Positions 1 to 54,047 of a stretch of 54,047 nt of DNA are shown piece after piece. The stretch spans positions 1 through 54,047 of the forward strand of contig NZWD01000008.1 in the NCBI GenBank assembly GCA_002698225.1, read 5' to 3'. The position numbers were made by a program, and so were the translations under genes. The notes beneath the pieces are model-generated. The model was not told the origin of the DNA. It did not search any database and worked only from the letters and a program-made list of their open reading frames with translations. The DNA comes from Methanobacteriota archaeon (GTDB lineage: Archaea; Thermoplasmatota; Poseidoniia; Poseidoniales; Thalassarchaeaceae). Each line of letters opens with the position of its first letter. The stretch's first letter is position 1.

Positions 1-1
1 C

Positions 2-514
2 GATGCAAATGTCATACTAGCTGATGTAATGGCATCAAACGGTATCATCCATGTCATCGACAAGGTTCTGATGCCACCAGCTGATGCTCCTGACACAACT
101 GGATGCGATGCTGTAATCGGAATCGACGACTCTGGTCTGGCATACGACACGCCCAATCTAGAGGTCGATGTCGGAGCCACCGTCTGCTGGATTTGGACTG
201 ATGAGTCAATGGCTCACAATGTCGCACAGATAGCCAAGGAAGGAGATACAACTCGCTACATGAGCGGAGTATACAGCGGCGAGTCAATGACCACAGTCGA
301 CTTCAGGCATACCTTCGATGTCGACCAGACCTTCAACTACATCTGCGAGCCACACGCGACTTCGGGTATGGCAGGTCAGATTGTAGTCGGTACTGGTAGC
401 ATCGATACGGTGGACAATGAGGAAGAGGACTCGAGTCTACCTGGATTCGGTGCTGGCATAGCCGCTTTGGCTATAGTTGGGGCCGTATTGATTGCAGGAC
501 GCAGGCTACGCTGA
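2..514 (+). CDS. FAS1-cupredoxin surface protein, C-terminal part (5' truncated by window)
   Basis: The listed ORF begins at an internal ATG, but the frame stays open to the window edge (DANVILADVMASNGIIHVIDKVL), which is the typical end of a fasciclin (FAS1) domain, so the gene enters from the left. After it comes a plastocyanin-like domain of about 90 residues, with the copper-ligand pattern MAHNV and later ICEPHATSGM (His, Cys, His and Met all present). The tail has a short acidic linker, SLPGFG, a hydrophobic helix and RRLR, which matches the PGF-CTERM archaeosortase sorting signal. I infer an extracellular, membrane-anchored blue-copper protein, perhaps for electron transfer. The domain assignment is strong; the redox partner is unknown. 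Confidence 0.85.
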   Translation, partial: DANVILADVMASNGIIHVIDKVLMPPADAPDTTGCDAVIGIDDSGLAYDTPNLEVDVGATVCWIWTDESMAHNVAQIAKEGDTTRYMSGVYSGESMTTVDFRHTFDVDQTFNYICEPHATSGMAGQIVVGTGSIDTVDNEEEDSSLPGFGAGIAALAIVGAVLIAGRRLR

Positions 515-552
515 GCAGCACAACTATTCACCTCAAGTCTCTATGGCGCCTC

Positions 553-702
553 ATGGAATATCGAATCATTAGATCGAAGACCCTTGAGGGCCTAGAGACT
601 GAGGTGAACCAAGCGATGGATGAGGGGTGGTCCGCCACGGGCGGGCCTACCACTCTACCATTCGGCTTCGCAGGCTACTTCCAAGCCTTGGTCAGAGAGT
701 GA
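553..702 (+). CDS. Small DUF1737-family protein (49 aa)
   Basis: This ORF is too short for the track. It reads MEYRIIRSKTLEGLETEVNQ...GFAGYFQALVRE and ends at the TGA at 700-702, one base before the convergent ilvE stop. The pattern (Y-R-I/L-I near the start, a helix LEGLETEVNQAMDEGW, then GG and YFQALV at the end) is that of DUF1737, a family of small proteins of unknown function. The length is normal for the family. The start is the only ATG that gives the full pattern. Its role cannot be told from the sequence. Confidence 0.7.
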   Translation: MEYRIIRSKTLEGLETEVNQAMDEGWSATGGPTTLPFGFAGYFQALVRE

Positions 703-1728
703 TCACTCGACGGTAACGGTCCAGCCGCGCTCGTCGGGGATCCTCCTCTGCTGAACGGCGGTAAGCTCGTCATACAGTTTCTGAGTTACTGGACCGACTT
801 CGTCACCGAACTCATAGACATGGTCTCCGAACCTGATTGAGCCGATTGGAGAGATTACTGCAGCAGTACCGGCGCAGAAACACTCGTCTGCACTCATTGC
901 ATACTCGACATCGACCTTCTCCTCTTTGACTTCGTAACCCAAATCCTCTGCAATCTCGAGCACAGACGCTCTAGTCACTCCTGGAAGGATTGTACCAGTC
1001 AGTTCAGGCGTCGAAACCACGCCGTCCTTGATACAGAAGAAGTTGGCAGCACCGACCTCCTCGATGTACCTGTGATGGACAGCATCGAGGTAGATTATCT
1101 CGGCATACCCTTCAGCTTTAGCCATCTTCGAAGGCACCATTCCGGGAGCGTAGTTACCAATCGCCTTCACCCCGCCCGAGCCACCAGGAGCAGCCCGATG
1201 AAACTCATCAGAGATCTTCAGTGAAATCGGCTTCATTCCCCCCTTGAAGTACGGCCCAACTGGTGAGACATATACGAGGAAGCGATACTCAGGAGCAGGT
1301 GCGACACCAAGAATAGCTCCACTACCCATCAGCAGCGGACGGACATACAATGCGCCCTTCCCCATAGGAGGAACCCAGCGCAGATTCTCAAGAACCGCTT
1401 GCCGCACAGCATCTTGGAACATTGCTTCTGAAACTGGAGGGATACCTAGGCGCTTAGCCCCTTCTTGCATCCTCTTTGCATTACGCTCGGGCCGGAAGAT
1501 GACTATACTGCCGTCAGCTGCTCTCTGTGCCTTCATTCCTTCAAACAGACCCTGTCCGTAATTGAGCACACCTGCAGCCGGAGACAAGGAGATATCTCCG
1601 AAGTCTTGCATTTCTCCGGGCTGCCACTCCTCGCCCTGTTTGCAGTGTGCGACATACATGCGATCGGTCTTCTGGTAACTGAAAGTCATCGAGTCCCAAT
1701 CTATCTCTGGGAGGTCGTTATCCAGCAT
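703..1728 (-). CDS. ilvE: Branched-chain amino acid aminotransferase
   Basis: The 341-aa protein is a fold-type IV PLP enzyme that interconverts Val, Leu and Ile with their 2-oxoacids using 2-oxoglutarate/glutamate, in the cytosol. Seen in sequence: LNYGQGLFEGMKAQR near residue 55, RPERNAKRMQEGAKRLGIP, the substrate region GALYVRPLLMGSG, the PLP lysine in GGVKAIGNYAPGM near residue 190, YLDAVHHRYIEEVGAANFF, and TGTILPGVTRASVLEIA. These follow the long (eukaryotic/BCAT2-like) IlvE subtype. It stands alone, convergent with the DUF1737 gene with no spacer, and divergent from polB. The ATG start gives a normal length. Confidence 0.93.
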   Translation of the reverse strand: MLDNDLPEIDWDSMTFSYQKTDRMYVAHCKQGEEWQPGEMQDFGDISLSPAAGVLNYGQGLFEGMKAQRAADGSIVIFRPERNAKRMQEGAKRLGIPPVSEAMFQDAVRQAVLENLRWVPPMGKGALYVRPLLMGSGAILGVAPAPEYRFLVYVSPVGPYFKGGMKPISLKISDEFHRAAPGGSGGVKAIGNYAPGMVPSKMAKAEGYAEIIYLDAVHHRYIEEVGAANFFCIKDGVVSTPELTGTILPGVTRASVLEIAEDLGYEVKEEKVDVEYAMSADECFCAGTAAVISPIGSIRFGDHVYEFGDEVGPVTQKLYDELTAVQQRRIPDERGWTVTVE

Positions 1729-1864
1729 CTGCGCACCCCGATTATTCGACAGGTGAGGGGTTCGGCTTTCAACGGTTCCGCTCTTTCAGTCCGCTATCGT
1801 TTTGTGCTCCCGCCCTGACATAGGTTGAAGGCGTCTGAGCACGGCCTGACATCGAGGGGCACGC

Positions 1865-4492
1865 ATGCAGTGGGAGGAAGAGATGTGCATTGTTTCAGGT
1901 TCCTACAAGTCGGGCGAAGGTAAGCCCCATAGAACAACAATCGAGTTGTGGTGTCGCTCAAGAGCAGGACATTCGGTTACACTCTTGATCAATGGACTTC
2001 GTCCATATGTGGTAATCTCATTACCTGATGAACCAAAACCGGCTTCAGAAGCCGATTCGGCGCTGGAATATCTGCGTAGTATGGACTGGGCCGTTAATGT
2101 CACACCCGTCGGAGATAAGTGGACTAAAGATGGAGAAAAACCCCACTGGAAAGTCGAAGTCCCACAGCCTTGGATGATTACCAGAGGTCCGAATATCAGG
2201 AAGACCTTGAAGGGGATGAATTGGGAGGTCAGTAGTGCAGATATTTTGTTTGAGCGCAGATTGTTGCTAGATTATGATCTCGGGCCTCACATCCTCGCTC
2301 GCGGAGAGGTTCTCTGGGCTGGTGACAGGGCTCCTTCTGAGGTACGCGACGAGACCACTGAAGATCGTGTTACTGCTGCAGATAGAATAGTCGAGGCCGG
2401 AGGTGCGGGCCTCTACCCAACAGATATGGTTGTATCATGCAATCTAGATGCCCTCTCGAGGACAGAGCCTTTCAGGACACCATTCGTCACCTTCTCTTTT
2501 GACTTAGAGACAAGTATCCAATCCAACCGAATACTTTGCGCTGCGGCTGTGATTGACAGAGGTGGTGAGCGCAGCGAGAAATCGTTCAGAGGAGAGGAGG
2601 CGGACATAATGGAGGGTCTATCCAAACTGGTGAGGTCAGAGGACCCTGACTTCATCACCGGCTACAATATCGACAACTTCGATCTCCCTCGTATGGCTGA
2701 GAGGATGGATGTTCTGACTGGTCGCTCGAAGATGGACGGTGCAGCGCTCTATGGATGGGGCAGAGTGCCAATGCTGCAGAGTGAGTCCAACCGCCTGTTC
2801 CCAAGTAGGCAGCAGAATAGGGTCTGGCGTATTCCGGGGAGAATCTCACTTGACGCCTGGTGGCAGGTCCGCCAGACTCTCAGACCTGAGCGCGAGTCTC
2901 TACGCTATGTCTCGAAGCTGTTGTGGCCCGAGGACGAAGATATGCACAAGCTCGACATCGATGCTAGCCAGATGGACCGCGAGTGGGAAGAGCGACCAGA
3001 CGAGGTTCTCGAGTACTGCGTACGCGATACAATCCTGCCTCTAGATATCCTCGATCGGTTACAATCGGTCGCTCGTAAGGAGGCTCTGGCATCTGTATCA
3101 CTCACTACTGTTGAGACCGCTTCGGCGGGGACAACTAGCCAGTGGATCGATTCGCTGGTAATCAGGCTGGCTGATAGCACCGGTGTGGCCGTGCCGACGA
3201 CTATTTCTGGACCCCGCAGGAGGGACCAGATTGCAGGAGGCTATGTCCACGAGGTTGACGCCGGACTCAAACCATGGATTGTGGTTCTCGATTTCAAGTC
3301 GATGTACCCTTCAATCATGATCTCAAACAACATCTGCTCGACCACTCTGGTCAGGGATGATTCGACTGATGAATCATACAGCGTCTCTCCTACTACCGAG
3401 ACCAGGTATCTGTCCAAGGATGACCGACTCGGACTGGTTCCTCGCCTACTCGAGCAGCTGATGAGCAGCCGTGACCAGCACAAGACAGCACTCGCCGCGG
3501 CAAGAGAGTCTGGAGACGAGGCTGAGGCCTTCCTTCAGGACCAGCTTCAATATGCTGTGAAAATCCTGATGAATTCATTCTACGGGGTCTTCGCCTCGAG
3601 TTTCTACCGCTTCACTCATCCCGATCTCGGTGCGAGTATCACCGAGTGGGCTAGGCACAACATCAGGAAGATTATCTCGGACCTCGAAACCGAGGGCTAC
3701 GATGTCGTCTACTCTGACACCGACTCAATCTTCGTTCGCGCACCAGTAGATGCAGAGGCCCCAATCAACAAGCCAGAGGAATCATCACCTGAGTTTGAGC
3801 TATGGGACCGGGCTAGATCCGAGACTATCAGGTTCGGAGAGAGGTTAGCGGAGCGTTTCACCAAGGAAGGTGCGGAGTTAGAGTTCGAGACCGCCCTGTC
3901 GGCATTCTTCAGCCACGGCGCTAAGAAGCGTTACGTCGGGCGAGTAATCTGGCCACGTGAGGAGATGTTGATTCGTGGATATGAGGTACGCAGAACCGAC
4001 TCCTTCGCTTTGCTCACTCGCACGATGACTGAAATGTTCGAGATGATTCTCGACGGTGAGGAATGGGCGGCGGTGGAGATGACTAAGTCGGTCATAGACG
4101 AGGTCAAGGAGGGCAATGCTAACCCCTCCGATCTAGTCATCAGCCGCTCCTGCAAAGGAACTCTGAAGCGCGATGGAACGGTGGACTTCTCCAAGGTCTA
4201 CGCCAATCCAGACGGACTTCCATATGTGAGAGCTGCCAAGGAGAGAATCCGGCGAGGGTTGCAGTTCACTCCAGGAATGAAGGTAGGCTACATCGTCACT
4301 GATTCGAAGTCCAGTCCGATGTCGGTTGAGCCTTGGCTCGTCGATGAGATAGGAGAGGAACCACCGGTGTATGACCCCGCCTACTATGCTGGACGTCTCG
4401 CGAAGTCACTGGGCCGAATCACAGAGGCTTTCGATTGGTCTGAGAAGGAATTACTATCTGGCTCGAGACAGCAGTCGATTTTCGACTTCTGA
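1865..4492 (+). CDS. polB: Family B DNA polymerase with PIP box
   Basis: This is an 875-aa replicative or repair DNA polymerase with 3'-5' proofreading. Exonuclease motifs are visible: FDLET (ExoI, ~211), TGYNIDNFDLP (ExoII, ~264) and YCVRDT (ExoIII, ~384). Polymerase motifs follow: DFKSMYPSI (A, ~475), KILMNSFYG (B, ~565) and YSDTDS (C, ~616), all with intact catalytic acids. The last residues, QQSIFDF, form a PCNA-interacting box. An alternative ATG lies seven codons in (MCIVSG); I kept the first because both give full domains. The gene stands alone between ilvE and a lipoprotein gene. Archaea of this type normally also have PolD, which is not in this window. Confidence 0.96.
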   Translation: MQWEEEMCIVSGSYKSGEGKPHRTTIELWCRSRAGHSVTLLINGLRPYVVISLPDEPKPASEADSALEYLRSMDWAVNVTPVGDKWTKDGEKPHWKVEVPQPWMITRGPNIRKTLKGMNWEVSSADILFERRLLLDYDLGPHILARGEVLWAGDRAPSEVRDETTEDRVTAADRIVEAGGAGLYPTDMVVSCNLDALSRTEPFRTPFVTFSFDLETSIQSNRILCAAAVIDRGGERSEKSFRGEEADIMEGLSKLVRSEDPDFITGYNIDNFDLPRMAERMDVLTGRSKMDGAALYGWGRVPMLQSESNRLFPSRQQNRVWRIPGRISLDAWWQVRQTLRPERESLRYVSKLLWPEDEDMHKLDIDASQMDREWEERPDEVLEYCVRDTILPLDILDRLQSVARKEALASVSLTTVETASAGTTSQWIDSLVIRLADSTGVAVPTTISGPRRRDQIAGGYVHEVDAGLKPWIVVLDFKSMYPSIMISNNICSTTLVRDDSTDESYSVSPTTETRYLSKDDRLGLVPRLLEQLMSSRDQHKTALAAARESGDEAEAFLQDQLQYAVKILMNSFYGVFASSFYRFTHPDLGASITEWARHNIRKIISDLETEGYDVVYSDTDSIFVRAPVDAEAPINKPEESSPEFELWDRARSETIRFGERLAERFTKEGAELEFETALSAFFSHGAKKRYVGRVIWPREEMLIRGYEVRRTDSFALLTRTMTEMFEMILDGEEWAAVEMTKSVIDEVKEGNANPSDLVISRSCKGTLKRDGTVDFSKVYANPDGLPYVRAAKERIRRGLQFTPGMKVGYIVTDSKSSPMSVEPWLVDEIGEEPPVYDPAYYAGRLAKSLGRITEAFDWSEKELLSGSRQQSIFDF

Positions 4493-4579
4493 ATGATGTA
4501 TTGCAAGCCTATCAAAGACGAAGCCATCAATGTCATGGCAGCGTAGGGTTGATTTCGCCCTTACTTCCAGACCTCTTTG

Positions 4580-5770
4580 ATGGCAAGCATGCGGACGCTG
4601 ACTTCACTACTCGCAATCCTACTGGTTTGCTCCCCAATGGCGGGCTGCCTTGACGCACTGTCAGGTAACGACCCACCTACCGTACAGATGTCCATGGATC
4701 CCTCTGAGAACATCAAGACGGACCAGTCGATAACCTTCAGTGCAGCTGGCTCATCGGACCCGGATGGCGATTCGATGACCTTCTCATGGACCTTCGGTGA
4801 CAGCAACACCGGCACCGGCTTGACCACAAGCCACACTTACTTGCAACCGGGGGATTATGTGGTCCGTCTGGCGGTTGGTGACGGCACCCACGAGACCACC
4901 ACTAGCAGATCTATCACTGTGCTCGATTCCTCAGCGCGTGAGCCAAATGCAGAAATTACCGCCAACAAAGACAATGATTGCGAAGGAGATGACCCACCTG
5001 GTGGAGATTTTGTCCTAGTATGGGTATGTGTCGATGACAATGACATAGATGACAGGACCATCTTAGTTTCCACCACAGTTACTCTGGATGGCTCAAGCTC
5101 ATGGGCTGGATGCGATCCTGACGATTCGAACTGCTATGCAGAGGAGTACCTAGTAGAGTACAACTGGGATCTCGACACAAACACTGACTCGGATGGGGAC
5201 GGAGACTCCCAGAACGACATCGATGCAACCGGAGAGACCTACGATTGGGAGGACTTACCTGCAGGTGCATGGGCAATCAGACTCACCGTGAAGGACAACC
5301 AAGGCCTAGTGAACCACCATGACTCCACTCTCTATGTCAACTACAGAGGAGTTTGGAATGACTTTGAGATGGATCGCCGTTATCAAGAGCCAGTGGTCAT
5401 GACATGGGAGTATCCGGTAACCTACGATGATGAGACTAAGGATAGAATCCGCTACCTAAGAGTCAAGCTGACCTATCCTGCTCAGGACGACGACCAGATT
5501 GGCGGCGGGGTACCAGGGACCACCACCAATAACAAGCTCGACTTGTACATGTACAACAGCACCAATGACGAGATAGCAAACACTTCCTCAATTGAGGATG
5601 ACAGCCGTAATGCAGGTGACTGCGCTTCTGACGATCGCTGCGTTTGGATGGTGATTGGAGGCTCAACTGTGCGTGGCTACTTACCTGGTGACTGGACAGT
5701 TGATATCGTCAACGAGGAGACTCACACCACCGAAGTCAAGTCGATGGTCATCGAGCTGCAATACAGATGA
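4580..5770 (+). CDS. PKD-domain lipoprotein
   Basis: The protein starts with a lipoprotein signal: a short basic N-terminus, a hydrophobic run (LTSLLAILLVCS) and the lipobox MAGC. The track start is a TTG; the ATG at 4580, or the ATG at 4589 just before RTLTSLL, is more likely. Residues ~35-115 form a PKD domain (TFSAAGSSDPDGDSMTFSWTFGD...YVVRLAVGDG). A second PKD-like domain with Asp-rich loops (DTNTDSDGDGDSQND) follows at ~150-255, and a C-terminal beta-rich region has no clear family. I infer an outer-face, lipid-anchored adhesion or binding protein, possibly calcium-stabilised. The ligand is unknown. Confidence 0.75.
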   Translation: MASMRTLTSLLAILLVCSPMAGCLDALSGNDPPTVQMSMDPSENIKTDQSITFSAAGSSDPDGDSMTFSWTFGDSNTGTGLTTSHTYLQPGDYVVRLAVGDGTHETTTSRSITVLDSSAREPNAEITANKDNDCEGDDPPGGDFVLVWVCVDDNDIDDRTILVSTTVTLDGSSSWAGCDPDDSNCYAEEYLVEYNWDLDTNTDSDGDGDSQNDIDATGETYDWEDLPAGAWAIRLTVKDNQGLVNHHDSTLYVNYRGVWNDFEMDRRYQEPVVMTWEYPVTYDDETKDRIRYLRVKLTYPAQDDDQIGGGVPGTTTNNKLDLYMYNSTNDEIANTSSIEDDSRNAGDCASDDRCVWMVIGGSTVRGYLPGDWTVDIVNEETHTTEVKSMVIELQYR

Positions 5771-5827
5771 CGGCGCCCCTATCGAAGCAATGCTCCCAAT
5801 TTCGCCCCCTAGAATAGGTGGGTGATG

Positions 5828-5868
5828 TTCATATATGGCCCATCGGTCGGCGGGACACTCAGAAGGTG
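5828..5868 (+). promoter_or_regulatory. TATA box and Shine-Dalgarno for EF-1A
   Basis: TTCATATAT at 5828-5836 is a good archaeal TATA box. About 26 bases downstream, transcription would start near 5858. AGAAGGTG at 5861-5868 then lies seven bases before the ATG at 5875. This arrangement puts the promoter inside the track's longer ORF and so decides in favour of the ATG at 5875. Inferred from spacing only. Confidence 0.55.
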
Positions 5869-5874
5869 TACATT

Positions 5875-7164
5875 ATGGGTTCACAATGGGAAGATAAGAG
5901 CAAGCCGCATTTGAATATCGTTTTCGTCGGACACGTCGACCATGGAAAGTCGACGACCGTCGGTAGACTACTATTGGACAGCGGTCACATAGAGCAGCAC
6001 GTCATTGACAAGTTCGAGCAGGAAGCCTCAGAGCGTGGAAAGGCCGGATTCGGTTTTGCCTACGTTATGGATGGTCTGAAGGAGGAGCGAGAGCGTGGAA
6101 TCACCATCGATGTCGCACACAAGGAGTTCTACACTCCTAACTACTACTTTACCGTCATCGACGCACCTGGTCACCGTGACTTCGTCAAGAACATGATTAC
6201 CGGTACTAGTCAGGCTGATGCAGCGGTCCTGAACGTAGCCGCCAACGACGGCGTCAACGCTCAGACCAAGGAGCATGCTTTCCTCGCACGCGTACTGGGT
6301 GTCCAGCAACTGATTGTCAATGTCAACAAGATGGACATCAGCGGTGTAGACTGGTCTCAGGACAAGTACAACAGTGTTGTAGCTGAGGTCACGAACCTAC
6401 TGAAGATGGCCGGTTTCAATACCGATGAGATCCCATTCGTCCCATGCAGTGCATTCGACGGTGACAACATCTTCAACAAGAGCGACAACACATCTTGGTA
6501 CAACGGTCCTACCCTCTTTGAGGCAATCGACGCTATCCAGATGCCACCTAAGCCAACCGACAGGCCTCTTCGCCTACCTATTCAGGATGTCTACAAGATT
6601 AGTGGAATCGGAACTGTGCCTGTTGGCAAGATCGAGACCGGAATTCTGAATGCTGGTAAGACCGTTGTATTCAACCCAAGTCAGCAGTCGGCTGAGGTCA
6701 AGAGCATCGAGATGCACCACACTATGGTCGACAAGGCCGAGCCCGGCGACAATGTTGGATTCAACGTCCGCGGTCTATCTGCTACAGACATCCGCCGTGG
6801 TGACGTCGCAGGATACCAGGACAACCCTCCAATGTTCGTCCGCCACGACGAGACCTTCGTCGGACAGATTCAGTTGATGGACATCCCGAAGGCGATTGGT
6901 ACTGGTTACACTCCTGTGTTCCACTGCCACACCTCACAGGTAGCAGTCCGCTTCATCGATTTGCTAGAGAAGACTTCGAAGGGTCAGAAGGAGGCCAACC
7001 CGGCATTCCTGAAGACTGGAGATGCCTGCCTCGTTCGATTCGGACCAACCAAGCCTATGGCAATCGAGCAGATGGATGTATTCCCCGAGCTTGCCCGCTT
7101 CGCAATCCGCGACATGGGTAAGACCGTGGCTGCTGGCGTCTGCATGAAGATCGACAAGAAGTGA
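5875..7164 (+). CDS. tuf: Translation elongation factor EF-1 alpha
   Basis: This GTPase delivers aminoacyl-tRNA to the ribosome. The 429-aa protein from ATG 5875 shows G1 GHVDHGKST, the switch region [12 protein letters not shown]3 DAPGHRDF and G4 NKMD, followed by two beta-barrel domains ([21 protein letters not shown]; then [12 protein letters not shown]...). The ORF-track start at GTG 5818 adds 19 residues that no EF-1A has, and it lies upstream of the apparent promoter, so I reject it. The gene is followed 19 bases later by rps10, the common archaeal EF-1A-S10 pair, presumably co-transcribed. Confidence 0.98.
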
Positions 7165-7183
7165 TTCGGCTAGCGGTGAGTGG

Positions 7184-7513
7184 ATGCCAGTCGTCACTAC
7201 CATCAGGCTGACTGGCGAGAATCATTCCGATGTCGACCTTGTATGTGGTCAAATCAAATCTATCTCTGATGAGACAGGTGTCAATCTGCGTGGACCAATC
7301 CCTCTGCCTACTCGCAGACTTGTGGTCCCATGCCGCAAGAGCCCTGATGGAGAAGGCTCTGAGACCTGGGATCACTGGGAGATGAGGGTCCACAAGCGCC
7401 TTCTCGAGTTGGTAACCAACACAGCGAAGGACGAGAAGGCTCTGAGAAAGGTCCTAAGGATCCCTATCCCTGACTCAGTCACAATAGAGATCAGCCTACG
7501 AAACTTAGGCTAG
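7184..7513 (+). CDS. rps10: 30S ribosomal protein S10
   Basis: The 109-aa small-subunit protein contacts the 16S rRNA head. It shows the S10 fold pattern: [21 protein letters not shown], then [20 protein letters not shown], the conserved [12 protein letters not shown], and the end [13 protein letters not shown]. It is slightly longer than most archaeal S10 because of a small insert before the MRVHKR strand ([10 protein letters not shown]). It sits directly after EF-1A as expected. Its 3' end overlaps the convergent pepC gene by nine bases. Confidence 0.96.
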
Positions 7514-8830
7514 GCTACCCATCGGGTCCCAAGCCGGTAATATCACCGGCTCAGTCTCAAGTCCCTCAAGCATCTTCTCGGTGAGGTACTCCTTAGGTGC
7601 AGCGATTTCGAACATGTACTCATCATACCATGAGTCATTCATCGTGTAGTAGCCCTTCTGGCCGTTATCATCCCCCCATGAGTTTTCGACTCGCCACCGT
7701 CGTGGCTTACCATTCACCACATCAACTCCGGTGAACAGCATGGCATGAGTCATCATCGTCTGGTTATGCCTCAATCTGTCCGCCTTATCCATGCCGTAAC
7801 TCACTCCGTACAGTCCCTCGACATCGTACAGATTGGCATCCCATAACCCTCTCTTTCGATCCATCTCCTTGCCGACATCGCACCCCATCCAAACTGGAGT
7901 ACCATCCTCTAACAGCTTCTGTGTAATCGCCTTCATCTCCTTGCTCGGCACGTTGAGATAGACCACGGGAGGGCCTCCAGCGACATTCTGAAGAAAGTCA
8001 ACAGTGTAAGTACGATAGTACTCGTTTCTTGGGTCATTGACCACACACAAGTAGTCCTCCCATTCGATATCCACATACTCGGCGGCGAACTCTCGGGGAG
8101 TCATCCTGCCTTTACGGTGAAATTCTCCATCCTTGTCTCTCCACTGCCAATCAAAGCTCTTCGGAGGCGTTCCCAAGTGAATGCAAAGCATCTTCCAAAC
8201 ATCAGCCATCCGCTTCTCTTTGTGAGCGCGAGCATCTTTCACAGTCCCACCTTCCTCAAGGATGCCGCGAATCTCGCAAGCAGAAGTCCTGAGGAAATTC
8301 TTCAGTTCGGTATTCATCCAACGCGTGGAACTGCTGGTATTTGATTCTGGATAGGCCGACTTGGGAACCAGTCCGTGCTTACGAATCAGGTTCATCGCCA
8401 TGTTCCACTGACCGCCGTCACCTATTGGGTCAGAGAGCAGGAAGTGGATGGTACGGTCGTCAACAGGCCTGTCAGATGTCTCAATAATTGCCTCAAGCAG
8501 ATGGTTTGAACGCTCGAATTTGTCCCAGAAGTGGATGTGCGCCTGACTGAACTCAAAATTCTTGACATTCATCTTCTTCATTGTCCCAGGCCTGAACAGA
8601 TTCAGCGTGGCAAACAGCCAACAACGCCCACTCCTCTTCTGTGCAGTCACTTTCCATTCATCCAACTTGGTGCTGAATGTGTTGTCAATATCTTGGACAA
8701 TGTCCCTGTTCAAAGTCAGATCAGGTAACTGCACATTGGTCACAGCGTTCTGTGCCACTCTATTCGACGGGTCGGAGCCGAACTCCTTCCTCAATTGCTC
8801 AACTTGCTTTCTAGTGATTGTCTTGCCCAT
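7505..8830 (-). CDS. pepC: Aminopeptidase C / bleomycin hydrolase (C1B)
   Basis: This is a papain-fold cysteine aminopeptidase of the PepC/bleomycin hydrolase type, which works in the cytosol on short peptides, usually as a hexamer. The catalytic Cys is in [12 protein letters not shown], the His in [12 protein letters not shown] and the Asn in [10 protein letters not shown]. The protein ends in a short tail like those that limit exopeptidase cleavage in this family. From ATG 8830 ([13 protein letters not shown]) it is 441 aa, the usual family length; the track's TTG start at 8884 adds 18 unlikely residues and overlaps the upstream stop. It lies downstream of the GINS-like gene on the same strand. 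Confidence 0.93.
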
Positions 8831-8880
8831 TGGCTCACCTATGGTGAGCCAATCATCCTCAGACGACACTAAGTCATTCC

Positions 8881-9756
8881 TCAAAGTGGGGCGGGCTCCG
8901 CTAGACCAGCAGCGACCAAAGTCTCAGCAATCAGAGACGAGCACGACTCGACATCACCCGCGGTCAGCACCATCTCTGAACCATCCGCGGAAATAATCGG
9001 ATCATCTAGATCCTTGAGAATCAGAATCCGCATCAACCCATCATCATCAGCAGGAGCAGTAGGAGCAGGAGGAGATGAGGCTCCGGTGGCGCGATCCGGA
9101 AAAGCGTCAATTTGTCTAATCCGATCTTCCTCATCAAAATCGGGATCATCCCAATCACCCGAAGAAGCGGGCTGCTCGGAGGCCGGAGCTGGAGATACAG
9201 AATTCTCTTCTTGTGGTTCAGAGAACTCTGTGAGTGGAGAATGGCCAACGGCCTTGGGGACGGTGGTCGAATCTATACTGGAGCCATGCTGCAGGGCGTT
9301 CCAAGAGACCTCATGCTTGTATTTCTCAATCAGATGTCCAATGCCGGCGTGAAAAGCTCGCTCTGAAGAGTCGTGCCTCTGCCAGTCAATTCCCTGGAAG
9401 CCCGAGCTTGCACTCATTGCATCCCCCCGATGCGACTTCATCAGATTAGAGAGGACTGCGTTCTGGGTGAACGCGTTGAGACGCAATCTAGTCAGATCGC
9501 TGATACAGGTCCTGATGTTTCCCAGTCTACGTGACTTCATTTGGGCCTCAGCACCCATGCCCTTGTCACGAATGGTCTCAGAGATTTCGGTCTCGAGATG
9601 ATGCAATAACTGGCCGACTGAGGCCCAGAATGCGGGTACAGGTAAATCGACTGGAACGGCTTGGCTCTTCTGCTTCCTGAGTAGTTCGAACAAAGACTTC
9701 TCGACCACTGACAACTGCTTCCCGTTGAGTCTAGGTGCTTCATCTCCATCTTCCAT
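8881..9756 (-). CDS. GINS complex subunit, Gins51-like
   Basis: The N-terminal ~150 residues are helical (VEKSLFELLRKQ..., ASVGQLLHHLETEISETIRDKG, RRLGNIRTCISDLTRLRLNAF). A disordered acidic, Pro/Ser-rich linker follows, and the last ~50 residues (MRILILKDLDDPIISADGSEMVLTAGDVESCSSLIAETLVAAGLAEP) closely follow the GINS B-domain pattern. This A-then-B order is that of Gins51 (Sld5/Psf1-like), which joins MCM and GAN/Cdc45 in the replicative helicase. ATG 9756 is favoured over GTG 9765 because GGGTGG precedes it. The linker is unusually long. The call rests on domain pattern, not strong identity. Confidence 0.62.
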   Translation of the reverse strand: MEDGDEAPRLNGKQLSVVEKSLFELLRKQKSQAVPVDLPVPAFWASVGQLLHHLETEISETIRDKGMGAEAQMKSRRLGNIRTCISDLTRLRLNAFTQNAVLSNLMKSHRGDAMSASSGFQGIDWQRHDSSERAFHAGIGHLIEKYKHEVSWNALQHGSSIDSTTVPKAVGHSPLTEFSEPQEENSVSPAPASEQPASSGDWDDPDFDEEDRIRQIDAFPDRATGASSPPAPTAPADDDGLMRILILKDLDDPIISADGSEMVLTAGDVESCSSLIAETLVAAGLAEPAPL

Positions 9757-9868
9757 CACAGCCACCCGCTACGAGTGGGACGCAGGTAATTATTGAACAA
9801 TTCCTCGCAACCACCACTCGCCGCTCCGGAGGCGCGGGTATCAAGACCCCAACTCCCTTCCACACGCC

Positions 9869-9953
9869 GCAGGTGTACCCGAGTGGTCAAAGGGGGAGGG
9901 CTCAAGATCCTCTGCGTAGTGCTTCGCAGGTTCGAATCCTGCCGCCTGCACCA
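9869..9953 (+). tRNA. tRNA-Leu (CAA)
   Basis: The acceptor stem GCAGGTG pairs with CGCCTGC (one G-U), followed by discriminator A and an encoded CCA. The anticodon stem GAGGG/TCCTC encloses CTCAAGA, giving anticodon CAA for UUG codons. The variable region is enlarged, as expected of leucine tRNA, and the T arm is GCAGG-TTCGAAT-CCTGC. No intron is seen. It sits just before the HAD phosphatase stop, on the opposite strand. Confidence 0.93.
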
Positions 9954-9960
9954 TCTCATC

Positions 9961-10686
9961 TCATAGGATGTCTAGCAAAGCCTTGAGCAACTCGGCTGTT
10001 CCTTCTATGCCGTGACTGACTGTCAAGTAGTCAGCCGCTTCGACTACTTCACTGAGACTACTATTCACAGCCACAGAATATCCACAGTATCTGAACATGG
10101 GTACATCGTTGAGAGCATCCCCACATGAAAGGACCCTGCTAGCGGCTACTCCTCGCTGTTCCAAAGCCACTCTCAGACCTGCTTCCTTGTCGATTCCAGG
10201 ACATGTGATGTGAATCGCAAATCCTGTCGATACTACCACTAGGTCAGACCACTCTGTTTGTGACAGCAGACTTCTCATCAACTTCTCCTGTTTAGTCTCT
10301 AACATGCACCACTCGGTCTCTCTCCAACGGTTGGATTCGATGCCTTTTGCATCGAACCCTTCGATTTGCGTCGCCAGCCATTGCGCCGCCTGCAGGGGCC
10401 TCGAACCATCTGCTAGAATCTGTAATTCATGCCCTTCGGGGCTGTCCCAGACTACTCCGCCATTCTCGGCCACAATGAATCCAGACACTCCGAGGGCCTG
10501 CCGGATTGGAGTGATATTGGGAAGAGCCCTACCTGAGGCAAGTGAGACAGTCACCCCCCTCTCCTCAACCTCACGAATCAACGGAATCAAGTCAGGATGG
10601 AACCCGCTTGAATCTAGTAGAGTCCCATCGATATCGAAGACCAACATATCGATTTCCAAATCGTCTGGTAAGCCACCCATATACAT
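9961..10686 (-). CDS. HAD-superfamily phosphatase, archaeal phosphoglycolate phosphatase type
   Basis: This 241-aa HAD hydrolase has motif I FDIDGTLLD, motif II SLASGR, and motif III/IV region CGDALNDVPMFRYCG with the metal-binding GDxxND. The cap is the short C2/Cof type (FIVAENGGVVWD), as in archaeal phosphoglycolate phosphatases and sucrose-phosphate phosphatase-like enzymes. It likely removes phosphate from a small metabolite such as 2-phosphoglycolate. The substrate cannot be proven from motifs. Other ATGs lie at codons 3 and 13, and the one at codon 13 (MLVFDIDGT) would still keep the domain. It is divergent from the P1B ATPase. Confidence 0.82.
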   Translation of the reverse strand: MYMGGLPDDLEIDMLVFDIDGTLLDSSGFHPDLIPLIREVEERGVTVSLASGRALPNITPIRQALGVSGFIVAENGGVVWDSPEGHELQILADGSRPLQAAQWLATQIEGFDAKGIESNRWRETEWCMLETKQEKLMRSLLSQTEWSDLVVVSTGFAIHITCPGIDKEAGLRVALEQRGVAASRVLSCGDALNDVPMFRYCGYSVAVNSSLSEVVEAADYLTVSHGIEGTAELLKALLDIL

Positions 10687-10766
10687 CGGGGGCGACTCTT
10701 TGCTGATGACTTAATCCCTCATAGACTACACATCATATTCAAGCGACACGACGAGATGGCATAGAC

Positions 10767-13496
10767 ATGGGAGAGGATGCCGAGGAATTTCTTCTCCTTG
10801 ATGATGAGGAAGAAATACCGGTTTCTAAGAAACCGGAAAAAAAACCATTTACGATCAAATCGATGTTCTCATCCATCAAACTACCTAAACTTCCCAAATC
10901 CAAACCCAAGCCAGTGAGCAACCCTGAACCAACCATCGAGACCATTGCCACATCGGTTGTTGATACCACCGATTTGGATCTAGCAGCCGACGGCGTACAT
11001 GAGTTTGAATGGGACATCAGAGGTATGGACTGTCCGGACTGCGCGATGAAGGCGACTAGGGCAGTGAGTCGACTCCCTGGAATCGAGGAATGCAGAGTCT
11101 CTGCAACACAGGGTTCAGTCAGAATCAATGTTGATGTCAGTAGGGGTAGAGTTTCCAGGGCTTCCTCTGTGCTTGAAAACCTAGGTCATAGTCCTGAAAT
11201 TGATTGGTTAAGCGTGACTGGTGTCACGCCAAAGATGGCTGCATCAAGAATAGGCGCCGATAGACGCAAACTTCGCAGCTTTCTGATGGATGTACCCGGA
11301 GTTCTGAATGTCAGGCTGGAGGATGGTAGGATTGAGATTCAGAGACTGTGGTTATCCGACGCAACTCTGAGGAAAATCTCCGAGCAGCGACTAACAACGA
11401 TACTCGGTGAGGACTTCCAACTCTCACCCTCGAAGACATCTAAAATGAGGCCGGACCAAATCCGGCTGCTAGGTGCCGCCACAACCGTCCCGTTAATTCT
11501 AGGAGTTGTAGCAATTGAGGAGATTCCAGCCATACCCAATCAACTCGCAGCACTAATCGCACTATTCGGAGTCTTATTTGCTGGATACCAGATGTTCCAA
11601 GATGCCCTAGGGAGCATACAGAACAGGGTCATGGGCTTCCAGATTCTCACCTCTCTAGCAGTCATCGGGGCTGTCTATCTACAGGAATGGGCAGAGGCTC
11701 TGATGGTGGTCGGATTAGTTGGATTCTCCTCTCATCTTGAAGATAGGGCATTGGTCAGGGCGAGAGAGTCGATGCAGGGAGGGCTAGACAGACTACCAAG
11801 GAGGGCACGACTGGTTAACCCGGAGACTAAGGATAAGGGCGAGAGAACACTGAGTGTCCTACAGGTAGCTAATCCAATCCTCTCCAATGCTCCAGACTGC
11901 CACGACGAGGATATGATCCCTGTCGAGGCGCTTGAGTTAGGAGACCTCGTAGAGGTTCGCTCTGGAGAGGTGATGCCAGTTGATGGGGTAATAATCGAAG
12001 GGAAAGGTGCAATCGACCGCGCCCCATTAACTGGAGAACCAATCCCAATCCCAGTTAATGAGGGCGATACTGTAGAGGCGGGCCTAGTTCTAGTCCGCGG
12101 CCCCTTGGTAGTCAAGGCAACCGCTGGAGGAGATGATACTAGACTGTCCAGCCTGATTGATTTGGTGAGGAACTACCGTGACCAGCCAACCAGAACCCAG
12201 AGTGCAATCGAGAAATTCACTGCAATCTGGGTCCCTCTGGTCATGCTTGGATCTCCATTCATCGGGTATCTCGTCTATGGAGCCACCTCACAGGCCATTC
12301 TCACCACACTCCTGCTTTGGGTGGTATCTTGCCCTTGCTCACTGCTTCTAGCCGCCCCCGTCCCACACGCAGCGGCACTCTCCGCCGCTTCGGCTTCCGG
12401 GTTGGTCGCCAGAGGCGGCGATGTACTGGAGGCGGCCGCTGGGGTCGAGTTGGCTTTACTTGACAAGACCGGGACACTGACAAGCGGCAGTCCCAGAATG
12501 ACTGGAATCACAGTCGGTGAGGATGAGAATGATTACCGAGCACTTCAGATTGCTGCGGGACTCGAGCAACGCTCTAACCACCCATATGCAAGAAGCATCA
12601 TCGCGCTAGCCAACGAGCGCTCATTGACCGCTAGCAAAGTGACGGAACTGACCGACGGAGACGCAGGAGTTAGTGGAAAGTTGCGTGGCCAAAAGGTCAT
12701 GCTAGGGCGAGCAGATTGGCTACTTGAGCGTGGAGTAGAGATTCCTCTGGACATCGATGCGGCTCTTGCAGAGTCTAGACAGGCCGGACACGGAGCCAGC
12801 GTCCTGGCTGTTGACGGACGAGCAATTGCCGCATTCGGATTCTCTCATGATGATGCCAGAGATGGGGTCGATGAGATGATTGCAGCTCTGAGAGAAAACG
12901 ATGTCAGAGTTGAGATACTCAGCGGTGATGAACAAGCCAGCGTAGAGGCGTTCGGTGCTCGCTTAGGAATATCCACAGACTCCTGTAGAGGAGGAGTCGA
13001 CCCCGAGGGCAAGGCTCAGTGGGTTTCGGAACGCTCCAAGGCTCGCAGGACTCTGATGGCAGGAGATGGATTCAACGATGCGGGAGCACTTGCCGCTGCG
13101 CATGTTGGAATAGCAGTCGGTAGCGGTGAACAGGTGAACCTAGACGCTGCAGATGTACTCATCCCCGGAGAGGACCCAAGAGCCCTGTCTCGGTTCATTG
13201 ATCTGTCTAAGAGGACAAAAAGGGCAGTTTCGACCAATATTGCAATCTCTGTGGGAATTACCTTGCTTCTGGTTGGTATTGTTCTAGGAGGCTGGGAAAT
13301 CAAACTGGCAGCGGGAGTAGCACTGCATGAGGCGAGCGCCCTTTTGGTCATCCTGAATGGTATGTGGGTTACAGGAACTGGTCCGGAGAGACTCACCACT
13401 CTAGCCACTCTCGGACGCGATTTGAAGGACGACTTGGTACAGGCACTTAGGGTGGCCTTAGGGACATCTCGAGAAGACTTGTCTGCGACCGCTTGA
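10767..13496 (+). CDS. P1B-type heavy-metal ATPase (Zn/Cd-like)
   Basis: This 909-aa metal-exporting P-type ATPase has an unusual Lys/Pro-rich N-terminal tail of ~75 residues, a metal-binding HMA domain with GMDCPDC (~86), and a second HMA-like fold without CxxC (FLMDVPGVLNVRLEDGRIEIQRL, ~175-195). Core motifs are LTGEP (~421), the membrane CPC in VVSCPCSLL (~521), DKTGTLTSG (~566), the SNHPYA HP motif, and GDGFNDAGALAAA (~766). The last helix, ALHEASALLVILNGM, resembles Zn/Cd/Pb (P1B-2) rather than Cu pumps. Metal choice is inference. It is the first gene of a plus-strand series followed by zinc-ribbon and coiled-coil genes. Confidence 0.9.
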   Translation: MGEDAEEFLLLDDEEEIPVSKKPEKKPFTIKSMFSSIKLPKLPKSKPKPVSNPEPTIETIATSVVDTTDLDLAADGVHEFEWDIRGMDCPDCAMKATRAVSRLPGIEECRVSATQGSVRINVDVSRGRVSRASSVLENLGHSPEIDWLSVTGVTPKMAASRIGADRRKLRSFLMDVPGVLNVRLEDGRIEIQRLWLSDATLRKISEQRLTTILGEDFQLSPSKTSKMRPDQIRLLGAATTVPLILGVVAIEEIPAIPNQLAALIALFGVLFAGYQMFQDALGSIQNRVMGFQILTSLAVIGAVYLQEWAEALMVVGLVGFSSHLEDRALVRARESMQGGLDRLPRRARLVNPETKDKGERTLSVLQVANPILSNAPDCHDEDMIPVEALELGDLVEVRSGEVMPVDGVIIEGKGAIDRAPLTGEPIPIPVNEGDTVEAGLVLVRGPLVVKATAGGDDTRLSSLIDLVRNYRDQPTRTQSAIEKFTAIWVPLVMLGSPFIGYLVYGATSQAILTTLLLWVVSCPCSLLLAAPVPHAAALSAASASGLVARGGDVLEAAAGVELALLDKTGTLTSGSPRMTGITVGEDENDYRALQIAAGLEQRSNHPYARSIIALANERSLTASKVTELTDGDAGVSGKLRGQKVMLGRADWLLERGVEIPLDIDAALAESRQAGHGASVLAVDGRAIAAFGFSHDDARDGVDEMIAALRENDVRVEILSGDEQASVEAFGARLGISTDSCRGGVDPEGKAQWVSERSKARRTLMAGDGFNDAGALAAAHVGIAVGSGEQVNLDAADVLIPGEDPRALSRFIDLSKRTKRAVSTNIAISVGITLLLVGIVLGGWEIKLAAGVALHEASALLVILNGMWVTGTGPERLTTLATLGRDLKDDLVQALRVALGTSREDLSATA

Positions 13497-13521
13497 TTAA
13501 CCCGCCCCTGAATCGAGGGTC

Positions 13522-13914
13522 ATGGCCGATTCATCCGAGATTGAGTCAAGGTACGCCGCACCGCTGGCAGAATGCGCTCACTGCGGCCACATGTTGCCTC
13601 AGGGGCTGGGTGAGAAGGAGTGCAAGATTTGCGGCGCTGTATGCAGGGTCAGTCACCAGCCTACTGTCGATAATCTCACCGATGAGACACTACCCTGTCC
13701 ACACTGCAGCACCGTCATCGTAGCATCCACCGACGAGCGACCAATCGAGTTGACTTGTGGCGCCTGTACTGGCAAGTTCACCCTTACTCCCAAGATAATC
13801 AAGGCCGAGATTGACTGTCCCGGCTGTGAGAGGATGCTTAGAATCAGGCCTAGGCCCGGTACTCGCGAGTTGAAGTGCCCGGCCTGTGAGTCAAAGTTCA
13901 ACATCACCTTCTAG
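13522..13914 (+). CDS. Triple zinc-ribbon protein
   Basis: The 130-aa protein contains six CxxC pairs (CAHC, CKIC, CPHC, CGAC, CPGC, CPAC). They are spaced so that they form three zinc ribbons joined by short strands. It has no signal peptide or membrane segment and ends in KFNITF. Such ribbons bind nucleic acid or protein in archaea, but no specific family is recognised. It starts 26 bases after the metal ATPase and may be co-transcribed with it. A link to zinc handling is possible but is only suggested by position. Confidence 0.75.
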   Translation: MADSSEIESRYAAPLAECAHCGHMLPQGLGEKECKICGAVCRVSHQPTVDNLTDETLPCPHCSTVIVASTDERPIELTCGACTGKFTLTPKIIKAEIDCPGCERMLRIRPRPGTRELKCPACESKFNITF

Positions 13915-14017
13915 CGCGGTACCTTCTGATAATCTCTCTAAACCGTGTTTGTCGGTCGATTCTGACCCTTCGCTCTCAAATACTCCGGAACTAGCGACAA
14001 CTTGGGGATGGGATCCC

Positions 14018-15118
14018 ATGAGTGAGAGCAAGTCACCTGAAGACAACGATACCGAAGGTATCGATGAATTGACAGCGCTGCGTGCCCAGCATGCGCTCTC
14101 TGCCTCCTCAAACATGGAGTCTGTAGCCCGTGCCAGAGAGAGGCTAGATGAGGAATCGAGAATCCGATCCGGCATCCGGCGTGAGCGCCGAATGCGCATC
14201 ACTGAGATGACGGAGAGGGTATCCGGAATGCACGGTGCGATGCGTAAGGCCAATGAGATCCTGTTTGAGGAGAGGCTGCAGCAAATTGAATCAGATTTGC
14301 GGGCCGAGCTTGAGGATGAGATGGAACGCCTCGAGACCGAGGCACTAGAGCGCGAGGAGCGCTTACTGCGTGAAGAGATGCTACACCGACTGCGCCGTGA
14401 GGAAAACCGTCTTCGCGAACAACTCGACCTAGAGAGGGACCGACGTATAGAGGCCCACGCAGCAAAGTTGCGTGGCAGACTCAAAGAAGAGATGGAGACG
14501 GACTATCAGCGTCGTAGAGCCTTCCTCGAGGAACGATTAGAGCTCGAAGCATCGCAGGATGTAGAGAGGATGCAGCGACGCGTCGAGATGGATCTCATAG
14601 AGGCTATGGAGACAGCAGTGCATCGCAAGATCGAGACTCACAGGCTCGAGCAGGAGATGCAGATGCGAGAAAGAATCTTCGAGGCACGCCGTGAGCGAGA
14701 GGCAGAATTGGAGAAACAACTCAAAGAGGAGAGAAAATCACTTGAGAAGGAGATGAAATCGGATGTCAAGGTCCGCATCAAGGAGCTCGAGGAAGAGTCA
14801 GAGCGAGCGGCGCTGGAAGAGTTGGACAGACGATTCCGTGCTGAACGGAAGACTATGCTTGCTGCCTTGGGTCTTCGACGCCAAGAGATGGCGCTAGAAC
14901 TCGAAGTTGAGATGGAGCAGAAGGTTTCCGAGTTTGCAAAGAAGCGTGAGCAGGAGATGCTGTCTAAGCTCGAAAAACAGTTCAACAAACGCGGAGACCT
15001 ATCCAAGAAAGAGATCAAGGAGATGATGAAATCACTTGAGTCTGAGCTTAAGTCGAAGTGGGAGTCTGCATTGCTCGATGCGAAACAATCCGCTTTGGAA
15101 CGGGTAGGCGAGGAATAG
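14018..15118 (+). CDS. Long coiled-coil protein, function unknown
   Basis: From residue ~40 to the end the sequence is an almost unbroken charged helix rich in Glu, Arg, Leu and Met with heptad spacing (EEMLHRLRREENRLREQLDLERDRRIEAH...). It has no proline and no membrane segment. The ORF track starts at 13886, inside the zinc-ribbon gene; ATG 14018 (MSESKSPEDNDTEG) gives a natural soluble N-terminus and 366 aa, so I prefer it. It may act as a scaffold or in chromosome organisation like an SMC arm, but no ATPase heads are present. Low-complexity composition makes homology searches unreliable. Confidence 0.7.
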   Translation: MSESKSPEDNDTEGIDELTALRAQHALSASSNMESVARARERLDEESRIRSGIRRERRMRITEMTERVSGMHGAMRKANEILFEERLQQIESDLRAELEDEMERLETEALEREERLLREEMLHRLRREENRLREQLDLERDRRIEAHAAKLRGRLKEEMETDYQRRRAFLEERLELEASQDVERMQRRVEMDLIEAMETAVHRKIETHRLEQEMQMRERIFEARREREAELEKQLKEERKSLEKEMKSDVKVRIKELEEESERAALEELDRRFRAERKTMLAALGLRRQEMALELEVEMEQKVSEFAKKREQEMLSKLEKQFNKRGDLSKKEIKEMMKSLESELKSKWESALLDAKQSALERVGEE

Positions 15119-15189
15119 CCTCTCAATCATTCCAGTCTGACCCTAACAATAGTTTAGATGAAGTAGTATGAGCGGGGCGATGGGGAATT

Positions 15190-15384
15190 ATGCCTCAGGG
15201 TACAGTGAAATGGTTCAACCGAATAAAGGGCTTCGGCTTCATAGAGAGAGAAGAAGGGAACGACTTGTTCGTTCACAAGTCAGATGTGGATGGGACCATC
15301 GACGAGGGCGACACAGTCGATTACGAAGTCGGTGAGTCTCCAGACGGTCGCGCATGCGCGACTAATGTCAGCAAAGCAGAGTAG
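15190..15384 (+). CDS. cspA: Cold-shock domain protein
   Basis: This 64-aa OB-fold protein binds single-stranded RNA or DNA and acts as an RNA chaperone. RNP1 is KGFGFI and RNP2 is DLFVHKSD, within the standard sequence [20 protein letters not shown]. The length is normal for bacterial CspA. Csp genes are rare in archaea except in some mesophilic or cold-living groups, so this supports a marine mesophile and past transfer from bacteria. It ends four bases before the convergent parA stop. Confidence 0.96.
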
Positions 15385-15388
15385 GCTC

Positions 15389-16297
15389 TTATTCGCCTAC
15401 TATTCTAGCAATCCTTGCATCGACCTCTCTGGTTAGCTCCCAGTAGGCCTTGCTTCCCGGATTCGACTTGTTTGGCTTCTTCGCGACGACTATCGGAGCC
15501 CCCTCTAATGGAGCCTCTGCAATAGCTACAGACCTCTGAATGGCAGTATCGAATACTCGGTCACCGAAGTGCTTCCGCGCACGCTCGGCTACCGCCTCAC
15601 CGAGGTTGCTGTTGGTCTGCACCATCGTTAGGGCGATTCCGAACAGCCTGAGGTTCGGATTGATTGCCTTCTGGACATCACGGATGGCGTTCATCAACTG
15701 GCCCATACCCTCGAGGGCGTAGAACTCAGCCTGGATTGGTATCAGAATCCAGTCTGAGGCTGCCAGCGCGTTGATTGTGAGCAGTCCGAGTGAGGCTGGA
15801 GTATCGACGATGACCACATCGAAGTGACCTACTGAATCCTGTAGTGCCAGTTTGAGTCGGTTCTCGCGACCGATACGGGTGGCGAGATCAATCTCAACTC
15901 CTGACAGGTCGAGGTCGGCTGGAAGAAGCCAGAGATTGTCAATCGAGACTCCCTTGGGCGGGCCCCGCTTCCGTTCGGGATTGTGTAACTTCCAGGCTTC
16001 GCGCATAGCCTCTGTCAGTTGGTCAGGTCCAATCAAGCACTCGTTGAGGCCGACAGGAGAGCCATCCACACCTCCCTTGAACAGCTCGTTCATCGTCGGA
16101 CCGAGAGTTTTCTTGTTGATTCCGAAGGTGGTAGCGACATTCCCCTTCGGGTCAAGATCAATCATCAGTACTCTACGGGCAGCGATATTCATCTCCTCGT
16201 TGCCCACTGCTAGAGCCGAGGCGATATTGACTGCAGTAGTGGTCTTGGCACAGCCACCTTTGTGGTTCACCACAGCGATAACTACTGGCCCGGGCAT
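15389..16297 (-). CDS. parA: ParA/Soj-family partition ATPase
   Basis: This 302-aa ATPase has the deviant Walker A KGGCAKTTTA near the N-terminus, the switch region LMIDLDPKGNVATTFG, and Walker B-like VVIVDTPASLGLLTINAL. It dimerises on DNA with ATP and positions chromosomes or large cell-surface assemblies. No ParB gene lies beside it; the upstream gene on the same strand is MoxR. It is a little longer than minimal ParA proteins. The cargo cannot be inferred from the window. Confidence 0.92.
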   Translation of the reverse strand: MPGPVVIAVVNHKGGCAKTTTAVNIASALAVGNEEMNIAARRVLMIDLDPKGNVATTFGINKKTLGPTMNELFKGGVDGSPVGLNECLIGPDQLTEAMREAWKLHNPERKRGPPKGVSIDNLWLLPADLDLSGVEIDLATRIGRENRLKLALQDSVGHFDVVIVDTPASLGLLTINALAASDWILIPIQAEFYALEGMGQLMNAIRDVQKAINPNLRLFGIALTMVQTNSNLGEAVAERARKHFGDRVFDTAIQRSVAIAEAPLEGAPIVVAKKPNKSNPGSKAYWELTREVDARIARIVGE

Positions 16298-16343
16298 CTC
16301 GCTCAGTGGGGGAAAACCACGGGACTACCGTGAATCTTGCCTA

Positions 16344-17324
16344 TCACTGGATGACAGGGACGGGTACTTCGCTCAGAATCTTACGCGTGATGTGCCGACC
16401 AGTGACGCCGCGAATCTTAGATTCCGGCTTCAGCACGATTCTATGACTTACAACCTCGAGAGCGACATTCTTGATATCGTCAGGAATGACATAGTCACGC
16501 CCATCGATAGCTGCCGATGCGCGCGCAGTCTTGAATAGCGACTGGCTAGCGCGAGGAGATGCTCCAGTAATGACTCGGTGGTCCTCACGGGTGCGCTGTA
16601 CCAACTCCACCACATAGGACATGATTGCCGGGTCCACATGAACGGTCTCGAGTGCCTTCTGCATGGCGACGACCTTCTTCGGGCTAGTAACCTGCTCGAT
16701 ATCGTACTCGTCCTTACCACGCAGCTTCCTGCGCTGTAGGATTGCCTTCTCCTCCTGACGGTCTGGATATCCCATTGACATCTTCATCAGGAATCGGTCC
16801 ATCTGTGCCTCAGGGAGTGGGTAGGTACCCTCCTGTTCGATTGGGTTCTGGGTCGCCATGGTGATGAAAGGCGCTGGGAGCTTGTGAGTGATACCTTCGA
16901 TGGTGACCTGCTTCTCTTCCATAGCCTCAAGCAAGGCCGCTTGAGTCTTGGGTGGAGCACGGTTGATCTCGTCAGCAAGTAGGACATTGGTGAACAGAGG
17001 TCCTGGTCTGAGTTTGAACTCACCTGCCTGTTGGTCATACATGTATGTCCCCATTATGTCGGCTGGGAGCAGGTCAGGAGTAAACTGGACACGCTTGAAT
17101 TTGCATCCTAGAGCGGAGGCGAAGGTGTTAGCCATCAGGGTCTTTGCTAAACCGGGGAAATCCTCGATGAGAGTATTGCCGTTTGAGAGGATGCCGATTG
17201 TGATTCTGCGTAGATTCTCCTGCTTGCCGATGATGACCTTGGCGACCTCGTTCATCAGGCCGTTGGAAATCTGTGAAACAGTCTGTATCAACTCGCGGGC
17301 TTTAGGGTCTGCTGTCTCAGCCAT
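16344..17324 (-). CDS. MoxR-family AAA+ ATPase
   Basis: The 326-aa chaperone-like ATPase shows the Walker A variant EDFPGLAKTLMANTFA, Walker B LLADEINRAPPKTQAALLEAMEE, sensor 1 MATQNPIEQEGTYPLPEAQMDRF, and the C-terminal lid with GASPRASQSL. MoxR proteins usually mature or insert metal into partner proteins together with VWA/DUF58 proteins, but no such partner is adjacent. The next gene on the strand is parA, 46 bases downstream. Length and motifs are normal. Confidence 0.93.
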   Translation of the reverse strand: MAETADPKARELIQTVSQISNGLMNEVAKVIIGKQENLRRITIGILSNGNTLIEDFPGLAKTLMANTFASALGCKFKRVQFTPDLLPADIMGTYMYDQQAGEFKLRPGPLFTNVLLADEINRAPPKTQAALLEAMEEKQVTIEGITHKLPAPFITMATQNPIEQEGTYPLPEAQMDRFLMKMSMGYPDRQEEKAILQRRKLRGKDEYDIEQVTSPKKVVAMQKALETVHVDPAIMSYVVELVQRTREDHRVITGASPRASQSLFKTARASAAIDGRDYVIPDDIKNVALEVVSHRIVLKPESKIRGVTGRHITRKILSEVPVPVIQ

Positions 17325-17408
17325 GATATCCCTACTAGAACATCCCGAGGCCTACTCATTCACTACTTGAGCGTTAGGTATACCTGAACCCTAACCGCAT
17401 CAATATGT

Positions 17409-19187
17409 TCATCGGCCCCAGAAGTGTTCATCTTTCCTGTGAATGGCTAGCAGTTCCTCGAAAACATCCTGTTCTGCCGCCGTCATTTCCATCTTCCTGA
17501 GCTTCTTTGCATGCGATTCGGGAATGTCCACTAGGAGGCTATCTCCCTCTTCGATCTGACGACCTACAGTCACTCCGTCAATCGCAACTGCGACCTCATC
17601 ACCCTGCTTCGCCTCCTTCATCGAACTCTCGCCTGAGCGGATTGACTTGATGCGCCCAATACGCCTCTCTTCCTTGAGCAGATATTGGCCCACATGGATT
17701 CGACCGGCGACGACTCTCACGCCGACTACCGCGGGTTTGGAGACGCGGAAGGTGTGGTCAGGAAGAAGCAGGATTCTGCCAGGATAGACGACCTGCACCC
17801 GACTCTCTTCTTCGAGCTCGCGCGTGCGTTTCTCGACCCACTCCTCGTGCTCTTCAAGAATACGATAGATAATGTCCGAGCCGATGTGCTTGGCACCCGC
17901 CTCAGAACCCTCAACCTCGGCGATTGCATCAGGTAAGATGTCGGTACTGAATGCCATGATTACTCGATGCAGTGGATTACTTGCCGCCTCAGTATTACGG
18001 ATATCTCTGCGGCTGACCTTCCCTATGCTTGCCATCCTGATTGGAACATCAATCGCATTGAGCTCCTTGGCCAAGGCTTCGAGTCCACCTACTGTGTCTG
18101 CCTTTATGCACACTCCTTCTTCCTCTAACTCGATTGAGAGTTCTGACTCGGCCTTTGCCGCTGCAAGCGCCTCTAAACGCTCTGAATCAGTATGGACAAC
18201 GCGCAGTGTTGTGCCAGCGAGCACTCCGTCTAGGTCTGGAGCCGAGATCTTTAGCCCACTAGCTGCATGGGCCTCATCAGCAGCATCCCATCGGTTACCG
18301 GCATCCCTCATCTCACTCATTCCGCGAGGGCTGAATAGGCCCTTGACACGGGTTGCAACACCTCCTTCATTGGTGACTAGAACGATTTCATCACCCCTTT
18401 TTACAGAGCCACGGTGCAGAATTACATCAAGCGTCTTGCCCAAGCCTCGTTCCTCCTTCATCTCGAGTACAGTGCCTTCGCCTGAGCCCTCGATGTCTGT
18501 TAGTTGCTCGTCCAAATATCGCTCGGCCAGACCGATGACTACTGCCAACAAGTCTTGGATACCTTCGTCCTCACGTGCGGACACGGGCACTAGAGCTATG
18601 TCTTGTGTGAAGTCGGTGACGCGGTCGTAACGCTCGATGTTGAAGCCGTGCTCTGCGAATTGGCCCACTAGGTCCCAGTAGCGCTGCTCGAACAGCCCTA
18701 CCGCCTCTTTTGACTGCTCACCCATGGAGATGGCCATAGAGCGTCCATGCTCTGAGTTCCAACCGTGGATTCGGTCAACCTTATTGGCAGCAATGACGAA
18801 TGGTGTCTTGGCCTCCTTGAGTACACGTAACGACTCGATTGTCTGAGGCCTTGCGCCTTCCATCACATCGACGACTAGGATGGCAATGTCTGCTAGAGAG
18901 CCCCCCCGTGAGCGCAGAGTGGAGAATGAGTGATGACCGGGAGTGTCGATGAAAAGAAGTCCAGGTGAATCGAAAGTCTTGCCGCCCAATAGTGGGGCGC
19001 ATAGTGTGTTCAGGATGTCAGCTGGAACCTCAGTGGCACCGATGTGTTGAGTTATGCCCCCCGCCTCTCTATCCATGACCGAGGCGCGAGAATCTGTCCC
19101 GAGGCTGCGAATGTGATCAAGAAGGCTAGTCTTGCCATGATCAACATGACCTAGCACAGCGACGATGGGTTGTCTGCGTCCTGACAT
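17409..19187 (-). CDS. infB: Translation initiation factor aIF5B (IF-2)
   Basis: This GTPase promotes ribosomal subunit joining at initiation. It shows G1 GHVDHGKTSLLDHIR, G3 DTPGHHSF and G4 AANKVDRIHG, then domain II (GTVLEMKEERGLGKTLDVILHRGSVKRGDEI) and the C-terminal barrels (YPGRILLLPDHTFRVSKPAVVGVRV). No intein is seen. I prefer ATG 19187 (MSGRRQPIVAV, 592 aa), which has a GAGGTGG site upstream, over the GTG at 19196. It follows ndk, keeping part of the archaeal ribosomal-protein operon order. Confidence 0.97.
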   Translation of the reverse strand: MSGRRQPIVAVLGHVDHGKTSLLDHIRSLGTDSRASVMDREAGGITQHIGATEVPADILNTLCAPLLGGKTFDSPGLLFIDTPGHHSFSTLRSRGGSLADIAILVVDVMEGARPQTIESLRVLKEAKTPFVIAANKVDRIHGWNSEHGRSMAISMGEQSKEAVGLFEQRYWDLVGQFAEHGFNIERYDRVTDFTQDIALVPVSAREDEGIQDLLAVVIGLAERYLDEQLTDIEGSGEGTVLEMKEERGLGKTLDVILHRGSVKRGDEIVLVTNEGGVATRVKGLFSPRGMSEMRDAGNRWDAADEAHAASGLKISAPDLDGVLAGTTLRVVHTDSERLEALAAAKAESELSIELEEEGVCIKADTVGGLEALAKELNAIDVPIRMASIGKVSRRDIRNTEAASNPLHRVIMAFSTDILPDAIAEVEGSEAGAKHIGSDIIYRILEEHEEWVEKRTRELEEESRVQVVYPGRILLLPDHTFRVSKPAVVGVRVVAGRIHVGQYLLKEERRIGRIKSIRSGESSMKEAKQGDEVAVAIDGVTVGRQIEEGDSLLVDIPESHAKKLRKMEMTAAEQDVFEELLAIHRKDEHFWGR

Positions 19188-19215
19188 CTGACCCACCTCA
19201 TGCTACTCACTCTTT

Positions 19216-19638
19216 TCAGTCCTCAAGACCATCGGGGAACCAAAGCCCCAATTCGAAAGCCGCTGTCTCTTCACCGTCCGAGCCGTGGATGATGTTCTTG
19301 TCGATGCTGCGCGCGAAGTCCGCACGAATCGTGCCCGGCGCTGCATCCTCCCAATTTGTTGCCCCAATCAGCTTACGGGAGGCTGCGATTGCATCCTCTC
19401 CATGCCAAGCCATGGCCACAACTGGACCAGATGTGATGAATTCGATGAGATCAGGATAGAAAGGACGCTCCTTGTGTATGGCGTAATGCGTCTCTGCAAG
19501 CTTCATTGGAGGCGTCAGGTCGCGCCTACCGCGCATTCGTAGACCTATTCGGTTGAAACGCCCGATTATCTCGTCTGTAAGACCTCTCTCAACCCCGTCC
19601 GGCTTGATCATGATGAAGGTGGTCTGCGCATTGCTCAT
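19216..19638 (-). CDS. ndk: Nucleoside diphosphate kinase
   Basis: The 140-aa enzyme transfers gamma-phosphate from ATP to NDPs by a phospho-histidine intermediate. The catalytic His is in [25 protein letters not shown] starts the ferredoxin fold, and [14 protein letters not shown] and [18 protein letters not shown] line the nucleotide site. It is 28 bases upstream of infB. In many archaea this gene directly follows rpl24e; here 2.5 kb of opposite-strand genes intervene, so it must have its own promoter. GGAGAGGAGGG lies in its leader, about 12 bases before the ATG. Confidence 0.97.
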
Positions 19639-19787
19639 GGGCCGGGCGACCCTCCTCTCCTATTTCAACGCAAAGCAACTAGTTGGACTTCTAAACACAG
19701 GGGATTACCCTTCCGATTACAAGTAGAATAATTGTCCAATCTGCTTACCATGTCGTTTATGTCTGAAACACCGATGGCTTCTGTTTG

Positions 19788-20180
19788 ATGTACGGAAAAA
19801 CCGAACTGACAATCGCCGCGCTAATCTTCCTGGCTGGCACGGCAGGCCTCGCCTCCGGTGAAAATATCGGGGGCGTTGAAACGACGACCGATTTGGATGA
19901 CGGCTCTGGGGACTGCATTCATGACTTTGACAGCTTCAATGTCTACTACAAGACCACATCAACGCAGTCTAAGTGTGGCTCGGGTGAGGACGGCCAGAAG
20001 GATCTGTCCGTGCACGACACCCTGCCGCCTGTAATCTCACTGAGCACCGGTGATGACGGCAAGAAGCTCATCGACGACCATAACCTGTTCGTGCACGACA
20101 CCCTGCCGCCTGTAATCTCGCTGGGAGGTTACATCCCTGGCAACGACTACGGCGACAATGTGGGCATCGATGAAATCTGA
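19788..20180 (+). CDS. Small secreted protein with duplicated HDTLPPVISL motif
   Basis: No family is recognised. The N-terminus is a signal peptide or anchor (KTELTIAALIFLAGTAGLASG). The mature part is acidic and contains two cysteines (GDCIHD, SKCGSG). Its most notable feature is a near-exact internal repeat, VHDTLPPVISL, present twice 27 residues apart. The ATG at 19788 is preferred to the track's TTG at 19785. It lies 48 bases before the S15-type hydrolase gene on the same strand and the two probably share a transcript. The repeat could be a binding or processing site, but this is a guess. Confidence 0.6.
   Translation: MYGKTELTIAALIFLAGTAGLASGENIGGVETTTDLDDGSGDCIHDFDSFNVYYKTTSTQSKCGSGEDGQKDLSVHDTLPPVISLSTGDDGKKLIDDHNLFVHDTLPPVISLGGYIPGNDYGDNVGIDEI
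20010..20123 (+). repeat. Two copies of a 33-bp repeat within the small secreted protein gene
   Basis: GTGCACGACACCCTGCCGCC... occurs at 20010-20042 and again at 20091-20123, 81 bases apart, with 32 of 33 bases the same. The only difference is a silent third-position change. Such high DNA identity suggests a recent duplication of 27 codons whose intervening parts have diverged, or gene conversion. Confidence 0.9.
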
Positions 20181-20227
20181 TTACGCAGAAACGAGAGTAT
20201 CAAGGCACATCGCTGATTCGAAGCACT

Positions 20228-22159
20228 ATGGCCGGCGATGATGGCGAAATTCTAGTCGCTGAGATTGCCGATGAGTGGAAGACAGAAGAACCGATTCGTA
20301 TCGGTACCCCATTGCAGCCTAAACAGACTGCCTTCGCAATAGCAGCTCTAGTGGTTGCGGCGATGTTCATCGCTCTAGTGATGCAAAATCTCGTATTCGA
20401 TTCGGTCGAAGAGACTCAGGAGCCTCAAGGGGGCTACGAACGCGTCCCTGTATGGGAGCGTGCTAACTGGCCCTATGTCACTAACGGGCCACATGGATTC
20501 GTGATGGAATACGGGCCGTACAGCCTAGCTGCCACCGACAATGAGTGGAATTCAACTCATCACTTCGTGGAGTTTACCCTCCCTCTTGCAGAAGGAGGCT
20601 CAGCGCCAAATGGCCTAGTCAGCCTTGCCTATTGGTTGCCAGATGTTCCCGAAGGCGTGCAGGTGCCGATGATCGCTGAGTTCGGCCCCTACTTCGATGA
20701 GCAGAGCGTCTCGACCCCTAGTATCGAGGTTCCTGGAACTTGGCTGGGCCAGATGATTATCGATCAGATCCTACCGCACGGATATGGCTTTGCACAGGTC
20801 TCGGTGATGGGTACTGGACGCTCTAACCACTGTATGGATTTGATGGGTAATGCAGAGCAGCTTGGTGTTGATGCCGCGGTTACATGGCTTGGTAGTCAGA
20901 ACTGGAGCAATGGCAAGGTTGCGATGATTGGCAAGTCCTACGATGGCAGCACTCCTTGGCAGGCAGCGATGTTCGGCAACGAGCACCTTGCCACCATAGT
21001 CCCAATCTCAGGGCTGATCGGATTGATGGAGTTGATGTGGAAGAATGGATCGAACGAGGCCCGAGCCCCATTCATGCACAATGTGGTCTACGGCAGTTAT
21101 GGACTGGACGGCGACACTGGGGACATCGGTAATGCCTGTCCCGATTACGCATTAGGGCCGGCTGCGGGGACTGGGGCGTATGTATGGGGTGGCGAGGCTG
21201 TTGGAAACTACTGGGAGGAGCGCTACTTCTTGCAGCGCGTGTTGGACAACTACAACGGCTCGGTTTACTTGATTCAGGGAATGCATGATTGGAATGTCGA
21301 TCCTCATATGGCGGTACCTACAATCAATATTCTGAAACAGCATGGAATAGATGCTAAGGGACTGTTTGGACAGTGGGACCACGACTACCCAGACCGTCCG
21401 GACTACCACTTCGATCGCTCGGGCGAGGGTCGCGGGCGCGAGGCCTATCCGCAGATGACCCGATTTGACTGGATGCAGGACCTCCTCGAGTGGTTCGACT
21501 ACTACCTCAAGGGAATAGGTGACAAGCCGGGCCAGTGGATTGAGATTCAGTCCAACTACGGTGAGTGGAGGCTCGAGGATCATTATCCACCACAGGGAAT
21601 GGAAACCCTAGCATTTGACTTAGGAGGAGGCATGTCCAATATTGGCGGCACAACCACCATTCTACCTGATGCTAGCACAGGTCCAGTATACGAGACCGCC
21701 CCCCTTGAGGAAGGAATTTGGATCGCAGGACTGCCTCGATTGCATGTAGATGTTCGAACCTCGACCATTGGCGGACAGATATACGCTCTAATGGAGGACT
21801 GCGACGAGTCCGGGCAATGTATTCACCTAGGTCACGCCATCATGGATCTACGATATCATGAAGGAGGCACTGAGGAGCAGATTTGGCTCCCTCTACTTGA
21901 GACAATCAACGCTAAGATGGAGTTCTTCACTCTCGATGCATATGTGGATGCCAACCACACTATCAGGCTGAGCCTATTCTCGACTGGAGAGGATTATCTG
22001 CCCGCGAGTACAAGCTCAGTAGTCACAGTTCAGGAAGGCACCGGATCGACTCTGCAGTTGGATATCATCGACCCGGCCGACAAACTGTGGTTCGATCCTC
22101 CAGCATGTACTCATTCGGTATGCCTTGACTGGCTGAACCAGACTACAGACGCTACTTGA
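20228..22159 (+). CDS. Membrane-anchored CocE/NonD (S15) family hydrolase
   Basis: The 643-aa protein begins with a cytosolic tail of ~35 residues and one membrane helix (AFAIAALVVAAMFIALVMQNLVF), placing the catalytic domain outside. The alpha/beta-hydrolase domain has the nucleophile in GKSYDGS, the acid in GMHDWNVDPHMA and the base in GQWDHDYPDR. A C-terminal jelly-roll as in X-Pro dipeptidyl peptidases follows. It may cleave dipeptides from peptides or act as an esterase. With its small secreted neighbour it sits inside the broken L7Ae-Ndk ribosomal cluster, on the opposite strand. Confidence 0.85.
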   Translation: MAGDDGEILVAEIADEWKTEEPIRIGTPLQPKQTAFAIAALVVAAMFIALVMQNLVFDSVEETQEPQGGYERVPVWERANWPYVTNGPHGFVMEYGPYSLAATDNEWNSTHHFVEFTLPLAEGGSAPNGLVSLAYWLPDVPEGVQVPMIAEFGPYFDEQSVSTPSIEVPGTWLGQMIIDQILPHGYGFAQVSVMGTGRSNHCMDLMGNAEQLGVDAAVTWLGSQNWSNGKVAMIGKSYDGSTPWQAAMFGNEHLATIVPISGLIGLMELMWKNGSNEARAPFMHNVVYGSYGLDGDTGDIGNACPDYALGPAAGTGAYVWGGEAVGNYWEERYFLQRVLDNYNGSVYLIQGMHDWNVDPHMAVPTINILKQHGIDAKGLFGQWDHDYPDRPDYHFDRSGEGRGREAYPQMTRFDWMQDLLEWFDYYLKGIGDKPGQWIEIQSNYGEWRLEDHYPPQGMETLAFDLGGGMSNIGGTTTILPDASTGPVYETAPLEEGIWIAGLPRLHVDVRTSTIGGQIYALMEDCDESGQCIHLGHAIMDLRYHEGGTEEQIWLPLLETINAKMEFFTLDAYVDANHTIRLSLFSTGEDYLPASTSSVVTVQEGTGSTLQLDIIDPADKLWFDPPACTHSVCLDWLNQTTDAT

Positions 22160-22343
22160 TGCCGCCCTTTTCGTAGCGACGGGTCCACTTGAGTCGGCGT
22201 GGGTTGCGGTTGAGCTTGAGCATGTTCTTGCGTGCCTTACTGTCCTTGAAGTAGAACACACTACCGTCGCGCTTGACGAACATCATGCCAGTGCCTGGCT
22301 CGATCTCTTCGTGCGTGAAACTGCAGATGCGGCGCTCAGGCAT
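22152..22343 (-). CDS. rpl24e: 50S ribosomal protein L24e
   Basis: The 63-aa large-subunit protein has the L24e pattern [46 protein letters not shown]. The N-terminal zinc-finger motif, usually CxxC near the start and two later cysteines, is reduced here to a single Cys ([13 protein letters not shown]), so zinc binding is probably lost. It is the last of the L7Ae-S28e-L24e series, and its 3' end overlaps the convergent hydrolase gene by eight bases. Confidence 0.95.
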   Translation of the reverse strand: [63 protein letters not shown]

Positions 22344-22347
22344 CTAT

Positions 22348-22569
22348 TCACCTCCGGCCACCAATACTGCGGGCTTCGCGACCAGTATCCTTCAGCATCA
22401 GGACATCACCGACTCGAATCGGGCCCAGCACATTGCGTGCAATGATTCGTCCGATGTCACGTGGGTTGGCAGCATCGTTTACGCGAACCTTCACCTGAAT
22501 TGCTTCACCGCTCATTCCGGTCCGACCGACCACTTCGACCACTTCAGCAGGCCATGACTCTTGAGCCAT
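22348..22569 (-). CDS. rps28e: 30S ribosomal protein S28e
   Basis: This 73-aa small-subunit OB-fold protein is specific to archaea and eukaryotes. It is recognised by [23 protein letters not shown], then [27 protein letters not shown], the conserved end of the family. It lies four bases upstream of rpl24e and 22 bases downstream of rpl7ae, and is part of their transcript. Confidence 0.97.
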
Positions 22570-22591
22570 ATCGAATCACTCCATCTCCAAG

Positions 22592-22972
22592 CTACTGTGA
22601 AAGTGTCGAGCAGTGTCCATCGACTTCCTTGAACTTGTCTTCGGCTTCCTTGTCGACATCCATTACTGCGATTGCAGCGGTTCTAGTGCCTAGACTCATT
22701 CCTGCTGCCTCGGCCAGATATGCCTGGTCTTCGACATAGATGAAGGGTATACTCTTCTCCTTGCAAATCATTGGGATGTGAGCCAAAAGCTCACCTGGAT
22801 TGACATTCTCTGCCATCACTACCATCTTCGCTGTGCCGCGCTCTGCAGCCTTGGTGACTTCGTTGGCGCCCTTCTTCAGACGACCTCTTTCATCCTTGCC
22901 TAGAGACTTGACCATCTCGTAGACCTGTTCTTGTATGTCGCTTGGGGTTTCAAATGCTATATGTACACTCAT
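22592..22972 (-). CDS. rpl7ae: 50S ribosomal protein L7Ae
   Basis: The 126-aa kink-turn RNA-binding protein belongs to the ribosome and, in archaea, to box C/D and H/ACA snoRNPs and RNase P. The diagnostic stretch is LKKGANEVTKAAERGTAKMVVMAENVNPGELLAHIPMICKEKSIPFIYV. The track extends it to 23050, but ATG 22972 (MSVHIAFETPSD) is the family start and has GAGGAG eight bases upstream; the extension would cross the promoter. First gene of the ribosomal-protein transcript. Confidence 0.97.
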   Translation of the reverse strand: MSVHIAFETPSDIQEQVYEMVKSLGKDERGRLKKGANEVTKAAERGTAKMVVMAENVNPGELLAHIPMICKEKSIPFIYVEDQAYLAEAAGMSLGTRTAAIAVMDVDKEAEDKFKEVDGHCSTLSQ

Positions 22973-22980
22973 TGGAACTA

Positions 22981-23023
22981 CTCCTCGTGTGGGTAAGCCG
23001 CCGCACGGCGTGGCCGATATAAA
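22981..23023 (-). promoter_or_regulatory. Promoter and ribosome site of the L7Ae operon
   Basis: On the minus strand CGTTTCG-TTTATATC is a near-consensus BRE/TATA pair (TATA at 23016-23023). A start of transcription near 22994 would give a ~22-base leader with GAGGAG at 22981-22986, eight bases before the L7Ae ATG. This supports ATG 22972 as the start and the operon as one unit. No mapping data. Confidence 0.6.
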
Positions 23024-23056
23024 CGAAACGGATTCATAGGATTCGACCATAGGTCG

Positions 23057-23992
23057 CTAGCATTGCTCCATCAGACGCCTCAGACCTCTAGCAAGAGCGG
23101 GTGCTGCGCTCACTACAGCCCTTGGATTAGGAAGTGAATCAGTACTGTGGACACCGTCGACATGACTGGCCAAGCGCAGCATTGCTCCGCCAGTAAATAG
23201 GCCGTGTGTACATGCGGCGTGGACTTCGGTGGCGCCCTGCCGACGCAGGGCATCACTGGCCCGACAGATGGTACCACCAGTACTAATCATATCATCAACA
23301 ATAGCGACAATCTTGCCATCGACATTTAGGTTCTTGGGGGTATGCTCGATGGTGTGGGCGTCAATCCTTGTTTTCTCAAGGTAGGAGAACTCACAGTCGA
23401 TGAGGCCGGCGACCTCGGAGGCTCTGGCTATAGCCCCCTTGTCCGGGCTGAGTACGAAGTCAGGGCAAACTTCGGACTCAAGCAATTCTGCAATCTCAGG
23501 CATAGCACTAACAAATTCTATCGGAACGCCCATTTCTTTCAGTACATCAGGCTCGTGCAGATCAAGAATAGCTATTCCGTCACAACTCCTCTCTAGCAAC
23601 TCGGCGATGACTCGCGCCGAAATCGCCTCCCCACTGGAGAAGCGCTTGTCCTGGCGCGAGTACCCGTAGTAGGGGATTGCTAGGAATACACCACTTCCGA
23701 CATCATCCATCTTCTGGACTCCCTCTTCCTTGAGATTGGAAAGATTCCCTTTGCGAACATCAGCGATGGCCTCCAGCAGCAGTATGGTACTGACTATACC
23801 CGAGTCTGGATAGGTGTTGGAGACCAAAACTACTGGCTCCGAGCGAACCGACTCTATCGCCTCAGCAGGAACTCTGACGTAACCTTCTCCATCAGGGAAT
23901 CTACGACTCTCCAATTCGATGAACTGCATTCCGAGTAGTGGTGCCAGTGACGCCGCAACTTCACGGCCGGATGAGCCACTAACCACAGGCAT
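23057..23992 (-). CDS. prs: Ribose-phosphate pyrophosphokinase (PRPP synthetase)
   Basis: This enzyme makes PRPP from ribose 5-phosphate and ATP for nucleotide, histidine and tryptophan synthesis. Seen: RRFPDGEGYVRVP, IPYYGYSRQDKRFSSGEAISARVIAELL, the DLHEPD metal loop, and the PRPP loop IVAIVDDMISTGGTI. At 311 aa it is a little longer than archaeal class I enzymes because of an insert of ~20 residues (NLSNLKEEGVQKMDDVGSG) before the YYGYSRQD strand. It lies downstream of tRNA-Ile on the same strand and upstream of the L7Ae promoter. Confidence 0.95.
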   Translation of the reverse strand: MPVVSGSSGREVAASLAPLLGMQFIELESRRFPDGEGYVRVPAEAIESVRSEPVVLVSNTYPDSGIVSTILLLEAIADVRKGNLSNLKEEGVQKMDDVGSGVFLAIPYYGYSRQDKRFSSGEAISARVIAELLERSCDGIAILDLHEPDVLKEMGVPIEFVSAMPEIAELLESEVCPDFVLSPDKGAIARASEVAGLIDCEFSYLEKTRIDAHTIEHTPKNLNVDGKIVAIVDDMISTGGTICRASDALRRQGATEVHAACTHGLFTGGAMLRLASHVDGVHSTDSLPNPRAVVSAAPALARGLRRLMEQC

Positions 23993-24053
23993 GTGACAGG
24001 GAGTCGAACTGACGGCCCTTCATGACTCTGCCGACCACCTAGGAGACAGTAAT

Positions 24054-24131
24054 TGGTGGGCATGACAGGATTTGAACCTGCGACCTCCCGGTTATCAGCC
24101 GGGTGCTCCAGCCAAACTAAGCTACACGCCC
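24054..24131 (-). tRNA. tRNA-Ile (GAT)
   Basis: On the minus strand GGGCGTG pairs with CATGCCC (one G-U), followed by A and an encoded CCA. The anticodon arm CCCGG-CTGATAA-CCGGG gives anticodon GAT. The D arm GCTTAGTTTGGCTGGAGC and T arm CAGG-TTCAAAT-CCTG are normal. No intron. It lies between the PRC-barrel-like gene and prs. Confidence 0.95.
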
Positions 24132-24184
24132 TGAGCAGACATGCGAGAAGCAAATCCGATTTCAAGATGTTCCCTGTGGAACAA

Positions 24185-24772
24185 TCACTCTTCTTCGAGA
24201 TCTCCACTATTCAGTTTCAGATAACTGGGCAAGGTGACCAATCTCTGCACCGAGCAGCGTAGTATGATTTCATCAAGTCGCGCTGTCGTCCTGGCTAGCT
24301 GTGCAACTGGCACCACGATAGTATCGGGCAACTGGTGCCTGGCCTTTACAACATAGTGCGGCTGAATAACGACCCCTTTGTAGGTGCGCTTAATCTTCCT
24401 CAAGCCGATTACATTGCCTAGATCCATTCCATCATTATCCAAGACCGCCCTGTCGACTAGTTCGTCCGGTGCGAACAACTTCTCGTCGATTCTGACGGTG
24501 TTCCTCCAACGTCGCTGCAACTCACGCATTGACTTGGACAGTTTCACACCGCCGTCTGGCAAGATACTGTGCACCAGTTCTTTCGATAGCGGAGCGAACT
24601 CCGCTGGTTTTCTCATGTATTGTTCAGCTACTTCGCCTTCGACCTTGATTCGCATCGATTGCACGAGCTCGTCGCGCGGATGGAATCGTTCGCCGGTAAT
24701 CACACCAACGCGGGTGTTGCCGACATAGACATCCCTCTCCAATAGTTCCTGTATTCTGTATTCATCGCTCAT
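24185..24772 (-). CDS. PRC-barrel-like protein
   Basis: The 195-aa soluble protein appears to contain two small beta-barrel units. The N-terminal unit (RDVYVGNTRVGVITGERFHPRDE...SMRIKVEG) and the C-terminal unit (DRAVLDNDGMDLGNVIGLRKIKRTYKG...DTIVVPVAQLA) both follow the PRC-barrel pattern of a conserved G-x-x-x-G-x-V/I strand pair. PRC barrels occur in RNA-processing (RimM-like) and photosynthesis proteins. A possible RNA-related role fits its position 53 bases upstream of tRNA-Ile on the same strand, but the assignment is only by pattern. Confidence 0.5.
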   Translation of the reverse strand: MSDEYRIQELLERDVYVGNTRVGVITGERFHPRDELVQSMRIKVEGEVAEQYMRKPAEFAPLSKELVHSILPDGGVKLSKSMRELQRRWRNTVRIDEKLFAPDELVDRAVLDNDGMDLGNVIGLRKIKRTYKGVVIQPHYVVKARHQLPDTIVVPVAQLARTTARLDEIILRCSVQRLVTLPSYLKLNSGDLEEE

Positions 24773-24975
24773 TCAAATTCCCCCCCGTTGGGAGGAGAAC
24801 TGCATCCCCCAAGCATTTCTCCCGTCTGTAAGATAGTTGCTTGGCACTTATACTATACTATAACAAAGACCGATAATCCAATTAGAATATTCAATGTATT
24901 CTAAAAATTTCAATTAGAAAACTAAAATCAGTTTGATTATTTGAGTGATTATCAGAATTCCAGTTTCTACCGATT
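24773..24975. other. AT-rich intergenic region
   Basis: This spacer of ~200 bases between divergent genes is much richer in A and T than the rest of the window from ~24830 onwards. It contains TATACTATACTATAA repeats near 24850, which may hold promoters in either direction, and the inverted repeat listed separately. No ORF is present. Confidence 0.6.
24882..24904. promoter_or_regulatory. Perfect inverted repeat, possible operator
   Basis: TTAGAATA at 24882-24889 and TATTCTAA at 24897-24904 are exact reverse complements separated by seven bases. The core CAATTAGAA recurs at about 24909-24920. It lies ~70 bases before the aminotransferase ATG. The shape fits a dimeric regulator site, but in AT-rich sequence an 8-bp repeat can arise by chance. 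Confidence 0.35.
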
Positions 24976-26559
24976 ATGGATCATTTCGAATACTCACAAC
25001 TGGGTTGTAGACGAATGTTGATGAGTATGTCCGTGTTGGCTTTGACGATGGGAGATTGGCTGGCTTCTCTGGAGTCTATTCGAAACGCCACCGGTGACTC
25101 TAGAACGATTGGAATTTCAGATAGTGCAATCAGCGACTTCCTTGAGTCTGACCCAACTCTCAGCCGTGCTATTGAGGAGGCTGCAGCTACCTTTGAGCGC
25201 TTGGCAATCGACCACGCAGATCATTTGAGGCTGGACGAAGCTAGTCTGGCAGAGTACCTACAGTCTGACTATGTCAACTTCTACTCAGCACCGACTGTGA
25301 ACCCATATGTTGCTCTAGCGGCTAGGGGGCCATGGATAGTTACCTCCCACGGAGCTGTACTTCATGACAATGGAGGATACGGCATGATGGGAATGGGTCA
25401 CGGACCCGACGATGTGCTGCATTCGATGAAGCAAAACTGGGTCATGGCCAATGTAATGACTCCTTCATTCAGTCAGAAGCGTCTCGCTGATAGGCTGAGA
25501 AAAGAGGTCGGCCATACTAGAGGTAGTTGCCCATTCTCTCACTTCGTATGTTTGAACAGCGGATCTGAATCAGTTACCGTCTCGATGCGAATTGCGGATG
25601 CAAGTAGTAAGACAATGACCGGACCTGGAGGGCGTCATGAGGGCAAGCAGACCAAGTTGCTGGCTCTGACCGATGCATTCCACGGCCGCACCCAGAGGCC
25701 AGCCATGATTTCTGATTCATGCAGCAAGTCCTACGAAAAGAATCTCGCAACTTTCCGCGAGCGCGACAATGTAATCTTCACTCCTTCCAATGATATCGAC
25801 TCACTCAGAGCAGTCTTCGCTCGCGCAGAGGAGGAAGGATTCTTCATCGAATTGATGGCTATGGAGCCGGTGATGGGAGAGGGCAATCCAGGCCAGTGTG
25901 TCACAAGAGAGTTCTACGATACTGCTCGCTCTCTTTGTACTGAGCATGGTAGCATGCTAATAGTCGACTCTATTCAAGCCGGACTGAGGGGACAGGGCTG
26001 TCTCAGTATAATCGACTACGAAGGATTCGAGGACTGCGAGATTCCTGACATGGAGACATGGTCCAAGGCCCTCAATGCCGGACAGTATCCACTCTCAGTA
26101 GTAGGTCTGTCTGAGAAAGCGGCTTCGCAGTATGTTGTAGGAATCTATGGCAATACGATGACCACCAACCCAAGAGCCCTTGAGACAGCCATCTCAGTGC
26201 TTGATAGAATCACTCCCGACTTGAGGAATAATATCAGGCAGCGTGGCTCGGAATTCGTCGAGAAGTTGGAAATACTAGCCGAGGAATTCCCCAATTCAAT
26301 AGTAAGCGTCCAGGGAACTGGTTTGCTCCTATGCGCGGAGATGCACCCCGAGGATCTACCTGTCATTGGTTTCGGCTGCGTTGAGGAATGGTGCAGGGAG
26401 AACGGACTTGGAGTCATTCACGGTGGCCAGAATGCCCTGAGATTCACACCTCACTTCGCTATCACCTCAGCCGAGATCGATCTGATTATCGATATCCTTA
26501 GGGACTGCCTCAATCACTTCTCCTCGGCAGATAAGGTCGAGGCCGAGTCGGCTGTCTAG
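24976..26559 (+). CDS. Class III PLP-dependent aminotransferase, atypical
   Basis: The protein has the class III (GABA/ornithine transaminase) fold: VTSHGAVLHDNGGYGMMGMGHG, FVCLNSGSESVTVSMRIA, DAFHGRTQRP, the PLP-binding Asp in LIVDSIQAGLRGQG and the catalytic Lys in METWSKALNAGQYPLS. The usual D-E-V-Q signature is D-S-I-Q here, so the Glu is a Ser. It also has ~100 extra N-terminal residues. Several starts are possible (24976; ATG 25015; ATG 25048 before GDWLASLESIR); the last gives a soluble start. It resembles lysine 6-aminotransferases in general layout, but the substrate is unknown. The next gene follows after seven bases. Confidence 0.8.
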   Translation: MDHFEYSQLGCRRMLMSMSVLALTMGDWLASLESIRNATGDSRTIGISDSAISDFLESDPTLSRAIEEAAATFERLAIDHADHLRLDEASLAEYLQSDYVNFYSAPTVNPYVALAARGPWIVTSHGAVLHDNGGYGMMGMGHGPDDVLHSMKQNWVMANVMTPSFSQKRLADRLRKEVGHTRGSCPFSHFVCLNSGSESVTVSMRIADASSKTMTGPGGRHEGKQTKLLALTDAFHGRTQRPAMISDSCSKSYEKNLATFRERDNVIFTPSNDIDSLRAVFARAEEEGFFIELMAMEPVMGEGNPGQCVTREFYDTARSLCTEHGSMLIVDSIQAGLRGQGCLSIIDYEGFEDCEIPDMETWSKALNAGQYPLSVVGLSEKAASQYVVGIYGNTMTTNPRALETAISVLDRITPDLRNNIRQRGSEFVEKLEILAEEFPNSIVSVQGTGLLLCAEMHPEDLPVIGFGCVEEWCRENGLGVIHGGQNALRFTPHFAITSAEIDLIIDILRDCLNHFSSADKVEAESAV

Positions 26560-26566
26560 TGGTAAG

Positions 26567-27256
26567 ATGATGCCGAGGACCGTTCACATCACGGGTCCGG
26601 TGGATGCATTCCGACAAGCCCTAGAAGACAGGCTACAGAGAGCTGGCGCCACCATCACGGATGAGGTTGGAGCCGCCGAAATCAGAGTCTCAATGGGTCA
26701 GGGAGACAGAGGAGACAGAGGAGACATCGCCATCATACCATCAGATTCCCAGTCTGTCGAGGCAGGATTGATTGTCAGAGTGCATGACCTACTTGTCCCG
26801 GAGGGGGCCGAGGACTGGGGTTCGCAAACAATCCACGAGTGGGCCGATTGGGTAATGGACGGGGCCAAGGGAGAGCCTAGCTCTGACGAGCCACGACATT
26901 GGGTGCATGTTAGGGATGCGACGGATGCCCTAGCCATTCTGATTTTGTCCGATCATAAATCCTTGGGCACTATCGATATGTGCGGCAGAAGGGCCTGGTC
27001 TCGTGAATCAATAATCACAGAAATGTCACTTCTGTGGGGGCGCTTCACCGATTCCTTGCAGCATACTCACACAATCTCATCGCTCACAGGGAGCCCCAGC
27101 CCGGTGTCGTCAAACAACACTCCAGTGGTAAGGCCGGACCTAGGCCCACTGCACGACATGCTCCTGAGAGCTGGAGGTGATGGCTGGCGTCCATTGGTGC
27201 CCCTGAGGGTATCACTAATGGAAGTCCTAGCGCACAGGGACGAAGGCTCAACGTGA
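26567..27256 (+). CDS. Degenerate SDR/epimerase-like protein
   Basis: The 229-aa sequence resembles the C-terminal half of an extended SDR (NAD-dependent epimerase/dehydratase): VRVHDLLVPEGAED, HWVHVRDATDALAILIL (the usual F-V-H-V-x-D), SLGTIDMCGRRAWSRESIITEM and the ending GDGWRPLVPLRVSLMEVLAH. The N-terminal Rossmann GxxGxxG and the YxxxK catalytic pair are missing; only VHITGPVDAFRQALEDRL stands in their place. It may be a non-catalytic partner of the aminotransferase seven bases upstream, as both look like one operon. Identity is tentative. Confidence 0.5.
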   Translation: MMPRTVHITGPVDAFRQALEDRLQRAGATITDEVGAAEIRVSMGQGDRGDRGDIAIIPSDSQSVEAGLIVRVHDLLVPEGAEDWGSQTIHEWADWVMDGAKGEPSSDEPRHWVHVRDATDALAILILSDHKSLGTIDMCGRRAWSRESIITEMSLLWGRFTDSLQHTHTISSLTGSPSPVSSNNTPVVRPDLGPLHDMLLRAGGDGWRPLVPLRVSLMEVLAHRDEGST

Positions 27257-27430
27257 GTTCTTGTCAGCCTGGACCTGCTTGCGAACATCCTGAGCGGTGT
27301 TCTTAGCGGCCTGCATTGCCTTTCTTACACGGGTACCGGCGGCGCTGTTACCCCGGTCGTGCTTGGCGGCATCTCCTAGTGCGTCTCCTAGTGCATCAAT
27401 CATTCCCTGTACCATTTCTTCTACGGACAT
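27248..27430 (-). CDS. Small basic helical protein, unknown
   Basis: The track ORF starts within dys, but ATG 27430 (MSVEEMVQGMIDALGDALGDAAKHDRGN) gives a natural 60-aa protein; ATG 27463 is also possible. The N-terminal half is an amphipathic helix. The C-terminal half (GTRVRKAMQAAKNTAQDVRKQVQADK) is Lys/Arg/Ala/Gln-rich, which recalls small DNA-binding or histone H1-tail-like proteins, but no family is recognised. It is the last gene after dys on the minus strand, and its stop overlaps the convergent SDR-like gene by nine bases. Confidence 0.55.
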   Translation of the reverse strand: MSVEEMVQGMIDALGDALGDAAKHDRGNSAAGTRVRKAMQAAKNTAQDVRKQVQADKNSR

Positions 27431-27491
27431 GGCGCGCCCGCTCCATTGACCGTCTTTATGCATTTGCACGGCAGGTGTAGCGATTTTGCTG

Positions 27492-28514
27492 CTAGTCCCT
27501 GAACAAGTCTGCGCCGAGAATAGGCAATAGTACCGAAGCATCCCCCTCGACCACAACCTGAGGTGCCTCCGGTCTCACCTTGCCCCAGGATACAGCCTCC
27601 TTGAGACGAGCTCCCGATAGTGAACCGTCATGTTCGGGAGCGGTGGTTATAGCGACAGCCGAGTCTAGACCTCCTCGATATTGGTTCCACCAGATTACAT
27701 GATGCTTTGAGATTCCTCCACCTACCATCAGGGCATGACTCTCCTCGGCCGGCCAAGTCAAATCCGAGAGAACCTGCTCGTCTGCAAGAAAGTCAATCAT
27801 GAACGATGGACTCTTCTGACGGTGCATGAATAGCTGTGAACCAATCGCACCATCGGATAGTCCCGGGATGACGATTGGGATTCGGTGCTTGGCTGCCCAG
27901 TGCAGGAGTGATCTCTCATCCTTGATTCTATCACCGATTGCCCAGCACAGTTCGACTGAACCGAATCCCAGCCATGGGTTGTCGGGCTGTGTTGCTAACC
28001 GCTCTGTTTCGATCTCTTTCAACCAGGGTAACATCACGCTCTCGATTATCTCGCCATAGCACTCGTTGGGTACGATTACATTTCCAAGACGGTTGAGTCC
28101 TTCCTCACCGAGTGCTATATCGTCGAGCTCAAAATCTCCGTGGAAGTAGTCCTGAAATGTTCTGGCTATGTCATGATCGAGCGTCCCGCATGTAGTGATT
28201 ACGACATTGAACGACTTGCGCTTGAGCGCCTCGAGGAAGAACCCACGAGTTCCAGTGGCGCACAGGCAGGCTGGGAACGATAGCCAGTTCAGTACCCCTT
28301 TGCGAGAGCTCTTCGCTATCGCATCCGACATCATGTCTCGTGCATGAGCTAGCTTAGTGGCGGTGAATCCGCCAGCACGACCCATTTGGTTGATGAGTGA
28401 CCTGACATCGTCGACAGCAGAGAAGTCGTAATCCTCGACGGGAGCGGAGAAGTCATCCTTGCTGTAGCGGGACACGACCCCTCGCACTGCTTCCGGGACT
28501 TCAATTCGACGCAC
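27492..28514 (-). CDS. dys: Deoxyhypusine synthase
   Basis: This enzyme transfers the aminobutyl group of spermidine to a lysine of aIF5A, using NAD. The NAD-binding stretches are visible (TTCGTLDHDIARTF; IPIVIPGLSDGAIGSQLF), and the catalytic Lys lies in VGGGISKHHVIWWNQYRGGLDSAV, followed by the AxxHDGSLSGAR end. The track start is a TTG deep in uvrB; GTG 28514 (VRRIEVPEAVRG, 340 aa) overlaps the uvrB stop by only 14 bases and is preferred. It is translated after uvrB and before a small basic protein. No aIF5A gene is in the window. Confidence 0.95.
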   Translation of the reverse strand: MRRIEVPEAVRGVVSRYSKDDFSAPVEDYDFSAVDDVRSLINQMGRAGGFTATKLAHARDMMSDAIAKSSRKGVLNWLSFPACLCATGTRGFFLEALKRKSFNVVITTCGTLDHDIARTFQDYFHGDFELDDIALGEEGLNRLGNVIVPNECYGEIIESVMLPWLKEIETERLATQPDNPWLGFGSVELCWAIGDRIKDERSLLHWAAKHRIPIVIPGLSDGAIGSQLFMHRQKSPSFMIDFLADEQVLSDLTWPAEESHALMVGGGISKHHVIWWNQYRGGLDSAVAITTAPEHDGSLSGARLKEAVSWGKVRPEAPQVVVEGDASVLLPILGADLFRD

Positions 28515-30795
28515 TCTCAAGTTGGAAGATTCTATCTCGCAACCGAGCCGCTCTCTCAAAGTCCAACCGAGCTGCTGCCTGCCTCATTTCCTTCTCCAAT
28601 TTCTCTCTGAGTTTGGCCGATTCACCCTGATTAACTGGTGAAAGCACCTCTTCAGCCGCAGCAACCCACTCTGGCTGACTGATGTTGTCCAGCACCGAGT
28701 CCGAGTTGTTCCAAACACCAGCACCGAGTCCGAACTTCTGTGCCAATCCCTCGAGTCCCTTCTTACCAGGCGCCTTCGCCACCATGCGACGACCCCCGCC
28801 CTTACCTCTACCGGCCACACCTGAGGCCAGGTCTCCGGCCTCTTCACTCATCACTGGCAGCGCCTTCTGGATGGTTGTAGGGATGATTCCATGCTCCTCA
28901 TTATGCTGGGCCTGTCGTCTACGCCTCGACAGCGTCTGCCCTATTGCAGCCTGCATGGCAGGAGAGACTGAATCTGCGTACAGTATGACTGAACCCCGCA
29001 CATTGCGGCTGGCCCTGCCGATGGTCTGGAGAAGTGAACGCTCATTGCGCAGAAAACCTTCCTTGTCGGCATCGAATATGGCGACTAATGATACCTCAGG
29101 AATATCTAGCCCCTCTCTAAGCAAGTTGATTCCGACGATGATGTCAATATGACCCAAACGCAGTGCCTTGATGATCTCAGTTCTCTCGAGAGTGTCAATC
29201 TCACTGTGTAGGTAGTGGGCTTTGAATCCCTGACGCTGTAGGTACTCGGCTACTTCCTCTGCGAACTTGATGGTCATCACTGTGACCAGAACCCTCTCGT
29301 CCTCTTCGATCCTCTTTCGAATCTCCTCCTCGAGATCCTGAATCTGACCTGAGGTCTGTCGGACCTCGATACTTGGATCTAGCAGACCAGTAGGGCGAAT
29401 CTCCATCGTAGAGATACCCTCTATCTTACCCATCAAGTCCTGCATCGATGCGCGCCTCAGAGGCTTTTCTCCATCTCCTGGAAGTGCTCCTCCTCCGCTT
29501 TGGATGTGCAGCAACTCTCGCGGAACCTCCTGTCCCGTCACCTCTGCTAGGTGACGCAACTCTCTTTCACCCGGAGTTGCGCTAACGTAGACCATTTGGT
29601 TGACGAGTTTCTGAAATTCATCAATTCGCAATGGCCTGTTATCATATGCTGAAGGGAGGCGGAATCCATGATCGATGAGATTCTTCTTGCGTGAGAAGTC
29701 TCCCCCGTGCATCCCAGATAACTGCGGCAGAGTAACATGCGACTCGTCCATCACTACCAGATACCTATCAGCTCCGCCGTGGTACTTCTCAGCGCACATG
29801 GCGAAGAAGTCAAGCAGGCAGTATGAACGCTCGCCGCGCTGTCTACCGTCGAAGTGCATCGAGTAATTTTCAACTCCCTTGCACGACCCAATCTCAGAAA
29901 GCATCTCTAGGTCAAACTTAGTTCGCTGCTCGATACGGTGAGATTCCATATCCATTCCCTCGCTGTGGAACCAGTCCATCCTCTCATCTAATTCGTACTC
30001 GATATCTTCCAGAGCCTGATTAAATCGCTCCTCATTGGTCATGTAGAATTCACGCGGGTGAATCCACGCCTCCTCGAAATCATCGAGCGTCTCCCATGAT
30101 ACAGCCTCGCAGGCTTGGATACGCTCGATACCGTCCCATCCGAAACGAATCCTCAACGGATCATCACGGCTTGGCATCCAGATGTCCAAGACCTCTCCAC
30201 GTAGGCGAATGTCACCACGTGTGATTTCCGCTGCAGTCCTGCGATACTGCAGGCCGACGAGTTGCTTGACTACTTCTTGTGGATCGGCCTCCTCACCGAC
30301 TGCTAACCTGAGATGATTCTGCTGGAAAACCTCAGGCGGATTCAGGCCGTAAATCACCGATACCGTGCCCACTGCAATCACATCGGGGCGTGAGACGAGC
30401 GAGGCCACAGTGGAGAACCTCTCTTGCTCTATACGCTCATTCATCTGCAGCTCCTTGTCGATGTACAAATCTCTCCCCGGGATGTAGGCCTCCGGTTGGT
30501 AGTAGTCGTAGTAACTGACGAAGTACTCAACCGCGTTCTCGGGGAACAGCTCACTCATCTCTTGCCACAATTGGCGAGCAAGAGTCTTGTTATGCGAGAG
30601 AATTAGGGTGGGAATCTGCAACCTCTCGATTACCTTGGCCATCGCGAATGTCTTGCCCGATCCAGTCACTCCAAGTAACACACAACGCTCTTGACCGCTC
30701 TCAATCTGTTCGACCAACTTGTCAATTGCCTGCTGTTGGTCTCCAGCCGAATCGTATTCTGACTTCAGTCTGAATATCGCTGAATCACCCATCAT
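28501..30795 (-). CDS. uvrB: Excinuclease ABC subunit B
   Basis: This is the DNA-damage verification helicase of bacterial-type nucleotide excision repair. It shows Walker A GVTGSGKTFAMAK, the beta-hairpin region YDYYQPEAYIPGRDLYI, DESHVTL, GINLLREGLDIPEVSLVAIFDADKEGFLR, QTIGRASRN and a C-terminal UVR domain (AKLREKLEKEMRQAAARLDFERAARLRDRI). At ~764 aa it is longer than the usual ~670: a Gly/Lys-rich insert (ASGVAGRGKGGGRRMVAKAPGKKG...) separates helicase and UVR domains. The start ATGATGGG overlaps the ubiA stop by four bases, implying translational coupling. Confidence 0.97.
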   Translation of the reverse strand: MMGDSAIFRLKSEYDSAGDQQQAIDKLVEQIESGQERCVLLGVTGSGKTFAMAKVIERLQIPTLILSHNKTLARQLWQEMSELFPENAVEYFVSYYDYYQPEAYIPGRDLYIDKELQMNERIEQERFSTVASLVSRPDVIAVGTVSVIYGLNPPEVFQQNHLRLAVGEEADPQEVVKQLVGLQYRRTAAEITRGDIRLRGEVLDIWMPSRDDPLRIRFGWDGIERIQACEAVSWETLDDFEEAWIHPREFYMTNEERFNQALEDIEYELDERMDWFHSEGMDMESHRIEQRTKFDLEMLSEIGSCKGVENYSMHFDGRQRGERSYCLLDFFAMCAEKYHGGADRYLVVMDESHVTLPQLSGMHGGDFSRKKNLIDHGFRLPSAYDNRPLRIDEFQKLVNQMVYVSATPGERELRHLAEVTGQEVPRELLHIQSGGGALPGDGEKPLRRASMQDLMGKIEGISTMEIRPTGLLDPSIEVRQTSGQIQDLEEEIRKRIEEDERVLVTVMTIKFAEEVAEYLQRQGFKAHYLHSEIDTLERTEIIKALRLGHIDIIVGINLLREGLDIPEVSLVAIFDADKEGFLRNERSLLQTIGRASRNVRGSVILYADSVSPAMQAAIGQTLSRRRRQAQHNEEHGIIPTTIQKALPVMSEEAGDLASGVAGRGKGGGRRMVAKAPGKKGLEGLAQKFGLGAGVWNNSDSVLDNISQPEWVAAAEEVLSPVNQGESAKLREKLEKEMRQAAARLDFERAARLRDRIFQLESASN

Positions 30796-31718
30796 ATCGC
30801 CTCTACTAGGGTGAGGCTGACTAGCAGAGCCCAACCAGTCAGCATCGAGACATTGAACAAGTTCTTCTGGAAAACACCCATCGCATCTTCAGACTCAATC
30901 GAGGACTGTGCTCCCTTGGTCATCACTAGGATGTTAACAAGCGCCATCACAACCGCGGCAGGAATCCACAGTGAGTAACCAGGACTGCTGTTGGTGACTT
31001 CATGCAATCCAGTGAGAAGGAAGCAGAGCGCCCAACCCATAGTCAGAGCAACGCTCATTCCGGTGGTCGCCCTGTCTCCGAAGAGGGAGGGGAACGACTT
31101 GATTCCCTGCTCACGGTCTACATTCACATCCATGCGCGCGTAGTTCACATCGAAGGCTGCAATCCAAAGCGCCACTCCCATTGAGATGAAGAATATCTCA
31201 GGATACCACAGGAAGATGCCTTCGACACCAGTTATGGCGCCCCATCCGTGAACATCGGCGGTGATGGCGACCCAGGCGCCCGCTGGAGCGAGTCCTAGAC
31301 ACAGCCCCAACCATAGGTGACAGATCCACGACACCCTCTTCGTGTACGGATAAATCATGAATGCGAGTACAGGCAACCAAACCATCTGCAGCGCCACTTC
31401 GTTCAGCATCCACGCGGAGAATACCAGTGTAACTAAGAAGGCAATAGCGAGCCCCCAAGCAGTTTCCTTTGACATCATACCTGAAGGAAGATGACGGGAT
31501 GCAGTACGTGGGTTTTCAGCGTCAATATCACTGTCGATAATACGATTCAGCACCATTGCCAGACCCCTGGCTCCTACTGCTGCTAGCAGAATCCACAACA
31601 GGTCCAGTGACCCCGATCCGAACTCCGCGTGTGCCAGAACATAACCAATCAGTACGAACGGCAGCGAGAAGAGTGTATGCTCTACCTTGACGAACTCAAG
31701 AATCTCCTTGACTCCCAT
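30792..31718 (-). CDS. ubiA: UbiA-family prenyltransferase (MqnP/UbiA-like)
   Basis: This polytopic membrane enzyme (about eight to nine helices) attaches a polyprenyl chain to an aromatic ring in quinone synthesis. The two Asp-rich metal sites are clear: NRIIDSDIDAENPRTASRHLPSG, and DVNYARMDVNVDREQGIKSFPSLFG, both of the UbiA/MenA type rather than the lipid DGGGP synthase type. ATG 31718 (MGVKEILEFVKVEHTLFSLPF, 308 aa) overlaps the ubiD stop by one base (TAATG) and is preferred. The pairing with UbiD suggests menaquinone by the futalosine route, or a ubiquinone-like path. Confidence 0.92.
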   Translation of the reverse strand: MGVKEILEFVKVEHTLFSLPFVLIGYVLAHAEFGSGSLDLLWILLAAVGARGLAMVLNRIIDSDIDAENPRTASRHLPSGMMSKETAWGLAIAFLVTLVFSAWMLNEVALQMVWLPVLAFMIYPYTKRVSWICHLWLGLCLGLAPAGAWVAITADVHGWGAITGVEGIFLWYPEIFFISMGVALWIAAFDVNYARMDVNVDREQGIKSFPSLFGDRATTGMSVALTMGWALCFLLTGLHEVTNSSPGYSLWIPAAVVMALVNILVMTKGAQSSIESEDAMGVFQKNLFNVSMLTGWALLVSLTLVEAI

Positions 31719-33589
31719 TAGTAGCCCCCCTCGGCCAGCCATGCATCCACTCTCTCGGCCACCTCAGGGTCGTGAAGGGTCACTCCCGGCCAGCGTCGAA
31801 CCGGCATAGGCCCCTTGTTCGATGGTATCGGAGCGGTGGCATCCCACGCAACTCGACCACCGGTCTCGTCAAAGTACAGATCGCGGCCGACATCGAAGCG
31901 ACATAGTAACTGCCAGAGCATGCGCCTGCGCCAGTCCTCGCTGGCCAAATATGCATCATCATCGGTGATGAACAGCCAGCGCAGATTCTTGGCAGCCTCT
32001 AGAGACCATATCGACTCGCAGATTCCACGAATCACCTCCCTCTGCCTAGCTGCACCCTCTTCACTGATAATCTCCATACTGCTCTCAGGCTTCGGCCCGC
32101 CTTCGATGTTGGTTGTCACCACCAGCATGGAAGGCCTCAGCATCCTTGCTTGGATTACTCCGCTGACAGCAGATGCTGAGATCGCTAATGTCTCCGGGCA
32201 TCCCTGCTGCTCTGGTAGGTCACTATTCGGGTCCCCTTTTGGAGTTGAAGTAGCATCGATAATCAGCTTGTCATGGATGTTGTCCCAAGGTGCTGCATGA
32301 GCCAGTGTATCAGCCACCATACCTCTTAGCAGAACCAGATCTTCAGGGATTTGAGCACGGTAGTCTATCGCATCAAGCAGTGCATCCAAGTCCTTGACCG
32401 GATGGTCCTCGTCGACAACCACCACCACCTTCTGGAACATCAGTTGCCCGGCACCAAGAAGTCCCAAAGCGGTCTTGCGCCCCTGTCTTGGATAGCGCTG
32501 CTTGGAGGCAACTATGGCGAGATTGTGAAAACCAGTCTCCAAAGGCAAGAACAAATTGGCCACATCTCTGTGCTGGAAACGAAGAACGGGCAGGAATGCG
32601 TCTCCAACCGCCTCTCCGAGATAGCCATCCTCCATCGGTGGTGTACCGACGATGGTCATCGGGACCATCGCATCTCTACGATGAGTAATCCTTGTGACAT
32701 GCATCACTGGATAGGGTTCAGCGAGAGAGTAGTAGCCGAAGTGATCGCCAAAGGGACCCTCCATCCTAGTCTCCCCGGGAACTGTGTAACCTTCGATTAC
32801 TATGTCGCAGTCAGCCGGTACCCAAAGATCATTGGTCTTGCACTTCACAATCCGCAACCTCCTGCCTGCGAGAAGTCCTGCGAATTCATACTCACTCAGA
32901 TTATCCGGCAGAGGGGCGATGGCGCTGAAGGTAAGTTCCGGTGGTCCACCCAGACAGATGGCAACAGGCATCCTACCTGTGGCAGCATCGGCGTGGTCGG
33001 CACCATGCTTGTGAGCCTGCCAATGCAGGCCGACCTCAGTAGGTCCAAACACCTGACTTCGATACATTCCCATATTATGCTCCCTGCTCTCCGGGTCTGC
33101 AGTGACTACTAGGGGTAGTGTCATGAATCTCCCACCGTCCTCCGGCCAGGTCTTAGGAATGGGAAGCACTGTCACATCGGGCTCCTCCATAACGACCTGT
33201 TGACAGGCCCCCCTCGAAGTCTTTCGAGGAGCCATTGACATCCCGTCTAGGGCAAGTCCGATGCCCTTCCAGGGGGCTCTCATGATTGCACCTACATCCG
33301 GCTTCATCAGAGCTACCATCTTCTCACCGACTTCTTTGGGCTCGGTTACTCCCAGAGCCCGGTTAGTCCGGTCTCTAGTTCCATAGAGATTCATCAGCAG
33401 CGGGAATGGACTGATACTGCCGTCAGGAAGACGAGGCTGCTCGAACTTAATTGCAGGCCCACCTCGCTTGACCATACGGTCAGCGAAGCATCCTGCTTCG
33501 AGTTCGACATCCACCGGATCGGGTATCCTGAGGAGTTCTCCAGAATCCTCTAGCGACCTGACATAGTCGGACAGCCGCTTCCAACCCAT
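31718..33589 (-). CDS. ubiD: UbiD-family decarboxylase
   Basis: This 623-aa prenylated-FMN-dependent decarboxylase acts on a (prenyl)aromatic acid. Conserved stretches seen: PLLMNLYGTRDRTNRALG, NMGMYRSQVFGPTEVGLHWQAHKHG, the E-rich active region VIEGYTVPGETRMEGPFGDHFGYYSLAEPYPV, VPMTIVGTPPMEDGYLGEAVG, and the C-terminal KLIIDATSTPKGD. It is longer than E. coli UbiD (~500 aa). It is the first gene of a minus-strand operon with ubiA and uvrB, divergent from the geranylgeranyl reductase. UbiX, the prenyl-FMN maker, is not in the window. Confidence 0.95.
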   Translation of the reverse strand: MGWKRLSDYVRSLEDSGELLRIPDPVDVELEAGCFADRMVKRGGPAIKFEQPRLPDGSISPFPLLMNLYGTRDRTNRALGVTEPKEVGEKMVALMKPDVGAIMRAPWKGIGLALDGMSMAPRKTSRGACQQVVMEEPDVTVLPIPKTWPEDGGRFMTLPLVVTADPESREHNMGMYRSQVFGPTEVGLHWQAHKHGADHADAATGRMPVAICLGGPPELTFSAIAPLPDNLSEYEFAGLLAGRRLRIVKCKTNDLWVPADCDIVIEGYTVPGETRMEGPFGDHFGYYSLAEPYPVMHVTRITHRRDAMVPMTIVGTPPMEDGYLGEAVGDAFLPVLRFQHRDVANLFLPLETGFHNLAIVASKQRYPRQGRKTALGLLGAGQLMFQKVVVVVDEDHPVKDLDALLDAIDYRAQIPEDLVLLRGMVADTLAHAAPWDNIHDKLIIDATSTPKGDPNSDLPEQQGCPETLAISASAVSGVIQARMLRPSMLVVTTNIEGGPKPESSMEIISEEGAARQREVIRGICESIWSLEAAKNLRWLFITDDDAYLASEDWRRRMLWQLLCRFDVGRDLYFDETGGRVAWDATAPIPSNKGPMPVRRWPGVTLHDPEVAERVDAWLAEGGY

Positions 33590-33683
33590 GACTGTCCGGG
33601 ACGCTCACAGAATGAGAATGTTCGCTCGCCATCATAGATGGCGCAACCGACGGATTCTTTGACACTAGGCCACCCGCAAGGCC

Positions 33684-34931
33684 ATGGGTGATGCGGTGAA
33701 CATGTGCGATGTCCTAGTTATCGGGGCCGGCCCGGGTGGTGGAAACGCTGCTTTGCAGTCGGCTAAGAAAGGCCTTTCGACCATTCTCATTGAGGATCAT
33801 CCTGCTATCGGAACCCCCGTTCACTGCGGCGAGTGCATCTCCGAGATTGCATGTCAGAATCTAGGCATCAAGCTCCCAGACCATGTCGTCAGCATGGAAG
33901 TACACGGAATTCGCGTGATTTTCCCGGACGGCACTGAGAAATGCCTCACTGAGGAGGGCTATGTCCTCGAGAAGCACCTCTTTGAGAGATGGATTGCAGA
34001 TGAGGCCATCTCTGCCGGTGCCAGCATGCACCTGAATCACAAAATCTCCTCGATGGAGAGGGTTGTGGAGGACGGTAAGTTCGCAGGCTGGATGTGCGAC
34101 GGCAAGGGAGACAACTTCCCGATTCAAGCGAAGATAGTTATCGATGCATCGGGCGTCGCTGCAGTCTGCTCGAAGTTAGTCAAACTGGACGATGACAAAC
34201 CACTCAATGAGATGGGCAAGGTAGTCGCGGGGATGCAGTACGAGATGCTGGAGGTTCCTACAGACGGGTATCTAGACTTCTACATCTGGCCAGAGTACGC
34301 CGAGAAGGGGTATCTGTGGATGATTCCTAAGTGTGATGGTAGGGCCAATGTCGGATTGGTAACCGAAGACAGGCCTCGCGCGAAGAAGGCCTTGGACGAA
34401 TTCATTGATATTACCCACTTCAAGGAGCTCGAGCAGGTTCACCCACCTTGGAAGGAGAAGGGAACTCATGCCTTTGGCGGCACAATCCCAATATCTGGGC
34501 CATTCGAGAATACTCACCACGACGGTCTGATGTTGGTGGGCGATGCGGCAGGCTTCACTTCACCCCTATTCGAGGGTGGCTCACATCTCGCTCTGAAGTC
34601 CGCAGTCTATGCGGCGGAAACCGCAGCTGCAGCAATATCCGAAGGCGATCTCAGCAGTTCTAGATTGGCTCAGTACACCAAGCTTTGGAAGGACGAGTTC
34701 CCACCCTATGACAAGATTCTCAACGGCAAGAACGCACTCTTCGATTTGACCGATGATGAAATGTCGGTGATGGCCCGATGTTTCCCCGATGAGATGTCAG
34801 ACATGGGAGTAAGCGGCAAGGCCCTAGTTGCACTCAGGCTTCTGGCTCGAAGCCCCAATCTCTACTTCAAGCGGATAGTCCCAGCTATGCTGGCCTTCGG
34901 ATACAGTCGTGCCAAGTACTACGGGTGGTGA
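33684..34931 (+). CDS. Geranylgeranyl reductase family flavoprotein
   Basis: This 415-aa FAD enzyme has the dinucleotide motif DVLVIGAGPGGGNAALQSAKKGLSTILIE, the PVHCGECISE signature of geranylgeranyl reductases, and the second FAD motif GLMLVGDAAGFTSPLFEGGSHLALKSA. Such enzymes saturate the isoprenoid chains of archaeal membrane lipids or the prenyl tail of menaquinone. With ubiD/ubiA divergent and adjacent, a quinone-tail role is as likely as the lipid role. Its 3' end overlaps ccmF by seven bases, so the two are probably co-translated. Confidence 0.93.
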   Translation: MGDAVNMCDVLVIGAGPGGGNAALQSAKKGLSTILIEDHPAIGTPVHCGECISEIACQNLGIKLPDHVVSMEVHGIRVIFPDGTEKCLTEEGYVLEKHLFERWIADEAISAGASMHLNHKISSMERVVEDGKFAGWMCDGKGDNFPIQAKIVIDASGVAAVCSKLVKLDDDKPLNEMGKVVAGMQYEMLEVPTDGYLDFYIWPEYAEKGYLWMIPKCDGRANVGLVTEDRPRAKKALDEFIDITHFKELEQVHPPWKEKGTHAFGGTIPISGPFENTHHDGLMLVGDAAGFTSPLFEGGSHLALKSAVYAAETAAAAISEGDLSSSRLAQYTKLWKDEFPPYDKILNGKNALFDLTDDEMSVMARCFPDEMSDMGVSGKALVALRLLARSPNLYFKRIVPAMLAFGYSRAKYYGW

Positions 34932-37297
34932 TCTGCATACTCCCTGCCTTGGGGCTCGTACTGCTCGTGCTCGCCGTTGTGACCAGTCTTCATCAGGTGA
35001 TGCGGCCAGAAAAGGCCGGAGATGTACTGGTCAGAAATGTCACCCTAGCCACACAAGTTTCCCCATTTGCCTTGTTGGTAGGTGCGTTTGTGGTCGATGC
35101 CTCCAGTCTTGATTTAGTGGCCAGATTCGGTGGTCAGGGACTGCCTCTGCTGTATCGTGTCTCGGCCGTTTGGGGTGGTAGAGCCGGACCACTCCTGTTG
35201 TGGGCAGCTCTGCTTGGAGTCGTGACATGGATGATGGCAGAGAAAGACAAGCCAGCTAGACTTGAGGTTCGAATCATGCATGTCTTGGTTGCATCCATTC
35301 TCCTACTGTCATGGTTACTTGACCCATTTGCCGCTGCTGGGCAGCAGCAAGGGGAACTACATCCCTTACTACAGACTGACTTGATGGTCATCCACCCGCC
35401 AATTGTATTCGCCTACTACTCGCTATGCCTCGCCACCGCGAGCGTGGCAATTGCCGGTGTAATCAGACAAGACTCCTCAGAATCGATTCACAACTCACAA
35501 CTTTACTGGGCTAGAGCCGCCTTCCTCGTAGGTACGATTGGGATCGGCCTAGGGGGCTTGTGGGCATACACAGTTCTCGACTGGGGCGGCTATTGGGCTT
35601 GGGATCCGGTTGAGACAGGATCTCTATTGCCCTGGCTCGCCCTCCTGCTGGTTATTCATGTCAGGGCCCAGTCCGGCTCGAAGGCTATTGCAGCCGCACC
35701 CGCAATCGGAATCATCTCCGGCGCGCTAGCTTTCCATGCCACTATGGTCACCCGCGCAAATGGCGTCTGGGCGTCCGTCCATGCATTCGTTGCTGATGGA
35801 GAAGGCACTCTTTCCGAGGACCCGTATCTCAGGGTCCTAGAGATCGCTGAATGGAGTCCTGTGGGTATTGAGGTTACATCGTATCTTGTTGTGATGGTTG
35901 CCATGGGCTGCTTCGCCATGTTGCATTTGGTTAGAGAGCAGAGAGCGTCAGTATCATTGGCTGGCGGACAGACCATGCTGGAGCAGAATCCTTCGATGTC
36001 AAAGATTCTGATTCTGATATTCCTCATCATCGCTCTTTGGATTGGCTCGAGCGCGATACTTGCAGTTGGATTTGCTTTGATGCTGCTGATTGTCAACGGC
36101 GACTCGCATCGACCTCCCATGCATTGGATTTCTCTGGGAGTCGTGATGATGCTGTTCTCCAGTTGGCTGTGGATTTCTGACATCCAGCAGTCAGTCGCTG
36201 CCATGGTACCCTTCCTAGCACCTTGGCTACTATCTCCTGAGAATGAGAGCGAGTTTGAATCCGTGTTATTGCCATTCTCTGACCTCTCAGCGAGAACCCG
36301 TGTGGCACGAATGACTCCTTGGTATGGAGGCACAGCATTCCTGCTGCTTACATGGCTGCTCCTAACCGTCGAGATTGACGGCCCCAGCCTCGAGGCGCAC
36401 GAGTTCTACGGAGCACCGCTACTCGGACTGCTCGCACTCGCTCTGGCACTGTACGGCTGGGGACGCTCACTCCCTGCCGACAAGGGTCCCGCTGTAGTAG
36501 GTCTGGCATTGACCGCCTCGATTACCCTCGCAGCTTTAAGCGACAAACTACCTCTACCCGGCGACCCAGAACTAGTTGTGACAAGTGGCATTACTAGAGG
36601 GGCAGTCGGTGCTTTCGTCCTGACCTGGCTACTCATTTCCCTACCTACAACCGCCAAGCAAGCCTGGCAAACAGCGAAGAGGACCATCCCTCATTTTCGA
36701 GTAGGAGGAACTGGAGGTAGAAATGCTGCCCGCGCGAGGCTCATCGGCTCGCATCTGGCGCACCTTGGGATTCTGCTACTTCTGGTGGGTCACATTCTGA
36801 CTACGACCATGCTAGACCGTTCGGACCCATCTCATCTGATCACTCTTCAGAAGGGCGAGGCAATCGAGCACGAGGGATACGAGATGGTTTTCGTAGGCAT
36901 GGAACTGATTCCCTCGGAGCATCAGGACTACGACTTTCCTGTTGGTGACGGCTTCATCGGGGTATCGATCGAAGTCTGGCAGAACAACGAGCTCATTGAC
37001 ACTCTGAGGCCGGGCATGCTACGATTCGATTCCCCCAGTGGGGCCGTAAACGCTCGCTCTGAGGTTGACAGGATGAGCAGATTGTCTGGTGATACCATTG
37101 TAATCCTTGACCTAGCCCAGTCCAACGACCTACTCAGCTCGATGATTCTTGGAGGCGTAGATGAGGTTGAGACTGTCAGGGTGACCATCTATGATTTGCA
37201 GGGCAGTCATCTGGTCTGGCTTGGCTGGGCCCTAATCATGCTTGGAGGTCTAGCGGCTCTATCAAGCGGCCGAGAAGGGGCGCAGGAAGAGGAGTAG
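34925..37297 (+). CDS. ccmF: Cytochrome c haem lyase CcmF-like protein
   Basis: The 790-aa polytopic protein handles haem for cytochrome c maturation. The haem-handling WWD-type stretch is present (GLWAYTVLDWGGYWAWDPVETGSLLPWL, ~210-235). So are the conserved CcmF histidine contexts MVIHPPIVFAYY (~155), MVTRANGVWASVHAF (~284) and SHLAHLGILLLLVGHI (~608), and the large C-terminal outer domain ending in a last helix (SHLVWLGWALIMLGGLAAL). At 790 aa it is longer than bacterial CcmF (~650). It starts at a GTG inside the reductase stop. No CcmE, CcmH or CcmABCD genes are nearby. Confidence 0.92.
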   Translation: MVICILPALGLVLLVLAVVTSLHQVMRPEKAGDVLVRNVTLATQVSPFALLVGAFVVDASSLDLVARFGGQGLPLLYRVSAVWGGRAGPLLLWAALLGVVTWMMAEKDKPARLEVRIMHVLVASILLLSWLLDPFAAAGQQQGELHPLLQTDLMVIHPPIVFAYYSLCLATASVAIAGVIRQDSSESIHNSQLYWARAAFLVGTIGIGLGGLWAYTVLDWGGYWAWDPVETGSLLPWLALLLVIHVRAQSGSKAIAAAPAIGIISGALAFHATMVTRANGVWASVHAFVADGEGTLSEDPYLRVLEIAEWSPVGIEVTSYLVVMVAMGCFAMLHLVREQRASVSLAGGQTMLEQNPSMSKILILIFLIIALWIGSSAILAVGFALMLLIVNGDSHRPPMHWISLGVVMMLFSSWLWISDIQQSVAAMVPFLAPWLLSPENESEFESVLLPFSDLSARTRVARMTPWYGGTAFLLLTWLLLTVEIDGPSLEAHEFYGAPLLGLLALALALYGWGRSLPADKGPAVVGLALTASITLAALSDKLPLPGDPELVVTSGITRGAVGAFVLTWLLISLPTTAKQAWQTAKRTIPHFRVGGTGGRNAARARLIGSHLAHLGILLLLVGHILTTTMLDRSDPSHLITLQKGEAIEHEGYEMVFVGMELIPSEHQDYDFPVGDGFIGVSIEVWQNNELIDTLRPGMLRFDSPSGAVNARSEVDRMSRLSGDTIVILDLAQSNDLLSSMILGGVDEVETVRVTIYDLQGSHLVWLGWALIMLGGLAALSSGREGAQEEE

Positions 37298-37307
37298 ACC
37301 CGTTTAA

Positions 37308-37324
37308 TCCACCCTTTGGGTGGA
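37308..37324. terminator. Perfect 7-bp hairpin after ccmF
   Basis: TCCACCC-TTT-GGGTGGA at 37308-37324 forms a perfect seven-base stem with a three-base loop, ten bases after the ccmF stop. There is no U tract after it, so it is not a classical bacterial terminator. It could be an RNA-processing or 3'-end-stabilising structure, or part of the next gene's leader. Confidence 0.35.
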
Positions 37325-37366
37325 CCGAGCGTATCAAAAAGGGGAGATAGGTCGGCGGGTCGCCTC

Positions 37367-37372
37367 AGGAGG
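37367..37372 (+). promoter_or_regulatory. Shine-Dalgarno AGGAGG of the FKBP gene
   Basis: AGGAGG lies seven bases before ATG 37380. It decides the start of the FKBP gene and rejects the longer track ORF that begins at 37320, which overlaps the hairpin. Confidence 0.75.
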
Positions 37373-37379
37373 CTATTAC

Positions 37380-38075
37380 ATGGATAACGGCACAATAGTC
37401 CACATCGATTATGATCTATTCAATGCAGATAATGACAAGCTCATCGAGACCACTCGTGAGGACATCGCCAAGGAGCACGACGCTCATGACGAGACTCGCA
37501 CTTATTCCCCCATGATTACCGTCATAGGAGATGGCAGACTGATTGCAGGGTTCGAGTCACATCTCAATGAGGCAGAGGCTGAGGCCGACTACAGTATCGA
37601 CATTGAACCCTCAGATGCCTACGGCGAGCGCGATGCGAGCCTCGTAGAGACCATCGGCCAGAATGTGCTGATGCGTAGTGTGCGCGACCCCGAGATGCTC
37701 GGAATCGGCGCACCTGTGGAGATTGGTGGACGCCAAGGCATTCTACAGTTCCTCAGCGCTGGTCGTGCTAGGATAGACTACAACCATCCTCTGGCAGGGG
37801 TCACTCTGCGCTACAATTACCGAATCACCAAGGTCGTCGAGGATCGTAGTGAGAAGGTCGAAACTCTACTCAACATGAACACTGGACGCGACGATTTTGA
37901 GGTAGAATTTGAAGGCGATGACCTGACAATCACCACTCCCGAGGCTGTGGCTTACGATCAGAACTGGACCTTCACCAAGTTCAGCCTCGTGCGCACTCTA
38001 AGGGACCACCTTGGAGTTGGCATCGTAGTGTTCAAGGAAGTCCATGAGCCTCGTGTGGCGGATGAAGAAGAATAA
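37380..38075 (+). CDS. FKBP-type peptidyl-prolyl isomerase (SlyD-like)
   Basis: From ATG 37380 the 231-aa protein begins with MDNGTIVHIDYDLFNADNDKLIETTRE, typical of SlyD-like archaeal FKBPs. GDGRLIAGFESHLNEAEAEADYSIDIEPSDAYGERDASLVETI marks the split FKBP with its insert-in-flap domain (VRDPEMLGIGAPVEIGGRQGILQFLSAGRARIDYNHPLAGVTLRYNYRI). A further ~70-residue C-terminal domain matches that of the long archaeal FKBP26 type. It catalyses proline isomerisation and acts as a cytosolic chaperone. The His-rich metal tail of bacterial SlyD is absent. Confidence 0.9.
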   Translation: MDNGTIVHIDYDLFNADNDKLIETTREDIAKEHDAHDETRTYSPMITVIGDGRLIAGFESHLNEAEAEADYSIDIEPSDAYGERDASLVETIGQNVLMRSVRDPEMLGIGAPVEIGGRQGILQFLSAGRARIDYNHPLAGVTLRYNYRITKVVEDRSEKVETLLNMNTGRDDFEVEFEGDDLTITTPEAVAYDQNWTFTKFSLVRTLRDHLGVGIVVFKEVHEPRVADEEE

Positions 38076-38126
38076 TCACCCAGTGCAACATTCTTCCCCT
38101 ACTGCCCGTTCGATTATCTTGCCTCA

Positions 38127-38228
38127 ATGACGACGACAGGGTTACCGAGCGAAGGCATTGACGTTCCCTATGAGTACCGAGAGGCACCAAACATACAGCG
38201 TATTGAAGTCACATTGACCTCCCCGTGA
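38127..38228 (+). CDS. Possible 33-aa small ORF
   Basis: ATG 38127 opens a reading frame MTTTGLPSEGIDVPYEYREAPNIQRIEVTLTSP that ends four bases before the ATG of the lipoprotein gene. The composition is protein-like and the position fits a leader-like or small gene between fkbp and the lipoprotein. No Shine-Dalgarno and no known family are seen, and ORFs of this length are common by chance. Weak call. Confidence 0.25.
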   Translation: MTTTGLPSEGIDVPYEYREAPNIQRIEVTLTSP

Positions 38229-38231
38229 ACC

Positions 38232-38849
38232 ATGCGAGGTTGCTTCGAGGCACTAACCGTCCTCGCCCTGCTGCTCGTGTCCACACTGACCTCTGGATGC
38301 CTAGGACTAGCCGCTCAGAGAGAAGTGATGGAATCATGGCGAGAGCTCCCGTCAACATTCCCCAAGGAGGAGAACTTTGGTTGGGACCACACCTTCGAAT
38401 CATCAGGAATCGAAGCGGCCGATCCATTCCAGAGGGAGGAGCTGATTATGTTCGACGAGAGTGTGAATGAGCTGGTTATCAATTTCCGGGCCCAGTTCCC
38501 TTGGTCATCGCAGATTGAGGAAGTGATAGGAAACGAGACCAATGAGTTCCGCTATGTCGAGGTGCGACTGTGGGAGCCTGGCGTTAAGGAGACCGGTGGC
38601 AACCCGTACTGGGAGGTTAGGGCCACGCAGGACTACCCTCAGACTGTCTTCGTACTCGGAAATGGCAGTTTTATGGATGGAAACTGGCTTTTCGAGATTG
38701 AGGCTAGAGGGTACGGAATAACCGCCCCGATAGAGCAACTCTCTTTCCATGACAGCTTTGATGTGTACCTCACCATAACGCGTCCATGCGTGCGCTTCGA
38801 AGAGGTACATGATACGGGCGAATGTACATTTCTGAGCGATTTGGAGTGA
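38232..38849 (+). CDS. Small lipoprotein, unknown function
   Basis: The 205-aa product has a lipoprotein signal: MRGCFEALTVLALLLVSTLTSGC, with lipobox TSGC. The mature domain is beta-rich with many aromatic residues (ELVINFRAQFPWSSQIEEV, RYVEVRLWEPGV, YWEVRATQDYPQTVFVLGNGSFMDGNWLFEIEARGYG). This recalls a single beta-sandwich such as a C2/PPC-like domain, and there is one disulphide candidate (CVRFEEVHDTGEC). No family is recognised. It likely sits on the outer face of the membrane. The next gene is rps2 on the same strand. Confidence 0.7.
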   Translation: MRGCFEALTVLALLLVSTLTSGCLGLAAQREVMESWRELPSTFPKEENFGWDHTFESSGIEAADPFQREELIMFDESVNELVINFRAQFPWSSQIEEVIGNETNEFRYVEVRLWEPGVKETGGNPYWEVRATQDYPQTVFVLGNGSFMDGNWLFEIEARGYGITAPIEQLSFHDSFDVYLTITRPCVRFEEVHDTGECTFLSDLE

Positions 38850-38920
38850 CCTTCGCCATACGGGGCGATGCGTAGCGCTTATCAGTCAATGTCAGGTCGC
38901 CGCGACGCTGAGGATTCAAC

Positions 38921-39535
38921 TTGGATGAAAGTCTAGCCCCCCTAGTTCCGCTCGATGTGTACGAGCAGCATGCGGTCCACATAGGAACCAACCAGAAGTC
39001 AGCGGACATGCGAAAGTTCCTGGACACCATGCGCCAAGATGGTGGAGGACTACATCTGATTGATGTTCATCAGACCGATTCTCGTATCAGGACGGTAGCC
39101 AAGTTCCTGTCAAACTACGATCCCGAGAGGATTCTCGTCGTCAGCGCCCGCCAGTACGGCCAGCGCCCGGCTCGCAAGTTCGCCGAGTGTGTTGGTGCAA
39201 TGCGCATCGTTGGGCGCTTCATTCCAGGTACACTGACCAACTCCAGACTCAGAACATATGTCGAGCCTGAGGTGATTCTGGTTACCGATCCAGCAGCAGA
39301 CTCTCAAGCTCTCTCTGAGGCAGTCAGCTCTGGTTTACCAGTCGTCGGCATCTGTGACGCCAACAACAGGCTCCGAAATGTCGATCTAGTTCTTCCCGCC
39401 AATAACAAGGGTCGACTCTCGCTGGCTCTAATCTACTGGCTGCTTGCACGTGAGATGCTCAAGATAAGGAGCTCAATTTCAGACGCTGACTGGGAACGCT
39501 CCCAAAGCGTCGATGACTGGGAATCAACCTTCTGA
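38921..39535 (+). CDS. rps2: 30S ribosomal protein S2
   Basis: The 204-aa small-subunit protein is recognised by YEQHAVHIGTNQKSADMRKFL, HLIDVHQTDSRIRTVAKFLS, GRFIPGTLTN, PEVILVTDPAADSQALSEAVSSGLPVVGICDANN and the end LALIYWLLAREMLKIR. The length is that of archaeal S2. The start is a TTG (MDESLAPLVP) with GCTGAGG upstream; no in-frame ATG precedes HAVHIG. In many archaea S2 belongs to the rpoN-enolase-S2 cluster, but here it is followed by Dus. Confidence 0.96.
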   Translation: MDESLAPLVPLDVYEQHAVHIGTNQKSADMRKFLDTMRQDGGGLHLIDVHQTDSRIRTVAKFLSNYDPERILVVSARQYGQRPARKFAECVGAMRIVGRFIPGTLTNSRLRTYVEPEVILVTDPAADSQALSEAVSSGLPVVGICDANNRLRNVDLVLPANNKGRLSLALIYWLLAREMLKIRSSISDADWERSQSVDDWESTF

Positions 39536-39575
39536 GTCGCGACGAACTCATAGGTCTCCTACTGAACGGATTACC

Positions 39576-40556
39576 ATGTGGACTGCCAATCCCCCGCTAT
39601 TCCTTGCTCCGATGGCCGGCGTCACCGATCTGGCCTATCGACTGCTCGCTAGTGAGTGCGGAGCCGACTACACGGTCACTGAGTTCACAGCCGCATCCGG
39701 GCTTACGCGTAGGAATACGAACTCCTGGCTCAAGGTTGAGAGTGACCCGAGGGAGAGCCCTTTCATCCCACAGATATTCGGCGGTGATATCGACGAAATG
39801 GTAACCACAGTCAAGCTGCTGCAGGATCGTGCCGACATCATCGATCTCAACTTCGGTTGCCCCGCACCTAAGGTCTGCCGCAACGACGCTGGAGCGGCCC
39901 TTTTGCGTGACCCGGACAGAGTCGTGCAGATGGTAAGAGCATGCATCGAAGCCGCAGATGTCCCCATTACTGTGAAGATGCGGCTGGGAACGGGCAGCGG
40001 ACCGAATACAGCTCTAGAGATTTGCGAGAGACTAGAGGCCGAAGGAGTCGAGCGTATCTGTGTTCATGGACGAACCCTGAGGCAGCGCTATTCGGGTGAA
40101 TCCGACTGGTCTCAGATCAGGGATATCGTTCAGGCCGTTCAGATCCCAGTCATCGCTAACGGTGATGTCGTCGATGCTAAGACTACCGCTGCGTGTCTAG
40201 AGCAAACAGGTGCTGCTGGTCTGATGGTCGGCCGTGGAGCAATCGGCAGACCGACTTTATTCCATGAAATCAAGCGTGATCTCGGATGGTCAAATGACAA
40301 GCCTCCGTGGCGAGATGACGATCCAGCAGTAGCCAGATACTGGTGCTGGGAGAGGTACATCGAGCTGAGCTCGGAACTTTATCACGAACACTACAATAAG
40401 AATCTCAAGCGCCATGCGGTATCATTCACCAAGGGACTCCCCGGTGCGTCGGCAATGAGGGTTGAGTTACATTCTATTCACGACCAAAGGTTACTCGGTC
40501 GAAGAGTCTCGGAGTACCTAGAGAATCTCGCCTGCTCCCCTGAGGTGGTGGTCTGA
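39576..40556 (+). CDS. dus: tRNA-dihydrouridine synthase
   Basis: This FMN enzyme reduces uridines in the tRNA D loop. The TIM barrel starts FLAPMAGVTDLAYRLLASECGAD. The active site shows NFGCPAPKVCRNDAGAALL, then VKMRLGTG, ICVHGRTLRQRYSG, ANGDV and GLMVGRGAIGRPTLF. ATG 39576 (MWTANPPLFLAPMAGV, 326 aa) is preferred to 39513, which lies inside rps2 and adds a basic stretch lacking in the family. The stop overlaps the DUF2237 start by one base. Confidence 0.95.
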   Translation: MWTANPPLFLAPMAGVTDLAYRLLASECGADYTVTEFTAASGLTRRNTNSWLKVESDPRESPFIPQIFGGDIDEMVTTVKLLQDRADIIDLNFGCPAPKVCRNDAGAALLRDPDRVVQMVRACIEAADVPITVKMRLGTGSGPNTALEICERLEAEGVERICVHGRTLRQRYSGESDWSQIRDIVQAVQIPVIANGDVVDAKTTAACLEQTGAAGLMVGRGAIGRPTLFHEIKRDLGWSNDKPPWRDDDPAVARYWCWERYIELSSELYHEHYNKNLKRHAVSFTKGLPGASAMRVELHSIHDQRLLGRRVSEYLENLACSPEVVV

Positions 40557-40918
40557 TGCATGATTCAATCAATGTCAGAGGTACTGAGTTGCAAGAGTGT
40601 TCTATCGAACCACTGACAGGATGGTTACGTGATGGATGCTGCAATACTGACGATAGAGACTTAGGATCGCATACTGTATGCGCGATAGTTACAGAGGAAT
40701 TCTTGCAATTCGCTCTATCTCTGGGTAATGACCTGATTACTCCAGCACCTCAATTCGGCTTCCCTGGCCTGAAGCCGGGAGACAGATGGTGTGTATGCGC
40801 TGGGACATGGCAGGATGCTGCCGAATCCGGGCTGGCATGCCCAGTAGTCTTGGAGGCTACTCATGAGGAGGCGTTAGCGGTCTGTGACCTTGAGATGCTG
40901 GAGACCCACGCTGTTTAA
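40556..40918 (+). CDS. DUF2237 family protein
   Basis: This 120-aa protein follows the DUF2237 pattern very closely: NVRGTELQECSIEPLTGWLRDGCCNTDDRDLGSHTVCAIVTEEFLQFALSLGNDL, then FGFPGLKPGDRWCVCAGTWQDAAESGLACPVVLEATHEEAL. The four to six conserved cysteines are all present. The family is widespread in bacteria and its function is unknown. It is translationally coupled to dus (TGATG) and its stop overlaps the convergent regulator by four bases. Confidence 0.92.
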   Translation: MHDSINVRGTELQECSIEPLTGWLRDGCCNTDDRDLGSHTVCAIVTEEFLQFALSLGNDLITPAPQFGFPGLKPGDRWCVCAGTWQDAAESGLACPVVLEATHEEALAVCDLEMLETHAV

Positions 40919-42009
40919 TTCTCAGATATCACGAGAGCCTCGTCAAGCCTCTGTGCTACAGTTTTCATCCTCCGTAGAGTTCTCTCAGCCCTTCTCATCA
41001 CTACCTCTCTGATCGCAGAACCGTCCTTACCTGCAACCCTAATTCCATACGGCATTCTACCTCCAAGAGTATTGAGTAGGATTCGTTGAGCGTCTAGATT
41101 AACCGGTTCGAGTATTGACTGCACCTTGTCAGAATCTAATGATTTCTTGCGAACTCCAGCAATCAAGGATTTGGATACCGAATCATCCAGTCTCCCCAAA
41201 CCCCCTCTTGTCATTAGCCAATCCTCACCTCTTGCATCGTTCTGCCTCATCAATCCAGCATAGATGTCCTGAGCTAGACGCTCCAGCATGGGCACTCTCT
41301 CTACGATTCCCGCTGCTCTCATACGCTCCACTGAACGCTGTACTCTTGACCGCGAATCTCCGACCTTCTCAGATAGTGCTAGTAGACTAACTGCGGTACT
41401 GCTACCTGCCAATTCTTCAAGCAGCGTGCGCGACAAACCGTCACCCTTCTTCGCTCGTTCTCCATTGAGTCCAAGCTCGCGCACCAAAGCATCGAGAGTG
41501 TCCTCTCCCTCGACTAATGCTCTAGGCTCTGCTACCTCGATACGGAAACCGTGCTCTTCTTCCTCAGAAGGCACACCCATCCTGTCTTTGGAATCGGAGA
41601 CAAAGGATGAGAGGAGACTGAGTCGTTGATTCAGTATGACTTTGGCTTGAGCGGAGATTAGTTCCATCGAAGCGGACATCGATCCTCCACGCAGAACATG
41701 GACATGCCACCGGTCATCGGTTTGGGTTGCGACGAGACCGGATTCACGTAGTTTGACCAGTTGGTGATGGACGCCTGTTTGGGATAGCCCGCTTACATCA
41801 CTGATTGACTTAGTATCCCACCCCCTCAGTGGCTCTGCTAGGAATGTTAGTCCCATCATACGGTGAAGCGCACCCTGCTCGTCATCGACGCTGATACCGT
41901 CGCTCTTGCGCCTCACTAGACCCATAGAATCGAGCATCCAGGCAAGCAGGACATCAGGGTCCCGACTTCCCGTAGGCATCGCTGATTCAGTCAACCTGAC
42001 TCTGAACAT
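40915..42009 (-). CDS. Double winged-helix transcriptional regulator
   Basis: From ATG 42009 (MFRVRLTESAMPTGSRDPD, 364 aa; ATG 41979 also possible) the protein has one ArsR/MarR-like winged helix at ~65-125 (TKSISDVSGLSQTGVHHQLVKLRESGLVATQ). A second lies at ~205-255 (AVSLLALSEKVGDSRSRVQRSVERMRAAGIVERV), with a long helical C-terminal part. There are no metal-binding cysteines. It is the third regulator in a minus-strand series with the membrane-anchored winged-helix protein and HxlR. The target is unknown. The track's 42096 start overlaps the upstream gene. Confidence 0.7.
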   Translation of the reverse strand: MFRVRLTESAMPTGSRDPDVLLAWMLDSMGLVRRKSDGISVDDEQGALHRMMGLTFLAEPLRGWDTKSISDVSGLSQTGVHHQLVKLRESGLVATQTDDRWHVHVLRGGSMSASMELISAQAKVILNQRLSLLSSFVSDSKDRMGVPSEEEEHGFRIEVAEPRALVEGEDTLDALVRELGLNGERAKKGDGLSRTLLEELAGSSTAVSLLALSEKVGDSRSRVQRSVERMRAAGIVERVPMLERLAQDIYAGLMRQNDARGEDWLMTRGGLGRLDDSVSKSLIAGVRKKSLDSDKVQSILEPVNLDAQRILLNTLGGRMPYGIRVAGKDGSAIREVVMRRAERTLRRMKTVAQRLDEALVISEN

Positions 42010-42065
42010 GCGCGCTCCGCGCGCATCCCTAGGCACAAGAGGCTTAGCCAAGATGTGGGACACAC

Positions 42066-42737
42066 TCAGGCGTATTCGGCCCGGATATCGAGCCACGGGT
42101 AATCGACTTGTGAGGTCTGCAGACCGGACAGGTGAGGGGCTAAAGATAGCCCAGAGGCGCCGACTATGCCGCGTTGGCGGAGAACCCCGATTGCAGAATG
42201 AACCGAGGCTCTAGAACGACCGAGATCCCGGGCCAATTCGGCTTGTGAAGCGGGCTTGGGCATCCTAGATAGCCTGGCAACGACTTTTCTCTGTACTGTC
42301 GAAAGTCCGACAGGTAGCATCTCAGCTGCTCTGGCTTGATCGGTGACACCAGTACCGGCGAGAATCTCCACCTGAGAAGGAGCTCCAGCGTAGTAACATG
42401 TCCGTCCATTGACAGACATCGTGGTCACCGAACGCTCGTTGATTAAAACATCTAGATGATGCCTCAATGTACCGTTAGCAGCATCGAGTTGCCGCTGCAA
42501 CTCCCTGTAGTGGATACCAGGAGAACGCTCGAGAGTAGACAGGATGTTTCTCCTCAGCGGATGCTCCCATGAATGATCGTGAGGCGCAGCCAGAGTACCC
42601 TCAGAGACTGGAACTAACATCGGAATCAGACCGCCTAGGCCGATTACTCCACCTCCAACTGCGGCCAGCCCGTCGAAGAACCAAGAACGCTTACTGCGCC
42701 ACTGTTCAAGCAGAGCCATGACTCTGTTCCTCGACAT
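42066..42737 (-). CDS. Membrane-anchored winged-helix regulator
   Basis: From ATG 42737 (MSRNRVMALLEQWR, 223 aa) there is one membrane helix near the N-terminus (WFFDGLAAVGGGVIGLGGLIPMLVPV), then two winged helices. The first is DHSWEHPLRRNILSTLERSPGIHYRELQRQLDAANGTLRHHLDVL; the second is STVQRKVVARLSRMPKPASQAELARDLGRSRASVHSAIGVLRQRG. Membrane-tethered winged-helix proteins of this shape are common in Thermoplasmata-related archaea. It may sense an envelope signal. It starts 52 bases after hxlR and is followed by the double winged-helix regulator. Confidence 0.72.
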   Translation of the reverse strand: MSRNRVMALLEQWRSKRSWFFDGLAAVGGGVIGLGGLIPMLVPVSEGTLAAPHDHSWEHPLRRNILSTLERSPGIHYRELQRQLDAANGTLRHHLDVLINERSVTTMSVNGRTCYYAGAPSQVEILAGTGVTDQARAAEMLPVGLSTVQRKVVARLSRMPKPASQAELARDLGRSRASVHSAIGVLRQRGIVGASGLSLAPHLSGLQTSQVDYPWLDIRAEYA

Positions 42738-42789
42738 ACGACCTTTGAAGCATACGGTCCGGTGTATCACCAATGCTCTCGGTTGCAGC

Positions 42790-43245
42790 TCAATTTGGCC
42801 CGACCACACGACCCTGTTGGATCTTCATGTAAGCCACTAGGGGACTTAGCAGCCTACCTGCCTCACGCCCGTGGTCGGTAAGCCTGTAGATGACACGGAT
42901 TGGAGGGCCATCATCGACTATCCTGTCGACAAGCCCATTCTCCACGCATGTGGTAAGTTTGTCGGACAGCGTCCTGCTGCTTATGCCACGCAGAAGTTTC
43001 CTCATCTCGTTGAATCTGCGATCACCTGCAATGTATAGAGTAGCGAGAATCTCTATTGCCCACTTCGAGCTGAAAATCGAGAATGCTTCTACGGCTGCGT
43101 CGACTTCCCAAGAAACATCGAACTCTTCGTTGTTATATTCTCCAAACAACCGGCGAACCATCGCTCCATTGCCCTCAACTTCCTCAAGAGCCTCTTCGAT
43201 TTTTTTCAAATCACTCGCGGTTATTCGCATAGGGTCAGAGGCCAT
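42790..43245 (-). CDS. HxlR-family transcriptional regulator
   Basis: The 151-aa protein has an HxlR winged helix at ~55-140: FSSKWAIEILATLYIAGDRRFNEMRKLLRGISSRTLSDKLTTCVENGLVDRIVDDGPPIRVIYRLTDHGREAGRLLSPLVAYM. The family normally binds palindromic operators as dimers and responds to aldehydes, quinones or redox signals. Its N-terminal ~50 residues are an extra acidic extension. It begins a three-regulator series and is divergent from an unlisted 50-aa gene; two similar palindromic sites lie between them. Confidence 0.88.
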   Translation of the reverse strand: MASDPMRITASDLKKIEEALEEVEGNGAMVRRLFGEYNNEEFDVSWEVDAAVEAFSIFSSKWAIEILATLYIAGDRRFNEMRKLLRGISSRTLSDKLTTCVENGLVDRIVDDGPPIRVIYRLTDHGREAGRLLSPLVAYMKIQQGRVVGPN

Positions 43246-43272
43246 AGTAACAGGTTGTCGAGAAGGTATCTA

Positions 43273-43356
43273 GTGTATAAAATGCACTTCGGTGTAATCG
43301 CGAATACTAGCCGCTTGAAATATAGGTTGCTAGAGGTTGGTGTGTAAACCGCACTT
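43273..43356. promoter_or_regulatory. Two palindrome-like sites between hxlR and the 50-aa gene
   Basis: GTGTATAAAATGCACTT (43273-43289) and GTGTGTAAACCGCACTT (43340-43356) match at 14 of 17 bases, 67 bases apart, and both have GTG...CAC dyad ends. Read on the minus strand, the first contains TTTTATAC, spaced to serve as the hxlR TATA box. The second would sit over the transcription start set by AAATATAG (43318-43325) for the 50-aa gene. The layout suggests HxlR binding and autorepression. No binding data. Confidence 0.5.
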
Positions 43357-43362
43357 GGTTAC

Positions 43363-43368
43363 AGGAGG
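43363..43368 (+). promoter_or_regulatory. Shine-Dalgarno AGGAGG of the 50-aa gene
   Basis: A perfect AGGAGG is followed by six bases and ATG 43375. It is one of the best ribosome sites in the window and is the main evidence that the short ORF is translated. Confidence 0.75.
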
Positions 43369-43374
43369 AAACTT

Positions 43375-43527
43375 ATGGAGAGAATGATGCAGAACTGGTT
43401 GGACCAGACTATTGACGAAAGCGCGACTCTGGTGAAGGTCCAGAGAATCAGCCTGAGGAGAATGCTGTTCGCAGCTATAGCAAACTATCGAGCCCCTGCT
43501 TGGGTTCAGTCGCCACGAAGGATATGA
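43375..43527 (+). CDS. 50-aa protein divergent from hxlR
   Basis: This ORF is too short for the track: MERMMQNWLDQTIDESATLV KVQRISLRRMLFAAIANYRAPAWVQSPRRI. It has a perfect AGGAGG six bases upstream, and its stop abuts the convergent fadJ-like stop with no overlap. It is basic and probably helical, with an amphipathic segment (RISLRRMLFAAIANY). No family is recognised. Its position next to HxlR, with paired sites in the shared promoter, suggests it is an HxlR target. Confidence 0.65.
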   Translation: MERMMQNWLDQTIDESATLVKVQRISLRRMLFAAIANYRAPAWVQSPRRI

Positions 43528-45588
43528 TTACGAACCCGAATACTCGGGTCGGCGCCCTTCAATCAGGGCACTGAGTCCCTCTAGAGCGTCTGAAGTATTG
43601 AAGATCTCATCAAGTCCTTCGAGTTCACTCTCGAGGCCGGATTCCATATCTGAGCGAGTAGCAATATCCAGTAAATCACTCGCCATCGAGAGTGCGATTG
43701 GCGCGGCACGAGACAGCGACTTGAGTTGCCTCGAGACCATCTTGTCCTCGATGTCGAATTCGTCAGGAAGACTTCCTGCCAGCAGAGAAGAAATGTTTCC
43801 ATCGGAATAGAATGAGGTGGCGAAGGCAACGATTGGGTTGTCGGGTTCAGTAGGTCGATTGAGGTACTTTTCTCCGGGCTTGCCGTGCGATACTATCTCT
43901 GCTAGGGTGGCTTCTACAGCTGAAGGATCGACTAGATGGGTCAGCAGACCGAGAGCCTTGGCGGAAGAAGCATCGAGGAAGTTTCCAGCCAGCACTGCGT
44001 AGCGTGCGCACTCGACCCCACAGATTCGCGGCGTTCGCTGAGTGCCTCCCAGTCCTGGATAGATTCCAATCCCAGTCTCGGGGAACCTAAATTGGGTTCT
44101 GCGGGTACCTACTCTGTAATCACAGGCAAGAGCGAGCTCAAGCCCTCCGCCGAGCGCTAATCCAGTGGTCAGTGCTATGGTGGTCTTCGGACTGCTCTCC
44201 AATTTGTCAAGGACAGCGTGTCCGTGCGCGGTGAAGTCGTAAATATCGGCAATCACACCGGCTCTGATTTTGTCTACGAAGAACTTGACATCTGCTCCGG
44301 CCACGAAGGCCTTACCAGCTCCTTCCAGCGCGATCGCAGTCACATCATCTCGGATGTTCAGTTTGTCCAATGCATCTCCGAGTTGCGAAACGACTGTCAC
44401 ATTCAGTGCATTCATCGCTTCGGGCCTATTGATTCGGACCGAGGCGATACCGTTCTGGATTGATACATCGATGTATGAAAAATCGAAAGATTCCTGCCTG
44501 TCGGAGAACCATTCGGGCAGTTCCAAGCGTGCCTCATCAGAGTATGCTGATGCCATCCTTACAGCCTCGCTCACGCCTATGCGATTAGCAATCTCAAACG
44601 GCCCAAGTGCCCAGCGAAGGCCGACCTTAGCGCCCCTGTCGACATCTTCCATCGAGCATATACCCTCGGCTACAATCTGGGACGAGACTGCGAAGACCTG
44701 TCCGAGCAGACGCTCACGAATCTTTGTGGCGACCTCTTCACTGCAATCCTCGTCCTCATCAATCTCCCATGTCCTACCCTCAGCGACCAGATTTCGCAGG
44801 CTCTGAGTCGCAGAGTATCGCGGTGTATCCAACTGAGCTGCTAGATAGTCGGTGGCGTGCATCGCTATCGGAGAGCCAGTCAGATTCATCAGAGCGAATG
44901 GGCCGAGACCGATTCGAAACGCCTGACGAGCCACAGCATCAATTTGGCCAGTCGTACCGACACCCTCCTCAAGCAACTTGCAAGCCTCGTTCAGCCATGG
45001 CACGAAGAACCGGTTGACGACGAAACCAGGTCTGTCCTTGCAGACGATGACGACCTTACCCATCGTTTTGCAGTACTGCTCCACTGCTGCAAGTGTCTCG
45101 GAAGAGGTGGTTTCTGCAGGGATGATTTCCACTAGTCTGTTCTTGGCCGGGTGGTAGAAGAAGTGCAGGCCTACAAAACGGTCTGGCCTACCAACAGCTT
45201 CAGCCAGGTCGTTTACTGAGAGGGAAGAAGTATTGCTAGCAAGGATAGTTTGCTCCTCGCACACTTCGTCGAGGATGCCGAAAACTTCCGTCTTAACATC
45301 AAAGTCCTCGAACACGGCCTCGATGACAAGATCAGTGTCTGGTGAAACATTCTCAGTGCCGACCACACCTGCTACTCGCCCCTTGATTCCCTCAACCTCA
45401 GCGGGAGAAAAAATCCTGCGTCCTACAGCCTCTTCGAGGAATTCTGACATTGTCTGCTTTCCTTTGTCGACCCATTGCTGCTCACGGTCCACCATCTGGA
45501 CATCGAAGTGCTCCTGAGCACTTTTCTGAGCGATTCCGGAGCCCATGTTTCCGGCTCCGATTATCGCTATCCTCTCGATGGTGCGCAT
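43528..45588 (-). CDS. Fused 3-hydroxyacyl-CoA dehydrogenase / enoyl-CoA hydratase
   Basis: This protein of about 686 aa, from ATG 45588 (MRTIERIAIIGAGNMGSGIAQ), catalyses two beta-oxidation steps. The order is NAD-binding HAD domain (GAGNMGSG; LVIEAVFEDFDVKTEVFGILDE; HFFYHPAKNRLVEIIP), HAD C-terminal domains (KDRPGFVVNRFFVPWLNEA), then the crotonase domain (AMNALNVTVVSQLGDAL; GKAFVAGADVKFF; LGGGLELALACDYRVG; GIYPGLGGTQRTPR). This dehydrogenase-first order is the reverse of bacterial FadB/FadJ and is common in archaea. It points to fatty-acid degradation or the 3HP/4HB-like crotonyl-CoA route. The track's longer start is not supported. Confidence 0.95.
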   Translation of the reverse strand: MRTIERIAIIGAGNMGSGIAQKSAQEHFDVQMVDREQQWVDKGKQTMSEFLEEAVGRRIFSPAEVEGIKGRVAGVVGTENVSPDTDLVIEAVFEDFDVKTEVFGILDEVCEEQTILASNTSSLSVNDLAEAVGRPDRFVGLHFFYHPAKNRLVEIIPAETTSSETLAAVEQYCKTMGKVVIVCKDRPGFVVNRFFVPWLNEACKLLEEGVGTTGQIDAVARQAFRIGLGPFALMNLTGSPIAMHATDYLAAQLDTPRYSATQSLRNLVAEGRTWEIDEDEDCSEEVATKIRERLLGQVFAVSSQIVAEGICSMEDVDRGAKVGLRWALGPFEIANRIGVSEAVRMASAYSDEARLELPEWFSDRQESFDFSYIDVSIQNGIASVRINRPEAMNALNVTVVSQLGDALDKLNIRDDVTAIALEGAGKAFVAGADVKFFVDKIRAGVIADIYDFTAHGHAVLDKLESSPKTTIALTTGLALGGGLELALACDYRVGTRRTQFRFPETGIGIYPGLGGTQRTPRICGVECARYAVLAGNFLDASSAKALGLLTHLVDPSAVEATLAEIVSHGKPGEKYLNRPTEPDNPIVAFATSFYSDGNISSLLAGSLPDEFDIEDKMVSRQLKSLSRAAPIALSMASDLLDIATRSDMESGLESELEGLDEIFNTSDALEGLSALIEGRRPEYSGS

Positions 45589-45692
45589 GACCCACCGACC
45601 TGCATACAATCCATCAATGCAGCGGATGACACATCTCGATAGCAATTGCGTGTCGCCGTGAACTTATTCAGCCGGCCCGCGCACGCCCGCGT

Positions 45693-48335
45693 ATGCGAGT
45701 AGGTAATCGAGCCGCTGCACTTCTAGTTGTACTACTACTAGTCTCTCTACCTCATACCGTATACTCACAGTCATCCGGGATGACAGGCCGGTCCGTATCC
45801 GGCTGCACCTGCCATTCCAACACAGCCACCCTCTCACCCACTCTCAGTGGCCTCCCTTGGGGAGCAGGGGGGTACACGCCCGGATCTGCCTACTCTCTGA
45901 TTTGGGACGGTGGGCCACACATTTCGGGAGACGGCGGATTCAATCTCGATGCCACTGCCGGTTTGTGGTCCAATCTCGGATCGCAAGTTCAACTGTCTAG
46001 TGGTGAGCTGACCCACAGCAGCGACTCCCTACGCTCATGGTCAGCCGATTGGACAGCTCCTGCAGCTGGTACTGGTGATGTCACTTTCAATCTGGCAGTG
46101 CTGTATGCTAACGGCAATGGCCAGAATTCTGGAGACTCATGGGGCACTGGAACATGGACTCTCTCTGAGGCCGGAGGCTCAGGTGGCACTCCTCCAGTTG
46201 CCTCCAATGTAACCTATGTTCCCAATAGCCCGACCAAGGCCACTGGCCTAGGGGTCTCGTATGATTACCACGACGATGATGGAGACTCCGAGCAAGGTAC
46301 ACAGATCAAGTGGTGGAGGGATGGACTCAGAATCAGTGCTATCGATGATATGACCAATGTGCCCAATAACTGGATATCAAGGGGCCAGCAGTGGCAGGTG
46401 GAGGTCACTCCTTCTGATGTAAACGAGGATGGTGACCCAGTACTGCTCTCACCAGTCACTATCGGGAACACCATACCAGTAGCCAGAGATCTCTCACTAA
46501 CTCCCATCGATGCCTTGGAGAATGATGATCTTGATTTCGATTACGATTACTATGACCTCGACGGTAATCCACAGCAGAACACAGAGATTCGATGGTACCT
46601 AGATGGGGCCAGAATCGCTGAGTTAGATGATCAATCCATCGTCTCCAGCCTATGGACGCGCTCAGGCGATGAGTGGCAGGTTTCTGTAAAACCTCACGAT
46701 GGGACCGACTATGGTGACATTGTTTGGACGGCGACCATCGTCATCGGATCCTCAAACACCCAGCCATCTGCCACAGCTTACATCACACCCTCAGGTAACG
46801 CGATTACCAGCAACTCCTTGCAGGTATTAGTCGGATACAGCGACCCCGATGGCGACCCAAAAACCTCTACGGAGATTAGGTGGCTACGCGATGGCACTCA
46901 GATATCTGCATACAACGATCAGACTGTTGTACCGTCTGATGCCACATCCAAAGATCAGGAGTGGGTCGCAGAAGTGAGAGTATCTGATGGTCTGATGTGG
47001 TCTGATTGGGTTACTACAGACCCTGTCTTGATACTGAATACTCCTCCAGTTGTGACTTCTATTTCCATGCTTCCTGAAGGCGATTTGTACACTACTGCCA
47101 ACTTGACTGTAGTATGGGAACAGACCGATATAGACGGCGATTCAGAGTCCGGCAGCCAGATTCGCTGGTGGGTGAATGGTAATTGGATTCAGGACTACAA
47201 CGATATGATTACAGTACCAAATTCGGAGACTGTCAGAGACCAACACTGGGCAGTTCAGGTCATCCCCGGTGATGGAGATGGTTTTGGAACCTCGATGAAG
47301 ACGACATCTCGAGCAATACTCAATGCTCCACCGAATCCACCTGAAATCTCCCTTGGGGGTGACTTCGGGACTACAGAACTCGGGGTTCCAGATGCTCTAC
47401 ACAATTTGGTAGCTCAGCCAACATCGAACGACCCGGATGAGGAAACTGTCTTGTTTGACTACCAGTGGTCGAGGAATGGCTTCCGTGTACCTGACCTAGA
47501 CGGCCATTCAACCGTAACTTCTGACAGGCTAGAGCCTGGCCAAACATGGGAGGTTACAGTCTTCGCAAATGACCCGTGGGGACTGTCTTCCTCAGCATCC
47601 CAACTCGTTATGATAGCCAACCTACCACCAGTGGCAGATTGGTCGACCTCTCCCGAACCTGCCGTACCAGGTGCTGAGTTCTCTTTAGACGCAAGTGGAG
47701 CCATAGACCCCGATGGCGAGGTTGTAGCATGGTTCTGGACCGTCAATGGAGTGAGCCTCTCGGGTGCATCCATAGATGTCCTACTTCCTGGGGGCGTCCA
47801 TACTGTAACTCTCACGGTAATCGACGACATGGGTTCCTCAGATACCCATGAGAGCGAATTGGTACTGGGTCCAGTGAGCATAGTCTCAGATCTTAGCGCC
47901 ACTTTGGACGGTACCGAGGTCAGCCTCTCCTGGTCCGGATCTTCTTCGGAATATCGAGTCTATCGCTCCACCAGTCCAATCACAACCGTGGTTGGCCTGA
48001 CGGCTCTCGAACCAGTTCCAGCATGGGGAGAACCGATGCCTCTTGAAATGGAACCCGTCGGTGTGACAATAGACTCGCAATGGGGCGAGACCGCCCCGGT
48101 CGCCACTACTCTCTACTACGCAGTTACATCGACCGTCGACGGACTCGAGGTTGTTTGGGTTGTTGAAGGAGAGAATATGGTTAGCATAGATGCCACATCT
48201 GCTGCGGAAGCGGTCGACACGGATCCAATGGGCTCTACCAAACTACTGGTTCTGCCAGTTTCGGCAATCATGGTTCTCCTAGGGGCAGCCGCTGTTGCAA
48301 TATCGGTTACTGAGACTAGAAGGAGGTCACCTTGA
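45693..48335 (+). CDS. Surface protein: CxCH Reeler-like domain plus Ig/PKD-like repeats
   Basis: The 880-aa protein has a signal peptide (AAALLVVLLLVSLPHTVYS) and a first domain of ~130 residues with GCTCHSN near its start. It ends WTAPAAGTGDVTFNLAVLYANGNGQNSGDSWGTGTWTL, the pattern of Reeler-like/choice-of-anchor V domains that often carry a haem CxxCH. Here the motif is CxCH. Next come about five ~90-residue beta repeats (e.g. SYDPDGD, T-x-I-R/K-W-x-x-D/N-G, V-x-D-G), a PKD domain, a fibronectin-like piece and a C-terminal membrane helix (VLPVSAIMVLLGAAAVAI). First gene of a three-gene operon. Confidence 0.8.
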   Translation: MRVGNRAAALLVVLLLVSLPHTVYSQSSGMTGRSVSGCTCHSNTATLSPTLSGLPWGAGGYTPGSAYSLIWDGGPHISGDGGFNLDATAGLWSNLGSQVQLSSGELTHSSDSLRSWSADWTAPAAGTGDVTFNLAVLYANGNGQNSGDSWGTGTWTLSEAGGSGGTPPVASNVTYVPNSPTKATGLGVSYDYHDDDGDSEQGTQIKWWRDGLRISAIDDMTNVPNNWISRGQQWQVEVTPSDVNEDGDPVLLSPVTIGNTIPVARDLSLTPIDALENDDLDFDYDYYDLDGNPQQNTEIRWYLDGARIAELDDQSIVSSLWTRSGDEWQVSVKPHDGTDYGDIVWTATIVIGSSNTQPSATAYITPSGNAITSNSLQVLVGYSDPDGDPKTSTEIRWLRDGTQISAYNDQTVVPSDATSKDQEWVAEVRVSDGLMWSDWVTTDPVLILNTPPVVTSISMLPEGDLYTTANLTVVWEQTDIDGDSESGSQIRWWVNGNWIQDYNDMITVPNSETVRDQHWAVQVIPGDGDGFGTSMKTTSRAILNAPPNPPEISLGGDFGTTELGVPDALHNLVAQPTSNDPDEETVLFDYQWSRNGFRVPDLDGHSTVTSDRLEPGQTWEVTVFANDPWGLSSSASQLVMIANLPPVADWSTSPEPAVPGAEFSLDASGAIDPDGEVVAWFWTVNGVSLSGASIDVLLPGGVHTVTLTVIDDMGSSDTHESELVLGPVSIVSDLSATLDGTEVSLSWSGSSSEYRVYRSTSPITTVVGLTALEPVPAWGEPMPLEMEPVGVTIDSQWGETAPVATTLYYAVTSTVDGLEVVWVVEGENMVSIDATSAAEAVDTDPMGSTKLLVLPVSAIMVLLGAAAVAISVTETRRRSP
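48320..48327 (+). promoter_or_regulatory. Strong Shine-Dalgarno AAGGAGGT
   Basis: AAGGAGGT lies seven bases before ATG 48335, inside the end of the upstream surface-protein gene. Together with the TGATG stop-start overlap it indicates translational coupling and fixes the start of the second gene. Confidence 0.8.
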
Positions 48336-49456
48336 TGCGCTCTCGTGCGGCTATTATCACAGTCATCGCAATTCTCCTTGCTGCAGGAGCTAGTATGGCC
48401 AATCCAGGAGGAAACGGTGATGCAGATCGCGACTACACCTGTGGAGGTTCGTGCCACGGGGATCCGGCCCTGAGTACTCCTTCAGATGGGACAGTCTCAG
48501 TCTCCGTAGACAACATGGCATTCACTGGTACCGCGACAGCAGTTCATGTGACTGCGAGCGGAATGAGCCTCTCAGGAAACCGACTTTTGGGCGTATTTCT
48601 GCTTGGCTCGATTGATGGAAATGGAGATCACCCCGAGGACCATGGCTGGAGCATAGTCCAGGACCCCAACGGTGGCTCTCGCAACTATGTCGAAGTAGTA
48701 GTGCCACCAAGTGGCTCAGTAACTCTGACTTGGGTAATGCTAGCCCCACAGACTACCGGCTCCGTCAATCTGTTCGTGGAAACTCATCATGGCTCCAATC
48801 CGAACAGCAACAATTGGGCTTACTCGGGCCTCACGAGAGGATATACGGTTGATGTCCAACCAGTTCCGGAGAACCTTCCAGGCTTCGCATTTGATTGGAA
48901 ACCGGAGACCAGAGTTACCGGAGACGACAATCCCACAGTAATCAGGACGACCAACACCACTTCGGTTTCGGTCCAGTGGATGCTCGAGAACGAGTGGATT
49001 CCCCACGATGCTGTGGTGACTGGAGAAGGCGACGAATGGCTCGCTCAGATTCCTGCTACCATAGGAGATACGAGAATCCAGTATCAGGTGACGACATCGA
49101 ATGGTGACTTCTCGATAACCCAACCGTGGTTGACTGTAGCAACACAACCTGCACCATTCGATGGTGACATATGGGATGCGAGACTGCAAGGCCTCGCCCT
49201 TGCTCTCTTGGTCACTGCATTCCTATTATCCTTGCAAGCCAGACTGTCTCCTTGGAAGGGCGGACCCGCGGAGGATATGACCTCAGAGGTTGAGGCAGAA
49301 ACTGCTCCACCCGAGCCGCCCGGCCTAGAGCCTGAGGAACCTGATGAGTACTGGTCTAGACTGGTTCCGTCTGAGGATAACCCCGGCTGGCTTTGGGATC
49401 CGGTTGAGGAAGATTGGGTAGCGGATCCGCAGAACCCGCCAGTAGGTGATGAGTGA
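48335..49456 (+). CDS. Surface protein with CxxxCH Reeler-like domain and WLWDP tail
   Basis: From ATG 48335 (373 aa) there is a signal peptide (AAIITVIAILLAAGASMA), then YTCGGSCHGDP, a CxxxCH motif. A Reeler/choice-of-anchor-V-like beta domain follows (NRLLGVFLLGSIDGNGDHPEDHGW...VTLTWVMLAPQTTGSVNLFVETHHGSNPNSNNWAYSG), then a second beta domain and a membrane helix (LQGLALALLVTAFLLSLQA). The cytosolic tail is acidic and Pro-rich, ending in NPGWLWDPVEEDWVADP. The first and second genes look like distant paralogues. The third gene starts at its stop (TGATG). Confidence 0.78.
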   Translation: MRSRAAIITVIAILLAAGASMANPGGNGDADRDYTCGGSCHGDPALSTPSDGTVSVSVDNMAFTGTATAVHVTASGMSLSGNRLLGVFLLGSIDGNGDHPEDHGWSIVQDPNGGSRNYVEVVVPPSGSVTLTWVMLAPQTTGSVNLFVETHHGSNPNSNNWAYSGLTRGYTVDVQPVPENLPGFAFDWKPETRVTGDDNPTVIRTTNTTSVSVQWMLENEWIPHDAVVTGEGDEWLAQIPATIGDTRIQYQVTTSNGDFSITQPWLTVATQPAPFDGDIWDARLQGLALALLVTAFLLSLQARLSPWKGGPAEDMTSEVEAETAPPEPPGLEPEEPDEYWSRLVPSEDNPGWLWDPVEEDWVADPQNPPVGDE

Positions 49457-50058
49457 TGTTTGGTGCAGCAACATTCCATGCCGCCATGGCTGAGATTGTA
49501 GTAGGTTCAATGGTTTTGGCGAGCCTGTGTGCACTGGGTTGCGCTGCTGGTAGCATTTTCCCAAATCTCCTGGGAGCCAGACTGGCATCTGAGAGGATGA
49601 TGCTGACCATGGACAAGGCATCCATTGCCGGTGCTTGCCTAGGTCTAGCCTTCATTCCAATAGCTGCCCTAAGTGGCTCGTTCGCTGCCGACAATACTGT
49701 CACTAACGGCCTGCTGTACAACAAATTCGTTTACACCGGACTTGCTACTGGCTTTTGGGCCGCTTTCGTAATCGGCAGAATCAGACTCGGTCCCGGATTG
49801 TGGGAGCACCGCTCACTTAGCGCTCTGCAGGGAGTGACTGCTGCAATGGCCATCCTGATGACTACCATGGTTTCCTCGATTGGCGGCAAGTTGGTTCGAG
49901 GCGAGTCGCTGTTCGACATCATGCCAATCTGGCTGCCTTCCGATTCAGCCACAGTCCTGAACCCAATAGTGTCGATTGTGCTGATGCTAATCGGAACGGG
50001 TTCGCTATTCGCAGTGCTCAAACTCGGCCCGAAGGCCGAGAGGATAGAGACCGACTAG
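49456..50058 (+). CDS. Polytopic membrane protein, third gene of the surface operon
   Basis: From ATG 49456 (200 aa) the protein has four to five membrane helices (EIVVGSMVLASLCALGCAAGSIF; ASIAGACLGLAFIPIAALSG; FVYTGLATGFWAAFVIG; SALQGVTAAMAILMTTMVSSIGG; PIVSIVLMLIGTGSLFAVL). There is a His near the first helix (TFHAAMAEI) and one in the middle (WEHRSLSALQG), so haem b binding as in DUF2231-like proteins is conceivable but not shown. It overlaps the previous stop by one base and probably forms a complex with the two surface proteins. No family is assigned. Confidence 0.7.
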   Translation: MFGAATFHAAMAEIVVGSMVLASLCALGCAAGSIFPNLLGARLASERMMLTMDKASIAGACLGLAFIPIAALSGSFAADNTVTNGLLYNKFVYTGLATGFWAAFVIGRIRLGPGLWEHRSLSALQGVTAAMAILMTTMVSSIGGKLVRGESLFDIMPIWLPSDSATVLNPIVSIVLMLIGTGSLFAVLKLGPKAERIETD

Positions 50059-50801
50059 CCTTCTCTCTGTTCCTCGTCGTCCTCATCAGGGATGTTGGAC
50101 TCTTCGTCCTCGTCATCCCACTCATCGGACTCGTCCTCGTCATCCCACTCATCGGACTCGTCCCAGACATCCTCATGCTCATCATGAACGCCCATCTGCA
50201 TCAGCATCATGTCAGTGCATGATTCCACTAGGGGCTCAAGGCCCATCAATAGCTGAGACATTGCATCGTGACTGAGGAAATTCCCTTCCTCGTTCCCATC
50301 TTCATCGTAGGTGATTATCTCAAACCCTTCCTCACCTTCATGAATATCTCCGGTATTCTCCCAGAATGTCGAATACACATGCTGGTCGCACCACATTTCT
50401 GCCATTTCGACTAGAATCTCGGGGGCGATGCCCATGCCGCCTCTGCGGTCACGATCCATTCCCTCAGGGCCGCGCTCACGGTCCCAATCGCGAACATTCA
50501 TCTCAGGCCTGTCTTCATCCCAGTCTCCTCTGTCTGTCCGCATCATTTCGAGCTGTCTGCAAGCCTCAGCATCGCCATCTTCGCAGGCTATGCCTAATCT
50601 ATCTAGATTCATGTCATCGTTAGCACGGTCATCCCCACGAGCATCATCGGAGGGCTCGCGCTCATCACTATCGGCGGAGTTAGGTCCGCCGTCATCACCC
50701 AGCGCTCCAGCTCCGAGTATAACCGAAGCGAACAGTAGGAAACCTACGGTCAGTGTAGCCTTGGTGGTTGTATCTGCAGTTGTATTAGACATATCGTCCA
50801 T
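50055..50801 (-). CDS. Acidic secreted protein with DESDEWDDE repeats
   Basis: The 248-aa protein has one hydrophobic N-terminal segment (TLTVGFLLFASVILGAGAL), either signal peptide or anchor. A very acidic, Asp/Arg-rich mature part follows, with a short central domain containing two or three cysteines (ACEDGDAEACRQL; WCDQHVYSTFW; ESCTDMMLMQMG). The tail is a pure acidic repeat, DESDEWDDE twice in tandem, then EDEESNIPDEDDEE. ATG 50801 or 50792 is the start. Such tails may bind calcium or metal at the surface. No family is recognised. Convergent with the membrane-protein gene, four bases of overlap. Confidence 0.65.
   Translation of the reverse strand: MDDMSNTTADTTTKATLTVGFLLFASVILGAGALGDDGGPNSADSDEREPSDDARGDDRANDDMNLDRLGIACEDGDAEACRQLEMMRTDRGDWDEDRPEMNVRDWDRERGPEGMDRDRRGGMGIAPEILVEMAEMWCDQHVYSTFWENTGDIHEGEEGFEIITYDEDGNEEGNFLSHDAMSQLLMGLEPLVESCTDMMLMQMGVHDEHEDVWDESDEWDDEDESDEWDDEDEESNIPDEDDEEQREG
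50104..50157 (+). repeat. Tandem 27-bp repeat in the acidic protein gene
   Basis: The 27-base unit TCGTCCTCGTCATCCCACTC... is present twice back to back (50104-50130, 50131-50157), followed by a six-base start of a third. It encodes the nine-residue DESDEWDDE unit. The copies are identical, suggesting recent slippage and a variable copy number between strains. Confidence 0.9.
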
Positions 50802-50857
50802 GAAACACGCTCTCGTGTTTGTTATTTCAATGGATTCCGAGTATGTTCATGTATCGC

Positions 50858-52087
50858 TTAATGTATTGAGTCTATGATTTCAGTCAGTTTACGACAGTGA
50901 TCCTCAGGACTGAGTCCCAATTCGGCAATTCGACTCCTCCCTGCCTCTGCCCATTGTTCTCGGATTTCTAATTCGCTAACCTTCTCCAACCAAGTATGCC
51001 ATTCCGAGATATCATTACGGGCAATCAATCGCCCATTCACGCCGTCGACTATAGAGTCCCTGAAGCCCCCTTCATCGACGAACAAGGCGGGCGTACCAAT
51101 CGAGAATGCCTCGATTGGAGTCAGGCCGAATGGCTCGCCATGTGCCATGCTAACTACAGCTCTAGCTCCTCGCATTAGAGCTGCCATCTCAGATGAGTCA
51201 AGGCGTGGAGCCACCCATAGCTTTACTCCGCAATTCTTTGCATGCTGAGATAGCCTGTAGATATCATCCTCATCCCCTCCACCAACATGAGCCAAAGCTA
51301 GTCCAGTGTCGGCCAGCATCGATATCGTCTCCCAAGTTCCTTTGGCTAAGCCGGCCCTACCCACACTGACAACATAATCACCATTCAAATGGCTAGGCGG
51401 CGATTCATGGGGGCCGGCTTCGACGGGGAATTCTGTTGTGACTACACTAGGATACAGCACACCTGCCTCCAAGCCGTAGATCTCTGAAATCCTAGCAGCC
51501 GTATAATTCGAGTTTCCGCTGATTGCCGAACTAGGTCTGTCTGCCAGAGATTTGACCGCCCCCAAGTCTCCTCTCCTAGCCTTAGTGAGAAGAGCCCTTG
51601 TAAGTCCGAGGCTGCGCTTCGGAGTCCCATCTATCTCTCTGTGCAGCACATCCTCGTGTAGGCCACGATGCGGCTCGAGCAGATACAGGTGGATGGCAGA
51701 ATCTCGAGGAATCATTTCCAGTAAATCTAGACTACCATCTCCGCTGACTAAGTGAATGGCGTCACAATCGTTGATTGCCTCTTCCAAACTAGGACATGAC
51801 TTCCACGCCTTGGAAGCACTGCTCGACCCTGTATCCATAATTCTAGAGATTGGGTCCTCTGGCATCTGCCATACTTTCTCAGGGCGAATTAGATCAATAC
51901 CGAGTTGTAAGCACACTTGCTCCAACTCAGGTACTGGACTGAGAGTGGCTACAGTGACTTTGAACGACTTGGCGAGGGCTGGGATGTTGCGTAAAAGGTC
52001 TCTTTCAGCACCCCCGAAGGCTCCGAAACTGCCCTTTGCGATGAGCAATTTGCCGCCATGACCAACCTGCTCGCGATTTCCCTCCAT
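50858..52087 (-). CDS. GT4-family glycosyltransferase
   Basis: From ATG 52087 (MEGNREQVGHGGKLLIAKGSFGAFGGAERDLLRNIPAL, 409 aa) this is a GT-B fold group 1 transferase. The acceptor-side Rossmann unit has the G-G-A-E loop, and the donor site has GEPFGLTPIEAFSIGTPALFVDEGGFRDSIVDGVNGRL (E-x7-E pattern). The track's longer start crosses into the divergent gene. It probably adds a sugar to a surface glycan or glycoprotein. A second GT4 gene is divergent 50 bases away, so the two may share a pathway. Confidence 0.88.
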   Translation of the reverse strand: MEGNREQVGHGGKLLIAKGSFGAFGGAERDLLRNIPALAKSFKVTVATLSPVPELEQVCLQLGIDLIRPEKVWQMPEDPISRIMDTGSSSASKAWKSCPSLEEAINDCDAIHLVSGDGSLDLLEMIPRDSAIHLYLLEPHRGLHEDVLHREIDGTPKRSLGLTRALLTKARRGDLGAVKSLADRPSSAISGNSNYTAARISEIYGLEAGVLYPSVVTTEFPVEAGPHESPPSHLNGDYVVSVGRAGLAKGTWETISMLADTGLALAHVGGGDEDDIYRLSQHAKNCGVKLWVAPRLDSSEMAALMRGARAVVSMAHGEPFGLTPIEAFSIGTPALFVDEGGFRDSIVDGVNGRLIARNDISEWHTWLEKVSELEIREQWAEAGRSRIAELGLSPEDHCRKLTEIIDSIH

Positions 52088-52137
52088 GTTGACCCATCTC
52101 CCGCCCTCGTTTAAGTCCGATACGCCTTGGTGGCCAC

Positions 52138-53226
52138 ATGGTAAGGCGGGTAATGCTTGCCAGAGGTGGCGCCCTGCCTGAGAGCACGGGGTTGGGGAGG
52201 GCGCATTTTGCTGCTGAGTCACTGCTCGAACGGGCTCTAGTTACTGGATGGATTAGAACCGGGACGATTGAGCACCGAATCAGAACCTCTCCCCTGAGTC
52301 GCCTGTACTCCAGGTGGAGTAGTCACTCGAGATTGGTCGCCCGTACGATCGAGGAGTCTGATGCTGACCTGCTACACATCACCGATCAAGAGCAGGCGCA
52401 TCTGGTGCCACAGGGGTGCAAGGTGCCTGTGGTAGTCACGGTACACGACCTGTTCCACCTCAAACCACGCTCAATCAAGGCCGGCGAGGACAGGGTCACG
52501 GTAGGGGAGCAAAATCCCGGTTTTATTCGTCGCAGAGATCTCAGGAGACTACGACAAGGACTGGAGAGGGCAGACCTACTCATCTGTATTTCAGAGATGA
52601 CTCGCAGGGATGTCGAGTCTCTGTTCCCGGGCAAGCCAACCGCCTTGGTCCGCCATCAAGTCGATGTTGAGTACTGGGACCCGGAAGGTAATCCACGCTC
52701 TCGTGAACTCATCGTCGAGCATGACGACGACACCAAGTGCATGCTAGTGACTGTAGGAAGCGACGAGCCGAGGAAGAGACTAGACTTCGTCAACGAGGTT
52801 CTGGACAATCTACCCGAGGATGTCGCCGAAGACATACGCATGCTCCACATCGGTAGCGAAGTCAAACTGGAGGACGAGCAACTCGTAGCCGCGTTGCAGC
52901 ACGCAGAGGCATTGCTGTTTCCCAGCATCTCTGAGGGCTTCGGATACCCTCCTGTTGAGGCCATGGCGGCAGGATGTCCAGTACTTGCAGCCGACCTCCC
53001 TGCTCACAACGAGGTGATTCCGAAGGATTGCCTGCTACCTTCTGCGGATGTATCTGCCTGGGTCCATGGCATTGTGAAGATTCACGCAGCTTGGAAGCGG
53101 GCGGGAGGTGTTCCGCGTAACCCTCAGGAATCATTGATTGAGCATGTCAGGGAGAATCTCAGTCCCGAGGCACAGGGAGAGGCGCTTTCAAGGGCCTATG
53201 CAGCGGTTTTACCACCATCAGACTAA
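52138..53226 (+). CDS. GT4-family glycosyltransferase (second)
   Basis: The 362-aa GT-B transferase has VVVTVHDLFHLKPRSI in the N-terminal half, LLICISEMTRRDVESLFPGKPTALVRHQVDVEYW at the domain hinge, and VTVGSDEPRKRLDFV and PSISEGFGYPPVEAMAAGCPVLAADLPAHNEVI at the donor site (E-x7-E). The N-terminal part is mannosyltransferase-like. The start is ATG 52138. It lies divergent from the other GT4 and upstream of an ABC transporter, so a role in making an exported glycan is possible. Confidence 0.9.
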   Translation: MVRRVMLARGGALPESTGLGRAHFAAESLLERALVTGWIRTGTIEHRIRTSPLSRLYSRWSSHSRLVARTIEESDADLLHITDQEQAHLVPQGCKVPVVVTVHDLFHLKPRSIKAGEDRVTVGEQNPGFIRRRDLRRLRQGLERADLLICISEMTRRDVESLFPGKPTALVRHQVDVEYWDPEGNPRSRELIVEHDDDTKCMLVTVGSDEPRKRLDFVNEVLDNLPEDVAEDIRMLHIGSEVKLEDEQLVAALQHAEALLFPSISEGFGYPPVEAMAAGCPVLAADLPAHNEVIPKDCLLPSADVSAWVHGIVKIHAAWKRAGGVPRNPQESLIEHVRENLSPEAQGEALSRAYAAVLPPSD

Positions 53227-53272
53227 GCTATGACAAACAATAGGTTATAGGTGACTTGTTTACCGTTTATTC

Positions 53273-53983
53273 GTGCTTCAAGTCGTAGACTTGCGCAAGG
53301 GCTTCGGTTCTGGAAGAAACAGACTCGAGGTACTCAAAGGAATCGACCTAGAGATGAAACCCGGCGAGTTGGTTGCCTTAATGGGGCCATCTGGATGCGG
53401 CAAGTCGACCCTGCTGAATATCATCGGTGGACTGCTCAATGCAGACTCTGGCTCAATCTCACTTGAGAGTTTCAACTACGGGACAAAAAGTGCGAGCCGA
53501 GTGGTAGATGTTAGGAGGAGAGGAGTAGGCTGGATCTTCCAGGACTTCCACCTAATTGACAGACTCAGCGCCCTCGACAATGTGATTTTCTCCTTGGAGT
53601 TGGCCGGGGTACCCTCCGCTGAAGCAGAAGAACAGGCTCGAGATGCCTTGGACAAAGTAGGCTTGTCAGACCGCTTGGAATTCATCCCGGACCAACTATC
53701 GGGAGGTCAGCAACAGAGGGTTGCTATCGCCAGGGCGATTGCCGGTTCGCGCCCCCTGCTCTTAGCTGATGAACCGACAGGAAATCTCGATGTGAAGAGT
53801 GGGCAGGAGATAATCGACCTATTCAAGCGTCTGTGCGAGCAGGACGGCATGTCCATTCTGATGGTCACCCACGATCCCACGCTAGCCTCGATGGCCGACA
53901 GAATGCTGCTACTCAAGGACGGTGTCACTGCAGCGTCTGACATCCGATCGGCTTGGGGTGTAGACACGGAGGCCGGAGAATGA
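53273..53983 (+). CDS. ABC transporter ATP-binding protein, MacB/LolD type
   Basis: The 236-aa ATPase starts at a GTG and shows Walker A GPSGCGKSTLLN, the Q-loop IFQDFHLIDRLSALDNV, the signature LSGGQQQRVAIARAI, Walker B LLLADEPTGNLD and the H-loop MVTHDPTLAS. The LIDRLSALDNV and EPTGNLD stretches are those of the MacB/LolD/FtsE-like class, which power mechanotransmission or lipoprotein/peptide export rather than import. The permease gene starts in its stop codon (ATGA). Confidence 0.93.
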   Translation: MLQVVDLRKGFGSGRNRLEVLKGIDLEMKPGELVALMGPSGCGKSTLLNIIGGLLNADSGSISLESFNYGTKSASRVVDVRRRGVGWIFQDFHLIDRLSALDNVIFSLELAGVPSAEAEEQARDALDKVGLSDRLEFIPDQLSGGQQQRVAIARAIAGSRPLLLADEPTGNLDVKSGQEIIDLFKRLCEQDGMSILMVTHDPTLASMADRMLLLKDGVTAASDIRSAWGVDTEAGE

Positions 53984-54047
53984 AAGAACGCTTCCTCTCT
54001 ATGCCTGACAACTTCCTGATGGCAGTCAAGAGTGCTTGGAGAGGAAG
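53980..54047 (+). CDS. ABC transporter permease (start only, truncated by window)
   Basis: ATG 53980 overlaps the ATP-binding gene's stop by four bases (ATGA). The visible 22 residues, MKERFLSMPDNFLMAVKSAWRG, have the look of the cytosolic start of a FtsX/MacB-type permease just before its first helix. The remainder lies beyond the right edge. Confidence 0.55.
   Translation, partial: MKERFLSMPDNFLMAVKSAWRG

What the first reader, a model, noticed from the sequence alone, without database searches (positions are those of the whole stretch)
45693..50058. Three-gene surface operon with unusual CxCH and CxxxCH motifs
Two secreted, C-terminally anchored proteins each open with a Reeler/choice-of-anchor-V-like domain in which the haem-type motif CxxCH is replaced by CTCH (CxCH) and CGGSCH (CxxxCH). 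A polytopic protein is coupled to them by TGATG, and the middle gene has an 8-base Shine-Dalgarno. CcmF, a cytochrome c haem lyase, is encoded 8 kb away. This suggests a surface haem or metal-binding complex of an undescribed kind, perhaps for electron transfer or sensing. CxxxCH haem attachment is known in other systems; CxCH is not a standard site.
Basis: partly seen in the sequence, partly recalled or inferred. Interest (0 to 1): 0.6.

Follow-up and report, generated by a model that had tools for sequence, protein, structure and literature searches.

The report
Unrecognised cytochrome-like surface proteins in marine archaea
Abundant ocean archaea seem to have replaced ordinary cytochrome c with an overlooked Reeler-fold domain carrying an unusual Cys-x-Cys-His motif; it is fused to their oxygen-reducing enzyme, sits beside their cytochrome b and Rieske genes, and opens the first protein of this operon.

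Summary
In detail: three genes overlapping by TGATG, CTCH and CGGSCH motifs, and CcmF 8.4 kb upstream, in a Marine Group II (Poseidoniales) archaeon. Gene 1 opens with a full choice-of-anchor V (CAV) domain whose predicted fold matches the human F-spondin reeler domain. Gene 2 has no family match; its link to CAV is weak.

The motifs are conserved. Of 107 CAV domains, 106 carry C-x(1-4)-CH, 100 of them CxCH, and a second His is invariant in the 72 aligned. Gene 2 orthologues keep CxxxCH and a second His.

The strongest clues lie elsewhere in the genomes. CxCH CAV domains are fused to the N-terminus of cytochrome oxidase subunit I (20 of 20 regions fetched). Another CAV protein, membrane-anchored, sits beside Rieske and cytochrome b, where c1/f would be. 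All 80 CAV genomes in a phylum sample have Ccm proteins, yet no canonical cytochrome c was found in 60 relatives, and one single-contig genome has no plausible secreted CxxCH cytochrome.

Best reading: CAV is an unrecognised haem c domain with a new attachment motif. Haem binding is inferred, not shown. This operon's own role remains unknown.

The parts
45693..48335 (+). Gene 1: signal peptide, CAV (Reeler-fold) domain, Ig-like repeats and PKD domain, C-terminal membrane anchor; 880 aa
45738..46154 (+). CAV domain of gene 1
   Evidence: NF041895 over cut-off; AlphaFold2 pLDDT 82.9 and F-spondin reeler match
45804..45815 (+). CTCH (C38, C40, H41), proposed haem attachment site
   Evidence: Cys, Cys and His invariant in 72/72
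46014..46016 (+). H108, invariant second His, proposed distal axial ligand
   Evidence: H85 of alignment A1, invariant in 72/72
48320..48327 (+). Shine-Dalgarno AAGGAGGT of gene 2
   Evidence: read in sequence
48335..49456 (+). Gene 2: signal peptide, CxxxCH motif, two beta-sandwich domains, membrane anchor, cytosolic tail
48440..48457 (+). CGGSCH (CxxxCH) of gene 2, proposed haem attachment site
   Evidence: C19, C23, H24 of alignment A2 invariant in 28/28
48788..48790 (+). Invariant second His of gene 2 (second His of HHG)
   Evidence: H135 of alignment A2, 28/28
49453..50058 (+). Gene 3: polytopic membrane protein with one near-invariant His (H9)
   Evidence: 37 homologues aligned; downstream of gene 2 in relatives
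34925..37297 (+). CcmF-type cytochrome c haem lyase
   Evidence: PF01578 88 bits, sequence
29..514 (+). Cupredoxin with C-terminal anchor, possible electron carrier
   Evidence: PF00127 4.9e-14 at 113-388; sequence

Best explanation
The choice-of-anchor V (CAV) domain of Poseidoniales and some other Thermoplasmatota is an unrecognised, Reeler-fold c-type cytochrome domain. Haem is attached by the Ccm system to a C-x(1-4)-CH motif near the mature N-terminus, mostly CxCH. The motif His is one axial ligand and an invariant His about 67 residues further on is the other. One CAV protein with a C-terminal anchor stands in for cytochrome c1/f beside cytochrome b and Rieske; another CAV domain is fused to cytochrome oxidase subunit I as a tethered electron entry; cupredoxins may shuttle between them. 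The window's operon encodes further secreted, anchored redox proteins: a long CAV protein (gene 1), a CxxxCH protein of a separate family (gene 2) and a polytopic partner (gene 3), probably an accessory electron-transfer set on the outer face of the membrane. Shown: conservation, fold, fusions, gene order, co-occurrence. Inferred: haem, ligands, electron flow, and the role of this operon.
For: C/C/H plus a second His invariant in 72/72 CAV and 28/28 gene 2 orthologues; 106 of 107 CAV carry C-xn-CH and canonical CxxCH versions occur at the same site. CxCH-CAV is fused to COX1 in this genome and G037 and in 20/20 further regions, one outside the class. An anchored CTCH CAV protein lies beside Rieske and cytochrome b, with relatives in 60/60 genomes and Rieske sequence in 28 of 30 loci fetched for it. 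CcmF/CcmC in 60/60 relatives and in 80/80 CAV genomes of a phylum sample against 24/163 others; outside the class 11/11, p = 5e-9. Canonical cytochrome c over cut-off in 0/60; G037 has no plausible secreted CxxCH cytochrome. Archaeal Ccm attaches haem to CXXXCH and CXXXXCH in MmcA (PMC11024163). Tully 2019 reports cytochrome b and Rieske without canonical bc1 in MGII (PMC6336850).
Against: No haem has been detected. No precedent for CxCH haem attachment was found, and altered Cys spacing gives an aberrant persulfide linkage in E. coli (PMC3601427). The 2 Cys + 2 His set could bind copper or 2Fe-2S. CcmE was not detected in several CAV genomes, including G060 (98% complete), although all have PF01578. 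Two CxxCH members have Tyr at the second His. No coordinates were available to measure His-His geometry. Absence of other cytochromes was read in full in one genome only.
Confidence: 0.66

Rival explanations
1. CAV is a copper or iron-sulfur electron-transfer domain: the two Cys and two His bind copper (CuA-like) or a 2Fe-2S cluster with a Rieske-like ligand set, still acting beside Rieske and fused to COX1.
For: Same 2 Cys + 2 His ligand count; Rieske box II is itself a CxCH (CICH in L035); cupredoxins are common in these genomes.
Against: Cys spacing varies from x1 to x4, one member has a single Cys and two have Tyr at the second His; canonical CxxCH appears at the same site; the strict link to Ccm would then be unexplained, and Ccm would lack a substrate in these genomes.
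Confidence: 0.15
2. The cysteines form a structural disulphide, as in eukaryotic reeler domains, and the conserved His residues are structural or bind zinc; CAV is an adhesion or assembly domain.
For: The fold matches the F-spondin reeler domain, which has disulphides (the disulphides are from my own knowledge); gene 1 has a long Ig-like/PKD stalk.
Against: Does not explain invariant CH plus distant His, the loss of one Cys with the His kept (L233), the COX1 fusions, the Rieske operon or Ccm co-occurrence. CxC disulphides are strained (general knowledge).
Confidence: 0.13
3. The respiratory CAV domains bind haem, but this operon's members have been recruited to another job (surface adhesion, substrate capture or assembly) in which redox chemistry is secondary.
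For: Long repeat stalk of gene 1; gene 2 is an unclassified family; gene 3 has only one near-invariant His, so no obvious haem b site; no oxidoreductase in the operon.
Against: Ligand residues are as conserved here as in the respiratory members; CcmF is on the same contig in 14 relatives of the same family, though this may be shared synteny only.
Confidence: 0.3

Closest known systems
NCBIfam NF041895 choice-of-anchor V domain
   Same: Gene 1 and the respiratory paralogues are over the curated cut-off
   Different: The family has no assigned function; no paper held uses the name. Gene 2 is not a member.
Eukaryotic Reeler domain (F-spondin, reelin)
   Same: Same beta-sandwich fold, TM 0.62-0.66
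   Different: About 20% identity, no CxCH and no second His at the aligned site
Cytochrome f / cytochrome c1
   Same: Role by position: anchored by a C-terminal helix, motif near the N-terminus, gene beside cytochrome b and Rieske; cytochrome f is also mostly beta (own knowledge)
   Different: No sequence match, no structural match to cytochrome f among the listed Foldseek hits, CxCH not CxxCH
caa3-type oxidases with cytochrome c fused to an oxidase subunit
   Same: A haem-type domain tethered to the oxidase
   Different: Fused to the N-terminus of subunit I; in caa3 oxidases the fusion is to subunit II (own knowledge); CAV is not a class I cytochrome c
MmcA of Methanosarcina acetivorans
   Same: Archaeal Ccm attaches haem to CXXXCH and CXXXXCH, shown by mass spectrometry (PMC11024163)
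   Different: Heptahaem, mostly CXXCH, no CXCH

Membership tests
NCBIfam choice_anch_V (NF041895) | Model score over curated cut-off (42 bits) | tested here: met
   Gene 1 82.3 bits
NCBIfam choice_anch_V (NF041895) | Same test for gene 2 | tested here: not met
   No NCBIfam match; hhalign probability 24%
Reeler domain | Reeler fold | tested here: met
   Gene 1 model to F-spondin reeler, TM up to 0.66, E 5e-6
Reeler domain | Pfam Reeler model PF02014 | tested here: not met
   No match in own genome (controls also silent) and none for gene 1 in Pfam
c-type cytochrome | CxxCH haem attachment motif | tested here: not met
   CTCH and CGGSCH; CxxCH in 4 of 107 CAV domains
c-type cytochrome | Secreted, with Ccm or equivalent in the genome | tested here: met
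   N-terminal signal-like segments; PF01578 in 60/60 relatives and 80/80 CAV genomes
c-type cytochrome | Conserved candidate second axial ligand | tested here: met
   Invariant His in CAV and in gene 2 family; Tyr in two distant members
c-type cytochrome | Known cytochrome c sequence family | tested here: not met
   No Pfam cytochrome c match for genes 1-3; PF13442 over cut-off in 0/60 genomes
c-type cytochrome | Covalently bound haem | not testable with these tools
   Needs expression and mass spectrometry
Cytochrome c1/f subunit (L035 paralogue) | Gene beside cytochrome b and Rieske, with C-terminal anchor | tested here: met
Cytochrome c1/f subunit (L035 paralogue) | Sequence homology to cytochrome c1 or f | tested here: not met
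   No Pfam family for L035:8770-9612

The most novel reading that the evidence does not exclude
Poseidoniales and some other Thermoplasmatota use a Reeler-fold cytochrome c whose haem is attached to CxCH, a motif not known to bind haem. It replaces both cytochrome c1/f and the cytochrome c donor of the oxidase, being fused to COX1, and has radiated into surface complexes such as this operon.
Probability: 0.58. Interest if true: 0.87.

Novelty: new variant of a known kind. Interest (0 to 1): 0.76.

Why it matters
Marine Group II archaea are abundant and uncultured. Published work says they have cytochrome b and Rieske but lack canonical bc1 (PMC6336850), and no canonical cytochrome c was found here, although Ccm genes are always present. 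The CAV domain would fill that gap, give a function to a family that has none, add a fold to the c-type cytochromes, and break the CxxCH rule used to count cytochromes in genomes: a CxxCH scan would miss nearly all of these proteins. The claim can be tested by expressing one domain of about 140 residues.

Tried and rejected
Pfam Reeler PF02014 detects nothing in this genome or the controls. The search for related loci with the 72-row alignment failed for lack of a conserved stretch; with the single domain it returned only archaeal relatives. No CAV on plasmids, so bacterial CAV proteins, which I recall carry CxxCH, were not tested. Foldseek on the gene 2 model gave only generic Ig-like folds. 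The weak PF13442 hit in G002 (L276) is in a large two-CxxCH protein resembling planctomycete PSCyt proteins and is probably a contaminant (resemblance from memory). An apparent CTNCH in one gene 1 orthologue (L045) lies upstream of the start codon; the true motif is CTCH. No model coordinates were available, so ligand distances were not measured.

Full report
WHAT IS THERE. The three overlapping genes are as described. Gene 1 (45693-48335) has a signal peptide, a CAV domain with CTCH at aa 38-41, Ig-like repeats, a PKD domain and a C-terminal anchor. Gene 2 (48335-49456) has CGGSCH soon after its signal peptide, two beta-sandwich domains, an anchor and a cytosolic tail. Gene 3 (49453/49456-50058) is polytopic. 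Both junctions are TGATG, and gene 2 has AAGGAGGT at 48320-48327. The window belongs to G000, a 68%-complete 1.19-Mb genome; named relatives are Marine Group II / Candidatus Thalassarchaeaceae.

FAMILY AND FOLD. Gene 1 matches NCBIfam choice_anch_V at 82.3 bits (cut-off 42). AlphaFold2 on 72 domains gave pLDDT 82.9, and the eight best PDB matches are the human F-spondin reeler domain, TM up to 0.66. Gene 2 has no family match. Its profile aligns with CAV over only 40 columns from the motif on, with 24% probability, and the motif region of its model has pLDDT below 50.

CONSERVATION. In 72 aligned CAV domains C15, C17, H18, H85, W93, W97, P100 and D125 (numbering of the first row) are invariant. 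Of 107 distinct domains, 100 have CxCH, 4 CxxCH and 2 CxxxxCH, and one has only the second Cys and the His. The giant orthologues differ in spacing: CGGGSCH in G000 and G004, CGGCH in G008. Outside the class, canonical CTSCH and CTACH occur at the same site; in the two CTACH proteins the second His is Tyr. Clear gene 2 orthologues (E <= 2e-37) occur in 45 of 60 relatives, and their C19, C23, H24 and H135 are invariant in the 28 aligned. The order gene 1, gene 2, gene 3 is kept in neighbourhoods from both families of the order.

THE DECISIVE CONTEXT LIES OUTSIDE THE WINDOW. The genome has three more places over the CAV cut-off. One (L035) encodes a CTCH protein with a C-terminal anchor directly upstream of a small membrane protein, a Rieske-type protein (CTHLCC...CICHSS; by motif, no Pfam hit), cytochrome b, and an Fe-S/CCG fusion. 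Relatives of that protein are found in all 60 genomes searched, in 59 at 48% identity or more, and 28 of the 30 loci fetched for it contain Rieske sequence in the 1.5-kb flank. Another (L036) is one reading frame with CAV at residues 43-183 and COX1 at 241-703, between the subunit II and III genes. The same fusion in G037 scores 468 bits for COX1, and the subunit II beside it carries the CuA motif CAEYCGLDHSKM. I fetched 20 further regions from 20 genomes, chosen for CAV reading frames of about 730-800 aa; all 20 are CxCH-CAV-COX1 fusions: 16 in this order, three in the third family of the class, and one (G083) outside the class.

CCM WITHOUT ANOTHER SUBSTRATE FOUND. PF01578 (CcmF/CcmC) is found in 60/60 relatives. 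In a phylum sample of 243 genomes all 80 with CAV over cut-off have PF01578, against 24 of 163 others; outside this class 11/11 against 24/163, Fisher p = 5e-9, not corrected for phylogeny. CcmE is detected less often; in G037 it carries CPSKY, the archaeal CXXXY type (PMC9084895). Canonical cytochrome c (PF13442) is over cut-off in 0/60 relatives, while 7 of 14 control genomes ring. In the one-contig genome G037 the ten CxxCH reading frames look like zinc, Fe-S or thioredoxin-like proteins or spurious frames, whereas six secreted CxCH proteins, all CAV, and one secreted CGGACH protein are present. Cupredoxins are found in 54/60; one is in this window at 29-514.

HOW IT PROBABLY WORKS. Quinol would be oxidised at cytochrome b/Rieske; the anchored CAV protein would take the c1/f role; a cupredoxin may carry electrons; the CAV domain fused to COX1 would pass them to CuA and haem a. 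In each CAV, haem would be attached to the CxnCH cysteines, with the motif His and the distant His as axial ligands. Shown: conservation, fusions, gene order, co-occurrence, fold. Inferred: haem, ligands, direction of flow. The window's operon would be an accessory set of such proteins on the outer face. Gene 3 has a single near-invariant His, so it is not an obvious haem b protein, and the partner or substrate of this set is unknown.

PRECEDENT AND DOUBT. Archaeal Ccm attaches haem to CXXXCH and CXXXXCH in MmcA (PMC11024163), so gene 2's spacing has a precedent. For CxCH I found none, and the System I review reports an extra sulfur between Cys and haem when spacing is altered (PMC3601427). 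The 2 Cys + 2 His set could instead bind copper or 2Fe-2S; variable spacing, single-Cys and Tyr variants and the Ccm link speak against that without excluding it. Tully 2019 notes that MGII have cytochrome b and Rieske but lack canonical bc1 (PMC6336850); no paper held uses the name choice-of-anchor V.

VERDICT. Observation confirmed, with gene 2's domain assignment corrected. Interpretation partly supported and extended. The interest lies mainly in the domain family and its place in the respiratory chain, less in this operon itself.

Noticed in passing
L035:3786-6578 (G000:C19): A protein beginning like the C-terminal part of cytochrome b continues into 4Fe-4S and CCG (HdrD-like) domains, suggesting the bc-type complex may exchange electrons with another carrier.
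   Followed up: partly
L035:8321-8776: Small membrane protein between the CAV and Rieske genes, sub-threshold match to DUF7318 (24.7 bits); kept in 37 loci.
   Followed up: partly
L002, L055, L060: Giant CAV proteins of about 1,320-1,770 aa open frame in which near relatives differ between CGGCH and CGGGSCH, a natural spacing series at one site.
   Followed up: partly
L233 (G123:C34): CAV protein with a single Cys (ATCH) but the second His kept; Rieske-like sequence in the same locus. A possible single-thioether variant.
   Followed up: partly
L286 and L287, downstream of the CAV-COX1 frame: A second, more divergent COX1 fused to CAV is followed by another CAV frame with CLCH.
   Followed up: no
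window 49330-49450 (gene 2 C-terminal tail): The cytosolic tail motif PGWLWDPVEEDWV recurs at the ends of very large proteins in many relatives (matches at query 320-370).
   Followed up: no
window 29-514: A cupredoxin with a C-terminal anchor begins the window; such proteins may be the mobile carriers of this respiratory chain.
   Followed up: partly
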